From: Paenibacillus aceti
GTDB lineage: Bacteria > Bacillota > Bacilli > Paenibacillales > Paenibacillaceae
Length of the DNA: 64,000 nt
Reading direction: 5' to 3'
Assembly: GCF_003614185.1 (NCBI RefSeq)
Contig: NZ_KZ987724.1
Coordinates: 830,771 to 894,770 of the forward strand
Under the pieces are notes generated by a model. That model was not told the origin of the DNA and did not search any database. It saw nothing but the letters and a program-made list of their open reading frames with translations. The translations under genes were made by a program, and so were the position numbers. The stretch's first letter is position 1. Each line of letters starts with the position of its first letter. Below, piece after piece: positions 1 to 64,000 of this stretch.

Positions 1-50
1 GGGTTGCAGTATTTCCGTTCATACATATCCTCCTCCTCCTCCCCTACTAG
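1..50 (+). CDS. Possible 3' end of cdsA (phosphatidate cytidylyltransferase), partial
   Basis: An open frame entering from the left edge (codons from base 3) ends at a TAG at 48-50 and encodes a very hydrophobic tail, VAVFPFIHILLLLPY. In Firmicutes the gene directly upstream of dxr is usually cdsA, a membrane CDP-diglyceride synthase whose C-terminus is a transmembrane helix, so position and hydrophobicity agree. Only 15 residues are visible and none is diagnostic; identification rests on synteny. Confidence 0.4.
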   Translation, partial: VAVFPFIHILLLLPY

Positions 51-55
51 AGGAA

Positions 56-224
56 GTTCAATGAGTACCTTTTGATCACGAGGATTATTCTTAAGGAGCG
101 GATTCGACATCGAATCTTGAATTCAGCCGGGCCTTCCGGTGCTCACGTACCCAAAACGTACGCTCCGCTTCCTCAGACCCTGCTTCATCCAACCTTCTCG
201 GTGCTGAAAAGTCACTCATTGAAC
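56..224 (+). repeat. Dispersed multi-stem repeat, copy 1 (169 bp)
   Basis: This segment is clearly related to 23818-23985 (copy 2). Shared blocks include TTTGATCACGA, CATCGAATCTTGAATTCAGC, CTTCCGGTGCTCACGTACC and CTTCATCCAACCTTCT. The ends are inverted repeats: GTTCAATGAGT at 56-66 and its reverse complement at 214-224. Internal hairpins include CGTAC-7 nt-GTACG, and TTCAGC can pair with GCTGAA near the 3' end. It starts 6 bp after the preceding stop codon and ends 40 bp before dxr, so it probably lies inside the transcript. No open frame is convincing; the frames crossing it have no ribosome binding site. It resembles a MITE- or REP-like element, but no family is recognised. Confidence 0.8.
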
Positions 225-264
225 CTTGAAATTGTTTCATTACATTATTGTGGTGAGGTGCGTT

Positions 265-1404
265 ATGAAGAAAATTGCGATTATCGGCTCGACGGGTTCG
301 ATCGGGACGCAGACCTTGGATGTTGTTCAGCAGCATCCTGAGCAGTTTAGCGTTGAAGGACTAGCTGCCGGAAGCAATGTGGACTTATTCGTTCAACAAG
401 TGAATCGGTTCCGGCCGAAGAGGGCTTCTATAGGGACCAAGCAATTGGCGGAACGGGTTCGCCCTTTGATTCCGGCTGATGTAGAGCTTAGCTACGGAGA
501 CGAAGGCTTGATCGAGGTCGCAGCCGGGACTGAGGCCGATACCGTAATCACAGCTGTTGTCGGCAGTGCAGGCTTGCCAGCTACCTTAGCGGCTATCTCT
601 GAGGGCAAGACGGTCGCCCTGGCGAACAAGGAGACGCTCGTCACAGCAGGCCATCTGGTAATGGCTCTGGCCAAGGAGAAGGGGGTTTCCATTCTTCCGG
701 TCGACAGTGAACACTCGGCGATTTTCCAGTGCCTGAATGGCGAGAATATGGGGGATGTAGCAGGGATTACTCTGACAGCCTCCGGGGGTTCTTTCCGCGA
801 CTATACTAGGGATCAGCTCGTAGATGTTACGGTGGAGGATGCCTTGAAGCATCCGAACTGGTCTATGGGAGCCAAGGTGACGATTGATTCAGCCACGATG
901 GTCAACAAAGGATTGGAAGTGATTGAAGCCCACTGGCTATTCGGACTCGAATTTGAGCGGATCGGAGTTCTGCTTCATCCTGAGAGCATCGTCCACTCTT
1001 TCGTTGAATATCGTGATGGGAGCATTATCGCTCAGCTGGGTACGCCGGATATGCGCGTCCCGATACAATATGCGCTATCGTATCCGCAACGCTGGACTTC
1101 GGCTTCACAGCGCCTTTCTCTGGCAGAGGTCGGCAAGCTGCATTTCAGAGAGATGAGTTTTGAGCGTTTTCCATGTTTAAGACTGGCTTTTGAGTGTGGT
1201 AAAATAGGAGGTACGGCACCGACAGTGTTTAACGCAGCCAATGAAGTGGCAGTGGCTCGTTTTCTGAATAGAGATATTTCATTCCTCAAAATTGAATATC
1301 TTATCGAGACCGTGCTTTCCAGACATGTTGCTCTGGCCGATCCAAGTCTTGAAGCAATCAAGGATGCTGACCAGTGGGCGAGAGAGGTTGCTGAATCACT
1401 GTAA
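265..1404 (+). CDS. dxr: 1-deoxy-D-xylulose-5-phosphate reductoisomerase
   Basis: Dxr converts 1-deoxy-D-xylulose 5-phosphate to 2-C-methyl-D-erythritol 4-phosphate with NADPH, the first committed step of the MEP isoprenoid pathway, in the cytoplasm. The 379-residue product has the N-terminal nucleotide motif GSTGSIGTQTL, the metal-binding segment PVDSEHSA, the substrate loop TASGGSFR and the block HPNWSMGAKVTIDSATMVNKG, all typical of the family and in the expected order. The start is ATG 265 behind GTGAGGTG; an upstream in-frame ATG at 226 would add 13 residues with no Shine-Dalgarno site. Downstream is rseP, the usual neighbour in Firmicutes. Nothing is missing or truncated. Confidence 0.97.
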   Translation: MKKIAIIGSTGSIGTQTLDVVQQHPEQFSVEGLAAGSNVDLFVQQVNRFRPKRASIGTKQLAERVRPLIPADVELSYGDEGLIEVAAGTEADTVITAVVGSAGLPATLAAISEGKTVALANKETLVTAGHLVMALAKEKGVSILPVDSEHSAIFQCLNGENMGDVAGITLTASGGSFRDYTRDQLVDVTVEDALKHPNWSMGAKVTIDSATMVNKGLEVIEAHWLFGLEFERIGVLLHPESIVHSFVEYRDGSIIAQLGTPDMRVPIQYALSYPQRWTSASQRLSLAEVGKLHFREMSFERFPCLRLAFECGKIGGTAPTVFNAANEVAVARFLNRDISFLKIEYLIETVLSRHVALADPSLEAIKDADQWAREVAESL

Positions 1405-1533
1405 ATTCCTCGCAGGGCTGCTGACGTCATACTGGAAAAGATTCATTCTTGTATTCTCTTGTGCCTGATCGGAGAATAATGATAATCTAAAAAGAACTTG
1501 GACGATCCGTGGCCAAAAGGAGGATGCTTTCGA

Positions 1534-2808
1534 TTGGAACTACTGAAGATTATTTTTTTGACAGTGCTCATGTTTTTCGTCATTGTGGCGGTGCATGAAT
1601 GGGGGCACTATTTCTTTGCAAAACGCGCCGGTATATTAGTACGGGAATTCGCTATCGGTTTTGGGCCTAAATTATTCGCCTATAAGCGAGGCGAGACGCA
1701 GTTCACATTCCGTCTGCTGCCCTTCGGCGGGTATGCCCGTATGGCCGGAGAGGATCCTGAGCTGATCGAGATTTCGAACGGTCAGACGATAGCCCTCCGC
1801 CTGGAAGAGAATAAGGTGCGTAAGATCTACCTGGATCGTCTGGATAGCCGCAAGAATGTAATTCGCGGTGAGGTGCAGCAAATCGATCTCGTCGATGATC
1901 TGTCCGTCACGCTGGATGTTGACGGAGAGCAAGTGAGATATGAGGTGCATCCGCAGGCGATGCTCGTCGTCAAGGGCAAGGAGACGCAAATCGCACCGCG
2001 GGATCGCCAATACGGCAGTAAGACCGTAGGTCAGAGGGCGCTGTCGATTTTTGCCGGGCCGCTGATGAACTTTATTCTAGCCTTTGTATTGTTTGCAGTG
2101 TATACACTGATGGCTGGAATTCCGCTTGATCAGCCGAGCCACCTGCAGATCGGTGAACTGGTGAAGGGAATGCCTGCGATTGAGGCTGGAGTTCAGGAAG
2201 GCGATATCATTGAGAAAATCAATGGTCAGCCGGTTGGAACTGATGCGAACAAGATGATTGAGGCGATCCAAGCTTCCAAGGATAAACCGATGGTTTGGAC
2301 GGTGAAACGCGGAGAACAGGAATTGAACTTCACGGTAACTCCCCGTGCGGAAGGTAATGAGCAGTCAGGGAAAGTAGGCAGCACCATTATTACTTTTTTC
2401 CCGATGCGTAGCGCTTCTATCGGCGAATCGATCACCAGAGCCGGAACGGATATGGTTGATACGACGAAGCTGATCTTCCTGGGATTCAAGCAGTTGATTA
2501 ACAAGTTCTCGATGGATGATCTCGGCGGACCGGTAAGAACCTTTGAGGTAACGGGTCAAATTGCCAAGCAAGGGATTGTGCAGCTTACGAGATGGACGGC
2601 GATTCTCAGTCTCTATCTAGGCATATTCAACTTGTTCCCGATTCCGGCGCTGGATGGTAGCCGTCTGATCTTCCTGGGGATTGAGACGCTGCGCCGCAAA
2701 CCGGTAGATCCCAATTACGAAGGATTGGTTCATTTTATCGGCTTTGCTATGCTGTTCCTGCTAATGATAGCAGTCACCTATAACGATATACTTCGATTAT
2801 TTGGATAA
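1534..2808 (+). CDS. rseP: Site-2 zinc metalloprotease RseP/RasP
   Basis: An intramembrane protease that cleaves anti-sigma factors and leftover signal peptides (RasP/YluC in Bacillus). The 424-residue protein has the zinc motif HEWGH within an N-terminal transmembrane helix, a central PDZ domain (around VKGMPAIEAGVQEGDIIEKI) and the second membrane motif NLFPIPALDGSRL that supplies the zinc-ligand aspartate. The start is taken as TTG 1534, nine to ten bases after AAAGGAGG at 1515-1522; an ATG at 1498 lies before that site. A possible promoter (TTGTGC, 16 bp, GATAAT) lies in the 129-bp gap after dxr. Its 3' end overlaps no gene but proS follows within 35 bp, so co-transcription is likely. Confidence 0.95.
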   Translation: MELLKIIFLTVLMFFVIVAVHEWGHYFFAKRAGILVREFAIGFGPKLFAYKRGETQFTFRLLPFGGYARMAGEDPELIEISNGQTIALRLEENKVRKIYLDRLDSRKNVIRGEVQQIDLVDDLSVTLDVDGEQVRYEVHPQAMLVVKGKETQIAPRDRQYGSKTVGQRALSIFAGPLMNFILAFVLFAVYTLMAGIPLDQPSHLQIGELVKGMPAIEAGVQEGDIIEKINGQPVGTDANKMIEAIQASKDKPMVWTVKRGEQELNFTVTPRAEGNEQSGKVGSTIITFFPMRSASIGESITRAGTDMVDTTKLIFLGFKQLINKFSMDDLGGPVRTFEVTGQIAKQGIVQLTRWTAILSLYLGIFNLFPIPALDGSRLIFLGIETLRRKPVDPNYEGLVHFIGFAMLFLLMIAVTYNDILRLFG

Positions 2809-2842
2809 TTATGAGGTTTTTTACGGGAGGACAAGAGTTTTT

Positions 2843-4294
2843 ATGGCAAACGAGGAGAAACAATTTGTAACGGAAATTACCCCGCAGAAAGAGGATTTCT
2901 CGCGCTGGTATATCGATGTCATCAAGAAAGCGGATCTGATGGATTACTCGCCAGTACGTGGCTGTATCGTGTTCAAGCCGGACGGCTATGAAATCTGGGA
3001 GCATATTCAGGCTGAGCTGGATCGCCGCTTCAAGGAAACGGGGCATCGCAATGCTTATTTCCCGCTCTTCATACCGGAGAGCTTCTTCCAAAAAGAGAAG
3101 GAGCATGTCGAAGGCTTCAATCCTGAGCTTCCTTGGGTCACTGAAGCAGCTGGTGAGAAGCTGGAAGAGCGCTTGGCGATCAGACCGACCTCGGAGACGA
3201 TGATCGGCCATATGTACGAGAAATGGATTCAATCCTATCGCGATTTGCCGGTGCTGATCAATCAGTGGGCTAACGTGGTTCGCTGGGAGAAGCGTACGCT
3301 TCCGTTCCTGCGCACGAGCGAATTTCTGTGGCAGGAAGGTCATACCGCCCACGAGAATGAACAGGAAGCCCGGGAAGAGACGATGCGGATGCTGGAAATC
3401 TACCGCGATTTCGTAGAGAATTTCCTGGCGATTCCGGTCATTACTGGACAGAAGACACCTTCCGAGAAATTCGCCGGAGCGGTGGATACCTTCTCGATCG
3501 AAGCGATGATGAAGGATGGGCGCGCCGTTCAGGCGGGAACATCGCATTATTTGGGCACCAATTTTGCCACTGCGTTCAATATCCAGTATTTGAATCGTGA
3601 GAATGAGCATGAATTCGTGCATACCACCTCTTGGGGAGTCAGCACTCGCTTGATCGGTTCATTGATCATGGTGCATGGTGATGACCGTGGGCTGGCCTTG
3701 CCACCTAAGGTAGCGCCGAAGCAGGTTATGATCATCCCGATCGGGCCGCCGAAGACACGTGATATGGTGATTGCCCGTAGTGATGAATTGTTCACTGAGC
3801 TGAAGAAGGCTGGCATTCGTGTAGGCATCGATGATCGTGCGGATGTTCGTCCGGGCTGGAAGTTCAATGAGTATGAAATGCGCGGCGTTCCTGTGCGGCT
3901 TGAGATTGGCCCTCGTGACATGGAGAATGGCGTCTGTGTACTCGTATCGCGTATTAGCGGCGAGAAGAAGATCGTACAACAGGATCGTCTAGTGGAAGAG
4001 GTACAAATGATGCTCGAACAGGTGCATCAGGAAATGTTCAACCGTGCCAAGACATTCCGTGACGAGCACTTCTATTCCGTTGATACTTTGGATGAGATGA
4101 AGGCTAGCATGGAGGAGAAGCGCGGCTTCACACTTGCGGGCTGGTGCGGTTCCGAGGCTTGTGAGCATCAAGTCAAAGAGGAGACTGGAGCAACTAGTCG
4201 GAATATCCCGTTTGAGCCAGAGGTTCATAAGACGAAATGCCTCGTCTGCGGCGAACCGGCCAAGCATACCGTCGTTTTTGCCAGAGCCTATTAA
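2843..4294 (+). CDS. proS: Prolyl-tRNA synthetase, eukaryote/archaeal-type (type 3)
   Basis: Class II aminoacyl-tRNA synthetase that charges tRNA-Pro. At 483 residues it lacks the large editing insertion of the ~570-residue bacterial form and matches the type 3 architecture: motif 2 around RWEKRTLPFLRTSEFLWQEG, motif 3 near GSLIMVHGDDRGLALPPKVA, an anticodon-binding domain (IIPIGPPKTRDMV onward) and a C-terminal zinc-binding-like segment with CGSEACEHQ and KTKCLVCGEPAKH. Start is ATG 2843 after GGGAGG at 2825. Many Firmicutes carry either type, so nothing is unusual apart from the class. A long stem-loop follows, separating it from polC. Confidence 0.96.
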   Translation: MANEEKQFVTEITPQKEDFSRWYIDVIKKADLMDYSPVRGCIVFKPDGYEIWEHIQAELDRRFKETGHRNAYFPLFIPESFFQKEKEHVEGFNPELPWVTEAAGEKLEERLAIRPTSETMIGHMYEKWIQSYRDLPVLINQWANVVRWEKRTLPFLRTSEFLWQEGHTAHENEQEAREETMRMLEIYRDFVENFLAIPVITGQKTPSEKFAGAVDTFSIEAMMKDGRAVQAGTSHYLGTNFATAFNIQYLNRENEHEFVHTTSWGVSTRLIGSLIMVHGDDRGLALPPKVAPKQVMIIPIGPPKTRDMVIARSDELFTELKKAGIRVGIDDRADVRPGWKFNEYEMRGVPVRLEIGPRDMENGVCVLVSRISGEKKIVQQDRLVEEVQMMLEQVHQEMFNRAKTFRDEHFYSVDTLDEMKASMEEKRGFTLAGWCGSEACEHQVKEETGATSRNIPFEPEVHKTKCLVCGEPAKHTVVFARAY

Positions 4295-4356
4295 TTAGTC
4301 CTGCCGCAAGAACCGTGTAAGGATGAACTGGACTAGAGTTCAGTAGATATAAAGTT

Positions 4357-4442
4357 ATTAAGGCTTTCCGGCAGAAACGGCCACGACAGGTAATCTTTGC
4401 TTCAAGCTCCTGTCCGGCTGTTTCGCGGAGGCCTTAATTTTT
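4357..4442 (+). terminator. Rho-independent terminator after proS
   Basis: A long imperfect stem: ATTAAGGC-TTTCCGGCAG...CCACGACAGG pairs with CCTGTCCGGCTG...GGAGGCCTTAAT and is followed by TTTTT. The T run and complete outer arms support termination before polC. Confidence 0.75.
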
Positions 4443-4481
4443 GCACCGATGTGCCACTATTTGAGTATGGGGGAGGAAGAC

Positions 4482-7400
4482 ATGACCGACGTCAAGGGAA
4501 AAAGAACCAGACTTGAACTGTTGATGAAGCAGGCGGAAGTACCGGCTTCACTGATCGATCCCTATTTTCTGGATGGGTATATCGATCAGGTAGAAGTAAG
4601 TCGCAGCAACCGCGAGTGGAAAATAACGATCTGCAAACAGACGCTTGTGCCAGCCCAGATGTATAGGACATTCTGCCTGCGCATCCAGGAACGGATGCAG
4701 CATATCGCCCGGATTACTTTTGTTTTTCACTATGATCAGGGGTTGACTGCAGAACAGATCGTGAAGGAATACTGGAAGCTGTTCCTGGAATGGGTACAGC
4801 GTGAGGTGCCTTCCGTTAACGGATGGATGACCAGGGCGGGCTATGAGGTCGAAGACGATTTTGTTACGGTGTCGCTTAGCGATGCGATGGCGCTGGAACT
4901 GGCCCGTAAGAAGAATATAGACCGGGCGATAACCACCTTCTATGAGACTTATTTTGGCCTCGAATTGAGGGTCAAGCTGCATGTTGCTGAGAATAATGAA
5001 GAGGCTCTTGAGGAGTTCCAGCAGCGAATCGTAGAAGAAGAGCGTGAAGTGATTCAGCGGATGATGGAGAGTATGGCCGCAGAGACTCCGCCGGAGGAAG
5101 ACAATGGAGAAGCGGTTAAACTACAGATCGGCTATGACATCAAAGATCAGCCGATTTCGCTGCAGGAGCTTCAGGATGAAGAGAAGCGGGTAACCGTGCA
5201 AGGGACGATCTTTGGTCTAGACAGTAAGGAATTGCGTAATGGCAATACTCTATTCATGTTTAATATCACGGATTTCAGCGATTCCTTGCAAATGAAGCTG
5301 TTTGCGAAGAATAAGGAAGATCTGAAGATCATGGGGCAATTGGCGAATGGCAAATGGATCAAAGCTCGCGGTAGAGTAGAAATGGACCGCTTCATGAGCA
5401 TCCCTGAGCTCGTCATGATTCCTTCTGATCTATGTGAGGTTAGCGCTCCGCCAGCTCGGAAGGACAATGCTGCTGAGAAGCGCGTTGAGTTCCATTTGCA
5501 TTCGACGATGAGTACGATGGATGCGGTAACTCCCATCGGAGATTATGTGAAGACGGCGGCCAAATGGGGGCATAAAGCGATCGCCATTACCGACCATGGT
5601 GGAGTGCAGAGCTATCCCGATGCGGCGAAGGCCGCGAAGAAGAACGGGATCAAGATGATCTATGGGGTCGAGGCCAACGTAGTTAATGACAATGTGGCCG
5701 TGGTGCTTAACCCGCGTCCTGATGATTTGAAGACGACGACCTATATCGTATTCGATATTGAAACCACCGGGTTATCGGTAACACAGAATAAAATTATCGA
5801 AATCGCCGCGGTTAAAATGCAGGAAGGCAAGGAAATCGACCGCTATGCCACCTTTGTCGATCCACATGAACTTATTCCCTATCATATTCAACAGTTGACT
5901 AACATAAATGATGACATGGTCAAAGGCGCGCCAGAGGTAGACCAGGTGCTCGAGGAATTTGTGAAATTCGCCGGGGATGCGGTGCTGGTTGCCCATAATG
6001 CCCGATTTGACGTCGATTTCGTGAATGCGAAGCTGAAGGAACTGGGCAGACCGACGATGGACAACCCGGTGCTGGATACGCTGGAACTGGCACGGATGAT
6101 ACACCCAAGTCTGAAAAATCACAGATTGAACACACTCGCGGCAAAATACAAGGTTTCGCTGGAGAATCATCACCGTGCGATCGATGATACGATAGCGCTA
6201 GCCGGTGTATTACTCGGGCTGATTGAGGACGCTGTTACCCAGGAGAGGATGACTACGCTCGATCGCTTGAACGATAGGGTCGGCAAGGATCTATCCAATA
6301 CCCGTCCGTTCCATTGCGGAATCTATGCTTTGAATATGACCGGTAAGAAGAATCTGTTCAAGCTGATCTCTATGTCGCATACGGAGTATTTCAAGCGGGT
6401 CCCATGTATCCCAAAATCGAAGCTGACTGAAATGCGCGAAGGACTGCTCGTCATCTCAGGCTGTGAGAAAGGTGAGTTCTTCGAGGCTGTACTGAATAAG
6501 ACGGTCGAAGAGGCTGAGGAAGTTGCTGGATTCTATGATGTGCTGGAGATCCAGCCCATAACCTTCTATATGCATCTGGTTGACAAGGGTCTGGTCGGCA
6601 GTGTTGAAGAATTGAAGACGGCGATTCGCAAGGTGGTCGAGATCGGCTTCAAGCTTGGTAAGCCGGTGATCGCTACCGGGAACGTGCATTATCTTGAGCC
6701 AAGGGATAAAATTTTTCGCGATATTACGATCCATGGCATTACCGGATTCAGTCCCTTGAAGGATATTCGCAAGCCGGATGCTCATTTCCGCACGACGGAT
6801 GAGATGCTGGCAGAATTTGAATTCCTCGGTGCAGACAAAGCGTATGAGGTCGTAGTCACGAATACCGCCAATCTGGCCGACTCCTTCGAAGAGATTGAGC
6901 TGTTCCCGGACAAGCTGTTCACACCGATTATTGAGGGGGCTGACGAGGAGATTCGCTCGACCTGCTATAATACGGCTCGCTCTATGTATGGAGAAGACTT
7001 GCCGGAGGTCGTAGTCAAGCGGTTGGAAAAAGAACTCGAGCCGATTATCAAATACGGGTTCTCGGCCAACTATCTGATCTCGGCAAAACTCGTCAAGAAA
7101 TCCAATCAGGACGGCTATCTCGTAGGTTCACGGGGCTCGGTCGGCTCCTCGATCGTGGCTACCTTCCTCGGTATATCCGAGGTTAATCCGCTTCCGGCTC
7201 ATTACATGTGCCGGAATCCGGAATGCAAGTATAGTGAATGGTTCCTGGATGGTAGTGTACCGAGTGGCTTCGACCTTCCTGCGAAGGATTGTCCGAAATG
7301 CGGCCAGCCGCTGAAGGGAGAGGGACAGGATATTCCGTTCGAGACCTTCCTGGGCTTTAAAGGCGATAAGGTCCCCGATATAGACCTTAACTTCTCCGGG

Positions 7401-8798
7401 GAATACCAGCCGGAAGCTCACAATTTCACGAAGGTCATCTTCGGCGAGAAGAATGTATTCCGCGCCGGTACGATCGGTACCGTGGCGGAGAAGACGGCAT
7501 TCGGCTTCACGAAGAAATACGAGGAAGAGCATCATCAGCATTGGCGCGGAGCTGAGCTGAGCAGGCTGGCGGCTGGATGTACCGGCGTGAAGCGCAGCAC
7601 CGGCCAGCATCCAGGCGGGATCGTCGTCGTACCTGACTACATTGAAGTCGAAGATGTTACACCTGTACAATATCCGGCTGATGATACGAGCGCGGAGTGG
7701 AAGACGACTCACTTCGATTATCATGCTTTTGAAGCCAACTTGCTCAAGCTTGATATTCTCGGCCATGATGATCCGACGATGATGCGGATGTTGCAGGATT
7801 TAACCGGGGTTGATCCAACGACGATCCCGATGAATGATCCGAAGGTGATGAGCATGTTCAACTCCACTGAATCGCTAGGGGTTACTCCGGAGCAAATTCG
7901 GACACCGGTTGCGACTTATGGGGTTCCCGAGATGGGAACCAAGTTCGTACGCCAGATGCTCGTCGAATCACAGCCATCTTCGTTCGCGGATTTGCTGCAG
8001 ATTTCCGGATTGTCCCACGGTACTGGCGTTTGGCTGGGTAATGCCCAGGAATTGATCAAGAACGGCACATGCAACATTAAGACGGTGATTGGCTGTCGGG
8101 ATGATATTATGTTGTTCCTGATCTACAAGGCGGGAATGGATGCTGGACTCGCCTTTAAAATTACAGAAAGCGTTCGTAAGGGTAGAGGCCTGACACCGGA
8201 ATGGATCGATGAGATGAAGAAATGCAAGGTGCCACAGTGGTACATTGATTCCTGTCTCAAGATCCAGTACATGTTCCCGAAGGCGCATGCGTCCGCTTAT
8301 GTTATTTCGGCGGTGCGTACCGCTTACTTCAAGCTATATCATCCGATCGAGTTCTACGCGACTTATTTCTCGGTCCGTGGGGAAGATTTCGATATTGAGT
8401 TATGCTGTCAGGGATATGAAGCAATATACCGCAAGATCGAGGAGATCGAGCAGAAGGGCTTCCAGGCGCTGCCGAAGGAGAAGGCGATGCTGCCGATTCT
8501 GGAGATGGCATTGGAGATGACGGCACGCGGTTTCCGCTTCAAGACGATCGATCTGTATCGTTCCGATGCGACCCGCTTCATCGTGGACGGCGATGCTCTG
8601 ATTCCTCCGTTCTCTGCCTTGGCAGGGATCGGGGAGAATGCGGCGCGGAACATTGCTGCAGCCAAGGAGGATGGAGAATTCCTCTCGGTGGAGGATTTCC
8701 AGCAGAGATCCAAAGCAAGTAAGACGATCATCGAATTGCTCGGCGCGCTGGGCTGCTTCCGTGATTTGCCAGAGAGTAACCAGCTCTCCCTGTTCTGA
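4482..8798 (+). CDS. polC: DNA polymerase III alpha subunit, PolC type
   Basis: The main replicative polymerase of low-GC Gram-positives, 1438 residues. In order: an N-terminal domain, an OB-fold (VTVQGTIFGLDSKELRNG), a PHP domain (HLHSTMSTMDAVTP, ITDHGGVQSYPDA) split by a DnaQ-like proofreading exonuclease (FDIETTGLS, HNARFDVDF, HHRAIDDT), then the polymerase core with SRGSVGSS and PDIDLNFSGEYQ and a zinc-binding segment (CRNPECKY, CPKCGQ). ATG 4482 is chosen because GGGGGAGG (4468-4475) lies just upstream; the ATG at 4467 overlaps that site. It is transcribed alone between two strong stem-loops. All exonuclease and polymerase acidic motifs appear present. Confidence 0.98.
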   Translation: MTDVKGKRTRLELLMKQAEVPASLIDPYFLDGYIDQVEVSRSNREWKITICKQTLVPAQMYRTFCLRIQERMQHIARITFVFHYDQGLTAEQIVKEYWKLFLEWVQREVPSVNGWMTRAGYEVEDDFVTVSLSDAMALELARKKNIDRAITTFYETYFGLELRVKLHVAENNEEALEEFQQRIVEEEREVIQRMMESMAAETPPEEDNGEAVKLQIGYDIKDQPISLQELQDEEKRVTVQGTIFGLDSKELRNGNTLFMFNITDFSDSLQMKLFAKNKEDLKIMGQLANGKWIKARGRVEMDRFMSIPELVMIPSDLCEVSAPPARKDNAAEKRVEFHLHSTMSTMDAVTPIGDYVKTAAKWGHKAIAITDHGGVQSYPDAAKAAKKNGIKMIYGVEANVVNDNVAVVLNPRPDDLKTTTYIVFDIETTGLSVTQNKIIEIAAVKMQEGKEIDRYATFVDPHELIPYHIQQLTNINDDMVKGAPEVDQVLEEFVKFAGDAVLVAHNARFDVDFVNAKLKELGRPTMDNPVLDTLELARMIHPSLKNHRLNTLAAKYKVSLENHHRAIDDTIALAGVLLGLIEDAVTQERMTTLDRLNDRVGKDLSNTRPFHCGIYALNMTGKKNLFKLISMSHTEYFKRVPCIPKSKLTEMREGLLVISGCEKGEFFEAVLNKTVEEAEEVAGFYDVLEIQPITFYMHLVDKGLVGSVEELKTAIRKVVEIGFKLGKPVIATGNVHYLEPRDKIFRDITIHGITGFSPLKDIRKPDAHFRTTDEMLAEFEFLGADKAYEVVVTNTANLADSFEEIELFPDKLFTPIIEGADEEIRSTCYNTARSMYGEDLPEVVVKRLEKELEPIIKYGFSANYLISAKLVKKSNQDGYLVGSRGSVGSSIVATFLGISEVNPLPAHYMCRNPECKYSEWFLDGSVPSGFDLPAKDCPKCGQPLKGEGQDIPFETFLGFKGDKVPDIDLNFSGEYQPEAHNFTKVIFGEKNVFRAGTIGTVAEKTAFGFTKKYEEEHHQHWRGAELSRLAAGCTGVKRSTGQHPGGIVVVPDYIEVEDVTPVQYPADDTSAEWKTTHFDYHAFEANLLKLDILGHDDPTMMRMLQDLTGVDPTTIPMNDPKVMSMFNSTESLGVTPEQIRTPVATYGVPEMGTKFVRQMLVESQPSSFADLLQISGLSHGTGVWLGNAQELIKNGTCNIKTVIGCRDDIMLFLIYKAGMDAGLAFKITESVRKGRGLTPEWIDEMKKCKVPQWYIDSCLKIQYMFPKAHASAYVISAVRTAYFKLYHPIEFYATYFSVRGEDFDIELCCQGYEAIYRKIEEIEQKGFQALPKEKAMLPILEMALEMTARGFRFKTIDLYRSDATRFIVDGDALIPPFSALAGIGENAARNIAAAKEDGEFLSVEDFQQRSKASKTIIELLGALGCFRDLPESNQLSLF

Positions 8799-8866
8799 TC
8801 CCATTCCTGCAAGTGGCCGTTCAGGTCTGCGGCGGGATGCGAATAAGGACGGTAAAGGTGTTTTAC

Positions 8867-8895
8867 TTGTCACTATTACCAGACTATGTTATAAT
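8867..8895 (+). promoter_or_regulatory. Sigma-A promoter of the rimP-nusA-infB operon
   Basis: TTGTCA (8867-8872), a 17-bp spacer and a perfect TATAAT (8890-8895). It lies ~100 bp before rimP and just upstream of a strong hairpin, so the transcript begins with a leader of roughly 95 nt. Confidence 0.85.
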
Positions 8896-8928
8896 TTTTT
8901 TGGTAATCATGGAGATAGAACCGTTGTC

Positions 8929-8962
8929 TAAAGAGTGGGGAAACCCACTCTTTACTCTTTGG
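8929..8962 (+). terminator. Leader hairpin before rimP, likely NusA-responsive terminator/attenuator
   Basis: A perfect 11-bp stem TAAAGAGTGGG with a GAAA tetraloop and CCCACTCTTTA, starting ~27 nt after the predicted transcription start. The following tract (CTCTTTGG) is a poor T run, as expected of a terminator needing NusA. In Bacillus subtilis, nusA is known to autoregulate through a NusA-dependent terminator in the leader of this same operon; applying that here is inference from position and shape. Confidence 0.6.
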
Positions 8963-8996
8963 TATACAGGAAACAATTGATGGAGGTAATGTACTC

Positions 8997-9458
8997 TTGA
9001 GCACACCGAAGATCAAAGCAGCCGTTGAACAGATGGTTATGCCTTATTTAGAGGAGAACGGCTTTGAATTGGTTGATATCGAATATGTAAAAGAAGGAAG
9101 CAACTGGTTTCTGCGCGTCTTCGTCGACAAGGATGGCGGCATTGACATTGATGATTGCGGACGGATCAGCGAATATCTTAGCGAGAAGCTGGATGAGAAA
9201 GATCCGATCCCTTCCGCCTATTTTCTTGAGGTGTCCTCGCCTGGTGCGGAGCGCCCACTGAAGAAAGCGGAGGATGTTGCCAAGGCTGTCGGCAAGGATG
9301 TGTTTGTGACTACATACGAACCGGTGAATGGCTTGAAGGAATTTGAGGGACGTCTTCTCTCTTTTGAGAATGATGAGCTTATCATTGAGATTGGCAAGCA
9401 GAAACATATCGTATCGTATAGTAAAGTTGCTAGCGCCAGATTGGCGATTATTTTTTAA
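8997..9458 (+). CDS. rimP: Ribosome maturation factor RimP
   Basis: RimP assists late assembly of the 30S subunit. The 153-residue product matches the family in length and has an N-terminal alpha/beta domain ([27 protein letters not shown]) with the signature [12 protein letters not shown], and a C-terminal SH3-like barrel ([15 protein letters not shown]). The start is TTG 8997 behind GGAGG at 8983. It is the first gene of the operon, 41 bp before nusA, and lies behind the leader hairpin, so its expression is probably tied to NusA level. Confidence 0.96.
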
Positions 9459-9499
9459 CAACACTTATTTAGGATTATGAAAGGGGGAACTCGAGGCAA

Positions 9500-10597
9500 A
9501 TGAGTATGGATTTTATCGAAGCCTTGAATGATTTGGAAAGGGAAAAAGGGATCAGCAAAGATATACTATTTGAAGCCATTGAAGCAGCACTGATCTCCAG
9601 CTATAAACGGAATTTTAATACGGCGCAGAACGTTCGTGTAGATATGAATCGCCATACGGGCTCTATCAAAGTGTTCGCGCGTAAGCTCATTGTTGAAGAA
9701 GTTCTCGATCCTCGCACGGAAATTTCACTTCACTCCGCACGCGAGATGAATCCCAACTTTCAGCTGGATGACATCGCAGAGATTGAAGTTACTCCTCGAG
9801 ATTTCGGACGGATTGCAGCGCAAACGGCGAAGCAGGTCGTAACCCAACGCATTCGTGAAGCAGAGCGCGGACTGATCTATAACGCTTTTGTCGAGAAGGA
9901 AGAGGATATCGTTACTGGGATTGTGCAGCGTCAGGATATGCGTAATGTATATGTTGACCTTGGCAAGATCGAGGCCCATCTTCCACTGAACGAATTAATG
10001 CCTGGAGAGAAATTCAAGCACGGTGACCGCATCAAAGCGTATATTACAAAGGTTGAAAATACAACCAAGGGCCCGCAAATTTTGCTGTCCCGCACCCATC
10101 CGGGCTTGCTCAAGCGCTTGTTCGAGCTGGAAGTGCCGGAAATATTCGACGGGGTCGTAGAAATTCGCTCTGTTGCACGCGAGGCGGGATTCCGTTCGAA
10201 GATCGCTGTCTTTTCCCGCAATAGTGAGGTTGACCCGGTCGGTTCCTGCGTAGGTCCTAAGGGTACCCGCGTTCAGACGATCGTAACCGAGCTGCATGGC
10301 GAGAAGATCGACATCGTGCGTTATTCTGATAATATCGAGGAGTATGTAGCCAACGCATTAAGCCCTTCCAAGGTGCTTGAAGTGCAGGTATTCGAGGCTG
10401 AGAAGATGGCTCGCGTCATCGTGCCGGATTACCAGCTTTCCCTGGCCATTGGTATCAAGGGTCAGAATGCTAGGCTCGCTGCCAAGCTGACAGGCTGGAA
10501 GATCGATATTAAGAGTGAGACCCAGGCAGAGGAAGAATTCGGCAGAGAGAGAACCGAGCAGGATGAACTGCCGCAAGACTCCGTATCTATAGACTAG
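9500..10597 (+). CDS. nusA: Transcription termination/antitermination factor NusA
   Basis: NusA binds RNA polymerase and nascent RNA and modulates pausing, termination and antitermination. The 365-residue protein is the short Firmicute form: N-terminal polymerase-binding domain (to ~130), S1 domain (around EEDIVTGIVQRQDMRNVYVDLG), then two KH domains with DPVGSCVGPKGTRVQ and LAIGIKGQNARLAAKLTGW. The C-terminal acidic repeats of proteobacterial NusA are absent, as normal for this phylum. ATG 9500 follows AAAGGGGG; an ATG two codons later is also possible. It sits between rimP and rnpM in the usual order. Confidence 0.98.
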   Translation: MSMDFIEALNDLEREKGISKDILFEAIEAALISSYKRNFNTAQNVRVDMNRHTGSIKVFARKLIVEEVLDPRTEISLHSAREMNPNFQLDDIAEIEVTPRDFGRIAAQTAKQVVTQRIREAERGLIYNAFVEKEEDIVTGIVQRQDMRNVYVDLGKIEAHLPLNELMPGEKFKHGDRIKAYITKVENTTKGPQILLSRTHPGLLKRLFELEVPEIFDGVVEIRSVAREAGFRSKIAVFSRNSEVDPVGSCVGPKGTRVQTIVTELHGEKIDIVRYSDNIEEYVANALSPSKVLEVQVFEAEKMARVIVPDYQLSLAIGIKGQNARLAAKLTGWKIDIKSETQAEEEFGRERTEQDELPQDSVSID

Positions 10598-10677
10598 AGA
10601 CTAGTATTTGATGGAACATAAACAACCTCTTTTGAAGAGAAATAGGCATAACCGGGAGTATGTATGGGGGGCTTGAA

Positions 10678-10995
10678 ATGAAAGCTAAAAAAATACCAAT
10701 GCGCAAATGCGTGGCTTGCCAGCAAATGATGCCCAAGAAATCGTTGATCCGTGTGGTACGTTCACCAGAAGGTGAAGTTTCGATCGATCTGACTGGCAAA
10801 AAATCGGGACGTGGTGCTTATCTTTGCGGACAGGTTGCTTGCTTTAAGCTCGCCCATAAGAACCGCGCGCTGGACCGTGCCTTGAAGGCAACGGTTGGGG
10901 CCGAGGTCTACGAACAGTTGGCCCATGATTTCCTGGCGGTGGAGGATGAATTCCTGCTAAGCCAGGAGCGCGAAGAGGAAGATAGCGATGAGTAA
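10678..10995 (+). CDS. rnpM: RNase P modulator RnpM (YlxR)
   Basis: A small RNA-binding protein of 105 residues, long known as YlxR; the B. subtilis homologue has been described as a modulator of RNase P. It carries the family signature MRKCVACQQMMPKKSLIRVVRSP and the loop GRGAYLCG. The start is ATG 10678, after the G-rich site GGGGGG at 10665-10670; the ATG at 10660 precedes it. The gene overlaps ylxQ by 8 bp, which indicates translational coupling. Confidence 0.93.
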   Translation: MKAKKIPMRKCVACQQMMPKKSLIRVVRSPEGEVSIDLTGKKSGRGAYLCGQVACFKLAHKNRALDRALKATVGAEVYEQLAHDFLAVEDEFLLSQEREEEDSDE

Positions 10996-11311
10996 AATGT
11001 TGTCCCGACTTGGCCTGGCGATGCGGGCTGGCAAGTTAGTGACCGGCGATGAGATCGTAATGAAAACCATCCGGTCCAAGGAGGCCAAGCTGTTTATCGT
11101 TGCGGGGGACGCTTCAAATAATACCCACAAGAAATTCCGCGACAAATGCGGCACATACAAAGTCCCTTTGATCATTGGACCAGGCCGGATCAGCCTGGGT
11201 TCGAGTATAGGAAAGCCGGAACGGGTTGTAATAGCACTGACGGATCAAGGGTTTGCCGATATGATTCGAGAAGAAGTCGAGAAAACGCCGGAGGTGGAGT
11301 ATATTGAGTAA
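10988..11311 (+). CDS. ylxQ: L7Ae-family K-turn RNA-binding protein YlxQ
   Basis: A 107-residue L7Ae/L30e-fold protein that in Bacillus binds kink-turn RNA. Seen in the sequence: the opening [18 protein letters not shown], the core [17 protein letters not shown] and the hydrophobic strand [15 protein letters not shown]. It overlaps rnpM by 8 bp and infB by 8 bp, so these genes are translated in a tightly coupled chain. Confidence 0.93.
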
Positions 11312-13886
11312 ACAAGAGAACAAAGATAAACTCAGAGTCTATGAATATGCGAAATCACTTAATATGAGCAGCAAGGAAATTATAACGATTCTTAAACGGC
11401 TTAATATCCCGGTTAACAACCATATGAGCGTCATGGAGAATGAATCTGTCACGAAGGTGGAGCAATTCTTCAAGGATATTAAGAGCAACGCTGCAGCCAA
11501 GCGTGAAGGCGGCGGGCGCGCAGAAGCGCCGGCTAAGCAGGCTTCGGTCAGCGTGAAGACGGAGACTGCGAAGAAGGGCTCCGGGCAGCAGGAGCAGGGC
11601 CAAGCCACTGCTTCCAATCAAGCAACAGGCAGTAACAAAAATCAACAGGAAAAGCAGGTAAGCATGAATAATAAAACAAATTCCAACAGACCATCTGCCA
11701 CAGGCAGTAATACAGCATCACAACAACGTTCTAACGGGGGAAGTCAGCAAGGCTCACGCCCGCAACAAGGTTCACGTTCACAGCAGGGGTCACGCCCACA
11801 ACAAAATGCGAACCAACCAGGAAATCGACAAACCGGACGCCCTCAAGGTCAAGCAGGTAGCGGCCAACAACGTAGCAATTCATCACAGCCGGCTCGTAGC
11901 AACTCTACTGCATCTACCCAAGGCAACTCGGGTGGTAAGAAGTTTGAGAAGCCAGCATCCAACGGCAGTGGACAGAATCAGGGTGCCAAGAAGGGCAAAT
12001 TCACGAATAATAACAATAAGTCAAGAGGCTTCGACGACAACCGTCAGGGCGGCTTCAAGAACCGCGGTGGTAAAGGCGGCAGAGGTGGAAGAGGCGGGCA
12101 AAATCAGCCTCCGCGCGAGAAGATCGATAATACACCGAAGAAGATCATTGTACGCGGTACGATGACCGTAGGCGAAGCAGCAAAGCTGTTGCATAAGGAT
12201 GCTTCCGAGGTGATCAAGAAATTAATGCTGCTCGGCGTTATGGCTACGATTAACCAGGAACTGGATATCGATACGATTCTTCTCTTGGCCGGCGACTTCG
12301 GCGTAGAAGTAGAAGTGAAGATTCCGGTTGAGGAAGATCGCTTCGAGACGATCGAGGAAGTGGATGATGAAGCTGATTTGAAGGAACGCCCACCAGTGGT
12401 TACGATTATGGGTCACGTTGACCATGGTAAGACGACGCTGCTTGACGCGATTCGCTCAACGAATGTATCCAGCGGTGAAGCCGGTGGTATTACGCAGCAT
12501 ATCGGGGCATACCAAGTAGAGATCAACGGCAAGAAAATTACATTCCTGGATACCCCGGGTCACGAAGCATTTACAGCGATGCGTGCTCGCGGCGCCCAAT
12601 TGACGGATATCACCATCATCGTCGTCGCTGCGGATGACGGCGTTATGCCACAGACCGTTGAGGCGATTAACCATGCCAAGGCTGCAGGCCTGCCGATTAT
12701 CGTAGCGGTGAACAAAGTCGATAAACCGGAAGCCAACCCGGATAAAGTGAAGCAGGAATTGACCGAGTATGGGCTCGTTCCGGAGGAATGGGGCGGAGAT
12801 ACGATCTTCGTTAATGTCTCGGCTAAACAGAGAATGGGTCTGGAAGACCTGCTCGAAATGATCCTGCTCGTAGCTGAAGTGAATGAATATAAGGCAAATC
12901 CTGATAAACGCGCACGTGGTGCCGTGATCGAGGCTGAGCTGGATAAGAACCGTGGACCGGTTGCTCGAGTGCTCGTTCAGCATGGTACATTTAAGGTGGG
13001 CGACGCTTTCGTAGCGGGGAATTGCTTCGGACGTGTACGGGCGATGGTCAATGATAAAGGACGCCGTATTAAGGAAGCAGGGCCTTCGACACCGATTGAA
13101 ATTACCGGTCTGAACGAAGTTCCACAAGCTGGCGATCCGTTCATGGTGTTCGAGGATGAGCGCAAGGCTCGTTCCATCGCTGACAAGCGTGCGACGACAG
13201 AACGTCAATCCGCGCTTGGTGCGAATACAAGAGTGACGCTCGACGATTTGTTCCGCCACATCAAGGAAGGCGAGATCAAGGATCTGAATGTCATTATCAA
13301 GGCGGACGTTCAAGGTTCAGTCGAAGCACTGAAGGGCTCGCTTGAGAAGATTGAAGTTGAAGGCGTACGAGTGAAGATTATCCATAGTGGTGCCGGAGCT
13401 ATTACTGAGTCGGATATTATTCTGGCAGCGGCATCGAATGCAATCGTTATCGGCTTTAACGTTCGTCCAGATAGTCAGACCAAGGCGACTGCCGAGGAAG
13501 AGAATGTAGATATTAGACTTCATCGCGTTATCTACAATGCGATCGAAGAGATTGAACAGGCGATGAAGGGGATGCTTGATCCGGTCTATAAAGAAGTGGT
13601 TATCGGGCATGCTGAAGTACGCAATACGTTCAAGGTTAGCAAGGTGGGAACGATTGCCGGTTGTATGGTTACTTCCGGGAAGATCACCCGTTCTGCAGAA
13701 GCGCGCTTGATTCGCGATGGTATCGTCGTCTTTGAGGGCAAGATCGATTCCCTCAAACGCTACAAAGATGATGCGAAGGAAGTCGCTCAAGGCTTCGAGT
13801 GCGGGATTACTTTGGATAATTACAATGATGTTAAAGAGGGCGACGTGATCGAAGCATTCGTGATGGAGACCGTCGAACCGAAGTAA
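11304..13886 (+). CDS. infB: Translation initiation factor IF-2
   Basis: GTPase that brings initiator tRNA to the 30S subunit. The 860-residue protein begins with an IF2N module ([21 protein letters not shown]), followed by a low-complexity linker at about residues 65-280 rich in N, Q, G, S and R with tandem [12 protein letters not shown] units, a second IF2N module ([16 protein letters not shown]), the G domain ([33 protein letters not shown]) and domains II-IV. The start is TTG 11304 behind GGAGGTGG and inside ylxQ. The linker is expected to be disordered and variable between strains. Confidence 0.98.
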
Positions 13887-13901
13887 GGTGAGGTGTCATC
13901 A

Positions 13902-14255
13902 ATGGCCAAGAATCGTACCGGCCGGGTAGGCGAAGAAATTAAAAAAGAGCTTAGCGTCCTGATCCAACGGGAACTGAAAGATCCGCGCATCGGGTTTGTT
14001 ACAGTGACCGGTGTCGAGGTGACGAATGATCTATCGCAAGCGAAAGTATATCTTAGCGTATTTGGCGATGAAGAGAAGAAGAAGGATACGCTCAAAGGTC
14101 TGGAGAAAGCGACGGGTTTCCTGCGGACCGAGATAGGCAAGCGGATCAGATTGCGGCATACGCCTGAGCTGATCTTCAAGATTGACGAGTCTATCGCTTA
14201 TGGTAGCCGGATCGAGAAGCTGCTCGATGAAATTTCTGATGAAGATCAAAATTGA
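13902..14255 (+). CDS. rbfA: Ribosome-binding factor A
   Basis: RbfA assists 16S rRNA 5'-end maturation and cold adaptation of the 30S subunit. The 117-residue product has the KH-like core with [21 protein letters not shown] and the C-terminal [24 protein letters not shown] 13902 is preferred over the GTG at 13893 because AAGGTGAGG ends directly before that GTG and is well spaced for the ATG. It lies 15 bp after infB. Confidence 0.96.
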
Positions 14256-14272
14256 AAATAGAGGAGACGGCA

Positions 14273-15250
14273 ATGCAAACCAAAGAACGTGAGTTCCAAC
14301 AGGTCAAACAATATCTGATGGAACATGACGATTTCCTGGTCGTAGCGCATATTCAGCCGGATGGAGATGCAGTCAGTTCCACGTTAACGGTGGGCTGGCT
14401 TCTCTCTTGTCTGGGCAAAAATTATACGATGGTCAATGAAGGGCCGATCCCACGGCGCATGAGCTATCTATGGCAGGCTGACCGGATCGTGGATCTGTCG
14501 GCCACGCCGCTAGATACTAAATTCCGGCATGTGATTTGTGTAGATTGCGCGGATTTCAAGCGGGTCGGCAAGACCGCCGAGTATTTTACCGAGGACGCTC
14601 TTATATTGAATATCGACCATCATCCGACGAATGACGCTTATGGCGCTGTTAACTTCATTATCCCTGATGCAGCTGCGACTGCGGAGATTCTGTATGATTT
14701 GCTGAAATATATGGAGATTCCATTGAACTACGAGGTTGCTACAGCGATTTATACCGGATTATTAACTGATACCGGAGGCTTCAGATACTCGAGTACAACG
14801 CCGAAGGTCATGGCGATTGCCTCGGATCTGCTAGAATATAAGGTGGATGGGCCAGGACTGTCCGAGCTGCTGCTTGAGCAGATGACCCTGCCGCAATTGA
14901 AGCTGTTGACGAGGGCGCTCAATGGGCTGCAGATGACGGAGGATGGCAAGATTGGCTGGGTTACAATTACTGACGAGGATATGAGAGCGACCGGAGCGAT
15001 TCATGAGGATCTGGAGGGGATTGTCAATTATCCCCGCAATATCCAAGGTGTTGAAGTCGGGATGTTGTTCAAAGTGATCCATGAGGGTGCGGTTAAGGTT
15101 AGCCTTCGATCTGCCGGCAAGGTAGATGTGGCGCAGGTCGCCCAGAGCTTCGGAGGAGGCGGACATGTCCGCGCGGCTGGAGCAAGGATTGAGGGAGTGC
15201 CTGAGCAGATCGTATCCCGTGTCGTGGAGCAGGTGAAATTACAGCTATGA
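14273..15250 (+). CDS. nrnA: DHH/DHHA1 bifunctional oligoribonuclease / pAp phosphatase NrnA
   Basis: Degrades nanoRNAs and converts 3'-phosphoadenosine 5'-phosphate to AMP. The 325-residue sequence shows the DHH phosphoesterase order: VAHIQPDGDAVSS, ICVDCADF, the DHH triplet in LNIDHHPTND, TGLLTDTGGFRYS, and the DHHA1 substrate loop FGGGGHVRAAG at the end. The start is ATG 14273 behind GAGGAG at 14262; a TTG at 14252 overlaps the rbfA stop but has no good site. It overlaps truB by 4 bp (ATGA). The same operon position is seen in Bacillus (ytqI-type proteins elsewhere), so the symbol is assigned by domain. Confidence 0.9.
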   Translation: MQTKEREFQQVKQYLMEHDDFLVVAHIQPDGDAVSSTLTVGWLLSCLGKNYTMVNEGPIPRRMSYLWQADRIVDLSATPLDTKFRHVICVDCADFKRVGKTAEYFTEDALILNIDHHPTNDAYGAVNFIIPDAAATAEILYDLLKYMEIPLNYEVATAIYTGLLTDTGGFRYSSTTPKVMAIASDLLEYKVDGPGLSELLLEQMTLPQLKLLTRALNGLQMTEDGKIGWVTITDEDMRATGAIHEDLEGIVNYPRNIQGVEVGMLFKVIHEGAVKVSLRSAGKVDVAQVAQSFGGGGHVRAAGARIEGVPEQIVSRVVEQVKLQL

Positions 15251-16170
15251 TACCTTATGAAGGAATACTCCCGATCGCCAAGCCGGTCGGTTTCACCTCG
15301 CATGATGTGGTGGCCAAGGCACGCGGCATCCTCAAGATGAAGCGGATCGGTCATACGGGTACACTGGACCCGGCTGTGACCGGCGTATTGCCGTTATGTC
15401 TGGGCCGGGCGACCAGAATGGTTGAATACCTGCAGGAGCTGCCGAAGGAGTATGAGGCAACGCTGGTACTCGGCATTGCCACGGATACAGAGGATATGAC
15501 AGGAACGGTGATAGAGCGTGAGGAGCAGGTCTCTGTAGATGCAGAGCAGGTATCTGATGTTCTATCACGGTTCATCGGTACGACCTCCCAGATTCCGCCT
15601 ATGTATTCGGCCGTGAAGCAAAACGGCAAGCGCCTCTATGAGCTGGCCCGCGAGGGCAAGGTAGTAGAACGCAAGCCGCGTGAAGTGACGATTCATGAGC
15701 TGGAGCTGCTCTCGTATCAAGCGGATAAACCCTATCCGGAGCTGTCCTTTCGCGTACTGTGCTCCAAAGGCACTTATATCCGCACGCTCTGTGTGGATAT
15801 CGGCAAGGCTCTGGGCGTCCCTGCATCGATGCTAATTCTGAAGCGGACGATGTCAGCAGGAATACGTGAGGAGCATTGCCTCACCTTGGAACAGGTATCT
15901 GAGCATGTTCAGGCCGGAACACTGCAGTCTTGCCTGCTGCCTATCGATCGGGCTGTTCAGCATTTGCCAGCACATACTGTTCAAGAGGAGAAGCTTCAGG
16001 CCGCACTGCAAGGGCAGAGGATATCTCCTTATGCTGTGAAGCCAGCGGCGAAGCGCGGAGACGTGATTCGCTTATATGGCCCCGCGGAGCAATTTTTAGG
16101 TATTTTCCGCGTAGGGGAAGAGACCGGGGCGATTACGCCCGTAAAGGTATTTCTGCCCGATGTGGACTAG
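15247..16170 (+). CDS. truB: tRNA pseudouridine-55 synthase TruB
   Basis: Makes the universal pseudouridine 55 in the T loop of tRNA. The 307-residue protein begins with GILPIAKPVGFTSHDVV, has the catalytic-aspartate segment RIGHTGTLDPAVTGVLPLCLG, the motif YKAvK-like MYSAVKQNGKRLYELAREG and SKGTYIRTLCVDIG, then a C-terminal PUA-like domain. The start overlaps the nrnA stop. A solo copy of the 25-bp box described elsewhere lies between this gene and ribF. Confidence 0.97.
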   Translation: MIPYEGILPIAKPVGFTSHDVVAKARGILKMKRIGHTGTLDPAVTGVLPLCLGRATRMVEYLQELPKEYEATLVLGIATDTEDMTGTVIEREEQVSVDAEQVSDVLSRFIGTTSQIPPMYSAVKQNGKRLYELAREGKVVERKPREVTIHELELLSYQADKPYPELSFRVLCSKGTYIRTLCVDIGKALGVPASMLILKRTMSAGIREEHCLTLEQVSEHVQAGTLQSCLLPIDRAVQHLPAHTVQEEKLQAALQGQRISPYAVKPAAKRGDVIRLYGPAEQFLGIFRVGEETGAITPVKVFLPDVD

Positions 16171-16206
16171 GCTTCCAGCATGTTTTTCGTCTAATGAGGC
16201 TGCGGA

Positions 16207-16231
16207 GTGAGCGATACTCCGTTTCGTTAGA
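16207..16231 (-). repeat. Solo 25-bp box (TAACGAAAC family)
   Basis: On the minus strand this reads TCTAACGAAAC-GGAGT-ATCGCT plus CAC, matching the box consensus TCTAACGAAAC-N5-ATCGTTATT at all of the first 11 positions and most of the right half. The other members are at 27337-27523 and 54149-54335. A local hairpin CGGAGT-7 nt-ACTCCG overlaps it. No second box at the 50-bp spacing is visible here. Confidence 0.6.
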
Positions 16232-16273
16232 GAACTAAGGCTTATAAACCGTGAAATTGCAGGTGAGACAATT

Positions 16274-17221
16274 GTGGAAACAATATACTTGACTTATCCA
16301 TTAACTGAAGAAGAGATAGCTGAGCATGCCAGAACGCAGGTGGTTGCGATCGGTCAATTCGACGGGCTGCATCTGGGCCATGCGAGCGTCATTGAGTCTG
16401 CGGTACGGGTTGCTGCTGAGCAGGGCTTACCTTCCGCTGTCATGACCTTCCATCCTCATCCGAAGGAAGTCATGAAGAAGGGTGACTATGAAGGGTATCT
16501 GACCCCGCCGACGGTAAAAGAGAAGATCATCCGCCAGATGGGTGTCGATTATTTATATATTGTGGAGTTTAATGACGACTTCTCACGTGTAAGCCCGGGG
16601 GATTTTGTCAACGGCATGCTGCTGCCGCTCGGGATTCATACGGCTGTAGTCGGCTTTGATTTCCACTTCGGCTATCGAGGCGAGGGCCACGCGGAGATGC
16701 TGCGTGAGCTAAGCGATTATAAGCTGGGGGTCACGATTGTACCGCCTCTTCGGGTTGAAGGCGACAAGGTCAGCAGCTCAGGCATTCGCCTCGATCTGCA
16801 GGAAGGGAATGTGAAGCAGATCCGGCGTCTGCTCGGCCGCCCATACTCCTTGGCGGGAGTAGTGATGCACGGCGAGAAACGCGGGCGCACGATCGGTTTT
16901 CCTACTGCGAACCTGAAGCTTGATGAGCACTATGTTCTGCCGAGAAAAGGCGTATATGCCGTCCGAGTGAATCATAACGATCAGGTGCTGCAGGGAGTTA
17001 TGAATTTAGGCGTTAAGCCGACCTTCCATGCGGATGAAACTGTTCCATCGATCGAAATCCATCTGCTTGATTTCAACGAGGACTTGTACGGCAAGCCTCT
17101 ATCCGTAGAGCTGATCGATTTCATCCGTGAGGAGCGCAGATTTGCTTCCATCGACGAATTAGTCGCTCAAATCTCTAATGATGCCGGGACGGCGAAGCGA
17201 ATTTTGTCTAACAAGGATTAA
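16274..17221 (+). CDS. ribF: Bifunctional riboflavin kinase / FAD synthetase
   Basis: Phosphorylates riboflavin to FMN and adenylylates FMN to FAD (RibC in B. subtilis). The 315-residue protein has the N-terminal nucleotidyltransferase domain (VAIGQFDGLHLGH, VMTFHPHP, FVNGMLLPLGIHTAVVGFDFHFGY, SSSGIR) and the C-terminal flavokinase domain (GRTIGFPTANL, GVYAVRV, GVMNLGVKPTF, IEIHLLDFNEDLYG). The start is GTG 16274 behind AGGTGAG at 16261. No FMN riboswitch is visible in the 103-bp gap upstream, as expected for a constitutive kinase gene inside this operon. Confidence 0.96.
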   Translation: METIYLTYPLTEEEIAEHARTQVVAIGQFDGLHLGHASVIESAVRVAAEQGLPSAVMTFHPHPKEVMKKGDYEGYLTPPTVKEKIIRQMGVDYLYIVEFNDDFSRVSPGDFVNGMLLPLGIHTAVVGFDFHFGYRGEGHAEMLRELSDYKLGVTIVPPLRVEGDKVSSSGIRLDLQEGNVKQIRRLLGRPYSLAGVVMHGEKRGRTIGFPTANLKLDEHYVLPRKGVYAVRVNHNDQVLQGVMNLGVKPTFHADETVPSIEIHLLDFNEDLYGKPLSVELIDFIREERRFASIDELVAQISNDAGTAKRILSNKD

Positions 17222-17236
17222 CGAGAACAAGCATCA

Positions 17237-17382
17237 TTTACTTTTATCTCTTACCTATGTTATACTGATTTACGTTGCTCATGCAGGTTCTCTTGCATGT
17301 CGACATAAACCTTGGCTTGGTTGTCAGGTCTCACCGTCCGACTACTAGGCTAATGGCGATTTCTGCAAAGGAGGTGGATAGG
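17237..17382 (+). promoter_or_regulatory. rpsO promoter and ~110-nt leader
   Basis: TTTACT (17237-17242), 18 bp, TATACT (17261-17266) gives a start near 17273. The leader contains CATGCA-8 nt-TGCATG at 17280-17299 and ends in the strong site AAAGGAGGTGG. Ribosomal protein S15 represses its own mRNA through structured leaders in several bacteria, including Firmicutes; whether this leader binds S15 is inference. Confidence 0.5.
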
Positions 17383-17652
17383 ATGGCATTAACTCAAGAG
17401 CGTAAACAACAATTGATCGAAGAGTACAAAACTCATGAATCCGATACCGGATCACCAGAGGTACAAATTGCTATCCTCACGGAGAACATCGTGAATTTGA
17501 CGGATCACTTGCGTTCGCACAAGAAGGATCATCATTCCCGTCGCGGTCTTCTGAAGATGGTTGGTCAACGCCGCAAGCTGTTGGCTTACTTGAAGAACAA
17601 AGACGTTAAACGTTACTCCGCGTTGATCGAAAGACTCGGATTGCGTCGTTAA
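17383..17652 (+). CDS. rpsO: 30S ribosomal protein S15
   Basis: Primary binder of the central domain of 16S rRNA. The 89-residue protein is full length, with the conserved blocks [39 protein letters not shown] and [13 protein letters not shown]. The start is ATG 17383 after AAAGGAGGTGG; longer in-frame starts upstream have no ribosome site and would run through the leader. It precedes pnp, the classical rpsO-pnp pair, with a terminator and an extra hairpin between them. Confidence 0.98.
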
Positions 17653-17668
17653 TTTCCTTTGTTTGAGA

Positions 17669-17727
17669 AGCAGCCTGGTAGCCGCCGCGCGCTATTGCAG
17701 CGAATGGTCGCTTCCGGGTTGCTTTTT
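17669..17727 (+). terminator. Terminator after rpsO
   Basis: AGCAGCCTGG pairs (with G-U pairs) with CCGGGTTGCT across a GC-rich loop region, followed by TTTTT. It should separate much rpsO mRNA from pnp. Confidence 0.6.
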
Positions 17728-17783
17728 ACGAAGGAATGTATAATATTTGGTTCGCAAGTATGATGATGCATATCTGTTTGAAG

Positions 17784-17810
17784 ACAAGCTCCGTGAGGAG
17801 CTTTTGTTTT
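17784..17810 (+). terminator. Terminator-like hairpin in the pnp leader
   Basis: AAGCTCC-GTGA-GGAGCTT followed by TTGTTTT. A TATAAT at about 17738 lies upstream without a good -35, so the hairpin may be either a second terminator for rpsO or an attenuator in a pnp leader. PNPase genes are commonly autoregulated at the leader level. Confidence 0.5.
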
Positions 17811-17921
17811 AGGCATAGAATGGGGTATAAAATTTTGTTGCTTTTATGAATTGTATAGAAGCAGGAAATAATGAGAGTTGTAACGAACTTTTATTTGTGA
17901 ATAAGGAGGGATTGGGATTTC

Positions 17922-20027
17922 ATGGAAAATCATGTAAAAATGGAATTGGGAGGAAGACCTCTTACATTGGAGACCGGTCGTCTAGCCAAGCAGGCTAATG
18001 CGGCGGTAATGGTGCGTTATGGAGATACAGCTGTCTTGTGTACAGTAACGGCGTCTGCAGAACCAAAGGATCTGGATTTTTTTCCGCTGACTGTAAATTA
18101 TGAAGAGAAGCTGTACGCTGTGGGTAAAATTCCCGGCGGCTTCATTAAACGTGAAGGACGTCCTAGTGAGAAGGCAATTCTCGCCAGCCGTTTGACTGAC
18201 CGTCCAATTCGCCCATTGTTCCCGGAAGGCTTCCGGAATGATGTGCAGATTGTGAACTTGGTCATGAGCGTGGATCAGGACTGCGAGCCTGAGATAGCTG
18301 CTATGATCGGTACTTCGGCTGCGCTGAGTATATCGGATGTTCCTTTTAACGGCCCGATTGGCGGTGTTGCAGTTGGACGCGTGAATGGGGAATTCGTCAT
18401 CAACCCGGATATTGCTCAGCAAGAAGCCAGCGATATCTATGTCGTTGTTGCCGGTACCAAAGATGCGATTATGATGGTTGAGGCCGAAGCGAATGAGGTT
18501 CCGGAAGAAGTGATGCTGGAAGCGATCATGTTCGGGCATGATGAGATCAAGAAGATTATCGCCACGATTGAAGAGCTCGTCGCTGTCGCCGGTAAAGAGA
18601 AAATGGAGGTTAAACTCCATGCTGTCGATGAGACGGTGAATAGCGAAGTTCGCGCGTATGCATCCGAGCGCTTGGTTGAAGCTGTCAAAATTGCAGAGAA
18701 GCATGCCCGTCAGGATGCAATCGATGCGATCAATGACGAGACTGTCGCTTATTTTGAGGAGAAGTACATAGAATCTCCTGAGCTGCTGGAAGATGTGAAG
18801 GAAGTGCTGCATGATATCGTCAAAGAAGAAGTGCGCCGCCTGATCACCCATGACAAGGTTCGTCCGGATGGACGGAAATTGAACGAGATTCGTCCGATCG
18901 AATGCGACATCAATCTGCTGCCGCGCACGCATGGCTCCGGTCTGTTCACTCGCGGTCAGACGCAAGCGCTCAGCATATGTACGCTTGGAGCATTGGGCGA
19001 TGTACAGATTCTCGATGGCATCGACCTGGAGGAATCCAAACGCTTCATGCACCATTATAACTTCCCGCCATTTAGCGTGGGCGAGGCTCGTCCGCTGCGC
19101 GCACCAGGACGCCGTGAAATCGGACATGGTGCATTGGGTGAACGGGCGTTGTCGAAGGTCATTCCGCCAGAAACGGAATTCCCTTATACGATTCGTCTCG
19201 TATCGGAAGTATTGGAATCGAACGGCTCCACATCTCAAGCGAGCATCTGTGCCAGCACGCTGGCTATGATGGATGCAGGGGTACCGATCAAGGCTCCGGT
19301 AGCTGGTGTTGCTATGGGTCTGATCAAGGACGGAGAGCAAGTATCGATCCTCACCGATATTCAAGGGATGGAAGACCATCTCGGCGATATGGACTTCAAG
19401 GTAGCGGGTACAGCGGAAGGGGTAACTGCGATCCAGATGGACATCAAGATCGACGGGATCGACCGTCAAATCTTGTCCGAAGCACTGGAGCAAGCGAGAG
19501 AAGGACGTATGTTCATCCTCGGCAAAATGCAGGAACGCATTCAAGCTCCGAAGGAGCATTTGTCTCCGTATGCGCCTAAGATTACGATCATGAACATCAA
19601 TCCGGACAAGATCCGCGATGTGATCGGAGCCGGCGGGAAGATTATCAATAAGATTATCGAAGAGACCGGCGTTAAGATCGATATTGAACAGGATGGACGT
19701 GTATTTATCGCTTCGACTAATGAAGAGATGAATAACAAGGCCCGTTCCATTATCGAGGGCATCGTGAAGGAAGTTGTCATCGGTGAAATTTACGTAGGTA
19801 CGGTAAAACGAATTGAGAAATTCGGCGCTTTCGTAGAAATTTTGCCGGGTAAAGATGGTCTGGTGCATATTTCTCAACTGTCGACTGAACGGGTTGCTAA
19901 GGTTGAGGATGTGGTTGCCATCGGAGATACGGTTACTGTCAAGGTTACCGAGATCGACCAACAGGGACGGATTAATCTTTCCCGTAAAGCGGTATTAACC
20001 GCCGAGAAGGAACAATCACACTCCTAA
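17922..20027 (+). CDS. pnp: Polyribonucleotide nucleotidyltransferase (PNPase)
   Basis: A 3'-to-5' phosphorolytic exoribonuclease acting in mRNA decay. The 701-residue protein has two RNase PH cores ([12 protein letters not shown] near the start; [13 protein letters not shown] and the second-core stretch [14 protein letters not shown]), an alpha-helical linker, a KH domain ([18 protein letters not shown]) and an S1 domain ([23 protein letters not shown]). ATG 17922 follows AAGGAGG at 17903. A very long open frame on the opposite strand (17982-19961) is a codon-usage shadow. Confidence 0.98.
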
Positions 20028-20060
20028 AATTTCGATTTGAATTCAATACCATTACGGGAA

Positions 20061-20092
20061 AAGAGACAGAATGATTATTCTGGCTCTTTTTT
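20061..20092 (+). terminator. Terminator after pnp
   Basis: AAGAGACAGAAT-4 nt-ATTCTGGCTCTT followed by TTTT; the stem is complete except for one A-G mismatch. Confidence 0.8.
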
Positions 20093-20193
20093 GTGTTGCT
20101 TTTTTAATTATATTTGTTTTTTACTTTGAAGCAGGCTAAGTAATTATGGGATAATGGGAAATATTGTGCTGCCAAGGAAAACGGGGGAAAGAC

Positions 20194-21939
20194 ATGTCTA
20201 ACAAAGAGAAAATATCGATGGGTTGGCTGTTCACCTATTTGAAGCCGGTCAGAGGGAAATTGGTTCTTCTATCCGTTCTACTGCTGGCTTCAACGGCTTT
20301 ACAACTTATAAATCCGCAAATCATTGCGCGCTTTATCGATACGGCTGCTGAGGGCGGTCTTGTCTCCAGCTTGCTGCTGTTGGCAGGAGCTTTCCTGCTG
20401 GTGGCTGTATGTAATCAATTATTTACTGTGGCGGTCAGCTATATCGGTAATGATGTCGCCTGGAGATCGACGAACCAGCTGCGCGGGGACCTGCTCAGAC
20501 ACTGTTTGAAGCTGGATATGCGGTTTCATAATGTGAAGACGCCGGGTGAAATGATTGAACGGATTGATGGGGATGTTACGGGGATCTCGAATTTTTTTGC
20601 CATGTTCATCGTACAGGTGATCGGCAGCTTTGTGATGTTGGCCGGGATTCTGGGCTATATGTTCAGTGTTAATGGCTTGATTGCGGGTGTGATGACCTTG
20701 TTCACACTGCTGGCGATTCTGTTCATGGTCGTCATCCGAAACCTGGGCGTGCAGTCGTCCAAGAAAGAACGGGAGGCGAGTGCAGCCCTGTTCGGTCTGA
20801 TCGAAGAGCGGATCGCCGGGATCGAGGATGTTCAGGCTAACGGGCATGTGCCTTATGTGATGAACCGCTTCTTCCGTGCGATGCGTGTGCTGGCGATGAA
20901 GGGCCGGAGAGCATGGATGCTGCGGGTCGTTCCCTGGAATACGACGGTCATTCTGTTCGCGCTGGCCGTGACAACGGTGCTGCTGCTCGGAGTTCACTAT
21001 TATTTATCCGGTAAAATATCGCTAGGCGTACTATTCCTTACCTATCAATATACTCAGATGCTGAATGATCCGATTGAAATGCTAGGGGATCAGGTGCAGG
21101 AGTTTCAGAAGGCGAAATCCGGCATGCTCCGCTCCAGAGAATTACTGGCAAGCCGCAGTGAGATTGTGAGTGGGAATCAGGAGTCATTGCCAGAAGGAGC
21201 GCTTAGCCTAGAATTTGATGCGGTATCCTTCCGCTATAACGAGGATAAGCCAGTTCTTAGCAACCTGACGTTTCGGGTTGAAGCCGGGGAGCGGCTCGGC
21301 ATTATCGGTCGTACGGGCAGTGGCAAATCGAGTCTTAGCCGCATTCTATTGCGCCTATATAATATCAACCAGGGCGTGATTCGGGTCGGCGGTATCGATA
21401 TTACGAAGCTGAAATTGCCTGCGCTCTATCAGCGGGTCGGGATGGTTACGCAGGATGTGCAATTATTCGATGGAACGCTGCGCGATAATCTGACACTATT
21501 CAATCCTGAGGTAACGGATGAACGGCTTCTGGAGACGACAGGGCGGCTGGGCTTGAGCACATGGATCGAAGCTCTGCCTGAAGGATTGGATACCCATCTG
21601 TCCTCGGGAGGCTCCTCACTGTCGGCTGGAGAAGCGCAACTGTTTGCCTTGACCCGTGTATTTCTGACTGAACCGAGTCTCGTCGTGCTGGATGAACCGT
21701 CATCACGGCTGGATGCGGCTACGGAGTCCATGCTGCAGTTGGCCGTAGACTCGCTGATGAAGCGCTGCACAGGCGTTATTATCGCGCATCGGTTGGCTAC
21801 GCTAGAGCAGGTTGACAAGATTCTGGTGCTCGGCGATGGGCAGATCCTGGAATTCGGGGATCGGAAAGAGTTGGCGAATCGTCCAGACTCACATTATGCC
21901 AGATTGCTGGCAACCGGGAGAGAGGAGGATTTGGCATGA
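20194..21939 (+). CDS. ABC exporter half-transporter, subunit 1
   Basis: A 581-residue fused membrane/ATPase protein: a type IV ABC membrane domain with about six helices in residues 20-310 and an ATPase domain with Walker [10 protein letters not shown], signature LSAGEAQLF, and Walker [13 protein letters not shown] with the catalytic glutamate present. The signature departs from LSGGQ. ATG 20194 is used because GGGGGAAAG lies just upstream. The next gene overlaps by 4 bp (ATGA) and encodes the partner, so a heterodimer is likely. No substrate can be named; there is no adjacent peptide, immunity or regulator gene. The pair sits between pnp and ylxY, which are adjacent in B. subtilis. Confidence 0.9.
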
Positions 21940-23732
21940 ATGTGACGGGCTTTATCAGCCGCTTGTTCCGCTACAAGCCATTCTTGTTCATCTTAAACGG
22001 GCTGCTGTGGGGAGTGTTTCACTCCATGCCGCTCCTGTTCGGGATTGGGATGCAATGGTTCTTTGACCGCGCGACTGCAGGCTCAGAAGATTATTTATGG
22101 CTAGCTGCTCCACTGATCTTTCTGGCGCTGGTGCGGTTTATGCGCGTGGGAACTTTCTTCGTGGCCTTCTATGAATGGGTAACCTATATTTATCATATAG
22201 AGGCGATTCTACGTACGAATATGCTGGCGGGAATAATGCGCTGGCCGGGGCGGAATCTGCCTGCATCGCCCGGGGAGGCGATGAGCCGCTTTCGGGATGA
22301 TGTGAATGAGGTGGTTGAATATATCGAGTCCTGGGTTGATTTCGGGGGACGGCTGGTATTCGCGATCGTATCGGTCGTAATTATGGCTAATATTAATTGG
22401 AAAATTACGCTGGTCGCTATTTTACCACTGCTGATTGTAACCTTGTTGAATAATCTGTCCGGCAATAAGGCTCGCAAATATGGTCAGCAGAACCGTGAAG
22501 CTACCGGGCGTATTACGAGCTTCATCGCCGAGACCTTCGGGGCTGTGCAGGCGCTTAAGCTCGGTCAGGCTGAGGAGCATGTGCATCGGAAGTTTACCGA
22601 GCTGAATGAGCAACGGCGGCGCGCGGCGCTGAGAGATAATTTGTTCAGACAGTGGATGAGATCATTGAATCAGCATGTCCTGAGCATTTGTACCGGGCTG
22701 ATCCTGCTCATGTGTGCGGCGGAGATGAAGGCAGGGCGGTTTACGGTCGGGGATTTCGCTCTATATACGACTTATCTTACGGGGATTGGCTTCAGCATAT
22801 CCTTATTCGGTTATATGGTGTATCAGCATAAGCGATTGAAGGTTTCTTTTGACAGGATGCGGACTTTGTTCAGGCCGGGGGAAGAGGATCGGATTATCGA
22901 GGCCCGAGAGACTTATCTGAATAGTGAGCCTCCTGAGCTGCCGGTGCGCCAGAAGAAGCCGGAGGAACGTCTGCAGAGGCTGGAGGTCAAGCAGCTAAGT
23001 TACCATTATCCAGGCTCGGAGAATGGGATATCGAAGGTGAATCTGCGTTTGAAGCAAGGGCAATTTCTCGTGATTACCGGTCGGATCGGCTCAGGCAAAT
23101 CGACGCTGGTCAGGGCGCTGCTCGGGCTTCTGCCTAAGCAGGAGGGGGAGATTCTGTGGAATGGCCAGGCGGTAAACGCCGCTGGCTTTCTGATTCCTCC
23201 AAGAGCCGCCTATACGCCGCAGGTACCGCGTCTGTTCAGTGATACCTTGAAAGAGAATATCGTTCTAGGGCAGCCGAATGACGAAGCTCTGCAGCGGGCG
23301 ATCCGTCTGTCGGTTATGGACAAAGATATAGCTGATCTTGATGATGGACTGGACACTTATGTAGGCCCGAGAGGGGTAATGCTGTCCGGCGGGCAAATTC
23401 AACGAGCGGCGACAGCACGGATGCTGATGACCGGGTCAGACTTGTTTATTTTTGATGATCTATCCAGTGCATTGGATGTAGAGACGGAGCATAAGGTATG
23501 GGAAGGGCTATTCCAGGAAGCGGATGTAACTTGCATTGCTGTATCGCACCGACGGGCGGCTCTGACCAGAGCGGATCATATTATCGTCATGAAAGACGGG
23601 CAGATCGAGGCTGAGGGTACCTTGCAGGAGCTACTGGCTACTTGCGAAGAAATGCGTCTGCTGTGGCAGGGAGAGTCCGTAGAATCAGATCAGGAAGCGA
23701 TGATTGGAAATGTGAAAGTGAGTACGGTATGA
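21936..23732 (+). CDS. ABC exporter half-transporter, subunit 2
   Basis: A 598-residue exporter subunit with a six-helix membrane domain and an ATPase domain carrying Walker [10 protein letters not shown] and a perfect LSGGQ signature, but Walker B reads [12 protein letters not shown], with Asp in place of the catalytic Glu. Combined with the altered signature in subunit 1, the two proteins can form one canonical ATP site (Glu of subunit 1 with LSGGQ of subunit 2) and one degenerate site, as in BmrCD-type heterodimers. Substrate is unknown. A clear terminator follows. Confidence 0.9.
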
Positions 23733-23764
23733 GGAAAAACTGAAATTTGCTAGTAAAATTGGAC

Positions 23765-23797
23765 GTACCCGGCGATCAACTCGCCGGGTACTTTTGT
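23765..23797 (+). terminator. Terminator after the ABC exporter genes
   Basis: A perfect 11-bp stem GTACCCGGCGA-TCAAC-TCGCCGGGTAC followed by TTTTGT. Confidence 0.9.
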
Positions 23798-23817
23798 ATT
23801 ATGCGCTATTAGAGGTT

Positions 23818-23985
23818 GTTCAAAAACTCTGCCTTTGATCACGAAGTGAATCAGGAAGTAGACTCAGCATCGAATCTTGAATTCAGCCGGGACTTCCGGT
23901 GCTCACGTACCAATTACGTACGCTCCGCGCCTCAGCCCCTAGCTTCATCCAACCTTCTTGGTGCTGAAAACCGAACTTTTTGAAC
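23818..23985 (+). repeat. Dispersed multi-stem repeat, copy 2 (168 bp)
   Basis: Related along its full length to 56-224, in the same orientation. Its terminal arms are GTTCAAAAA (23818-23826) and TTTTTGAAC (23977-23985). In copy 1 the corresponding arms are GTTCAATGAGT and ACTCATTGAAC, so both arms have changed while pairing is kept. The internal CGTAC-7 nt-GTACG hairpin and the TTCAGC/GCTGAA pairing are also conserved, with a different loop sequence. It lies 20 bp after the ABC terminator. Confidence 0.8.
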
Positions 23986-23993
23986 ATGAACTT

Positions 23994-24191
23994 TTAATAA
24001 AGCGACTCTATAAATTTAACCTCTGACAGCATGAATGTAACAAGCTTGCTGCACATGGTTCCGTATTTGTGAAGTTCATCAATCGGTACATTGCTTCTAA
24101 AACAACAAAAGCCCTGCCTCTCTTTCGTCCTTGCGGCTCCGATGACCGCTCCAGTGTGAATCAGAAATTGCTCAAACGTTCCGTAAACTCA
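23994..24191 (-). pseudogene. Possible decayed coding remnant (64 codons, no start)
   Basis: On the minus strand a frame without stops runs from 24188 to the stop at 23994-23996 and reads like protein (for example GAVIGAARTKERQGFCCF and SNVPIDELHKYGTMC). It has no start codon with a ribosome site, and a stop immediately precedes it. A frame of this length is not very unlikely by chance. I do not recognise the sequence. Confidence 0.2.
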
Positions 24192-24355
24192 TAAAACTCT
24201 TACTCTGTAGGGTTATCAAATAGGAATTTTTTTCACTTCTAGATGGATTAGTAGGAAATTTCGAGGAACTTATGAGGTTAAATTTACTCAACAAATGTAA
24301 TTATAACATATATTTTCTGAAAAATACAGGGCTATTTACAAACTGTGCTTATTTC
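24192..24355. other. AT-rich intergenic stretch, nothing recognised
   Basis: Together with the repeat and the weak remnant, this completes the 685-bp gap between the ABC genes and ylxY. No gene or stable hairpin was seen here. Confidence 0.5.
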
Positions 24356-24384
24356 GCATATTCCGGAACTTGTCTTCATAAGAT
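24356..24384 (+). promoter_or_regulatory. Candidate sigma-E promoter of ylxY
   Basis: GCATATT (24356-24362), exactly 14 bp, CATAAGAT (24377-24384). This fits the mother-cell sigma-E pattern (-35 ATATT, 14 bp, -10 CATA...T) and sits ~34 bp before the ylxY start. Confidence 0.6.
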
Positions 24385-24417
24385 GAGGACAAAACCCGCT
24401 GAAGGGATGGGTCTGTC

Positions 24418-25404
24418 ATGAATCGAAAAAAACTGGCGCTAATCATCGCAACGACCCTGCTCGTCATGATGATGGGGCAGTTCGTCGGGATTCACAAATT
24501 TGTAGACGGTGGCGGCCATGAGAAGGGCAGCAAGCTGGTGCTGGGTCTGCTTGAGGAGCATAAAGACGATGATCCCTTGCTGACCCAAATCCGGGCCGAA
24601 GCGGAGAAGCGGAGGATCGAGCCTATCGATGCGGTCGTTGACCGGGTGTGGAAGGCTATTCCCGGATACAATGGACGCGAGGTAGATATAGAGAAGACCT
24701 ATGAGAAGGCCAAGGCGGCGGAGCATGGGCAGAAGCTCGAATTCGTCTATCGCGAGCTGAAGCCGAAGGTAAGTCTGGATGATCTCGGAGCAGAGCCGAT
24801 CTTTCGCGGTAATCCGAACAAGCCGATGGCTGCTTTTATGATCAATGTAGCCTGGGGAAATGAATATATTATCCCGATGCTAAATACGCTGGATGAAGCC
24901 AAAGTGAAGGCTACTTTCTTCTTCGATGGCAGCTGGCTGAAGAAGAATAGCGAGCTGGCGCTGGAAATTCAGAAGCGAGGACATCAGCTGGAGAATCATG
25001 CGTACTCTCATCCTAATATGAGTCAACTGGACGATAGCCGGGCCCGGCTGGAAATATCGAAGACCAAGGATTTGCTGAAGGAGAAGCTGGGGGTAGAGAA
25101 TCGCTGGTTCGCCCCGCCGTCTGGCGATTACGATAAGAGAACGGTTGAGTTAGCGGCGGAGCAGGGGTTAAAGACGGTGCTGTGGACGGTAGATACGGTG
25201 GATTGGAGGAAGCCGGCGCCAGAGGTAATCGTACAGAGGATCGCCCAAAAGATAGAGCCCGGCTCGCTGATCCTGATGCATCCCACCGCTTCCTCCCGGG
25301 ATGCTCTGAAGGGAATGATCGAGGTGATCGAGCGCAAGGGCATCAAGCTGGGCACGGTGGAAGAGACGCTATCTCCCGACCGGGTCGATTCGCCAGAGAG
25401 TTGA
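24418..25404 (+). CDS. ylxY: Polysaccharide deacetylase family sporulation protein YlxY
   Basis: A 328-residue protein with an N-terminal membrane anchor or signal (residues 5-25, LALIIATTLLVMMMGQFVG) and a NodB-like domain from ~residue 135. The zinc histidine motif NHAYSHPNMS is present, as are FAPPSGDYD and LILMHPTAS. The usual TFDDG motif with the catalytic aspartate is replaced by INVAWGNEY, so ordinary deacetylase activity is doubtful. The INVAWG change appears characteristic of YlxY proteins, to my recollection. The place beside mlpA matches B. subtilis. A sigma-E-like promoter suggests mother-cell expression. Confidence 0.85.
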   Translation: MNRKKLALIIATTLLVMMMGQFVGIHKFVDGGGHEKGSKLVLGLLEEHKDDDPLLTQIRAEAEKRRIEPIDAVVDRVWKAIPGYNGREVDIEKTYEKAKAAEHGQKLEFVYRELKPKVSLDDLGAEPIFRGNPNKPMAAFMINVAWGNEYIIPMLNTLDEAKVKATFFFDGSWLKKNSELALEIQKRGHQLENHAYSHPNMSQLDDSRARLEISKTKDLLKEKLGVENRWFAPPSGDYDKRTVELAAEQGLKTVLWTVDTVDWRKPAPEVIVQRIAQKIEPGSLILMHPTASSRDALKGMIEVIERKGIKLGTVEETLSPDRVDSPES

Positions 25405-25495
25405 GCGACTGTCTTTTTTTTGATAGGATAGGATTGCATTTATCAATTCGTGTATTGCTATGTTTTGCTGGGCAAAACTTATAGGAGGATCCTTA

Positions 25496-26749
25496 GTGAA
25501 TAAGACGCAATTAAGCAATGGCCTGCGGGTCGTTACGGAGAAAATTCCATCCTGTCGATCTGTCTCTTTCGGGATTTGGGTGAAGACCGGATCGCGGAAT
25601 GAAACGCCGGAGCAGGGCGGGATTTCTCATTTTATCGAGCATATGCTGTTCAAGGGAACGTCAAGATTCAGCGCCAAAGATATCGCTGAGGAATTCGATG
25701 CGATCGGCGGCAATGTGAATGCGTTCACCTCGAAGGAGTATACTTGTTTCTATGCCAAAGTGCTGGATGAGCATCTGCCGATTGCGGTTGATGTACTGTC
25801 GGATATGTTCTTCCATTCGCTCTTTGATGCCGAGGAGCTTCGCAAGGAGAAGAATGTCATCCTGGAGGAAATCTCGATGTACGAGGATACGCCAGATGAT
25901 ATGGTTCACGATCTCATTACGGAAGCCGCCTATGGAGATCATCCGCTCGCTCTGCCGATTCTCGGAACTGAGGAGAAGCTGCTGGCGATGACGCCGGATC
26001 ATCTTCGCCAGTATATGAGAGAGAAGTATACGATCGAGAACACGGTGATTAGTGTCGCTGGCAATATCGACGATTCGCTGCTTGATCTGTTAGAGAAATA
26101 TTTCGGAGCTTTCGGCAACCATGGCCCTAGTGATTCATTGGCCGTGCCTGAGTTCCTCAGCGGGCTCAGATTCCATAAGAAGAAGACGGAGCAGAATCAT
26201 ATCTGCCTTTCCTTCCCGGGGCTGGCTACCGGGGATGACCGTCAATATGCGATGGTGCTGCTGAACAATGCGATCGGCGGCGGTATGAGCTCCCGCTTGT
26301 TCCAGGAGATTCGTGAGAAGCGGGGTCTGGCCTATTCGGTCTATTCCTATCATAGCTCGAGTGCAGACAGCGGGTTGTTCACCGTATATGCCGGCACTGC
26401 GCCGAAGCAGACCGAGGATGTGCTGAAGCTGACACAGGAAATTCTGCAGGATGTGGCACATAATGGGCTTACACAGAGCGAGCTTAGCAAGGGCAAGGAG
26501 CAGCTCAAGGGTAGTCTGATTCTAAGCCTGGAGAGTACGAGCAGTCGGATGACTCGCCTTGGCAAGAATGAGCTGATGCTGGGACGCCATTTCACGCTTG
26601 ATGAAATGATAAATCGCATTGATGCGGTCACGATGGATGATGTAAACTATTGTATTAAGGAAATGTTTGGGAGTCCGTTCGCACTGGCTATGGTGGGTGG
26701 TTCGGACCGAGCGCTATCTGGATTAAGGAGAGATGAACTTGTCATTTGA
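25496..26749 (+). CDS. mlpA: M16 family zinc peptidase MlpA (YmxG)
   Basis: A 417-residue insulinase/processing-peptidase protein with the inverted zinc motif HFIEH in ISHFIEHMLFKGT and the downstream glutamate in EEISMYEDTPDDMVHDL. A second M16 half contains GGGMSSRLFQEIREKRGLAYSVYSY. The start is GTG 25496 behind AGGAGGAT; an ATG at 25460 has no site. It lies downstream of ylxY and overlaps dut by 17 bp. The natural substrate is unknown. Confidence 0.93.
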   Translation: MNKTQLSNGLRVVTEKIPSCRSVSFGIWVKTGSRNETPEQGGISHFIEHMLFKGTSRFSAKDIAEEFDAIGGNVNAFTSKEYTCFYAKVLDEHLPIAVDVLSDMFFHSLFDAEELRKEKNVILEEISMYEDTPDDMVHDLITEAAYGDHPLALPILGTEEKLLAMTPDHLRQYMREKYTIENTVISVAGNIDDSLLDLLEKYFGAFGNHGPSDSLAVPEFLSGLRFHKKKTEQNHICLSFPGLATGDDRQYAMVLLNNAIGGGMSSRLFQEIREKRGLAYSVYSYHSSSADSGLFTVYAGTAPKQTEDVLKLTQEILQDVAHNGLTQSELSKGKEQLKGSLILSLESTSSRMTRLGKNELMLGRHFTLDEMINRIDAVTMDDVNYCIKEMFGSPFALAMVGGSDRALSGLRRDELVI

Positions 26750-27188
26750 AGTACAGTTGAAACGTATGCCTGGAAATGAGGACGTAGAGCTTCCGCGTAA
26801 GATGTCGGAGCTTGCGTCCGGATTTGATCTATATGCTGCAGTAACGGAGGAAATCAGACTTCAGCCTGGAGAGCGCTTCCTCGTACCGACGGGGATTGCC
26901 ATCGCTATGCCCGCGGGGCTTGAGGCGCAAATTCGCCCGCGTAGTGGACTCGCCTTCAAGCATGGTGTCACTTGTCTGAACACGCCAGGAACGATCGATG
27001 CCGACTATCGCGGCGAGATCAAGGTGCTGTTGATCAACCTGGGCCACGAGGCCTTTACGATCAAACGGAATGAGCGAATCGCGCAGATGGTGTTCCAGAC
27101 CGTGCCGGTGGTCAATCTGCTTACCGTGGAAGAACTGTCTGACACAGAGCGTGGTGCTGGTGGATTCGGTCATACAGGAACGAAGTAG
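26733..27188 (+). CDS. dut: Deoxyuridine 5'-triphosphate nucleotidohydrolase
   Basis: Hydrolyses dUTP to dUMP, keeping uracil out of DNA and feeding dTMP synthesis. The 151-residue trimeric-type enzyme shows all motifs: ASGFDLYA (1), RPRSGLAFKHG (2), NTPGTIDADYRGEIKVLLINLG (3, catalytic Asp), NERIAQMVFQ (4) and the C-terminal glycine-rich RGAGGFGHTG (5). ATG 26733 follows AAGGAGAG and lies inside mlpA. Confidence 0.96.
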   Translation: MNLSFEVQLKRMPGNEDVELPRKMSELASGFDLYAAVTEEIRLQPGERFLVPTGIAIAMPAGLEAQIRPRSGLAFKHGVTCLNTPGTIDADYRGEIKVLLINLGHEAFTIKRNERIAQMVFQTVPVVNLLTVEELSDTERGAGGFGHTGTK

Positions 27189-27230
27189 AATTATATATGG
27201 AACGGCTGTAAGCCAAGAACAAGCATCCAG

Positions 27231-27270
27231 CCTTCGGTCTTAAATGACCGGGGGGTGGGTGCTTTTTTTA
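27231..27270 (+). terminator. Terminator after dut
   Basis: AAGCATCCAGCCTTCGGTC pairs imperfectly with GACCGGGGGGTGGGTGCTT and is followed by a run of T. Confidence 0.8.
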
Positions 27271-27336
27271 TTTAGGGCCAGGGGCCGGGGGGAGAATGAC
27301 GAGCGGAAGAATGCGAAAAGGATGTTGGTTCCAATC

Positions 27337-27523
27337 TGTAACGAAACTAGGTATTGCTATTTGGGCTAAAAGGAGCGATTTCAAAATCTAACGAAACAGG
27401 GTAGCGCTATCGGGATCAAACAAGGGCTAAATGGCCGATTTCTGCCGAAATAGCGCTACTGAGTTTCATTAGATTTGAGTTGGGGCTGATTTTGTGAAAA
27501 TAACGATATGGAGTTTCGTTAGA
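27337..27523 (+). repeat. 187-bp four-box palindromic element, copy A
   Basis: Four 25-bp boxes of consensus TCTAACGAAAC-N5-ATCGTTATT: direct at 27337-27361 and 27387-27411, inverted at 27449-27473 and 27499-27523. The gaps are 25, 37 and 25 bp. Box variants: the two inner ones share GTAGCGCTAT. Copy B at 54149-54335 has exactly the same layout. Many boxes can also fold on themselves (TAACGA...TCGTTA). It lies between the dut terminator and dpaA and contains no gene. Confidence 0.85.
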
Positions 27524-27568
27524 GCTTCGGAAGCTACTAGAGGTTTGTTTTTCTCAGTTTCATCCTTC

Positions 27569-27596
27569 ACCACTTTGTAGGCATCGGCATACTATG
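27569..27596 (+). promoter_or_regulatory. Candidate sigma-K promoter of dpaAB
   Basis: ACC at 27569-27571, 16 bp, then CATACTATG at 27588-27596. This approaches the mother-cell sigma-K pattern (AC, ~16 bp, CATANNNTA); the last base differs. The B. subtilis spoVF operon is known to depend on sigma-K. Confidence 0.45.
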
Positions 27597-27632
27597 CTCT
27601 ATACTGTATTGCCTGGGAGGAGTGGCGTCCTG

Positions 27633-28532
27633 ATGCTGACCGGTCTTACAATTGTTTTTTTGGGTGGAGATGCTCGGCAGGTCGAGGTGATCAACAAATG
27701 TATTGAATTGGATGCTACGGTTCGATTGATCGGCTTCGATCAGCTGGAGAATCCGCCTGCCGGCGCGAAGCATGAAGCATTGTCTGCCGCGGCTCTGCAA
27801 GAGGCGGATATTATCGTGATGCCGGTGATTGGCTGTGAAGACAATGGCGTGATTGCCGCGCCGTTCGGAAGCGGAGATTTGGTGATGAAGCAGGAGCTGT
27901 TCATGGCTATAAGGGAGGGAGCCCTAGTATACACGGGCATGGCCAAGAGCTTGCTGAGGCGGATGAGTAATGACTATCGATTCCGTCTGATTGAACTGCT
28001 CGACCGCGACGATGTAGCGATATACAATTCGATCCCGACAGCTGAGGGTGCCATCATGATGGCGATCCAGAATACCGATATTACCATCCACGGCTCTAAC
28101 TGTATCGTACTGGGAATGGGGAGAACAGGCTTCACACTGGCGAAGACTTTGCAGGGTTTAGGGGCAAAAGTTCGGGTAGGCGTACGCAAGGAAGCGGATA
28201 TTGCGAGAGCTGCTGTCATGGGCTGGGAGCCTTTTATGACAAGGGATTTGACCGCTTACACAGGCGAAATTGACTTGATTTTTAACACGATACCGACTAT
28301 GATAGTCACAGCGCAAATCATCTCAAAATTGCCCAGAAGGACGGTCATTATCGACCTTGCCTCAGCTCCTGGCGGAACGGATTTCCGTTTTGCCGAGAAG
28401 CGCGGAATCAAGGCGCTCCTTGCTCCCGGTTTACCTGGAATTGTCGCTCCCAAAACGGCTGGAATTATTATAGGCAACACGTTGTGTCAGTCGATTATGG
28501 AAGAGTTCCATTTACGGGGGGATGAAGATTGA
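27633..28532 (+). CDS. dpaA: Dipicolinate synthase subunit A
   Basis: With DpaB it makes dipicolinic acid from (4S)-4-hydroxy-2,3,4,5-tetrahydrodipicolinate in the mother cell during late sporulation (SpoVFA). The 299-residue protein has an N-terminal domain (IVFLGGDARQVEVI) and a Rossmann NAD(P) segment (CIVLGMGRTGFTLAKTLQGLGAKVRVG), followed by DLIFNTIPTM and IDLASAPGGTDF. ATG 27633 is taken because GGGAGGAG ends 10 bp upstream. It overlaps dpaB by 4 bp. A sigma-K-like promoter and the 187-bp element lie upstream. Confidence 0.95.
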   Translation: MLTGLTIVFLGGDARQVEVINKCIELDATVRLIGFDQLENPPAGAKHEALSAAALQEADIIVMPVIGCEDNGVIAAPFGSGDLVMKQELFMAIREGALVYTGMAKSLLRRMSNDYRFRLIELLDRDDVAIYNSIPTAEGAIMMAIQNTDITIHGSNCIVLGMGRTGFTLAKTLQGLGAKVRVGVRKEADIARAAVMGWEPFMTRDLTAYTGEIDLIFNTIPTMIVTAQIISKLPRRTVIIDLASAPGGTDFRFAEKRGIKALLAPGLPGIVAPKTAGIIIGNTLCQSIMEEFHLRGDED

Positions 28533-29122
28533 ATTGGCAGGGGATAACGGTAGGTTATGCGGTAACAGGCTCGCATTGCACGCTTGCTGAGGTGATGCCG
28601 CAGATCCAACGTTTTGTAGATGATGGGGCTAAGGTGGTTCCGATTGTATCTCAATCGGTATTAACGACGGATACTCGTTTTGGCAAGTCGGAAGATTGGC
28701 AGAAGCAGCTGAAGGATATTACCGGAAACGATATTATCGCTTCAATTGTAGATGCCGAGCCGCTCGGACCTAAGAAATTACTTGATATTATGGTTATCGC
28801 TCCTTGCACGGGAACTACAACCAGCAAGCTTGCGAATGCGGTAACGGACAGCCCGGTTCTAATGGCGGCAAAAGCGCAAATGCGTAATGGCCGCCCGCTC
28901 GTGGTCGCCATATCTACGAATGACGGCCTTGGCTTTAATCTGGCGAATATCGCTAAGCTTATTATTGCGAAGAATATATACTTCGTTCCATTCGGCCAGG
29001 ATAATCCGACGGAGAAGCCGAATTCTCTGGTAGCGCGGATGGATCTTGTTCCTGAAGCCTGCCTTGCGGCGCTGGAGGGCAAGCAATTGCAGCCCCTTAT
29101 CATAGAACGCTATAGATCATAA
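28529..29122 (+). CDS. dpaB: Dipicolinate synthase subunit B
   Basis: Flavoprotein-fold subunit (SpoVFB) of dipicolinate synthase, 197 residues. The features GYAVTGSHCTLAEVMPQI, IAPCTGTTTSKLANAVTDSPVLMAAKAQMR and VPFGQDNPTEKPNSLVARMD match the flavoprotein family used by DpaB. The start is TTG 28529 behind GGGGGG, inside the dpaA stop. The next gene is 349 bp away, unlike the compact order in related genomes where asd commonly follows. Confidence 0.95.
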   Translation: MNWQGITVGYAVTGSHCTLAEVMPQIQRFVDDGAKVVPIVSQSVLTTDTRFGKSEDWQKQLKDITGNDIIASIVDAEPLGPKKLLDIMVIAPCTGTTTSKLANAVTDSPVLMAAKAQMRNGRPLVVAISTNDGLGFNLANIAKLIIAKNIYFVPFGQDNPTEKPNSLVARMDLVPEACLAALEGKQLQPLIIERYRS

Positions 29123-29244
29123 TTCACAGAGCTCTGCTTCATTATCGTATATAGTTGATAAGAGAAGGGAAGACGCGCCAGATGAACGGTGTTCATGGAC
29201 ATTAAGCGTCTGTCTATGCGAGCTAGCTGAGATGATGAACCTGG

Positions 29245-29394
29245 ATGAAAGTGAGAAGTAGCTGTCCGATGCACCGGGTGTTACGCTTGCCATTGAACCG
29301 ACGAACGCGAAGCGATCCTCTGGCCACTGAAACTGCCGACAAGACGGAGATATTGATGGATAGGCCGTATCTTGTTGTGATTTTAGCAGAATAA
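29245..29394 (+). pseudogene. Decayed reading-frame remnants between dpaB and dapG
   Basis: The 349-bp gap holds no intact gene. A 49-codon frame from ATG 29245 ends with DRPYLVVILAE; an overlapping frame encodes LSDAPGVTLAIEPTNAK. Together they vaguely recall the C-terminal blocks of serpins, with a frameshift between them, but the similarity is weak. An asd gene, often found here in related genomes, is absent. A hairpin CGGAATAAAG-5 nt-CTTTACTCCG lies at 29424-29448, just before dapG. Confidence 0.2.
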
Positions 29395-29471
29395 AACTTG
29401 ATTCGATAACAACCTAGAACTTCGGAATAAAGTCAAGCTTTACTCCGCATACGTAAATTGGAGGAATACCG

Positions 29472-30692
29472 ATGCGCATCTTAGTGCAAAAATTCGGTGG
29501 CACTTCTCTCTCCACTCCGGAGGCAAGAGATTATGTCATCTCACATATCCGCCGGGAACTGTCTAACGGTTTCCGGCTCGTCGTTGTGGTGTCAGCGATG
29601 GGTAGAAAAGGCGATCCCTACGCTACCGACACCCTTCTTGATCTTATCGCCGGCGGCGGTGGAAGCTTGGAGCCGCGGGAACAGGATCTGCTCCTCGCCT
29701 GCGGGGAAATGATCTCCGCCTCCATGCTGAGCAGTCTGCTTAATCGAGAATCGATCTCTTCCGTCGTACTGACGGGGGCGCAGGCGGGCTTCCGCACAGA
29801 CAGCCACTATGGAAATGCGAGGATTCTCGATATCGTTCCTACCCGGGTGCTCGAGCAGCTGGAACAGAAGGATGTAGTGATCGTGACCGGGTTTCAGGGG
29901 CAGAATCAGATCGGTGATTTCACAACGCTGGGCCGCGGTGGCAGCGATACATCGGCAACGGCGCTGGGTGCGGCGCTTCATGCAGAAATGGTCGATATTT
30001 ATACCGATGTCAATGGTATTCTTACAGCGGACCCGAGAATTGTTGAAGACGCACGGCAGCTTGATTATGTGAGCTACGCCGAAATTTGCAATATGGCCCA
30101 TCAAGGGGCCAAAGTGATTCATCCGAGAGCTGTCGAAATTGCTATGCAGTCCGGTATTCCTGTGAGGGTCCGTTCTACTTTCTCGGAGAGCGAAGGGACG
30201 CTCGTTGCGAATCCGGAAGGATTTAAGGATGTACAGCTCGGAATTCTGGACCGCTATGTTACCGGTATTGCCTATGTAGCCAATGTGACCCAGATCAAGG
30301 TCGATGCTACGGACAATAATAAGGAACATCTGCAACTGCAGGTGTTCAAGGCTATGGCTGAGAATGCCATCAGCGTCGATTTTATTAATGTTACCCCTTC
30401 GGGAGTCGTTTATACGGTGTTCGACTATGATTCAGACAAGGCGATCGAAGTGCTGCAGCAGCTGGAACTTAAGCCGAATGTGCTGACGGGCTGCGCCAAA
30501 GTCTCTGTGATTGGCGGAGGGATTAACGGCGTTCCGGGCATTATGGCCAAGATCGTCGAGGCCTTGGCGGAACAGAACATCCAAATTCTGCAATCTGCGG
30601 ACTCGAATACGACGATTTGGGTACTGGTCAATAAAGACGACATGGCGGCGGCATTACGTGCTCTGCATACGAAGTTTGAATTAGGGCGATAG
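29472..30692 (+). CDS. dapG: Aspartate kinase, DapG-type
   Basis: Phosphorylates aspartate, the first step toward diaminopimelate, lysine and dipicolinate. The 406-residue sequence has the kinase start VQKFGGTSLSTPEAR, the substrate segment TLGRGGSDTSATALGAAL, DVNGILTADPR and HPRAVEIAMQSGIPVRVRS, then two ACT domains in the last ~140 residues. B. subtilis DapG is the diaminopimelate-inhibited isozyme next to dapA; assignment here is by the same neighbourhood. ATG 29472 follows GGAGG at 29460. Confidence 0.93.
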   Translation: MRILVQKFGGTSLSTPEARDYVISHIRRELSNGFRLVVVVSAMGRKGDPYATDTLLDLIAGGGGSLEPREQDLLLACGEMISASMLSSLLNRESISSVVLTGAQAGFRTDSHYGNARILDIVPTRVLEQLEQKDVVIVTGFQGQNQIGDFTTLGRGGSDTSATALGAALHAEMVDIYTDVNGILTADPRIVEDARQLDYVSYAEICNMAHQGAKVIHPRAVEIAMQSGIPVRVRSTFSESEGTLVANPEGFKDVQLGILDRYVTGIAYVANVTQIKVDATDNNKEHLQLQVFKAMAENAISVDFINVTPSGVVYTVFDYDSDKAIEVLQQLELKPNVLTGCAKVSVIGGGINGVPGIMAKIVEALAEQNIQILQSADSNTTIWVLVNKDDMAAALRALHTKFELGR

Positions 30693-30750
30693 AAGTTAGA
30701 GCTATTATCTTATGGACTTATTGACTCAAGGAATGAAGGAGGAGACAAGG

Positions 30751-31614
30751 ATGGATTTCGGTAGATTGATTACAGCGATGGTAACACCGTTCGATGAGCA
30801 GGAACGGATTAACTGGGGCGAGACGGCTCGTCTGATCGATTATCTTATTGAAGAACAGAAGTCCGATAGCTTGGTTGTATGTGGTACGACCGGGGAGTCT
30901 CCAACATTATCAGATGAAGAAAAGCTGGAATTATTCCGTTTCGCAGTGGAACATGCGGCGGGAAGATGCAAAGTAATTGCCGGGACGGGAAGCAATAATA
31001 CGGCCCATTCCATCCATTTATCCAAAGAGGCGGAGAAGACGGGAGTGGATGGACTGCTGCTGGTCGCTCCTTATTATAATAAGCCTTCGCAGGAAGGACT
31101 CTATCGTCATTTCTCGACGATTGCGGCTACTACCTCGTTGCCGATTATGCTATACAACGTTCCAAGCCGTACGATGATCAGCCTTAGTGCGGAGACGACG
31201 CTTAGATTGGCACAGATTCCTAATATCGTGGCCACGAAGGAATGCGCGCCTCTGAATCAAGTAGCTGAGGTGGCGGGAGCGGCTCCTGCCGGATTCAGAG
31301 TATACTCCGGCGATGACTCGGCAGCGCTTCCAGCTATAGCCGTCGGAGCTCATGGCGTTGTCAGCGTAGCGAGCCATATTATCGGCAGCCCGATGAAGGA
31401 AATGATCACCAGCTTCCTGGCAGGAAGAGTTGGCGAAGCAGCGAAGCTGCATCAGAAATTGCTGCCGATCTTTAAGGGGTTGTTCGAATGTCCAAATCCG
31501 GTTGCCGTGAAATATGCGCTTACCCAACAGGGCTATTCGGTCGGGTCTGTACGCCTGCCGTTGATTCCCCCGACAGAAGCAGAAGCGGAGCGGATAAAGA
31601 AGCTGCTTGACTAA
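30751..31614 (+). CDS. dapA: 4-hydroxy-tetrahydrodipicolinate synthase
   Basis: Condenses pyruvate with aspartate semialdehyde. The 287-residue protein has GTTGESPTLSDEEK, the tyrosine motif LYNVPSRTMI, the Schiff-base lysine in IPNIVATKECA and YSGDDSAALPAIAVGAHGVVSVASH. The start is ATG 30751 after AAGGAGGAGA; the ATG at 30712 is too far upstream of that site. It supplies the substrate of both lysine synthesis and DpaAB. A perfect terminator follows. Confidence 0.97.
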   Translation: MDFGRLITAMVTPFDEQERINWGETARLIDYLIEEQKSDSLVVCGTTGESPTLSDEEKLELFRFAVEHAAGRCKVIAGTGSNNTAHSIHLSKEAEKTGVDGLLLVAPYYNKPSQEGLYRHFSTIAATTSLPIMLYNVPSRTMISLSAETTLRLAQIPNIVATKECAPLNQVAEVAGAAPAGFRVYSGDDSAALPAIAVGAHGVVSVASHIIGSPMKEMITSFLAGRVGEAAKLHQKLLPIFKGLFECPNPVAVKYALTQQGYSVGSVRLPLIPPTEAEAERIKKLLD

Positions 31615-31646
31615 ATTCCAGACAGCCAAATTTATGATACTTAACC

Positions 31647-31684
31647 ATAAACCGATGCCATTATTAAGGCATCGGTTTATTTGT
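31647..31684 (+). terminator. Terminator after dapA
   Basis: A perfect 13-bp stem ATAAACCGATGCC-8 nt-GGCATCGGTTTAT followed by TTGTTG. Confidence 0.85.
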
Positions 31685-31722
31685 TGTGGAGCAATGTAGA
31701 CATATGTGGAATAACGGCTGAC

Positions 31723-31752
31723 TTGTTTTTTATCTTTTTAATCATGTATAAT
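31723..31752 (+). promoter_or_regulatory. Sigma-A promoter of the RNase J gene
   Basis: TTGTTT (31723-31728), 18 bp, perfect TATAAT (31747-31752), giving a leader of about 115 nt. Confidence 0.6.
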
Positions 31753-31876
31753 GGATTTCAAGTGACTGGGTGCGGTTAAGTTTTTTATAGTTTTATTTAA
31801 ATGAGCACTGATCGGGTGCATAACAACAAAATTCAAAATTTATGACGTCCAAACAAATTAGGAGGGTTAGATTCAC

Positions 31877-33556
31877 TTGTCCAAAAAAATGAATAATGAT
31901 AAACTGATGATCTTTGCGCTGGGCGGCGTGGCAGAAATCGGGAAGAACATGTATGCCGTTCAATATGCCAATGATATCGTAGTTATCGATGCCGGTTTAA
32001 AATTTCCGGAGGAAGATATGCTTGGCATTGACATCGTCATTCCTGATATCACTTACTTGACGGAGAACCGTGATAAAGTAAGGGGTATTCTGCTTACCCA
32101 TGGCCATGAAGATCATATCGGAGGCTTGCCTTACGTTCTCAAGAATTTGAATGTGCCGGTATACGGTACCAAATTGACCTTGGGTCTGGTGGAGAACAAG
32201 CTGAAGGAAGCAGGGCTGCTAGGCGAGACGAAACGTATTCTTATCAACGCAGATTCTGAGGTTCAATTAGGATCGACGATGAAGGCTACGTTCTTCAGAA
32301 CGAACCACAGTATTCCTGATTCCGTAGGGATTTGCATCGAGACGCCGGAAGGCAATGTCGTGCATACCGGGGACTTCAAATTCGATCACACGCCGGTGAA
32401 TAATCAGTTTGCCGATCTGCATCGGATGGGCGAAATTGGTAAGAGCGGAGTGCTTGCTCTATTATCGGATAGTACGAATGCGGAGAGACCAGGCTTCACG
32501 CCTTCGGAGAAGAATGTCGGCATCGTGCTGGACGATATATTCAGTAAGGCGGAGCAACGGGTAGTCGTAGCTACCTTCGCTTCCAATGTTCACCGGATTC
32601 AGCAGGTTATCGATGCTGCTTACACGACGGGGCGCAAGGTGACGATTATCGGGCGCAGCATGGTTAATGTCGTATCCATCGCGTCTGAGCTTGGCTACCT
32701 GAACGTTCCTGATGGCTTATTGATCGAGCCGGATGAAGTTAACAAAATAGCAGGGGATCGCGTAGTTATCCTCTGTACAGGCAGTCAGGGTGAGCCGATG
32801 TCCGCTTTAACGCGGATGGCGCGGTCGACGCATCGCAAGGTCGATATTTTGCCAGGGGATACGGTTATCATCGCTGCTACTCCAGTACCTGGAAATGAGA
32901 AATATGTAGGTAGAACGATTGATGAGCTGTTCCGCTTAGGTGCGGAAGTTATATATAGCGGTTCGAATTCCGGGGTGCACGTATCTGGTCACGGCAGTCA
33001 GGAAGAATTGAAGCTGATGCTGAACTTGATGCGTCCGAAGTATTTTATCCCTATTCACGGTGAATATCGGATGCTGCGCAAACACGCTTTGCTTGGTCAA
33101 TCCGTAGGTGTTGAACCTGACGATATATTCCTGGTCGATATCGGGGATGTCATCGAGATCCAGAATGGTGTAGCCCGTAAGAGCGGCAAGGTGCCATCCG
33201 GCAATGTACTGATTGATGGACTCGGCGTAGGGGATGTAGGTAATATCGTCCTGCGTGACCGCAAGTTGCTGTCTCAAGACGGAATTCTCGTCGTGGTTGT
33301 GACTCTTAGCAAGCAGGATGGCACAATCGTGTCCGGCCCGGATATTATTTCCAGAGGCTTTGTGTATGTTCGTGAATCGGAAGGTCTCCTGGAAGAAGCA
33401 AACCGGATCGTCTCCAGCACCTTGGAGAAATTAATGAGCGAGAATGTAAATGAGTGGGCTTCGCTCAAGACCGGTGTCAAGGATGCGCTCGGACGCTTCT
33501 TGTACGAACAGACTCGCCGCAGACCGATGATTTTGCCAATCATCATGGAAGTATAA
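31877..33556 (+). CDS. rnjB: Ribonuclease J
   Basis: Metallo-beta-lactamase/beta-CASP nuclease with 5'-to-3' exonuclease and endonuclease activity in RNA decay and maturation. The 559-residue protein shows LTHGHEDHIGGLPY, HTGDFKFDHTPV, the beta-CASP segment VATFASNVHRIQQVID, IIGRSMVN, GSNSGVHVSGHGSQEELKLML and PIHGEYRML. Start is TTG 31877 ten bases after AGGAGGG. The symbol rnjB is given because in B. subtilis the paralogue next to dapA is RNase J2; sequence alone does not separate J1 from J2. Confidence 0.9.
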   Translation: MSKKMNNDKLMIFALGGVAEIGKNMYAVQYANDIVVIDAGLKFPEEDMLGIDIVIPDITYLTENRDKVRGILLTHGHEDHIGGLPYVLKNLNVPVYGTKLTLGLVENKLKEAGLLGETKRILINADSEVQLGSTMKATFFRTNHSIPDSVGICIETPEGNVVHTGDFKFDHTPVNNQFADLHRMGEIGKSGVLALLSDSTNAERPGFTPSEKNVGIVLDDIFSKAEQRVVVATFASNVHRIQQVIDAAYTTGRKVTIIGRSMVNVVSIASELGYLNVPDGLLIEPDEVNKIAGDRVVILCTGSQGEPMSALTRMARSTHRKVDILPGDTVIIAATPVPGNEKYVGRTIDELFRLGAEVIYSGSNSGVHVSGHGSQEELKLMLNLMRPKYFIPIHGEYRMLRKHALLGQSVGVEPDDIFLVDIGDVIEIQNGVARKSGKVPSGNVLIDGLGVGDVGNIVLRDRKLLSQDGILVVVVTLSKQDGTIVSGPDIISRGFVYVRESEGLLEEANRIVSSTLEKLMSENVNEWASLKTGVKDALGRFLYEQTRRRPMILPIIMEV

Positions 33557-33618
33557 TATTAGCGTAAACCATATAGCATAGACAAACGAATAAATTTAGA
33601 TTGTATAGGCACACAGTC

Positions 33619-33672
33619 GCCTCTCTCCCAAAGGTAATATTGGACGGTTCCCGTGGGAGGGGGGCTTTTTTT
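33619..33672 (+). terminator. Terminator after rnjB
   Basis: GCCTCTCTCCCA pairs with TGGGAGGGGGGC across a 23-nt loop and is followed by TTTTTTT. Confidence 0.8.
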
Positions 33673-33795
33673 GCGTTGTATGGCTCTTTGTGTTATGGCA
33701 CTTCTGTATAGAGGCGTGAAGGATATCGGCATACTAAGCTTTATGGACATACAGTCAGATCATAGACTCAATGAGTCGGAAGGAAGTGTGCTGTA

Positions 33796-34602
33796 ATGAA
33801 TAAACAGAAAGATTCAGATTCAGTGAAGCAGAGCAAGCAGGAAATGGGCTCAGAGACAAAACCTAGCGCGCAGCCTGAGGTTCAGCCCGAAGCTCAGCCA
33901 GCTCCAGCTGACAAGCAGCAACCGGATGTAACCGCCTTGATTCAGCAGCTAGGGCAGACGGCTGTACCTACGCCGGGAGAATCCAATATTTATTGCCTGA
34001 CGATTATCGGTCAGATCGAGGGTCATTTGGTGCTGCCTCCCCAGAACAAGACGACTAAATATGAGCACTTAATTCCGCAATTGGTGGCCGCCGAACAGAA
34101 TCCGAAAATCGAAGGGCTGCTGATTATTTTGAATACAGTGGGTGGTGATGTGGAGGCAGGGCTGGCGATCGCCGAGATGATCTCCTCATTGACAAAGCCT
34201 ACGGTAACGGTTGTGATCGGTGGGGGGCACAGTATCGGCGTGCCTATTGCCGTGGCCTCCAAATATTCGCTAATCGCCGAGAGCGCGACGATGACCATTC
34301 ATCCGATCCGAATGACTGGACTGGTGATCGGTGTGCCGCAGACTTTTGAATATATTGAGAAAATGCAGGAGCGCGTAGTGCGGTTCGTGACCTCGCATTC
34401 TCGTATTAGCGAACAGTTGTTCAAGGAGCTGATGTTCAAGACTGGGGAGCTTAATCGGGATATCGGGACATCGGTCGGGGGAAATGATGCGGTGAAATAC
34501 GGTCTGATCGATGCGGTCGGTGGCATTGGAGAAGGCTTGCTTCAATTGAATAACTTGATTGATTCGCGAAGGAAGAATGCCGAGGGAGGGACGATGCAAT
34601 GA
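33796..34602 (+). CDS. tepA: TepA/ClpP-like serine protease
   Basis: A ClpP-fold protein of 268 residues, related to TepA of B. subtilis, linked to protein export and, in some reports, to degradation of spore small acid-soluble proteins. A Q/P/A-rich N-terminal stretch (residues ~10-50) precedes the ClpP core: [22 protein letters not shown], the nucleophile serine in [14 protein letters not shown] and the histidine in [13 protein letters not shown] 33796 follows GGAAGTG weakly. It overlaps ylzJ by 4 bp. An imperfect sigma-G-like sequence lies upstream but its spacer is 19 bp. Confidence 0.88.
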
Positions 34603-34823
34603 CGCACTATACGATTATTCCGGAGGAAGAATATTGGGCGCAGCCTGAGGTTCAGGAGACGTACACGGAAATTGAAATGGGAGGCATTCTGATGCAGGTG
34701 CGGATGGAGCCGGGTAACCGGGCCACGATCATCAGGCTGCTGCGATGCAGTCTTGATGATTATTTGAATCCAATGCTCTCCCCCGGACAGCAGATCGTTT
34801 ATATGCCAGTGTTGTTAAACTGA
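34599..34823 (+). CDS. ylzJ: YlzJ-like small protein
   Basis: A 74-residue protein of unknown function found between tepA and spoIIIE in Bacilli. Visible features: [18 protein letters not shown], an acidic first half and [20 protein letters not shown]. The start overlaps the tepA stop (ATGA), so translation is coupled. No membrane segment or known motif is seen; the assignment rests on synteny and general likeness to the YlzJ family. Confidence 0.8.
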
Positions 34824-34952
34824 GTTTTCACCCCGGGGCATGTGTGTGGACGGGACATAGGCAGATACTTCTCCGCGAATAACGCCGTAAAGAAAGGTTA
34901 CGGGTATACCCGGTGAATATGGTATAATATTCATCTGGGGGGTGTTCCTGTT

Positions 34953-37637
34953 TTGGCAAAAAAACGGAAGAAAAAGAAGACTGCTGCGATAGGCAGCCTG
35001 CTTAAATATGAAATATATGGGATCATCCTGATTACATTGTCAATTATAGCGCTGTCTGGCGAGGCCGCCGTGGGCAGAACTTTATCTAAAATGTCGGCGC
35101 TCTTGCTGGGCAAGTTCTATTTTGTTATTCCTTTAATCGGTGTATATGTTGGACTAGCAGTTATGATCAATCGCAAGTGGCCATCGCGCTGGACGGCAAG
35201 ACGGAGCGGGATTGTTCTTACTGTGCTTGCGCTCGTTCTGATGAGCACTATTATATCTATGCATCAACGACTGGAGCCGGTAGTCCCGATGACCTTCAGC
35301 AATATTCTGAAGCAGATTCATCTTGACTTGCGAACCGCATTGTTCCAGCCGTCGACAATGGATATGGGCTTCAGCATTATCAACTTGAATATTAGCGGAG
35401 GCTATATTGGCGGTATCGAGTTTGCCCTGCTCTTTTCCCTATTCGGGATGGCTGGGGCTACGCTGATTATGATCGTTATGCTAGCGATCAGCTTCATGCT
35501 GGTTACAGGCTTGTCCTACGTGGATATTATTCGTCTTGTACGCAGCAAGCTGGGAGAACTGGGCAGACAAATGGGGCAGAAGGTGCGTATGCTGCGTCCC
35601 GTTCCTGTGAAGAATCGAAGCCGCCAAGTGAATAAACCGGTAGCGGCGGTAACCGATGATGTTGAAGAAGATGAGCTACTATATTCTCACGCTGAGACGG
35701 AGCAGATCTCTCTTAATCAATCGGAAAAGAATTCGAAGCCGCAGAAGTCGCCATTGAAATCGGTTCTGTTTCAACTCTTCGGCTTTAAGGGGGCAGCAGG
35801 CAAGGCTGTGACGGCACCGGAGAATGACTTCGATGAAGAAGTTCTGGAAGGAGCTCAGGGAGCGGAGCCTGCACAAGGCATTAACTGGAATGAATTGAAG
35901 TATCAGTCCAGTGACCCTCGTTCGGAGGAGGAGCGAGGTCCGATTATCCGCGACTTCTTCGATAATATCCAGCGTGAGACCAGTCTTCATGATGGAGATC
36001 TAGATGAAGAGATGGAGGAGTACCCTATCCACGGGATGGACTGGTCGGAAGAAGAGACTCCGATACCAGACGGTTCCAGCGATGAGGGTATCATTGCAAG
36101 CGAAGAGGACGGAACCGATGCGGAGGGGACGATAGAAGAAGGCTCAAATGCGTCCGCGGAAGGAGAAACAGCGGAGGCAGAGGCAGCACCACCGCCGAAA
36201 CCTGCGCCGAAGCCATATAAATTGCCATCCTTCCGTTTACTGGCGAAGCCGGCAGGGGCAGGAAAATCCGGAGATCAGGCGGATTATATGCAGACTGCTC
36301 GCAAGCTGGAGGCTACGCTCGAGAGCTTCGGGGTGCGTGCGCGCGTGCTTGAGGTTGTAAGGGGACCAGCGGTGACCCGTTACGAAGTGCAGCCGGATAT
36401 CGGCGTGAAGGTGAGCAAGATCGTCAATCTGACGGATGATATAGCTCTTGCCCTCGCAGCCAAGGATATTCGGATGGAAGCGCCGATTCCCGGAAAATCG
36501 GCAATCGGGATCGAAGTGCCGAATAATGAAGTCTCGCTCGTTACGATGCGCGAAGTGATGGAGACCCCTACCTTCGTGAACTCGGAGGCTCGACTTACTA
36601 TTGCATTTGGTCGTGATATATCGGGGCAGACGATCGTCGGCAACCTGGCGAAGATGCCGCATTTGCTCGTAGCTGGTGCGACCGGCTCGGGGAAATCAGT
36701 CTGTATTAACGGGATTATCACGAGTATTCTATACAAAGCGAAGCCGGATGAAGTCAAATTCATGATGGTCGATCCGAAGATGGTCGAGCTGAATGTCTAT
36801 AACGGAATTCCGCATCTGCTGACTCCGGTCGTTACAGATCCACGCCGGGCTTCGCTGGCGCTGAAGAAGATCGTCGTCGAGATGGAGAAGCGTTATGAGC
36901 TGTTCTCGAAATCCGGCGCCCGTAACATTGAAGGCTATAACCATATGGTGCAAGATAATCCAGAGGCGGTACTGCCGTATATCGTTGTCATCGTGGACGA
37001 GCTGGCGGATCTGATGATGGTCGCGGCCCATGATGTCGAGGACGCCATTGCCCGTCTCGCCCAAATGGCGCGGGCCGCCGGTATTCATTTGATTATCGCT
37101 ACACAGCGACCTTCGGTGGATGTCATCACCGGTGTCATTAAAGCGAATATCCCGTCGCGGATCGCCTTCGGCGTCTCGTCACAGGTCGATTCCCGCACTA
37201 TTCTGGACATGGCTGGCGCTGAGAAATTGCTCGGACGCGGCGATATGCTCTATATGCCGATGGGCGCATCGAAGCCGATCCGTGTCCAAGGCGCGTTCAT
37301 GAGCGATCAGGAAGTCGAGACGATCGTCTCCTATGTAAGGAGCCAGGGCCAGGCTGAATATGACGAGAGTCTGGTACCGGAAATCGATGAGGAGTCGACG
37401 GAGCCGGAAGAGGTGCTTGATGAATTGTATGATCAGGCCGTGCAGATTGTACTGGAAGCCAAGCAGGCCTCCGTGTCCTTGCTGCAGCGGCGGATGCGCA
37501 TCGGATATACCCGGGCGGCAAGATTGATCGACTCGATGGAAGCGCGCGGGATCGTAGGCCCTTATGAAGGAAGCAAGCCGCGTGAGGTGCTGATCACAAT
37601 GGAGCAATTTAAAATGAATAACAAAATTTCATCCTAA
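34953..37637 (+). CDS. spoIIIE: DNA translocase SpoIIIE/FtsK
   Basis: Septum-anchored DNA pump that moves the chromosome into the forespore. The 894-residue protein has an N-terminal membrane domain with about four helices (residues ~15-190), a long acidic linker rich in D/E/S (~220-415), then the FtsK motor with Walker [13 protein letters not shown], Walker [40 protein letters not shown], and a C-terminal gamma winged helix ([21 protein letters not shown]). The linker makes it ~100 residues longer than B. subtilis SpoIIIE. Start is TTG 34953 behind GGGGGGTG; a TATAAT at 34923-34928 lies very close upstream. Confidence 0.95.
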
Positions 37638-37648
37638 TCATTCAAAGC

Positions 37649-37684
37649 AGACGGAGCAAATTTGCTTCGTCTCTACCTTTTTTG
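37649..37684 (+). terminator. Terminator after spoIIIE
   Basis: AGACGGAGCAAA-TTTGCTTCGTCT is a near-perfect palindrome, followed after CTACC by a run of T. Confidence 0.65.
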
Positions 37685-37687
37685 GAG

Positions 37688-37718
37688 TGCATAGGAAGTG
37701 GCAGGGCTTGTCATACTA
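37688..37718 (+). promoter_or_regulatory. Sigma-G promoter of sleB
   Basis: TGCATA (37688-37693), 18 bp, CATACTA (37712-37718). Both hexamers and the spacing match the forespore sigma-G consensus, as expected for a cortex hydrolase gene. It lies 48 bp before the chosen start. Confidence 0.75.
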
Positions 37719-37766
37719 AAGTCAACCATCCATGTTAATCCACAACAGAAAGGTAGAGCTAAACGA

Positions 37767-38585
37767 ATGAGAAAAGCGAAAATATGGTATGCTGCCGGTT
37801 TAGTGCTGCTTTTATTCGGCATCGGGTTCGGGATATATCATCTCCTCCAGACTGACGATGTGAAGGCAAACCAGGAGATCCCCAAACAAGCAGTACCTGT
37901 ATTCAGTGAACAGGTCATCGATTATGGCGCATTTGGTCAGGATGTATATGAGCTTCAAGGCCGTCTGGCTTTTTTGGGTTTTTATTACGGGAAGATCGAC
38001 AGTAAATTCGGAGACAAAACCCGGGATTCCTTAAAGTGGTTCCAATCTGAATTCGGCCTCAAGGTGGATGGTTTAGCGGGTCCGAAGACGAAGCTTATGT
38101 TGTATAATGCGACGAAGCAGTGGAAGCCAGGAATGGAATCCAATCAGGGTACAGCGAAGGCTCCGGCGAAAGAGACGGAGAAAGGCAAGACTTCCAATGA
38201 GGAGTTATCTCCTTCCAATGCGATGGGCCTCTCGGAGAATGATCTGAACATTATGGCGAATGCGGTGTATGGGGAAGCGCGCGGTGAGCCTTTTGAAGGT
38301 CAGGTCGCGGTCGCTGCCGTCATTCTGAACCGGGTCAAATCGCCGAGTTTTCCGAATACAGTTTCGGGGGTTATATTCCAGCCTGGAGCCTTTACAGCGG
38401 TCGCTGACGGGCAAATCTGGCTGACTCCGAATGAAAATGCGAAGAAGGCGGTGCAGCAAGCGCTGAACGGATGGGATCCTTCAGGAGGCTGCCTCTATTA
38501 CTTCAACCCGGAGACGGCGACCTCCAAATGGATTTGGACCAGGCCTCAGGTCAAAACGATTGGAAAACATATTTTCTGTATGTAA
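37767..38585 (+). CDS. sleB: Spore cortex-lytic enzyme SleB
   Basis: A lytic transglycosylase that opens spore cortex peptidoglycan at germination. The 272-residue protein has an N-terminal membrane or signal helix (ITS region IWYAAGLVLLLFGIGFGIYHLL), a peptidoglycan-binding domain (GQDVYELQGRLAFLGFYYGKID ... FGLKVDGLAGPKTKLML), a linker and the SleB/Hydrolase_2 catalytic domain (LNIMANAVYGEARGEPF with the conserved Glu, AVILNRVKSPSFPNTVSGVI, QPGAFTAVADG). ATG 37767 follows AAAGGTAGAG; an upstream ATG (37698) lies inside the promoter. ypeB, the usual partner, is not adjacent here. Confidence 0.92.
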   Translation: MRKAKIWYAAGLVLLLFGIGFGIYHLLQTDDVKANQEIPKQAVPVFSEQVIDYGAFGQDVYELQGRLAFLGFYYGKIDSKFGDKTRDSLKWFQSEFGLKVDGLAGPKTKLMLYNATKQWKPGMESNQGTAKAPAKETEKGKTSNEELSPSNAMGLSENDLNIMANAVYGEARGEPFEGQVAVAAVILNRVKSPSFPNTVSGVIFQPGAFTAVADGQIWLTPNENAKKAVQQALNGWDPSGGCLYYFNPETATSKWIWTRPQVKTIGKHIFCM

Positions 38586-38739
38586 AATATAGACAAATGG
38601 GGGGGCAGCCGCTTGCTTTACGGGCGGTTGCTTCTTTCCTTTCCAATGGTATAGAATGGAACTAATTCAGCCTTATTGAACCACCTGAACAAATTGAACA
38701 ACCTCTATTATTTAAGTCTTACGTAAAGGAGTTTTGGTC

Positions 38740-40020
38740 TTGAACAAGATAATGTTTGAACGGGGCAGCGTGGGCCAGATCCGGATTCACGTGATGCCGA
38801 CTACGAGATTCAAGACGTTTGCTGTCTCGCTATATGCGGGTATTCCGCTGGCCGAAGAGACAGTGACTACGACAGCTCTAACCCCGTTTGTGCTTCGGCG
38901 CGGTACAGTATCGCATCCGGAGACGATTCAATTCAGAGAGCAGCTGGAGCGCTTATATGGCGCTGGATTCGGTTTTGATGTATATAAACGCGGTAATTAT
39001 CAAATCGTTCAGTTCAGAATGGATACGATTAATGATTCCTTCGTGAATAGCGATCAGTCGCTATTGGGACAGAGCTTCGGGTTCCTTGGCGAAGTCGTGA
39101 CGAGACCTGTTACGGAGGACAATGCCTTCCGCGCATCTTATGTAGCTTCCGAACGGGAGAATGTGCGCAAGAAGCTGGAGGCTATTATTAATGATAAAAT
39201 GCGCTATGCGGCGGAGCGCTGTCTCGAGGAAATGTTCCGCAATGACAGCTATCGGCTTCACCCGCTGGGAGAACGCAGCGCGCTTGAGCAAATTACTCCT
39301 GAATCCTTATATAACGCTTACCAGGACTGGTTGCAGAATGCCAGCCTTGATTTATACGTGGTAGGAGATACGACACTGGCGGAAGTAGAGGAACTGGTGG
39401 AACGAAACTTCCATCTCCAGCGCACTTCTTCTCCGGGCTACGAGCCAGAACAAGTGAAGTTGACGGATATTGAGCCGCGGACGGTAACGGAGCAGCTTGA
39501 TGTGAACCAGGGCAAGCTTAATTTAGGGCTGCGCACGTCCATTACCTATGGAGATGATCGGTATGCAGCGGCTTTGTTATATAACGGGATCCTCGGCAGC
39601 TACCCACATTCGAAATTATTCGTGAATGTGCGGGAGAAGGAGAGCTTGGCTTATTACGCGGCATCGCGATTCGATGGACATAAAGGGATGATCGGCATCC
39701 AGTCCGGGATCGAGATCGCCAATTATCAGAAAGCGCTAGATATCATCAAGGCGCAGCTGGCCAGTCTTGCGGCTGGCGAGATCAGTGAACTGGAAATGAC
39801 GCAGACCAAGGCGATGATCCGCAACAGTCTGTTGGAAATGCAGGATTCTGCTTTCGAAATGATCGCTTATGATTTCAACCGTATTCTGTCCGGCAAGGAT
39901 CGTCCGGTAGAGCAATTGTTAAGCGAGATAGAACAAGTGAAGCCAAGCGATGTCGTAGCAGCGGCCGATTCGGTGCGCCTGAATACGATATACTTTTTGA
40001 CGGGGCAGAAGGAGGGATAA
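38740..40020 (+). CDS. ymfF: M16-family protein YmfF, zinc motif lost
   Basis: A 426-residue insulinase-fold protein without the HxxEH motif: the corresponding region reads ALTPFVLRRGT. The fold is otherwise evident (LYGAGFGFDVYKRGNYQIVQFRMDT, LASLAAGEISELEMTQTKAMIR). The next gene, ymfH, encodes the M16 protein that keeps the motif, so a heterodimer of one active and one inactive subunit is likely. The start is TTG 38740, eight bases after AAGGAG; the TTG at 38734 is too close to that site. Confidence 0.88.
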   Translation: MNKIMFERGSVGQIRIHVMPTTRFKTFAVSLYAGIPLAEETVTTTALTPFVLRRGTVSHPETIQFREQLERLYGAGFGFDVYKRGNYQIVQFRMDTINDSFVNSDQSLLGQSFGFLGEVVTRPVTEDNAFRASYVASERENVRKKLEAIINDKMRYAAERCLEEMFRNDSYRLHPLGERSALEQITPESLYNAYQDWLQNASLDLYVVGDTTLAEVEELVERNFHLQRTSSPGYEPEQVKLTDIEPRTVTEQLDVNQGKLNLGLRTSITYGDDRYAAALLYNGILGSYPHSKLFVNVREKESLAYYAASRFDGHKGMIGIQSGIEIANYQKALDIIKAQLASLAAGEISELEMTQTKAMIRNSLLEMQDSAFEMIAYDFNRILSGKDRPVEQLLSEIEQVKPSDVVAAADSVRLNTIYFLTGQKEG

Positions 40021-40023
40021 TCC

Positions 40024-41304
40024 GTGGAAGCTATCACTTATGACAGGCTGCAGGAGACTTTGTATCACGAGACGATGAGTAACGGTCTGCAGGTATATGT
40101 TCTTCCCAAGCCCGGTTTTCAGAAGACCTATGCTACCTTCTCCACGAAATATGGCTCGATTGACAACCATTTCAAGGTAGAGGGTGAGTCTGAGATTTCG
40201 GTTCCTGACGGAATAGCGCATTTTCTTGAGCATAAAATGTTCGAGGAGCCGGAAGGCGATATTTTTACTCAATTTGCCATGCAAGGCGCTTCAGCTAACG
40301 CATTCACAAGCTTTGACCAAACGGTCTATCTGTTCTCAGCGACGGAGAATATCATCAAAAATCTGGAGACGCTGGTTAACTTCGTGCAGCATCCTTATTT
40401 CACAGATCAGAACGTGGAGAAGGAAAAGGGAATTATCGGCCAGGAAATCGGCATGTATGCGGATAATCCAGATTGGCGCGTCTATTTCGGGCTGATCGAA
40501 GCGATGTATGCCACTCACCCGGTAAGAATCGATATTGCCGGAACGGTAGAATCGATCTCGGCGATTACGAAGGAGACGCTATACACTTGCTATAACGCCT
40601 TCTACCATCCGAGCAATATGCTGCTGTTCGTCGTAGGCGGAGTCGATCCGGAGGAAGTATTCCAAATGGTCCGGGATAATCAGGCCAGCAAGGATTACAA
40701 GCCTCAGGGCTCCATTGACCGCTTATTTGAACAGGAGCCTACCTCTGTGCATCAGGCGCGCAAAGAATCCAAACTGCCGGTATCATTGCCCAAATGTCTG
40801 TTCGGCTTCAAGGAAAAAGAGGTCGGCCTAAGCGGAGAAGAGCTGCTGCGCCGCGATTTGACGACGAAGCTGGCCCTGGATTTACTGCTTGGATCAAGCA
40901 CGACGATATATCAGAAGCTGTATGATATGGATTTGATCTCCGACGGCTTCTCCTACGAATATAACAGTAATCCTCACTATGCATTCTCAGCGATGGGGGG
41001 AGATACGAAGGACCCGGATCAACTGCTGGAAGTGATTAAGGCAGAGATCGAGGCGGTGAAGTCGATCGGCTTCCGCGAGGAGGATTTCGAGCGGGCTCGA
41101 AACAAGAAAATCGGCGGCTATCTGCGAATGCTGAATTATCCGGAGAATATTGCCCATGAATTCACGAGGTATAATTTCCGGGGCGGAGACTTGTTCAAGG
41201 TATTGCCGATCTATGAATCTTTAACATTGGACGATGTCAATCAGCGGCTACGTGAGCATATCGATTGGAATCAATTGGCCGTATCTTTAGTGGTGAGTCC
41301 TTAA
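40024..41304 (+). CDS. ymfH: M16-family zinc peptidase YmfH
   Basis: A 426-residue peptidase with the motif HFLEH in GIAHFLEHKMFEEPEGD and the downstream glutamate in KGIIGQEIGMYADNPDW. It is the probable active partner of YmfF, three bases after that gene's stop. The start is GTG 40024 behind AAGGAGGG. Substrate is unknown; the pair is conserved beside spoIIIE in Bacilli. Confidence 0.92.
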   Translation: MEAITYDRLQETLYHETMSNGLQVYVLPKPGFQKTYATFSTKYGSIDNHFKVEGESEISVPDGIAHFLEHKMFEEPEGDIFTQFAMQGASANAFTSFDQTVYLFSATENIIKNLETLVNFVQHPYFTDQNVEKEKGIIGQEIGMYADNPDWRVYFGLIEAMYATHPVRIDIAGTVESISAITKETLYTCYNAFYHPSNMLLFVVGGVDPEEVFQMVRDNQASKDYKPQGSIDRLFEQEPTSVHQARKESKLPVSLPKCLFGFKEKEVGLSGEELLRRDLTTKLALDLLLGSSTTIYQKLYDMDLISDGFSYEYNSNPHYAFSAMGGDTKDPDQLLEVIKAEIEAVKSIGFREEDFERARNKKIGGYLRMLNYPENIAHEFTRYNFRGGDLFKVLPIYESLTLDDVNQRLREHIDWNQLAVSLVVSP

Positions 41305-41305
41305 T

Positions 41306-42073
41306 ATGACAGTGCAGCATGGGAGCGAGAAGAGCATCGGGGAGATGACCGTGCTTGTCACGGGAGCCAGCCGCGGGATCGGAGCGCAAATTGCGCTTCG
41401 GTTCGCCTCGGTTGGAATGAATGTAGTGATCCATTATTTGAAATCGCATGAAGCAGCGAATGAGGTTGCCAGACAATGCATGGAAATGGGCGCGAAGGTG
41501 CACACCATTTCTGCGGATTTGCGCAGCAGTGCGGAGATCGAGCGGATGAAGGAGAGGCTGGAGGCCTATGGACTGCGTCCCGATATTCTAGTGAATAATG
41601 CCGGCATTTCGCATTATGGTCTGCTGAGCGATGTCAAGGAGTCGGAATGGGACGAGGTTATGGATGTGAATCTGAAGAGTGTTTTTCTGTTAAGCCAAGC
41701 CTTCATGCCATATATGATATCTCAGCGGTTCGGTCGAATTATCAATGTATCTTCAATTTGGGGGATTTCCGGCGGTTCCTGTGAGGTGGTCTATTCTGCG
41801 GCCAAAGGAGGCGTCAACGCTTTTACGAAGGCGCTGGCCAAGGAGGTTGCCCCATCCGGCGTTACCGTCAATGCGGTTGCACCTGGTGCAGTGAAGACCG
41901 ATATGATGGAGCGATTTGACGCGGAGGAATTGAAGCAGCTAGAGGAGGATATTCCTGTCGGACGACTAGCCACGCCTGAGGAGATATCTTCATTAGTTTA
42001 TTTCCTGGCTCTGCCAGAATCTAGCTATATTACAGGGCAAATTATCAGTCCTAATGGTGGATGGGTTACCTAA
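41306..42073 (+). CDS. ymfI: SDR-family oxidoreductase YmfI (FabG-like)
   Basis: A 255-residue classical short-chain dehydrogenase/reductase: nucleotide motif VTGASRGIGAQIALRFA, DILVNNAGISHYG, active-site serine in INVSSIWGISG and the YxxxK motif in VVYSAAKGGVNAFTKALAKEVA, then VNAVAPGAVKTDMM. It is probably NADP-dependent by the basic residue after the glycine motif. Substrate is unknown; similarity to 3-oxoacyl-ACP reductase is a family resemblance only. It begins one base after the ymfH stop. Confidence 0.9.
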   Translation: MTVQHGSEKSIGEMTVLVTGASRGIGAQIALRFASVGMNVVIHYLKSHEAANEVARQCMEMGAKVHTISADLRSSAEIERMKERLEAYGLRPDILVNNAGISHYGLLSDVKESEWDEVMDVNLKSVFLLSQAFMPYMISQRFGRIINVSSIWGISGGSCEVVYSAAKGGVNAFTKALAKEVAPSGVTVNAVAPGAVKTDMMERFDAEELKQLEEDIPVGRLATPEEISSLVYFLALPESSYITGQIISPNGGWVT

Positions 42074-42166
42074 ATATAGCTACGCTTTTAGGGTGAATAA
42101 ATGAGCAGGGAGTAACGAATATTACAACTGTTGATTATAATTAGTGCCACCAAGGAGGAGTTAAAT

Positions 42167-42421
42167 ATGTCAACAGTACTCAAAAATTTTGATACTTGGA
42201 AGAAGTTCCTGGGTGAACGTGTAAAACATGCGGAAAGTGCGGGCTTCAGCGAGGAAGCGATCGCTAATCTTGCTTATGAGATCGGGGGATTTCTGGAAGA
42301 AAAGGTCGATCCGCAGAATGATTCCAACCGTGCCCTCAAAGAACTCTGGGATGTTGGAGATGAAGCGGAACGCAAAACAATCGCCCGTCTGATGGTCAAG
42401 TTAGCGAAGAAAAACGCATAG
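42167..42421 (+). CDS. ymfJ: DUF3243 protein YmfJ
   Basis: An 84-residue protein of unknown function, mostly helical and charged: STVLKNFDTWKKFLGERV, EEAIANLAYEIGGFLEEKVDP, LMVKLAKKNA. ATG 42167 follows AAGGAGGAG; an in-frame ATG at 42131 is upstream of that site. It matches the Bacillus neighbour order ymfI-ymfJ-ymfK. A terminator follows. Confidence 0.88.
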   Translation: MSTVLKNFDTWKKFLGERVKHAESAGFSEEAIANLAYEIGGFLEEKVDPQNDSNRALKELWDVGDEAERKTIARLMVKLAKKNA

Positions 42422-42433
42422 TTATTCGCCTGG

Positions 42434-42459
42434 AAAGCTCCCGAAACATGGGGGCTTTT
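42434..42459 (+). terminator. Terminator after ymfJ
   Basis: AAAGCTCCC-GAAACAT-GGGGGCTTTT, a strong stem with a T run. Confidence 0.8.
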
Positions 42460-42632
42460 CTCCCATTTTTTACAACTACTTGCCTTTCAAAAAAATTTTC
42501 TTTATTATTAGACACGTATTGTTTTATATATTTCACGAAATAGAGAATAATTTTATGGTGAAATGCAGGACATTTGACTAATTTTGTCGAAAGAGTGTGC
42601 TTGGTAAGGAAGTATAAGAAGGTGTAGGTTTT

Positions 42633-43400
42633 ATGGGACAAAAACAATGGTATTTGGAATATAGAATACATAAAAACCGACCGGGCCTATTAGGGGATAT
42701 CGCATCGATGCTCGGTATGCTGGAAGTTAATATTCTGACGATCAACGGGGTGGAAGGAGATACGCGCGGACTGCTGCTGGAAAGCGATGACGACGAGAAA
42801 ATCGAGCAGATTGGAAAGATGCTGGCCAAAGTGGATAGCGTTACTGTAACAGCGCTCCGAAGCCCACGGTTGGTGGATTTGCTAGCGGTTCGCCATGGAC
42901 GGTATATCGAGCGGGACTCTGACGACCTTAAGACATTCCGATTCAGTCGGGATGAATTAGGTCTTTTGGTAGATTTTCTAGGTGAAGTGCTCAAGAAGGA
43001 TGGCCATCAGGTCATCGGTCTAAAGGGCATGCCTCGCGTAGGCAAGACGGAATCTATTATCGCCGGAAGTGTATGCGCGATGAAGCGCTGGACATTCGTA
43101 TCCTCCACATTGCTGCGCCAGACGATACGAACACAGCTTTCTGAAGAGGAAAATAATCCACAGCATGTATTTATTATAGATGGAATTATAAGCACGATGC
43201 GCTCTAATGAAAGGCATAACCAATTGATCAAGCAAATTATGGAGATGCCTGCGACGAAGGTGATTGAGCATCCAGATGTGTTTATCGAGCAGACGGAATA
43301 TAGTTATGACGATTTTGACATAATTATTGAATTACGTAACAATCCGGAAGAACAAATCGTTAATGATACGTTTAACACGATTTATCCGGATGATTTATGA
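42633..43400 (+). CDS. ymfK: DUF3388 protein YmfK
   Basis: A 255-residue protein of unknown function. The first ~80 residues resemble an ACT-like domain (EYRIHKNRPGLLGDIASMLGMLEVNILTINGV). The second half contains a possible nucleotide-binding loop GMPRVGKTESI and strand VFIIDGIIS, which suggests an ATPase-like fold. The ATG 42633 start has GAAGGTG upstream. Conserved next to ymfJ and ymfM in Bacilli. Confidence 0.87.
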   Translation: MGQKQWYLEYRIHKNRPGLLGDIASMLGMLEVNILTINGVEGDTRGLLLESDDDEKIEQIGKMLAKVDSVTVTALRSPRLVDLLAVRHGRYIERDSDDLKTFRFSRDELGLLVDFLGEVLKKDGHQVIGLKGMPRVGKTESIIAGSVCAMKRWTFVSSTLLRQTIRTQLSEEENNPQHVFIIDGIISTMRSNERHNQLIKQIMEMPATKVIEHPDVFIEQTEYSYDDFDIIIELRNNPEEQIVNDTFNTIYPDDL

Positions 43401-43510
43401 GAATAGCTAGGATATGTGCGATTATGTATATGATTAGGGATTGAATTGACGGCGAAATGTCAATTGGTGTGATAGAAGAGGGAGTACAAATATATCAGGA
43501 GGTGATGGTC

Positions 43511-44521
43511 GTGTCGGATTTGGGCCAACAGCTAAAAGAAGCTCGTCTATCCATGGGCCTATCATTGGATGACGTTCAGGAAATAACAAAAATTCGCAAA
43601 CGATACTTGGAAGCCATCGAGGCGGGAGATTATAAGGTTTTACCGGGAAGTTTTTATGTACGGGCATTTATCAAAACATATGCAGAAGCAGTAGGCCTCA
43701 ACGCCGATGATCTTCTTGCTGAACATAAACAGAATGTACCGGAAGCGGCACCAGACACCACCATGGAGCCTGTCCTTCAGAAGCGGCGTAGCAGGCAGAG
43801 CGCCGAGCGTAATTCGAAGTGGCTGACTACCGCCTTAATGTGGTCTTTCTTCGCGTTGATTATTATCGTCATTTATTTATATTTCACGGTATGGAGCCAG
43901 CACGGGGATGAAGCGAATACGAAGCAGCCGGACTCGACAGCAATTACGAGCAATACGGAGAATCCGCAGGACGCGGCAAAGCCTAATCAGGACGCAGGTG
44001 CGGATCAAAATGGCGCGAAAAATGCAAATGCCGGAACGGATGATCAGACCGAGACGCCTGACAAAGGGAAAGACACGAATGCGAACACGCCAGATGCCAA
44101 TGAGACGGAGACGGCTAACAAGGAGGTTGTCGTAGCTCCTGACGGCAAGGAAGGCAGCACTACGAAGTTCAAGGTTCAGCCAGCGGGCAGCGAGCCGGTG
44201 AAGGTTGTCATTTCGGCTACAGGCAACAGCTGGGTTGAAGTTCGCAAGGGGGATAAGCGCGGTGAGAAGCTGTACTTCCAGACGATGAAGGAAGGCGAAG
44301 TGCTGAACTATGATCTCGGCTCGGAAGGGCTGTTCATCAAGTCCGGGGCATCACCTAATACGTCGATTACGGTTGGCGGTCAGGTCGTGGAGGATGGCAA
44401 GAATACTTCGCGCATTCAATTAAATCTGGGCACTGCTGACGATGCCACCGATTCACAGGGGACAAACTCAGCAGAGAACAGCACAGACGGAAGCACGAAC
44501 GGAACTGGAACCGGACAATAA
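43511..44521 (+). CDS. ymfM: RodZ-like helix-turn-helix membrane protein YmfM
   Basis: A 336-residue bitopic membrane protein: cytoplasmic HTH_25 domain (LGQQLKEARLSMGLSLDDVQEITKI), one transmembrane helix (ALMWSFFALIIIVIYLYFTVW, ~residues 105-127), a disordered N/T/D/A-rich linker and a C-terminal DUF4115 beta domain (VVISATGNSWVEVRKGDKRGE). RodZ links MreB to cell-shape control. GTG 43511 is preferred: AGGAGG ends eight bases upstream, too close to the ATG at 43505. Confidence 0.85.
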   Translation: MSDLGQQLKEARLSMGLSLDDVQEITKIRKRYLEAIEAGDYKVLPGSFYVRAFIKTYAEAVGLNADDLLAEHKQNVPEAAPDTTMEPVLQKRRSRQSAERNSKWLTTALMWSFFALIIIVIYLYFTVWSQHGDEANTKQPDSTAITSNTENPQDAAKPNQDAGADQNGAKNANAGTDDQTETPDKGKDTNANTPDANETETANKEVVVAPDGKEGSTTKFKVQPAGSEPVKVVISATGNSWVEVRKGDKRGEKLYFQTMKEGEVLNYDLGSEGLFIKSGASPNTSITVGGQVVEDGKNTSRIQLNLGTADDATDSQGTNSAENSTDGSTNGTGTGQ

Positions 44522-44529
44522 AGCATATC

Positions 44530-44574
44530 GCGGGGGCTTGCTGAGCGAATCGTTCAGGGGCGCCCGCTTTTTTT
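44530..44574 (+). terminator. Terminator after ymfM
   Basis: GCGGG...TTGCTGAGCG-AAT-CGTTCAG...CCCGC followed by a run of seven T. Confidence 0.75.
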
Positions 44575-44608
44575 AGGGGATATTGAGCGGATATCTTGTC
44601 GTCTATAC

Positions 44609-44637
44609 TCGACTTTGTTAAATTTATTACATATAAT
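44609..44637 (+). promoter_or_regulatory. Sigma-A-like promoter of yajQ
   Basis: TCGACT (44609-44614), 17 bp, perfect TATAAT (44632-44637). The -35 is only a 4/6 match. Confidence 0.5.
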
Positions 44638-44662
44638 TAGTAGATATAGAATTATAGCGAGT

Positions 44663-44685
44663 GTTCAGAAGCGGAACTTCTGAAC
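44663..44685 (+). repeat. Hairpin in the yajQ 5' UTR
   Basis: A perfect 9-bp stem GTTCAGAAG-CGGAA-CTTCTGAAC, ending 8 bases before the AGAAGGGA ribosome site. The ends GTTCA/TGAAC recall the termini of the 168-bp repeat. Confidence 0.6.
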
Positions 44686-44710
44686 CTCTTATAGAAGGGA
44701 ATGTGAACTA

Positions 44711-45202
44711 ATGGCTTCAGAGAGCTCTTTCGATATTGTATCCAAAATGGACATGCAGGAACTATCCAATGCCATTGACCAGACGGAGCGTGAAATCGCC
44801 AGCCGCTATGACTTTAAAGGCAGCAAGAGTGAATTGAAGGTGGAGAAGGACGTATTGGTCGTTACCTCTGATGATGAATACAAGCTGGGGGCTGTCATCG
44901 ATATTCTTCAATCGAAGATGATCAAGCGTGGTTTGCCGATCAAGAATCTGGATTATGGCAAGGTCGAGCCAGCATCCCTGGGAACCGTCCGCCAACGTAT
45001 TAAATTGAAGCAGGGGATCGATCAGGACAATGCCAAGAAAATTAACGTACTGATCCGTGATTCCAAGCTTAAAGTGAAAAGCCAGATCCAAGGGGATCAA
45101 ATTCGTGTAACTGGCAAGAGCAGAGATGATTTGCAGCAAATCATCCAAATGCTTCGCAAGGCGGACCTTACCGTCGATCTGCAGTTTACAAATTTAAAAT
45201 AA
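44711..45202 (+). CDS. yajQ: YajQ-family nucleotide-binding protein
   Basis: A 163-residue protein of the YajQ/DUF520 family, with two ferredoxin-like subdomains. Recognised by [48 protein letters not shown] and the end [13 protein letters not shown]. Family members bind nucleotides, and a Xanthomonas homologue binds cyclic di-GMP; the role in Firmicutes is unclear. ATG 44711 follows AGAAGGGA. Transcribed alone between terminators. Confidence 0.93.
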
Positions 45203-45232
45203 TGATTCGATAGGATAGTTCATAAACATGCG

Positions 45233-45268
45233 GTCTCTCGTGGCGCTGGACGCAACGTGGGACTTTTT
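45233..45268 (+). terminator. Terminator after yajQ
   Basis: GTCTC-T-CGT-G-GCG pairs with CGC-A-ACG-T-GGGAC, followed by TTTTT. Confidence 0.6.
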
Positions 45269-45275
45269 CATGTTT

Positions 45276-45305
45276 TTGACAGCGCTATTCATGAAATATT
45301 ATACT
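45276..45305 (+). promoter_or_regulatory. Sigma-A promoter of rimO-pgsA-cinA
   Basis: Perfect TTGACA (45276-45281), 18 bp, TATACT (45300-45305). Confidence 0.75.
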
Positions 45306-45346
45306 TAGACAGGGTATTATGGCTGTAAAATGGAGGGGCTCAAAGC

Positions 45347-46681
45347 ATGATGACTGAAAAGGTAAAGATCGTTACATTAGGCTGCGAAAAGAACATGGTT
45401 GACTCCGAGATCATGTCCGGTTTAATTGATCAGCGCGGGTATTCACTCGTTGACCAGGCGGAGGATGCGACCGTGATTATCGTTAATACTTGCGGCTTTA
45501 TCGATGCAGCTAAGGAGGAATCGGTAAATACCATCCTCGATCTGGCGGAGCTAAAAGAGACAGGCAAGCTGAAGGCACTGATCGTATCGGGTTGCTTGAC
45601 CCAGCGCTACAAACAGACATTGATGGAAGAAATGCCGGAGATCGACGGGATCGTGGGTACAGGGGATTTCTATAACATAAATCAAATCGTCGATGAAGCA
45701 TTAGGAGGTAAGAAACCGGCGTATGTCGGGAATCCTGTATTTAATTATGAAGAGATTCTGCCCCGTAAGCTATCGACGAAGAAATATACAACCTATGTTA
45801 AAATCGCGGAAGGCTGCGATAATAACTGTACTTTCTGCAGCATTCCGATTATGAGAGGGGCATTCCGTAGTCGCTCGATCGAGTCTGTTATTAAGGAGGT
45901 TACCGGTCTTGCGGCCCAAGGGGTGAAGGAGATCAGTCTGATCGCCCAGGACACGACCAACTATGGAACCGACTTATATAATGGGGAGTATAAGCTGGCA
46001 GAACTGATCAACCGGGTCAGCGAGGTTCCGGGCATTGAGTGGGTTCGGCTGCATTATGCTTATCCGGGCTTCTTCACCGACGAGTTGATCGAGACTATCG
46101 CTTCCAACCCGAAGGTTTGCAAGTATATCGATATGCCGCTGCAGCATAGTGAGGATGCGGTATTGAAGCGTATGCGCAGACCAGGACGGAACCGTGATAC
46201 ACGAGAGTTGATCGCCAAAATCCGCGAGCGTATTCCAGGCGTGGCATTGCGTACTTCGCTGATCGTGGGCTTCCCGGGGGAAACTGAGGAGGATTTCGAG
46301 CGGCTATGTGATTTCGTCAGAGAGATCAAATTTGACCGTTTAGGCGTCTTTACTTATTCCAAGGAGGAAGACACGCCTGCTTCGCGGCTGCCGAATCAGA
46401 TTGATGAAGAGGTCAAGGAATGGCGAGCCAATACACTGATGGAAATCCAGCGTCAGGTGTCTAATGAGAATAATGGAAAATATATCGGAGAGGTGCTAAA
46501 TGTACTGATCGAGAGCTATGATGGACGCAGTGATGTGTTCGTCGGCCGTTCGCAGTATGATGCACCGGAAATTGACGGAGATGTCTACGTCTCGAATTGT
46601 AAAGTAGAAATTGGCGATATTATACCAGTACGGATCACACATGCGTATGAATACGATATGTCCGGGGAGGGTGTACTGTGA
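45347..46681 (+). CDS. rimO: Ribosomal protein S12 methylthiotransferase RimO
   Basis: Radical-SAM enzyme that methylthiolates an aspartate of ribosomal protein S12. The 444-residue protein has the N-terminal MTTase domain (TLGCEKNMVDSEIM, VNTCGFIDAAKEES, SGCLTQRY), the radical-SAM cluster motif CDNNCTFCSIPIMRG (CxxxCxxC) and a C-terminal TRAM domain. The IDAAKEES block separates RimO from MiaB, which is also present at the right edge. The ATG at 45347 follows TGGAGGGG; the next codon is also ATG. It overlaps pgsA by 4 bp. Confidence 0.95.
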   Translation: MMTEKVKIVTLGCEKNMVDSEIMSGLIDQRGYSLVDQAEDATVIIVNTCGFIDAAKEESVNTILDLAELKETGKLKALIVSGCLTQRYKQTLMEEMPEIDGIVGTGDFYNINQIVDEALGGKKPAYVGNPVFNYEEILPRKLSTKKYTTYVKIAEGCDNNCTFCSIPIMRGAFRSRSIESVIKEVTGLAAQGVKEISLIAQDTTNYGTDLYNGEYKLAELINRVSEVPGIEWVRLHYAYPGFFTDELIETIASNPKVCKYIDMPLQHSEDAVLKRMRRPGRNRDTRELIAKIRERIPGVALRTSLIVGFPGETEEDFERLCDFVREIKFDRLGVFTYSKEEDTPASRLPNQIDEEVKEWRANTLMEIQRQVSNENNGKYIGEVLNVLIESYDGRSDVFVGRSQYDAPEIDGDVYVSNCKVEIGDIIPVRITHAYEYDMSGEGVL

Positions 46682-47265
46682 ATTTGCCCAATCGCATTAC
46701 TCTAGCTCGCATTTTCATGATCCCGCTGATGCTTGTATTTTTGCTGTTTGATTTTGAGTGGTGGTCTCATGAACTGAGCCTGGGTAGCTATTCACTGCCC
46801 GTGAATCATCTGATTGCAGCATTGCTGTTCATCATCGCGGCGAGCACGGATGGTATCGACGGTCATATCGCCCGCAAGCGTAATCTTGTTACGAATCTCG
46901 GTAAGCTGCTCGATCCGCTGGCTGATAAGTTGCTCGTAGCGGCTGCGCTTATTTCGCTGGTTGCGCTCGATAAGGCGAATGGATGGGTTGCGGTCATCAT
47001 CATTAGCCGCGAGTTCGCAGTGACGGGATTACGCGAGGTTGCTCTGCTTGAGGGCTCGGTAATCGCCGCCAGCAAATGGGGCAAAGCGAAGACGGTTACC
47101 CAGATCATAGCTATCTCGGCCCTGCTGCTGAACAACTTTCCGTTCGAATGGATCGCTTTTCCGTTCGCGGATATTATGATTTGGCTTGCGACGATCATCA
47201 CCGTGTACTCGGGGATTGATTATTTCGTCAAAAATAAGCATGTGCTGAAGTTCTCCAAAATGTAA
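46678..47265 (+). CDS. pgsA: CDP-diacylglycerol-glycerol-3-phosphate 3-phosphatidyltransferase
   Basis: Membrane enzyme that makes phosphatidylglycerophosphate. The 195-residue protein has several hydrophobic helices and the CDP-alcohol phosphotransferase motif DGIDGHIARKRNLVTNLG followed by LLDPLADKLL. It starts with GTG 46678 overlapping the rimO stop. Neighbours (rimO before, cinA after) match other Firmicutes. Confidence 0.96.
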   Translation: MNLPNRITLARIFMIPLMLVFLLFDFEWWSHELSLGSYSLPVNHLIAALLFIIAASTDGIDGHIARKRNLVTNLGKLLDPLADKLLVAAALISLVALDKANGWVAVIIISREFAVTGLREVALLEGSVIAASKWGKAKTVTQIIAISALLLNNFPFEWIAFPFADIMIWLATIITVYSGIDYFVKNKHVLKFSKM

Positions 47266-47294
47266 CCTGAACTTCACAAAGGGAGAAATGAATA

Positions 47295-48566
47295 ATGAAA
47301 GCGGAAATTATTGCCGTAGGGACGGAGCTGCTGCTGGGACAGATCGTGAATACCAATGCACAATATCTGTCTCAGGAACTGGCCTCGCTAGGGATAGATG
47401 TCTATTTTCAGACTGTGGTAGGAGATAATACATCCCGGCTGAAGCAAGCGATCCAGCTGGGCACCGAGCGGGCGGATTTGCTTCTTTTTACAGGTGGGCT
47501 TGGGCCGACCCAGGATGATCTGACGAAGGATGTTGTAGCTGAGATACTGGGCCGATCTTTACATATCGACCGGATGGCCATGGATAATATCGAGCGGTTC
47601 TTCAAGGACCGGAAGGTGCCGATGACGGAAAATAACCGCCGACAGGCGCTGTCTATCGACGGGGCCACTCCACTGTCCAATGAAACGGGCCTTGCCGTCG
47701 GCAATGCGTTTGCTGAGGGCGGCAAGTTCTATATTCTATTACCCGGGCCGCCGAATGAAATGAAGCCGATGTTCGAGCAGCAGGCGAAGCCCTGGATTAT
47801 GCAGCATGTACTGACGCATGAATTTCCAATCTATTCGCGGATGCTCAAATTTGCCGGTATCGGTGAATCGGCGCTGGAGACGAAGCTGCTCGACCTGATT
47901 GAGAAGCAGACCGATCCGACCATTGCCCCTTATGCCAAAGAGAGCGAGGTCACGATCCGCATCTCGACGAAAGCGGAGAGCGAGAGCGCTGCTATGGGCA
48001 AGCTGGATGTATTGGAGCTGCAGATCGCTGCCCGCTTGCCTGAGCATTTCTACGCTAATGAAGATGTGCCGATCGAGAAGACGATCATCGATATAATGAC
48101 GGAGCGGAGCTTGACGCTTAGCTGCGCGGAGAGCTGCACCGGCGGGATGCTGATGCAGACACTGACGACGATTCCCGGCAGCGCCGCCGTCTTCCTCGGC
48201 GGAATCGTATGCTATTCCAATGAGATGAAGGAGAAGCTGCTCAACGTTCCGCATGAGCTGCTGGAGGGCGAGAATGCCCCGGGTGCGGTCAGCGCCGAGA
48301 CGGCCAAAGTGCTGGCCGAGCAGGTGCGGATGATCGTGGACACCGATTTCGGCCTGGCCGTCACGGGCGTAGCAGGCCCTGCATACTCCGAGGGCAAGCC
48401 GGTCGGCCTGGTCTATATCGCGATTTCCCGCCGCCACGGCGAGACCAAGGTGTACGAACTGCACCTCAAAGGCAACCGCAGCACAATCCGCCTGCGCTCC
48501 ACCAAAACAGTCCTCTACCAACTGTGGAAGCAGCTTAAACTGAACGAAACCCGGACAGACAAATAA
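47295..48566 (+). CDS. cinA: CinA-family protein (nicotinamide-nucleotide amidase / ADP-ribose pyrophosphatase-like)
   Basis: A 423-residue two-domain protein: an N-terminal MoaB/MogA-like COG1058 domain (IIAVGTELLLGQIVNTNAQY, LLFTGGLGPTQDDLTKDVVAE, LPGPPNEM) and a C-terminal CinA amidase domain (LSCAESCTGGMLMQTLT, GVAGPAYSEGKPVGLVYIAI). Such proteins deamidate nicotinamide mononucleotide and are called competence-damage-inducible. In several Gram-positives cinA is directly followed by recA; here 1.65 kb of repeats separates them. ATG 47295 follows AAAGGGAG. Confidence 0.94.
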   Translation: MKAEIIAVGTELLLGQIVNTNAQYLSQELASLGIDVYFQTVVGDNTSRLKQAIQLGTERADLLLFTGGLGPTQDDLTKDVVAEILGRSLHIDRMAMDNIERFFKDRKVPMTENNRRQALSIDGATPLSNETGLAVGNAFAEGGKFYILLPGPPNEMKPMFEQQAKPWIMQHVLTHEFPIYSRMLKFAGIGESALETKLLDLIEKQTDPTIAPYAKESEVTIRISTKAESESAAMGKLDVLELQIAARLPEHFYANEDVPIEKTIIDIMTERSLTLSCAESCTGGMLMQTLTTIPGSAAVFLGGIVCYSNEMKEKLLNVPHELLEGENAPGAVSAETAKVLAEQVRMIVDTDFGLAVTGVAGPAYSEGKPVGLVYIAISRRHGETKVYELHLKGNRSTIRLRSTKTVLYQLWKQLKLNETRTDK

Positions 48567-48608
48567 AGTTGCCTATCCACTAAATATTGGATATAATCGA
48601 ATTACGGA

Positions 48609-48657
48609 AGAACCGTAGCTGAACTTTGTTCGAGTTGTCGCTACGGTTCTTTTTTTG
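48609..48657 (+). terminator. Terminator after cinA
   Basis: AGAACCGTAGC pairs perfectly with GCTACGGTTCT across a 20-nt loop region, followed by TTTTTTT. Confidence 0.85.
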
Positions 48658-48728
48658 TTTATTTTGGGGAGAGGGGAGGGCATAGGGAAAGCAGATCGAG
48701 GTTTGGCTGGGAGTCGAGGGGTTGGGGA

Positions 48729-48770
48729 GTAACTTTTGTATGAGGTAACTTTTGTATGAGGTAACTTTTG
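48729..48770 (+). repeat. 16-bp tandem repeat, 2.6 copies
   Basis: GTAACTTTTGTATGAG at 48729-48744 and 48745-48760, and its first ten bases again at 48761-48770. It opens the gene-free interval upstream of recA. Confidence 0.85.
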
Positions 48771-49131
48771 CTTTGCGGAGTAACTTAGGGGCAGAAGAGC
48801 TGAGATCAGATCCAGGGAATGCGGGTTTTCAGTAGCCCCATCGTCCGCGCTGCGCAAAAGTTAGCGCTGGGCTTGGCTATTGGCTCGGCTGTGTGGCTCG
48901 GTTGCGGTTGGGGAGAGGGAGTTGGGGGCGTAGGGCAGCGGCTGTAGTGGGAGTTGAGATGGGGGTTCAGCCCAAGGTGGAAATTGAGTAACTCTTGGTT
49001 GAGTTAGAGATTGAAGCTGGGATGAGGCTGAGTGGGATGCGTTTGAGTGAGGTAGTGGTTAGATCGGGTCTTGACCCCGGGCTGGCCGGCTTGGTAGGTG
49101 CGGGTTGGGACGAGTCAGGTTGGAGGAACGA

Positions 49132-49270
49132 GAAATTCCTGCAAATATGCATCTTTTTCCTCCAATTCGGCCTCATTATTAAAGAAATAGCCCAAAAGCC
49201 TGCATATTTGCAGGAATTTAATAAAAACAGGGGCTATGAGCCCTAAAAGCCTGCATATTTGCAGTTTTTT
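49132..49270. repeat. Three copies of a CTGCATATTTGCAG motif
   Basis: A 27-bp unit with core CTGCATATTTGCAG occurs inverted at 49132-49159 and direct at 49194-49220 and 49245-49270 (51 bp apart). The first two form a ~26-bp imperfect inverted repeat. The second and third also share the preceding AGCCC and AAAAGC. Confidence 0.75.
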
Positions 49271-49361
49271 GCTAACGTAGCAGGATAGCAGGACGGACTC
49301 TTGCTTTCGCTCCATAGCCACTTTTTGAAGTTGTCACATAGCCAGTTCGTTAGTAACACTT

Positions 49362-49579
49362 CCGCCAAAGTCAGCGATTCCCGCAGGGAGAGCGCCATCC
49401 GATGTTCGCAGTCACTCCCCGTGCTCCCGCCAAAAGCGAGCGATTCCCGTTTAGGGAGAGCGCCGGAGAACGCACAACCGTCACTCCCCAGTGCAGGAGA
49501 GCAAAAAGTAGAGCGTGCCCGAAGGGCGACAAGCGGCTGTTATAGCCTAAAGTAACCCGGGAGCGTTCGAAAGCAGCAG
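49362..49579 (+). repeat. 218-bp repeat, copy 1
   Basis: The first copy of a long direct duplication (second at 49676-49893, period 314 bp). It contains two palindromic motifs, AGCGATTCCCG...GGGAGAGCG, at 49373-49394 and 49439-49462. By eye the copies differ at only about a dozen positions. Confidence 0.85.
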
Positions 49580-49620
49580 TCCCCGAACACACTCATGCCA
49601 AGTAACTCATCCGCCCAAGC

Positions 49621-49642
49621 AGCGATTCCCGCAGGGAGAGCG
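49621..49642 (+). repeat. Isolated AGCGATTCCCG/GGGAGAGCG motif between the two long copies
   Basis: Identical to the motif at 49373-49394 and 49688-49709, and followed, like them, by a short stretch ending in CACTCTCC or CACTCCCC. It makes five motif copies in total (the others at 49439-49462 and 49754-49776). Confidence 0.8.
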
Positions 49643-49675
49643 TCGTTCAAGGTTCGAAGTCACTCTCCAGCGCCC

Positions 49676-49893
49676 CCGCCAAAAGTCAGCGATTCCCGCA
49701 GGGAGAGCGCCATCCGATGTTCGCAGTCACTCCCCGTGCTCCCGCCAAAAGCAAGCGATTCCCGTTAGGGAGAGCGCCGGAGAACGCACAACCGTCACTC
49801 CCGGGGGCAGGAGAGCAAAAAGTAGAGCGTGCCCGAAGGGCGGCAAGCGGCTGTTATAGCTTAAAGTAACTCGGGAGCGTTCGAAAGCAGCAG
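49676..49893 (+). repeat. 218-bp repeat, copy 2
   Basis: Second copy of 49362-49579, same orientation and same total length, with motifs at 49688-49709 and 49754-49776. Short frames crossing it have no ribosome sites and are not credible genes. Confidence 0.85.
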
Positions 49894-50076
49894 CACTCCC
49901 CAGCATGTTTTCAGGTAACCAAGCACAGCCAAAAGTAAGACGTACCCGAAGGGGGAAAAGCGTTCCACGTGCCCAAATAAGAGCTCTCCCGAGGGGAGAG
50001 CCGCCTAAGGAGCGCCTCAGCACCATCCATCGTTAGTCCAGTTGCGGGGAGTCCAGAGGGCTGCAGGGCCCTTTGG

Positions 50077-50103
50077 AGCCCTCCCTTACAGTAAGGGAGG
50101 GCT
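50077..50103. repeat. Perfect palindrome upstream of recA
   Basis: AGCCCTCCCTTAC-A-GTAAGGGAGGGCT, two 13-bp arms around one base. No T run follows in either direction, so it is not a standard terminator. It lies 18 bp before the SOS box. Confidence 0.8.
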
Positions 50104-50120
50104 TGGGAGGGTTGAGACTA

Positions 50121-50134
50121 CGAATGTATGTTCG
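50121..50134 (+). promoter_or_regulatory. LexA (SOS) box of recA
   Basis: CGAATGTATGTTCG, differing at one position from the Gram-positive consensus CGAAC-N4-GTTCG. It lies 10 bp upstream of the -35 element. Confidence 0.85.
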
Positions 50135-50143
50135 AAAAAATGC

Positions 50144-50172
50144 TTGGCAAACGTTTCAAAACAAGGTACAAT
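50144..50172 (+). promoter_or_regulatory. Sigma-A promoter of recA
   Basis: TTGGCA (50144-50149), 17 bp, TACAAT (50167-50172), about 50 bp before the recA start. Confidence 0.85.
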
Positions 50173-50221
50173 TGTAGTATAAAAGAATGAACTCTTAATT
50201 ATTAAGAAGGATGTGAGCTGA

Positions 50222-51286
50222 TTGTCAGACCGCCGTGCTGCGCTGGAAATGGCGCTTCGTCAAATAGAAAAGCAATTTGGGAAAGGTTCGATCATGAAGT
50301 TGGGAGAATCCACACATATGCAGGTGGAAATCGTACCCAGTGGATCATTAGCGTTGGATATTGCACTTGGAACCGGGGGACTCCCTCGGGGAAGAATTAT
50401 TGAAGTATTCGGACCGGAATCTTCCGGTAAAACAACGGTAGCTCTGCATGCGATTGCGGAAGTGCAGAGGGTGGGCGGACAAGCCGCCTTTATCGATGCG
50501 GAGCATGCGCTTGATCCTTCTTATGCGAGCAAGCTTGGTGTAAATATCGATGAATTGCTGCTGTCCCAGCCGGATACAGGTGAGCAGGCACTGGAAATCG
50601 CCGAGGCGCTTGTACGGAGCGGTGCGGTAGATATTATAGTTATAGACTCCGTAGCGGCCTTGGTTCCTAAAGCGGAAATTGAAGGGGAAATGGGTGACTC
50701 CCATGTCGGCTTGCAGGCCCGCCTGATGTCCCAGGCGCTGCGCAAGTTGTCAGGGGCGATCAGCAAGTCCAAGACGATTGCCATCTTCATCAACCAGCTT
50801 CGTGAGAAGGTGGGCATTATGTTCGGTAATCCAGAGACTACTCCTGGTGGACGAGCACTCAAGTTCTACTCGACAGTTCGGCTTGATGTCCGCCGGATAG
50901 AGACGATCAAGATGGGGAATGACATGGTCGGTAACCGGACTCGGATCAAGGTCGTGAAGAATAAGGTAGCTCCACCGTTCAAGCAGGCTGAGATTGATAT
51001 TATGTACGGTGAGGGGATCTCCAAGGAAGGCAGCATTATCGATATCGGCGTGGAGCAGGATATCGTGGATAAGAGTGGCGCTTGGTATTCCTTCTCTGGT
51101 GAGCGTCTCGGTCAAGGACGCGAGAATGCGAAACAGTATTTGAAGGAACATCCGGAAATTTCGAATACAATTGAACAGAAGATCCGGGAGAATAGCAACC
51201 TGACGACGACGGTTGCACCTGCATCTGCGAATGAGCAGGAAGACGAAGTCAAAGAAGAGCAGGCACTTTTCGAAGAAGAAAAATAA
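50222..51286 (+). CDS. recA: Recombinase RecA
   Basis: DNA-dependent ATPase for homologous recombination and SOS induction. The 354-residue protein has Walker [10 protein letters not shown], Walker B-like [15 protein letters not shown], loop L1 region [22 protein letters not shown], loop L2 region [20 protein letters not shown] and the acidic C-terminus. It starts with TTG 50222 behind AAGGATG. The upstream SOS box shows LexA control. A terminator separates it from recX. Confidence 0.99.
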
Positions 51287-51294
51287 TAATTTGG

Positions 51295-51346
51295 GAGCGC
51301 TCTGCCACCAGAGATAGGTCTGGTTTGGCCAGAGCGCTCTTCGTTT
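51295..51346 (+). terminator. Terminator between recA and recX
   Basis: GAGCGCTCTG pairs with CAGAGCGCTC, with an inner ACCAGA/TCTGGT stem, followed by TTCGTTT. Some read-through into recX is plausible given the weak T run. Confidence 0.7.
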
Positions 51347-51367
51347 AAATAAAGGAGCGGAATCTTG

Positions 51368-52228
51368 GTGGAGCAACGATTTGAAAATCGCAGAACCAAG
51401 CCATATGCCCGGGCCAGAGAGGATAGCGAAAATAGCGAAATCGTGGATATTTCTGAACAGGGCTCCTGGGAGGACAGGTATGCTTTCAAGGAAGATCATA
51501 AAGAACGACGTTCCTCTTCCGATTCGTTAGAAGTAGAGAGCTATGATCTGTCTGTATTTCCCGAGGACGAGGAGCTGATAATTACTACGGTACAGCTTCT
51601 CAAATCGCCTAAGTTTCGGTACAGGATCAGTTTCGGCCCCTATTCGATGGATGTTCATGAGGATATTATGATCAAGTATCGCATGATCAAAGGGGCTGTA
51701 TTTACCAAGCTTGAGCTGGAAGAGATTATTACGGCGGATGAACGTCAGCGGGGCTATGGGGAAGCATTGAAGTATCTTAGCCGTAAGCCGCGAACCTCCT
51801 TTGAAATTGCTTGCCGGCTGAAGGAGAAGGGCTGGGGTGAAGAGACGATCGCTGAGGTTATCGAACGGCTTATCCAGGAGCGTTGGATTGATGACGCCGC
51901 ATACGCACAGGAGTGGGCAGCACAGCGCGTTCGCAGCCGCGGGAAGGGTAAGGCATGGATCAGACATGAACTGCGTCAGAAGGGCATTTCCAAGCCTCTG
52001 ATTGAAGAGGCGCTAGGCCAGGTCAGTGAAGAGGCGGAATACGATAGTGCTATGCAGCTCGCACAGCGCAAATGGCGGACGACCTCTGGCGAGACGGTGG
52101 ACAAGAAGCGCAAAGTGGGTGCTTTTTTGATGCGCAGAGGCTTCTCGGGCGGGCTTGTATCCAAAGTAGTCCGCGAGCTTGCCCAGCAGGATGGTATGGA
52201 ATATGAGGAAGAATGGGAAGAATTATAA
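51368..52228 (+). CDS. recX: Regulatory protein RecX
   Basis: Modulator of RecA filaments. The 286-residue protein has an extra charged N-terminal region of ~60 residues (RTKPYARAREDSENSE) before the usual start of the family, then three-helix repeats: ALKYLSRKPRTSFEIACRLKEKGW, LIQERWIDDAAYAQEWAAQR, GKAWIRHELRQKGIS and FLMRRGFSGGLVSKVVREL. GTG 51368 and the adjacent TTG 51365 are both possible after AAAGGAGCGG. It follows recA, as in many bacteria. Confidence 0.9.
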   Translation: MEQRFENRRTKPYARAREDSENSEIVDISEQGSWEDRYAFKEDHKERRSSSDSLEVESYDLSVFPEDEELIITTVQLLKSPKFRYRISFGPYSMDVHEDIMIKYRMIKGAVFTKLELEEIITADERQRGYGEALKYLSRKPRTSFEIACRLKEKGWGEETIAEVIERLIQERWIDDAAYAQEWAAQRVRSRGKGKAWIRHELRQKGISKPLIEEALGQVSEEAEYDSAMQLAQRKWRTTSGETVDKKRKVGAFLMRRGFSGGLVSKVVRELAQQDGMEYEEEWEEL

Positions 52229-52276
52229 ATTCAGAGAGATGGTAAATGAGGCAGCTTGCATAAACTTGTCCGTTGC

Positions 52277-52306
52277 TTGACAATTTCTTTCACTAAATAA
52301 TAAAAT
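52277..52306 (+). promoter_or_regulatory. Sigma-A promoter of rny
   Basis: Perfect TTGACA (52277-52282), 18 bp, TAAAAT (52301-52306). It predicts an unusually long leader of ~225 nt. Confidence 0.65.
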
Positions 52307-52312
52307 GGTCAT

Positions 52313-52526
52313 GAATCTATATCATAAAGATCCTTATTCCTTCCAAATGATGGATCTAAAGATTCTATTCGCAATCATGGGGCCAAGATTCCGGCATCTT
52401 AACGGAATTCATGCTGATTTGGCGTGATGCCTAGTCTGAATCGGCAAGAAATCGATTCTTTGTATGATGATGAATGAAAAATGAAAACTAAAATGCATCC
52501 CAGGGAATGCCTTGGAGGAAACAGCG
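52313..52526 (+). other. Long rny leader, nothing specific recognised
   Basis: The recX-rny gap (52229-52539) holds the promoter and this leader. Weak inverted sequences such as GATTCT/AGAATC are present but no strong hairpin or known riboswitch was seen. Confidence 0.4.
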
Positions 52527-52539
52527 GGGAGGTGAACAG

Positions 52540-54084
52540 ATGCCACAAGTTATCTGGACGATCGTTCTCGTTGCCGCCGCTTTATTCTTTGGGTTCGGGA
52601 TCGGATATTTTATTCGCAAATCTCTTGCAGAGGCTAAAATTTCCAGTGCGGAACATGCTGCAAGTCAAATTTTGGAAAGCGCGAAAAAAGACGCAGAAGC
52701 ACTGAAAAAGGAAACGGTTCTTGAAGCGAAAGACGAAATTCATAAACTGAGAACCGAAGCTGATAAAGACATTCGTGAACGTCGGAATGAAATTCAACGA
52801 CAAGAAAGACGATTGTTGCAAAAGGAAGAGTCGCTGGATAAAAAAATTGAATCACTGGAACGTAAAGAAGAACAAGTAGCTGGCAAAGAGAAAAGAATTG
52901 AAGAAACCCAGCAACAGATTGATCTACTCTATAAGAGTCAGGTTCAGGAGCTTGAGCGTATCTCCAATTTGAGCATGGAGGACGCCCGCACGATTATTCT
53001 TAACAATGTCGAGCAGGAGGTTCGCCACGAAACGGCTCAAATGATTAAGGACATTGAGTTGCAAGCGAAGGAAGAAGCGGATAAGAAATCACGTGAAATC
53101 ATTACACTTGCGATTCAACGTTGCGCTGCGGACCACGTTGCTGAGACGACGGTCTCGGTAGTTGCTCTTCCGAACGAAGAAATGAAGGGCCGGATTATCG
53201 GACGGGAAGGCCGTAATATCAGGGCACTGGAAACGTTGACCGGAATTGATCTGATTATCGATGATACACCGGAAGCAGTCATATTGTCCGGGTTCGATCC
53301 AATTCGCCGTGAGATTGCCCGTACAGCGCTGGAGAAGCTGGTTGCTGACGGACGGATTCACCCGGCTCGGATCGAAGAAATGGTTGAGAAATCGCGTCGT
53401 GAAGTGGATGAGAGAATTCGTGAGTACGGTGAGCAAGCGACCTTCGAGGTCGGTGTTCACGCACTGCATCCGGATTTGATCAAAATTCTGGGACGTCTAA
53501 AGTTCCGGACAAGCTACGGTCAGAACGTGTTGAAGCACTCGATGGAGGTAGCGTATTTAGCCGGACTTATGGCAGGCGAGTTGGGCGAGGATATTGCTCT
53601 CGCCAAACGTGCAGGATTGCTGCATGACATTGGGAAAGCGCTGGATCATGAAGTGGAAGGATCTCATGTCGAAATCGGCGTGGAACTGGCGAAGAAGTAT
53701 AAAGAACATCCGGTTGTTATCAACAGTATCGCCTCTCACCACGGAGATTGTGAAGCAACTTCAGTTATCGCTATGCTGGTTGGTGCAGCTGACGCATTGT
53801 CGGCAGCCAGACCGGGCGCTCGGCGTGAAACATTGGAAACCTATATTCGCCGATTGGAGAAGCTGGAAGAAATCTCAGAATCGTTCGAAGGTGTGGAGAA
53901 ATCGTTTGCTATTCAAGCAGGCCGCGAGGTACGTGTTATGGTGCAGCCTGAGAAGATCGATGATGCCGAAGCGTTCCGTCTGGCGCGTGACATAACGAAG
54001 AAGATCGAGAGTGAGCTCGATTATCCGGGCCATATCAAGGTTACGGTTATTCGTGAGACGAGAGCGGTTGAATATGCGAAGTAA
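52540..54084 (+). CDS. rny: Ribonuclease Y
   Basis: Membrane-anchored endoribonuclease that starts bulk mRNA decay. The 514-residue protein has an N-terminal transmembrane helix ([21 protein letters not shown]), a long coiled coil (~residues 25-190, rich in K/E/Q), a KH domain ([21 protein letters not shown]) and an HD domain with the metal residues in [13 protein letters not shown] and [26 protein letters not shown] 52540 follows GGGGAGGTGA; the ATG at 52507 precedes it. Confidence 0.98.
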
Positions 54085-54099
54085 AGGTTAAGCTGATGA

Positions 54100-54126
54100 A
54101 AGTGGCCCCCTGTGGGCCGCTTTTTC
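54100..54126 (+). terminator. Terminator after rny
   Basis: GTGGCCC-CCTGT-GGGCCGC followed by TTTTTC. Confidence 0.7.
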
Positions 54127-54148
54127 ATTGAAGCTGCAAGATGGAATC

Positions 54149-54335
54149 TCTAACGAAACTACAGATCGTTATTTCACCAAAAACAGTGGCAAAGAAAATC
54201 TAACGAAACACCATATCGTTATTCTGGAGAAATTCCTGCATTGAGCTGCTCATTTGCTTAAATAACGATGTCTAGTTTCGTTAAAATTTTTAGCGGCCTT
54301 TATTAGGCTGAATAGCGATATCCTGTATCGTTAGA
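54149..54335 (+). repeat. 187-bp four-box palindromic element, copy B
   Basis: Boxes of TCTAACGAAAC-N5-ATCGTTATT at 54149-54173 and 54199-54223 (direct) and at 54261-54285 and 54311-54335 (inverted). The gaps are 25, 37 and 25 bp, identical to copy A at 27337-27523, while the gap sequences differ. It lies between the rny terminator and ymdB, accounting for nearly all of that 312-bp gap. Confidence 0.85.
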
Positions 54336-54396
54336 GTATGATGACATAGGTTTAAAGATGCAGGGCAGCAGTGTATGGAATGGAGGAGGAGTTATC

Positions 54397-55191
54397 ATTA
54401 AATTACTGTTCATTGGAGATATAGTTGGCAGCACAGGACGGAATGCGGTGCGGGAATCACTCCCCCGCTTGAAATCTAAATATAATCCTCACATTATTAT
54501 CGCCAATGGCGAGAATGCGGCAGCGGGAAGAGGAATTACCGAGAAGATCGCTAAGGAATTCTTCGATATGGGGATTCACGGGTTGACGATGGGCAATCAC
54601 ACCTGGGATAACCGTGACATCTTCGAGTTCATCGATCGCGAGCCACGTATGATTCGCCCGGCGAACTACCCGCCAGGAACACCGGGAAGCGGACACACGG
54701 TCATTAAAGCGAATGGCAAGGAGCTGGCTCTCGTCAACTTGATGGGTCGCACCTTCCTGCCAGCGATTGACGACCCGTTCCGGAAAGCGGATGAGCTTAT
54801 CACCGAGCTGGCGAAGAAGCATAAATGCATCATGGTTGATTTCCACGCGGAGGCCACCTCGGAGAAGATCGCGATGGGCTGGTATTTGGACGGCAGAGCT
54901 TCCTTGGTGGTAGGAACGCATACGCATGTGCAGAGCAATGATGATACGATTTTGCCGCAGGGAACGGCCTATTTGACGGATTGCGGTATGGTTGGATCGC
55001 GTGAAGGTGTGCTCGGGATGGAGCGCTCGGCGGTGATCCGCAAATTCACGACCCAGCTTCCGGTTCGCTTCCAGGTCTGTGAAGGGAAATGGCATTTCCA
55101 CGCTGTGTTCGTGGAGATCGATGAGTCGACAGGCAAAGCGACGAAGATCGAGAAGATCAGATGGCTTGAAGATGAATGGATCATGGAATAA
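54397..55191 (+). CDS. ymdB: Metallophosphoesterase YmdB (2',3'-cAMP phosphodiesterase family)
   Basis: The 264-residue core matches YmdB, a phosphodiesterase that in B. subtilis influences motility versus biofilm fate. Motifs: LFIGDIVGSTGRNAV, IANGENAAAGRGIT, MGNHTWDN, VDFHAEATSEKIAMGWYLDGR and GTHTHVQSND. The start is unclear. The strong site GGAGGAGG (54383-54390) is followed by no ATG, GTG or TTG in frame; ATT at 54397 gives the length expected for the family. The only in-frame ATG (54358) would add 13 residues across the ribosome site and has no site of its own. Confidence 0.85.
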   Translation: MKLLFIGDIVGSTGRNAVRESLPRLKSKYNPHIIIANGENAAAGRGITEKIAKEFFDMGIHGLTMGNHTWDNRDIFEFIDREPRMIRPANYPPGTPGSGHTVIKANGKELALVNLMGRTFLPAIDDPFRKADELITELAKKHKCIMVDFHAEATSEKIAMGWYLDGRASLVVGTHTHVQSNDDTILPQGTAYLTDCGMVGSREGVLGMERSAVIRKFTTQLPVRFQVCEGKWHFHAVFVEIDESTGKATKIEKIRWLEDEWIME

Positions 55192-55241
55192 AAGGATGTA
55201 AATCACGCTCGATCACTTTCATAGGCGCCTCCCCCAAAAAA

Positions 55242-55270
55242 GAAGGAATTATTTGGCCGTTCACGAATAT
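55242..55270 (+). promoter_or_regulatory. Sigma-H promoter of spoVS
   Basis: GAAGGAATT (55242-55250) and CACGAATAT (55262-55270), with a spacing typical of sigma-H (AGGA-A/T rich, ~11-12 bp, GAAT). B. subtilis spoVS is known to be sigma-H dependent. Confidence 0.7.
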
Positions 55271-55317
55271 CTTCTAAGTAGTGGAGTCAAACCATTATTC
55301 CCAGGGAGGTACTTACT

Positions 55318-55578
55318 ATGGAAGTATTAAAAGTTTCAGCAAAGTCCAATCCTAACTCCGTTGCCGGTGCTCTAGCTGGAGTTCTTAGAGAGCGTGGTGC
55401 TGCTGAACTTCAGGCTATTGGAGCGGGTGCACTGAACCAGGCCATTAAAGCGGTAGCCATAGCCCGGGGATTCGTTGCGCCAAGCGGCGTAGATCTGATT
55501 TGCATTCCGGCTTTTACGGATATTGTGATTGATGGTGAGGATCGTACAGCGATCAAGCTGATTGTGGAACCTAGATAA
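55318..55578 (+). CDS. spoVS: Stage V sporulation protein S
   Basis: An 86-residue Alba-like protein needed for coat and cortex completion and linked to septation control. Highly conserved throughout: MEVLKVSAKSNPNSVAGALA, ELQAIGAGALNQAIKAVAIA, RGFVAPSGVDLICIPAFTDI. ATG 55318 follows GGGAGG. It has its own sigma-H-like promoter and a terminator. Confidence 0.98.
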   Translation: MEVLKVSAKSNPNSVAGALAGVLRERGAAELQAIGAGALNQAIKAVAIARGFVAPSGVDLICIPAFTDIVIDGEDRTAIKLIVEPR

Positions 55579-55600
55579 ACGGTTGATAGAGGTAGAAGTG

Positions 55601-55632
55601 AACCTGTTTACACTCAGTAGACAGGTTTTTTT
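55601..55632 (+). terminator. Terminator after spoVS
   Basis: AACCTGT-13 nt-ACAGGTT followed by TTTTT. Confidence 0.8.
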
Positions 55633-55726
55633 GCATTTTTTCAAAGAAGTGAATAAAGAAGCCGAATATGAATAAGTAAGATTTGAAATATACTGTTAAA
55701 ATAGTGTGATCGAGGAGGGGATGGGC

Positions 55727-56674
55727 TTGAAGATTGTTGACTTCCATTGTGATGTGCTCAGTAAAATACAGCTGAACCACCAGCTTGATTTTAAAAATGA
55801 TGATCGGCTTGATGTGAATCTGCGACGTATGGAGCAAGGTGGGGTTCAGCTTCAGTGCTTCGCAATATTCCTATCAGAGCGATTGGGGCCGCCGGGTATC
55901 GAACATATTATGGAGCAGCTCGACCTCTATCAGGAGCGTGTGGCTATCGAAGACATCGGGCTGGTCAAGAGCAGTGCGGACCTCGAGCGGGTCATAGCCA
56001 CGGGGGAGCGGGCCGGATTGCTCTCGATCGAGGGAGCGGATGGTCTGGAGGGGGATCTATTCTATTTACGGCTGTGCTATGAACGCGGAGTGCGCTTCCT
56101 CGGAATCACCTGGAATTATGCGAATTGGGCTGCAGATGGTGTGATGGAGCCGCGAAATGGCGGCTTCACGTGTAAAGGGCTTGAGCTGGTCCGTGCTTGT
56201 CATGAGCTGGGGATTATCCTCGATGTATCTCATTTATCGCATAAGGGCTTCTGGGAGCTTACAGAGCTCGCTGAGCGCGCACAGCGCCCTTTTATAGCTT
56301 CTCATTCTAATGCCTATCATATTTGCCCGCATGAACGGAATTTGCAGGATGAGCAAATACGAGCGATAATAGAGAACGGTGGCCGAATCGGAATCACCTT
56401 CGTACCTTGGTTTGTAAAAGACGGCCCAGCGGTATACAGCAAGGATCTTCTGCCGCATCTCGATCATATTTGCCAGCTTGGCGGCGGGGGGAATATTATG
56501 TTTGGCTCGGATTTCGATGGAATCGATACTCATCTTCATGATTTTCAGCATGCGGGGGAATATGAGCAATGGGTGGATACCCTTCTAAAATATTATCCAG
56601 AGGAGCTTATAAATGGGTGGTTGTCCGGGAACGCTCTTTCATTTTTGAGAAAATGGCTCCCAAAAGATGAGTAA
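55727..56674 (+). CDS. M19 (membrane/renal) dipeptidase
   Basis: A 315-residue zinc dipeptidase of family M19. Metal and substrate residues are visible in VDFHCDVLSK (HxD), LLSIEGADGLEGD (metal-bridging Glu), LDVSHLSHKGFWEL, FIASHSNAYHICPHERNL and MFGSDFDGID. Start is TTG 55727: GAGGAGGGG lies directly before the ATG at 55721, leaving no spacing, but is well placed for the TTG. Substrate may be peptidoglycan-derived or other dipeptides; not determinable here. This gene between spoVS and the oxidoreductase pair is seen in other Bacilli. Confidence 0.92.
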   Translation: MKIVDFHCDVLSKIQLNHQLDFKNDDRLDVNLRRMEQGGVQLQCFAIFLSERLGPPGIEHIMEQLDLYQERVAIEDIGLVKSSADLERVIATGERAGLLSIEGADGLEGDLFYLRLCYERGVRFLGITWNYANWAADGVMEPRNGGFTCKGLELVRACHELGIILDVSHLSHKGFWELTELAERAQRPFIASHSNAYHICPHERNLQDEQIRAIIENGGRIGITFVPWFVKDGPAVYSKDLLPHLDHICQLGGGGNIMFGSDFDGIDTHLHDFQHAGEYEQWVDTLLKYYPEELINGWLSGNALSFLRKWLPKDE

Positions 56675-56909
56675 GCGCTTTAATTAATCCAATTACGAGA
56701 TCGTTATGATCGAAAACAACTATATGAAAAAGGGTGGAAAACGCTTGCTTTTTACATGTCTTCGACATAAAATTGACATGACTCTGAAACAGAATGTTCA
56801 CAACTATCATGGAAATCTGTGACAGTTATTACGTTTTTCATTCTGTGAGTACATTTATTATTTTGTCTCTATGTTTTTATAGTGCGATACGATTAAAGGG
56901 GTGGCGATC

Positions 56910-58685
56910 TTGATTAGTCAATTGTCTTGGAAGATCGGTGGGCAGCAAGGTGAAGGGGTTGAAAGTACGGACCGGATTTTTTCGACAGCCTTGAATAGAC
57001 TGGGGTATTATTTGTACGGATACCGTCATTTTTCCTCGCGTATTAAAGGTGGTCATACGAACAACAAAATCCGGATTAGTACCAAGCCGATTCGAGCTAT
57101 TTCCGACGACTTGGACATCTTAGTCGCTTTTGACCAGGAAAGTATCGATCTGAACGCGCATGAGCTCTGCAGCGGCGGAGTAATTGTAGCGGATGCTAAA
57201 TTTAATCCGACGGTACCCGAAGGGGTCGATGCGAAGCTGTTCCCTGTTCCGATTACGAGCATTGCCGAGGAGCTGGGCACTTCGCTGATGAAGAACATGG
57301 TTGCTTCCGGGGCGTCTTGGGCTCTCCTGGGCTTGCCGCTGGAAGTGTTCAACAAGGCGGTGCAAGAGGAATTCGGCCGTAAGGGCCAGGCTATCGTTGA
57401 CAAGAATATCGAAGCGGTGAAGCGCGGCGCTGATTTTGTGCTTGAGCTTGCCGGAGGACCGCTGGATCAATTCAAGCTTGAGCCGGCGGATGGCAAGCAG
57501 AAGCTGTTCATGATCGGTAATGATGCGATTGGATTGGGTGCACTTGCGGCAGGCTGCCGAATTATGAGTGCTTATCCGATCACACCAGCTTCGGAAATTA
57601 TGGAATATTTGATTAAGAAATTGCCTAAGTTTGGTGGTACGGTGGTACAGACAGAGGACGAGATTGCAGCCATTACGATGGCCATCGGTTCGAATTATGC
57701 AGGCGTGCGTTCCATGACTGCCTCGGCGGGCCCAGGCTTATCGCTCATGATGGAGGCGATCGGACTTGCTGGAATGACCGAGACACCGGTAGTTATCGTC
57801 GATACGCAGCGCGGTGGACCTAGTACCGGGCTTCCGACGAAGCAGGAGCAGAGCGATATCAATGCATTGATCTACGGGACTCATGGTGAAATTCCGAAGA
57901 TCGTGATCTCGCCAAGCTCGATAGAAGAATGCTTCTACGATACGGTCGAGGCGTTCAACCTGGCTGAGAAGTACCAGGTACCTGTCATTGTAGCTACGGA
58001 TTTGCAATTGTCCTTGGGCAAGCAGTCCTGTGAAATGCTCGATTATAACAAGATTCAAATTGAACGCGGATATATTGTTAAGGATATTCCGGATCGTGAA
58101 GATAAGAGCATGTTCAATCGCTATGCGATTACGGAGAATGGTATTTCACCTCGGGTACTGCCTGGGGAGAAGAATGGCATTCACCATGTGACTGGCGTAG
58201 AGCATGATGAATCCGGACGGCCGTCAGAATCTACGGTCAACCGGAAGAGGATGATGGATAAGCGTCTTCGCAAGCTGGATGATCTGAAGATCACCAATCC
58301 GATTCATCTTCATGCTCCGCATACCGAACCTGATCTGTTGATCGTCGGTATGGGTTCAACGGGCGGCACAATCGATCAAGCTCGTCTGCGTCTGAATGGC
58401 GAAGGAATTACGTCAAACCATATGACCGTTCGTCAGCTTCACCCGTTCCCGACTGAGCTGATTATGGCAGAGATCAAGAAGGCTAAGAAAGTGCTTGTGT
58501 TCGAGAATAATGCGACCGGCCAATTAGCTAACTTGATGAAGCTGCACTGTGGTAACCATGATAAGATTCTGAATGCTCTTAAATATGATGGCAGTCCGTT
58601 CTTGCCTTCCGAAGTATTCGAAGAATGCGCAAAGGCCGCCGGCTATAAACCGCACGAGGAGTTGGTACAAAATGGCAACCTTTAA
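56910..58685 (+). CDS. korA: 2-oxoacid:acceptor oxidoreductase, alpha subunit
   Basis: A 591-residue fusion of the gamma domain (SWKIGGQQGEGVESTDRIFS, RIKGGHTNNKIRIS) and the alpha domain (GNDAIGLGALAAGCRIMSAYPITPASEIME, TEDEIAAITMAIGSNYAGVRS, TASAGPGLSLMMEAIG). With KorB it oxidises a 2-oxoacid (2-oxoglutarate or pyruvate) to acyl-CoA, reducing ferredoxin. Start is TTG 56910 behind AAAGGGGTGG; the GTG at 56901 lies inside that site. It overlaps korB by 14 bp. Upstream is a 226-bp gap with the imperfect inverted repeat TGTTCACA/TGTGACA. Substrate choice is inferred from family only. Confidence 0.92.
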   Translation: MISQLSWKIGGQQGEGVESTDRIFSTALNRLGYYLYGYRHFSSRIKGGHTNNKIRISTKPIRAISDDLDILVAFDQESIDLNAHELCSGGVIVADAKFNPTVPEGVDAKLFPVPITSIAEELGTSLMKNMVASGASWALLGLPLEVFNKAVQEEFGRKGQAIVDKNIEAVKRGADFVLELAGGPLDQFKLEPADGKQKLFMIGNDAIGLGALAAGCRIMSAYPITPASEIMEYLIKKLPKFGGTVVQTEDEIAAITMAIGSNYAGVRSMTASAGPGLSLMMEAIGLAGMTETPVVIVDTQRGGPSTGLPTKQEQSDINALIYGTHGEIPKIVISPSSIEECFYDTVEAFNLAEKYQVPVIVATDLQLSLGKQSCEMLDYNKIQIERGYIVKDIPDREDKSMFNRYAITENGISPRVLPGEKNGIHHVTGVEHDESGRPSESTVNRKRMMDKRLRKLDDLKITNPIHLHAPHTEPDLLIVGMGSTGGTIDQARLRLNGEGITSNHMTVRQLHPFPTELIMAEIKKAKKVLVFENNATGQLANLMKLHCGNHDKILNALKYDGSPFLPSEVFEECAKAAGYKPHEELVQNGNL

Positions 58686-59538
58686 GGAGTTCCGTAACAA
58701 TATCAAACCTAACTGGTGTCCAGGTTGTGGAGATTTTTCAGTGCAGGCCGCGATTCAGCGCGCTGCTGCGAACGTAGGGCTTGAGCCGGAGAACCTGGCC
58801 GTCATTTCCGGGATCGGCTGCTCCGGACGGATCTCGGGTTATATCAATGCTTATGGATTACACGGGATTCATGGGCGGGCGCTTCCAATCGCTCAGGGCG
58901 TGAAGCTGGCCAACCGCGACTTGACTGTAATCGCCTCCGGCGGCGACGGTGACGGCTTCGCGATCGGGATCGGTCATACGATCCATGCGATCCGTAGAAA
59001 TATTAATATCACGTATGTGGTGATGGATAACCAGATTTACGGATTGACGAAGGGGCAGACTTCACCGCGCAGCGGTGAGGGCTTCAAGACGAAGAGTACG
59101 CCAGAAGGCTCGATTGAATCGACGCTCTCCCCGCTTGAGCTAGCCATTTCAGCGGGTGCGACCTTTGTAGCCCAATCGTTCTCCAGTGATTTGAAGCAAC
59201 TCACTTCCCTGATTGAGCAAGGTATACAGCATGAAGGCTTCTCGTTAATCAACGTGTTCAGCCCGTGCGTAACCTTTAACAAGGTGAACACATACGATTG
59301 GTTCAAAGAACATATTACAAATCTTGATACGATGCCGGATTATGATCCAAGCAACCGCACGTTGGCAATGACGACGTTGATGGATACAGGCAGCATGATC
59401 ACTGGCCTAATCTATCAGAACAAGCAGAAGAAATGCTATGAGGATCTGATCCACGGCTTTAAGCCAGAGGCGCTTGTGAATCAATCGTTGGCGCTCAGTG
59501 AGACCGAGTTTGACAATCTTGTAGCAGAATTCAGATAA
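58672..59538 (+). CDS. korB: 2-oxoacid:acceptor oxidoreductase, beta subunit
   Basis: The thiamine-diphosphate subunit, 288 residues. PNWCPGCGDFSVQAAIQRA and SGIGCSGRISGYINAYGLHGIHGRA are typical; the cofactor motif is GDGDGFAIGIGHTIHAIRRN, followed by DNQIYGLTKGQTSPRS. ATG 58672 lies inside korA behind GAGGAG; longer in-frame starts are within korA and unsupported. A separate ferredoxin-like subunit is not nearby; two-subunit enzymes of this kind bind their own cluster. Confidence 0.94.
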   Translation: MATFKEFRNNIKPNWCPGCGDFSVQAAIQRAAANVGLEPENLAVISGIGCSGRISGYINAYGLHGIHGRALPIAQGVKLANRDLTVIASGGDGDGFAIGIGHTIHAIRRNINITYVVMDNQIYGLTKGQTSPRSGEGFKTKSTPEGSIESTLSPLELAISAGATFVAQSFSSDLKQLTSLIEQGIQHEGFSLINVFSPCVTFNKVNTYDWFKEHITNLDTMPDYDPSNRTLAMTTLMDTGSMITGLIYQNKQKKCYEDLIHGFKPEALVNQSLALSETEFDNLVAEFR

Positions 59539-59547
59539 TTCGCCCGA

Positions 59548-59586
59548 AAGATATCCCTTTGTGTGAGGGATATCTTTTTCTTTTTG
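59548..59586 (+). terminator. Terminator after korB
   Basis: A perfect 11-bp stem AAGATATCCCT-7 nt-AGGGATATCTT followed by TTTCTTTTT. Confidence 0.9.
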
Positions 59587-59663
59587 TACGGAAAGGTGTA
59601 TAATAAGGGGCGATGTAAAAACGTCACACCCGTGATAGAGAAAAAACGAGGAGTGTTTACAAA

Positions 59664-60236
59664 ATGAGCAAGACAGTACCTGTCGGCGTATCAGCACGTC
59701 ATATTCACTTAACTCAAGAACATATTGAAGCTTTGTTTGGACAAGGCTACCAGCTTACCGAGTTCAAGCCATTGTCCCAGCCTGGACAATTTGCATCTAA
59801 CGAAACGGTAGCAGTCATTGGACCAAAAGGCCAATTCGACAAAGTTCGTATTCTGGGACCTGCTCGTCCAGCATCCCAATTGGAAATTTCCCGTACCGAT
59901 TCCTTCGCAATCGGCGTTAAGGCTCCGGTTCGTGAATCGGGAAAAATAGACGGAACACCTGGCATTAAAGTGAAGGGTCCGGCTGGCGAAATCGAGCTTG
60001 AAGAAGGCGTTATCGTAGCTGCCCGCCATATTCACTTCCATACCTCCGATGCTGAGAAATGGGGCATCAAGGATAAGGATCTGCTGAAGGTTCGCTTCGG
60101 TGGCGAACGCGGTATGATCATGGAGAATGTTATCGCTCGTGTATCCGATAACTTCGCACTTGATATGCATATCGATACCGACGAAGCCAATGCTGCTGGC
60201 GCTAAGAATGGCGACACTGCAGAAATCGTAGAATAA
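59664..60236 (+). CDS. pduL: Phosphate propanoyltransferase PduL
   Basis: Phosphotransacylase that interconverts acyl-CoA and acyl-phosphate. The 190-residue protein has the two histidine motifs that bind zinc, VPVGVSARHIHLTQEHIEAL and VAARHIHFHTSDAEKWG, and GPARPASQLEISRTDSF. No microcompartment-targeting N-terminal extension is seen and no pdu or eut genes are nearby, so it is likely a housekeeping phosphate acyltransferase. ATG 59664 follows GAGGAGTG; a TATAAT lies at 59599-59604. Confidence 0.94.
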   Translation: MSKTVPVGVSARHIHLTQEHIEALFGQGYQLTEFKPLSQPGQFASNETVAVIGPKGQFDKVRILGPARPASQLEISRTDSFAIGVKAPVRESGKIDGTPGIKVKGPAGEIELEEGVIVAARHIHFHTSDAEKWGIKDKDLLKVRFGGERGMIMENVIARVSDNFALDMHIDTDEANAAGAKNGDTAEIVE

Positions 60237-60252
60237 TTAATCTTTATAAAAT

Positions 60253-60298
60253 AAAAAGGGTCTCCCGCGATCTTAGAAGATCGAAGGAGACCCTTTTT
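60253..60298. terminator. Bidirectional terminator between pduL and spoVAD
   Basis: AAAAAGGGTCTCC...GGAGACCCTTTTT with an inner GATCTT/AAGATC stem. A-run and T-run on both sides suit two convergent genes. Confidence 0.9.
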
Positions 60299-60309
60299 AA
60301 ATGCTAACA

Positions 60310-61317
60310 TTACTCGCTCTCAATCGCTACAGCGTGAGCGATACAGGGGATGCTCTCTCCTTGCTGGTAAGATAACGGGGAGAGCAGGGCGCCGGTGGCG
60401 ACGACGAGCAGGCGCTTCAATTCTCCACGCTTCATCCGGTTCAGCAGATGACCATAGGTCACGACAGCAGAGCAGGCGCAGCCGCTCGCTCCGGCCTGCA
60501 CATTCTGTTTATCATAGTTGTAGATCATCATGCCGCAGTCCTGGTACGTCGTCTGATCGATCGGGAAGTTATGGCGCTTGAACAGCTCGCCAGCGATTTC
60601 ATAGCCGACCTTGGACAGATCGCCGGTCACGATCAGATCATAGTAGGAAGGCTCGATCTGCAGATCGCGGAAATGTGCCTGAATCGTATCGACGGCGGCT
60701 GGCGCCATAGCCGCCCCCATGTTGAACGGATCGGTGATGCCCATATCGATAACACGTCCGATCGTTGCCGCAGTTACTCTAGGACCGCTGCCTTCCAGGG
60801 CCAGAACAGCAGAACCTGAGCCAGTCACCGTATATTGCGCGGTAGACGGCTTCTGTGAGCCGTACTCGGTTGGGTATCTGAATTGCTTCTCGGCACTGGC
60901 GTTGTGGCTGCAGGTTCCAGCCAGCGCATGCCTGGCCCCATTATAGTTCACGACATAGGCGGCGAGTGCAAGGCTCTCCATCGAGGTGGAGCAGGCTCCG
61001 AAGACGCCCAAATAAGGGATACTAAGCGTCCGGGCCGCAAAGCTGCTGCTTATGATCTGGTTCATTAAGTCGCCGCCAAAATAGAACTGAATCTGGTCCT
61101 TGGTCAGCCCGGCTTTCTCAATCGCTTTGCTCGCTGATTCTTCGAGCAAGCTTTTCTCCGCTTTTTCCCAGCTGTCCTGCCCTATATACATATCGCCATG
61201 AACGATGTCAAAATCATTGACTAACGGGCCCTGCCCCTCGAAGGGGCCGACGACCGTGGCTGTGCTGATGATCGCTGGTCTGTTCTCGAATACCCAGCTC
61301 TGATGGCCTTTAAGCAT
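60310..61317 (-). CDS. spoVAD: Stage V sporulation protein AD
   Basis: A thiolase-fold protein that binds dipicolinate for uptake during sporulation and release at germination. The 335-residue sequence shows GHQSWVFENRPAIISTATVVGPFEGQG-type N-terminus (residues 4-30), DMYIGQDSWEKAEK, the cysteine segment GVFGACSTSMESLALAAYVV and the end LSPLSYQQGESIPCIAHAVAIE. It follows spoVAC by 2 bp. spoVAE, normally next, is missing: pduL and a shared terminator come instead. Confidence 0.96.
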   Translation of the reverse strand: MLKGHQSWVFENRPAIISTATVVGPFEGQGPLVNDFDIVHGDMYIGQDSWEKAEKSLLEESASKAIEKAGLTKDQIQFYFGGDLMNQIISSSFAARTLSIPYLGVFGACSTSMESLALAAYVVNYNGARHALAGTCSHNASAEKQFRYPTEYGSQKPSTAQYTVTGSGSAVLALEGSGPRVTAATIGRVIDMGITDPFNMGAAMAPAAVDTIQAHFRDLQIEPSYYDLIVTGDLSKVGYEIAGELFKRHNFPIDQTTYQDCGMMIYNYDKQNVQAGASGCACSAVVTYGHLLNRMKRGELKRLLVVATGALLSPLSYQQGESIPCIAHAVAIESE

Positions 61318-61319
61318 AA

Positions 61320-61808
61320 TCAGTGACCTCCTCCAGCAAAATCAGGAATGAAGACGGCATAGAATAAACCGATGATAAAAGCGGCAAAGGTGCCGAATAC
61401 GATGACAGAGCCGGCAAGCTGGAACATGCCTGCGCCCACTCCAAGCACGATGCCTTCTGCCCGGTGCTCCAGGGCAGAGGAAGCCATCGAGTTGGCGAAT
61501 CCGGTCACCGGTACGGCTGTACCCGCTCCGGCCCATTGGGCGATTTTGTCATAGACGCCAAGACAGGTCAGAATGACCGAGATCAGCACCAGCACAGCAA
61601 CGGTCGGATTAGCGGCCGTTTTCTCGTCAAATCCTCCGAAGGCGATGAACGCCTGGCGGATACATTCGCCGATCAGACAGATCAGTCCTCCAGCGAGAAA
61701 GGCGCGTAGGCAATTTTTAAGTACCGGGCGCTTCGGCTCTTTCGATGAAGCGAGGCGCTGGTATTGCTGCTGTGTGGGTGTCAGCTTTTTATTTTTCTGC
61801 TTAGCCAT
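61320..61808 (-). CDS. spoVAC: Stage V sporulation protein AC
   Basis: A membrane protein of 162 residues with about four hydrophobic helices, part of the inner-membrane dipicolinate channel; B. subtilis SpoVAC acts as a mechanosensitive channel. Features: LTPTQQQYQRLASSKEPKRPVL, ECIRQAFIAFGGFDE and GSVIVFGTFAAFIIGLFY. The ATG at 61808 is used because AAGGAAG upstream is well spaced for it; the GTG at 61817 overlaps that site. Downstream of the DUF421 gene and probably co-transcribed with it. Confidence 0.94.
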   Translation of the reverse strand: MAKQKNKKLTPTQQQYQRLASSKEPKRPVLKNCLRAFLAGGLICLIGECIRQAFIAFGGFDEKTAANPTVAVLVLISVILTCLGVYDKIAQWAGAGTAVPVTGFANSMASSALEHRAEGIVLGVGAGMFQLAGSVIVFGTFAAFIIGLFYAVFIPDFAGGGH

Positions 61809-61827
61809 GTTTCGCACTTCCTTATTG

Positions 61828-62688
61828 TTATTGTATCAACAGCTGCCGGATATCATTAATCACGCGCTGTAACTGCTCAGAACAGGTTGTGTATATTTGC
61901 TTGCTCGTCTCGTTCTCAGTCGAGAGGGCGAACAGCTCCAGATCAGCCTCGCATTTCTTGAGCGTAGCCAGCAGCATAGGCTTCTCCTGTGGCTGCGGGA
62001 TCTGGATTTGATCATCATACAGGTCGATATAGAGCTGGCCGTAGCCGTCTACCTGTCCGACATAGACGTTGTCGAGAGATACGCCCTGCTTCTCCAGCTC
62101 GGTATTCAGCCATTGCCGGCTGAATCCGGCAGTCGCCAGCGGCTCGTCCATAATTTTGCCATCGAGGATCACAGCCTGCGGTTCGGATTCAGCCGGTATT
62201 TTGATGCCCAACTGAGCTGGCGTAATCGGTTGATATTCATCCTTCAGCAAGACGTTAACTTCTCCATCCGGCTCAATAACGGCGAATTGCACTTGGGACA
62301 GCTTGAAGATGCTCTTCTTGCGCAGCTGCTCCAAGAGTTCTTCATTGGTCAGCTTCTCTTTTTTCAGATTATCCTCAAGAATTTTGCCGTCTTTAATTAG
62401 AACGGTCCCCTTGCTGTCGATCCAGTCTCGCGATTTCTTGCTCTTCATCTGCAGGAACTCGATTCCAAAGGAGACGAGGAACCAGGTTGCCATGGCTACG
62501 AGGCCGATGTACCAGTCCTGCTCATGGTCAATGGACAGATACGCTGCTAAGTCCCCTATGGTGATCCCTGTAATATATTCGAAGAAGGTGAGCTGGGAGA
62601 GCTGCCTTTTCCCGAGCAGACGGGTCATGATGAAGAGCACTACAGCGGCGCTTAAGGTTCTGATGATTATTTCCAGCCATATGGGCAT
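61828..62688 (-). CDS. DUF421 (YetF-like) membrane protein with a C-terminal DUF1657-like domain
   Basis: A 286-residue protein. The N-terminus has about three transmembrane helices and the DUF421 signature (RLLGKRQLSQLTFFEYITGITIGDLAAYL), followed by a soluble YetF domain with IPAESEPQAVILDGKIMDEPL. The last ~50 residues (LLATLKKCEADLELFALSTENETSKQIYTTC) resemble the separate DUF1657 protein at 62863 (TLASLKSAQASLETFALST). Such genes accompany spoVAC and spoVAD in the spoVA2mob-type germination operons of Bacillus. The ATG has AAAGGAG upstream. Exact function is unknown. Confidence 0.9.
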   Translation of the reverse strand: MPIWLEIIIRTLSAAVVLFIMTRLLGKRQLSQLTFFEYITGITIGDLAAYLSIDHEQDWYIGLVAMATWFLVSFGIEFLQMKSKKSRDWIDSKGTVLIKDGKILEDNLKKEKLTNEELLEQLRKKSIFKLSQVQFAVIEPDGEVNVLLKDEYQPITPAQLGIKIPAESEPQAVILDGKIMDEPLATAGFSRQWLNTELEKQGVSLDNVYVGQVDGYGQLYIDLYDDQIQIPQPQEKPMLLATLKKCEADLELFALSTENETSKQIYTTCSEQLQRVINDIRQLLIQ

Positions 62689-62784
62689 AGCAAGAGGCTC
62701 CTTTCACCACATTGAAATGGACAGTTGTGTTAACCCAATTATGTGCAGCTGGCGTTATTTTACTAACACAATATATGGCAGGGA

Positions 62785-62813
62785 CATGTATGCATTATGA
62801 AGCTGGAATATGG
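62785..62813 (-). promoter_or_regulatory. Candidate sporulation promoter of the DUF421-spoVAC-spoVAD operon
   Basis: On the minus strand CCATATT, exactly 14 bp, CATACATG. This resembles a sigma-E promoter; sigma-G, expected for spoVA genes, was searched for by eye without a good match. The assignment is weak. Confidence 0.35.
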
Positions 62814-62862
62814 CAAAATTAATGCTTGTTCAAACTGACAATCGATTAAGGTGGTGAACAAA

Positions 62863-63069
62863 TTGACCGTCGCATCCCAAGTTAAGACAACTTTAGCTTC
62901 CTTAAAAAGCGCTCAGGCCAGCCTGGAAACATTCGCTCTGAGTACACAAAACCAGGAAGCCAAGCAAATGTTCACTAATGCTGCTGCGCAAACTCAGCAA
63001 ATCGTGGACCAGGTGCAAACCCGAGTGCAGCAATTGGAGCAGGAGGAGCCGCAATATAAAGGTTTTTAA
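62863..63069 (+). CDS. DUF1657 small protein
   Basis: A 68-residue helical protein, ASQVKTTLASLKSAQASLET and AKQMFTNAAAQTQQIVDQVQ, of the DUF1657 family, often linked with spoVA2mob-like germination operons. TTG 62863 is preferred to GTG 62851 or 62854, which fall within the AAGGTGGTG site. It is divergent from the DUF421 gene, whose C-terminus carries a related domain. Function unknown. Confidence 0.85.
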   Translation: MTVASQVKTTLASLKSAQASLETFALSTQNQEAKQMFTNAAAQTQQIVDQVQTRVQQLEQEEPQYKGF

Positions 63070-63087
63070 TAGTTCAAGGATGCAGAG

Positions 63088-63125
63088 AGAAGCTTCGTTC
63101 TTACAGGAACGAGGTTTCTTTTTTT
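63088..63125 (+). terminator. Terminator after the DUF1657 gene
   Basis: AGAAGCTTCGTTC-6 nt-GAACGAGGTTTCT, with two mismatched pairs, followed by TTTTTT. Confidence 0.8.
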
Positions 63126-63286
63126 GTGGATTTGCGCAGATTTTCTGCGGTTTAGGCGGGGCTATTTTACCAGAATCCAGGTGGATAAGCACTATAAATC
63201 ATGTTATAATTTAGTGTAATGCATTTTTACAAGGTTGCTGAACCGCTTGGGTACAAACATAGATTAAAAGGGAGTGAGCCGACACC

Positions 63287-64000
63287 GTGGCTAAAGAAAC
63301 CAAGGATTACTCCAAGTATTTTGATTTTTCGGACGCAAAAGTCATCTCGGAGGACGAACGAGGGAAGAAGATCAGAATCCGCGGACGGGAGATCCAAATC
63401 TTGTCGGAACCGAATAGCCGGATTGAGAAGCAGCGTGGCAAGGAAGAAATCAAAGTATTGTATGACAATATGGTCCCAGAGGAGCTCCGGCAGATTGGAC
63501 TTGGCAAACACTATATTGTATACACATTTGGCTGCCAAATGAATGAGCATGATAGTGAGACGATCAAGGGTCTTTTGGAGCAGATGGGTTACCAGCCTAC
63601 GGAGGATCGCAAGGAAGCAGATATTATTCTGTACAACACCTGTGCGATTCGTGAGAATGCTGAGGATAAAGTGTTCGGTGAACTCGGACATATGAAGGTA
63701 CTAAAGATGGAAAAGCCAGATTTGCTGCTCGGCGTCTGCGGCTGTATGTCGCAGGAAGAGAGCGTTGTGAAACGGATTTTGCAGAAGCACGGTTTTGTCG
63801 ATATGATCTTCGGAACGCATAATGTCCACCGTCTGCCTTACCTGATTCAGGAGGCACTGTTCAGTAAAGAGATGGTGGTTGAGGTCTGGTCCAAGGAAGG
63901 CGACATCATAGAGAACCTGCCTAAGAAACGCGAAGGCATGCGGGCCTGGGTGAATATTATGTACGGCTGCGACAAATTCTGTACATATTGCATCGTACCT
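63287..64000 (+). CDS. miaB: tRNA-2-methylthio-N6-dimethylallyladenosine synthase MiaB, 3' partial
   Basis: Radical-SAM methylthiotransferase acting on i6A37 of tRNA. The first 238 codons are present and the frame is open to the right edge. After a ~65-residue N-terminal extension typical of Bacillus MiaB, the MTTase domain shows [29 protein letters not shown] and CGCMSQEE, then the cluster motif in [14 protein letters not shown] at the very end. The start is GTG 63287 behind AAAAGGGAGTGAG. A TATAAT at 63205-63210 lies upstream without a good -35. Distinct from rimO at 45347. Confidence 0.96.

Follow-up and report, generated by a model that had tools for sequence, protein, structure and literature searches.

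The window, i.e., the whole 64-kb stretch of Paenibacillus aceti DNA analyzed here, carries two copies of an element built from four boxes. In copy A (27337..27523), the 21-bp cores of the boxes lie at 27339..27359 (box 1, + strand; the 25-bp box spans 27337-27361), 27389..27409 (box 2, +, 50 bp past box 1), 27451..27471 (box 3, -, inverted, 62 bp past box 2), and 27501..27521 (box 4, -, inverted, 50 bp past box 3), with two, two, three, and zero mismatches to the pattern TAACGAAACNNNNNATCGTTA, respectively. Those of copy B (54149..54335) lie at 54151..54171 (+), 54201..54221 (+), 54263..54283 (-, inverted), and 54313..54333 (-, inverted); the first three match TAACGAAACNNNNNATCGTTA without mismatch and the fourth has two. 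Judged by the coordinates of these cores, both copies have two direct boxes followed by two inverted ones, at start-to-start distances of 50, 62, and 50 bp, just as the initial annotation described them. Two of its finer observations can also be read directly in the sequence: the inner boxes of copy A (2 and 3) carry the GTAGCGCTAT variant, and four of the eight boxes (A4, B1, B2, and B3) contain a perfect TAACGA/TCGTTA stem. A single box on the - strand (16209..16229; two mismatches to TAACGAAACNNNNNATCGTTA) is probably the remnant of an element. Each copy is preceded by a terminator-like sequence. Elsewhere in the window, positions 24092-24179 (+) match the sRNA family BsrC in Rfam (RF01410; 69.9 bits, gathering score 38).

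Copy number and context in the genome of the window

Hereafter, G000 denotes the genome of the window, other G numbers related genomes, and L numbers loci. Allowing up to three mismatches, TAACGAAACNNNNNATCGTTA gave 12 matches in the window compared to 0.38 expected, with none of 100 shuffles reaching 12, and 495+499 matches across G000 compared to 18+28 for the pattern read backwards. Chance is excluded by these differences (12 vs 0.38 in the window; 994 vs 46 in the genome). From 464 kb of sequence, made up of the window together with 20 stretches each 20 kb long, nhmmer recovered 12 full and three partial elements. The geometry was to be considered accidental if boxes were mostly isolated with random spacing or if there were no more copies, and these elements speak against that; isolated or half elements do also occur (16209 in the window, L056, and L068). 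A finder that tolerated spacings of 44-56/56-68/44-56 returned 11 elements from the same 464 kb, all 11 at exactly 50/62/50, and the twelfth element of the sample, L066, is spaced 50/63/50. Similarly, loci L002-L031 (n = 30; 29 chosen by BLAST and L031 by pattern) yielded 29 quadruples, 26 at 50/62/50 and three at 50/61/50. In a BLAST search with copy A, the best 40 of 217 candidate genome places comprised copy A itself and 39 others that were 75-86% identical. Based on the genome match count and the 464-kb sample, we estimate that G000 contains roughly 150-250 four-box elements, mostly intergenic. When 11 of its elements were compared with their own consensus, differences were present at 8 of 396 sites in the box core TAACGAAAC and 298 of 1089 in the spacers.

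The elements examined were intergenic in 40 of 42 cases (a set in which four loci are counted twice), and the other two overlap short predicted frames. They occupy tandem gaps in 23 cases, convergent gaps in 11, and divergent gaps in 6, compared to 111, 32, and 44 for background intergenic gaps; this gene context disfavors promoter-bound regulation. We also considered single boxes outside elements as operators of a regulator gene, a reading we rejected given that their surroundings look like remnants. A strand bias of the boxes, hinted at among the matches listed first, was likewise dropped. A second dispersed family is present in G000, namely hairpin-like CCTGCA...TGCAGG boxes, often in inverted pairs, around many four-box elements (e.g., in the flanks of L007, L011, L017, and others). 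Ends of extended flanks resembling GGCTGTTGA...TCAACAACC are also common in this genome.

Distribution and constraint among relatives

Among 41 genomes of the genus, four are box-rich (G000, G011, G031, and G032), each with at least 188 TAACGAAAC-type boxes, and G008 contains 22 boxes of a TAACGAAGC-like variant. Copy number differs strongly between close species. In the relatives' loci, 53 of 60 quadruples are spaced 50/62/50 and the others are off by one or two bases. Pairs of TAACGAA 49-51 bp apart were detected in 180 of 395 Paenibacillaceae genomes and 16 of 19 genera, and the TAACGAA and TAACGGA dialect patterns were each detected in 16 of the 19 genera sampled; for both counts, single matches can be chance, as judged from control columns. 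In the scan of named genomes, whose species include P. taichungensis, P. lupini, P. cisolokensis, and Cohnella xylanilytica, four heptamers occurred together over 182-183 bp in at least 19 among at least 118 stretches. The direct, direct, inverted, inverted layout at 50/62/50 therefore recurs in the family with diverged boxes. Across 20 elements from outside the four box-rich species, the strongest conservation is in TAACGAA and TAT(T), approximately 12 bp apart, and the within-box palindrome is not kept; thus, the box is bipartite and palindromy is not general.

The elements also vary in number of units. Whole modules form tandem arrays in G032 (e.g., five 220-bp units), and single box-plus-spacer units have been added in phase in G000 (L111), G032 (L105), and G011 at the site of copy B. 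In G045, G046, G055, G056, and G068, TAACGRA boxes run head-to-tail every 51 bp without an inverted half (e.g., G046:C12:117413-117827). No four-box element was found in the intervals of G011, G031, and G032 orthologous to that of copy A, and the orthologue of copy B is present in G011 (with five boxes) and G032 and absent from G031. The orthologous intervals are rearranged, and neither a target-site duplication nor a clean empty site was found. At L307 in G011, in the interval before the element, a repeat of about AGTTCAAAAAGTC ... GACTTTTTGAAC surrounds or contains the four-box element.

We compared elements at orthologous sites matched by synteny. Of 23 such pairs, one (L312-L330; spacer identity 0.62) did not enter the rate calculation, and the remaining 22 comprise 21 among G011, G031, and G032 and one with G000. 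Only pairs spaced exactly 50/62/50 on both sides were used, which left out L319, and where G032 has an array, we chose the copy closest to its partner. The G011 loci derive from BLAST matches, which favor intact boxes on the G011 side; their partners were found by synteny. Across the 22 pairs, which are not independent since several loci were used two or three times, TAACGAAAC differed at 5 of 792 sites (0.6%) and spacers at 434 of 2178 (20%; Fisher p = 3e-63, box core vs spacer). The N5 within the boxes differed at 65 of 440 sites (0.148 per site), position 19 at 20 of 88, and ATCG.TA at 23 of 528. The corresponding values in non-orthologous pairs were 0.006 for TAACGAAAC, 0.052 for ATCG.TA, 0.461 for position 19, 0.523 for N5, and 0.461 for spacers. 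This disparity between TAACGAAAC and spacers in orthologous pairs shows purifying selection acting on the boxes in situ. Gene conversion from other copies is disfavored as the source of box identity, because the N5, which lies between two constrained parts, drifts like the spacers.

We also compared 27 intervals, all of them two-sided. A whole element was present in 21, nothing or a deletion remnant in five, and one was unplaceable; among the 21 with a whole element, 13 aligned gap-free, six had gaps summing to zero, and two had gaps that did not. In these relatives, selection therefore acts on both the bases and the spacing of elements at fixed loci. The initial annotation had proposed selection on, or dispersal of, the whole element, and both are supported by the fixed geometry, the box constraint at orthologous sites, and the absence of copy A in three relatives.

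A candidate partner protein and its match to box dialects

Clustering of the open reading frames near boxes (1557 frames from 255 loci) revealed a small family whose members adjoin elements in G031, G009, and P. lupini. This family (four loci) was one of 25 clusters listed and not the largest; clusters above it in size corresponded to sets of orthologues or to common families. The candidate partner is a protein of approximately 218 aa with a DUF559-like domain and a C-terminal winged helix. Its representative P0001 (218 aa) had no match above cut-off in Pfam or NCBIfam and none better than E 0.02 in PADLOC, and gave weak winged-helix matches in PHROGs and PDB, with the PDB sequences matching the winged helix only. 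No relative was found in viral contigs. P0001 has homologues in 302 of the 395 genomes, many of which encode several.

Four-box elements were present in 22 of 30 best-hit loci, of the TAACGAA type in 16 and the TAACGGA type in six, the latter also spaced 50/62/50; paralogues from six chosen genomes added TAACGGAC, TAACGGAA, TAACGGTT, and TAACGAAT elements. For loci encoding a protein at least 50% identical to P0001 (n = 84), a stricter 8-base matching detected a four-box element in 47 and none in the examined flanks of 37, compared to 7 of 60 random windows of G000, itself an element-rich genome. In a separate set of 47 loci with a readable element beside the partner gene, the nearest such element was downstream in 45, comprising 30 of 30 in the training set and 15 of 17 among later loci. 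The surroundings of the partner gene are common to G031 and G011 on both sides and shared with G032 on one.

More distant paralogues connect the family to DUF559. Two of six scanned reached the PF04480 cut-off of 20.6 (L404, 22.9 bits; L410, 20.9 bits), scores for L399, L412, and L415 were below it, and the distant paralogues share a D...E-I-x-G..H pattern. No Pfam match to DUF559 was detected in the four-box-linked proteins P0001, L179, L393, and L402, nor in a reading of L035 that begins inside the domain. The DUF559-like domain probably belongs to the PD-(D/E)XK nuclease superfamily, whose active site has the form D...(E/D)-x-K. At the active-site position, eight distant paralogues have E-x-K and the 84 closer proteins have E-x-Q or E-x-H. 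All 47 four-box-linked proteins thus have Gln or His in place of the expected catalytic lysine, and the eight Lys-bearing paralogues lack a four-box element. A nuclease role of the four-box-linked proteins is therefore doubtful, and the substitution suggests that cutting, if any, would differ from that of a normal enzyme of this fold. The paralogues that keep the lysine, including L399, L404, L410, L412, and L415, have no TAAC-type four-box element in the examined flanks. Approximately 400 bp downstream of a 31%-identical paralogue, locus L403 (G008) contains a TAGCTGGA four-box element at 51/62/51, possibly a distant dialect.

The recognition helix of P0001 (RISDQYTRR) carries Gln at a residue that tracks base 6 of the box: across all loci, Arg occurs with TAACGG in 23 of 23 cases and Gln with TAACGA in 14 of 14. 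Offset readings of the repeat underlie five of these 23 Arg cases; when they are excluded, Arg goes with G in 18 of 18. Five duplicate loci were removed before counting, and L399 (CAATTGCAA) and L403 (TAGCTGGAT, 51/62/51) are uncounted, having no base-6 call. In the training set of 55 loci, 30 with a readable element, Arg was paired with G in 14 of 14 cases and Gln with A in 11 of 11; Ala, His, and one Asn went with A, whereas G accompanied a second Asn and also one locus whose residue was unreadable. The code hypothesis was set down before 40 later loci were read. Among the 17 of these that were readable, all nine Arg cases again had G (four of them through an offset reading) and all three Gln cases had A, three Thr and one Pro went with A, and the Ser of L457 (G294) accompanied a TAACGCAAC element with C, a third base at position 6. 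The association of Arg vs Gln with base 6 gave Fisher p values of 2e-7 for the training set and 0.005 for the later set, from counts that are not independent because the loci are related. Arg-G and Gln-A are textbook base contacts.

The same pairing is apparent on the protein tree and in whole genomes. Visual inspection of a 91-protein tree places Gln-A in the L035/L398/L400 group, the L361-L364 group, and one large weakly supported group, consistent with at least two and probably three switches to Gln-A. We tabulated dialects for two genera (g4 and g8) using the best-match paralogue per genome. Eight g4 genomes with Gln-type best matches contained 34-72 TAACGAA pairs and 0-1 TAACGGA pairs. 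In g8, the thirteen genomes whose match was Arg-type contained 0-2 TAACGAA pairs, and their TAACGGA pairs numbered 4-44 in nine and 0-1 in four. G256 (g8, Gln) had no exact pair of either dialect and one-mismatch TAACGAA boxes near its gene.

G000 itself encodes three homologues. One (L393) is 53% identical, has Arg at the recognition residue, and is followed downstream by a TAACGGAC-type element; the other two are distant. No close Gln-type homologue was found despite its many TAACGAAAC elements. Copies A and B are therefore probably orphaned members of the four-box family, and elements can persist without such a partner. The largely intact boxes in G000 may reflect recent loss of the partner, another partner, or residual function. 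G081 (17+15) and G098 (13+10) likewise contain the TAACGAA pattern, yet are not among the 302 genomes with a homologue.

A proposed two-part repeat system and its alternatives

These comparisons of sequence make it likely that the four-box element and the approximately 218-aa DUF559-like/winged-helix protein are the DNA and protein halves of a repeat system in the Paenibacillaceae that has two parts. The winged helix would bind each box, the step in which we have most confidence, with Arg or Gln reading base 6. Several subunits would assemble on the fixed 50/62/50 scaffold, as suggested by the constraint on spacing. With less confidence, and by analogy with RAYTs, which are thought to spread REPINs, the protein-DNA complex may have spread the element through genomes; bound elements may then have become useful to the host, so that their boxes stay intact, and a chromosome-structural role would fit element placement best. 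We consider it about as likely as not that, more broadly, this is a new class of bacterial interspersed repeat found throughout a family, in which a degenerate nuclease-like winged-helix protein is joined to a four-site DNA platform with paralogue-specific dialects and a one-residue/one-base code, and in which selection at numerous chromosomal sites maintains the repeats as working binding stations rather than debris.

Of the alternatives, a host regulatory or chromosome-organizing system survives best, as a possible though distinctly less probable reading. The winged-helix protein would be non-mobile, the elements dispersed operators or anchors, and their copies products of ordinary duplication and recombination. 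Such a system accords with the constraint on boxes and spacing at fixed sites, the replaced catalytic lysine, the vertical position of the partner gene in G031 and G011, and the tandem arrays, which could arise by recombination; it accords poorly with the strong copy-number differences between close species, the lack of a counterpart of copy A in three relatives, and a placement without promoter preference. An ordinary MITE of some other transposase, with the DUF559-winged-helix gene merely a frequent neighbor, is unlikely: it leaves the match between residue and dialect and the downstream linkage unexplained, and boxes are constrained after insertion, even if the copies are lineage-specific and the layout resembles the IR/DR ends of Tc1-like transposons. 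We consider a defense or self-marking system more improbable again. There, a nuclease-like protein would recognize the cell's own DNA by the elements and cells losing boxes would suffer, in keeping with the nuclease-related fold assigned to paralogues and with the state of the boxes in the compared intervals, where they are intact or have been deleted; against this, no PADLOC family scored above noise, the lysine is replaced in four-box-linked proteins, and G000 elements persist without a close Gln-type partner.

An RNA or paired-stem element (terminator, stabilizer, or small RNA) is very improbable. The boxes and the whole element are imperfectly palindromic, copies A and B follow terminator-like sequences, and the initial annotation had suggested that boxes 2 and 3 pair. 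At variable positions of 121 elements, however, canonical pairing did not exceed shuffles for boxes 2 and 3 (0.360 vs 0.373), and the covariation check that it proposed for boxes 1 and 4 had a similar outcome (0.371 vs 0.413). Rfam gave no match at four-box elements, and the within-box palindrome is not retained in other species, so we rejected a structured RNA family. The earlier interpretation thus stands for selection, dispersal, and the lack of a described family, and is not supported for the pairing of inner boxes. Identity with the REPIN/RAYT system, which the dispersed, mostly extragenic, inverted arrangement, the dialects, and the repeat-flanked gene might suggest, has almost no probability, being contradicted by the lack of compensatory pairing and of any PF01797 (Y1_Tnp) match at E <= 0.001 in six element-bearing relatives (G009, G011, G031, G032, G036, and G037; 10 matches in G000; up to 10 candidates scored per genome).

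The proposed two-part system matters in that many bacterial interspersed repeats have no known partner, and in this case one can point to a protein, to the residue and the base involved in recognition, and to a rigid geometry. Why genomes keep such repeats therefore becomes directly testable, including whether the partner moves the repeats and what keeps the boxes intact. It also offers an initial clue to a protein family that is multi-copy, is present in 302 of 395 genomes, and has no name in the libraries searched.

In line with the initial view that no described family has this layout, neither Rfam nor the open-access literature yielded one, and no description of the element-protein pairing was found in open-access text. 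The consulted parts of the P. vortex genome paper count 184 global repeats and do not describe the four-box family (PMC3012674), and a term search found no mention of Paenibacillus in the main text of a survey of palindromic repeats (PMC3733652). Among protein families, DUF559 (PF04480) is the closest, as distant paralogues reach its curated cut-off and share D...E-I-x-G..H; the four-box-linked proteins differ in having Gln or His for the lysine. Tc1-like transposons and MITEs with IR/DR ends have two direct sites per side in inverted orientation. The four-box elements share this arrangement and lineage-specific copies, and are unlike them in that the gene-element units have no known transposase, no target duplication was found, and boxes are conserved in place. 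BOX elements of Streptococcus pneumoniae (PMC3049150) are small, intergenic, and modular, with inner units that vary in number, and we know of no cognate protein for them. Four-box elements are similar in this modular, intergenic build with variable inner units and differ in sequence and layout. The REPIN/RAYT system consists of REP doublets and REP-associated tyrosine transposases, with dispersed extragenic inverted repeats flanking the gene, according to the sections consulted (PMC3116915, PMC3733652). By that account, the two systems share tandem clusters, repeat variants that match gene variants, and the presence of the repeat next to its partner gene (here at 47 of the 84 loci of close homologues); they differ in that REPINs are hairpin doublets, whereas the present elements set four sites on a fixed scaffold without a pairing signal, beside a partner gene of another family that combines a DUF559-like domain with a winged helix.
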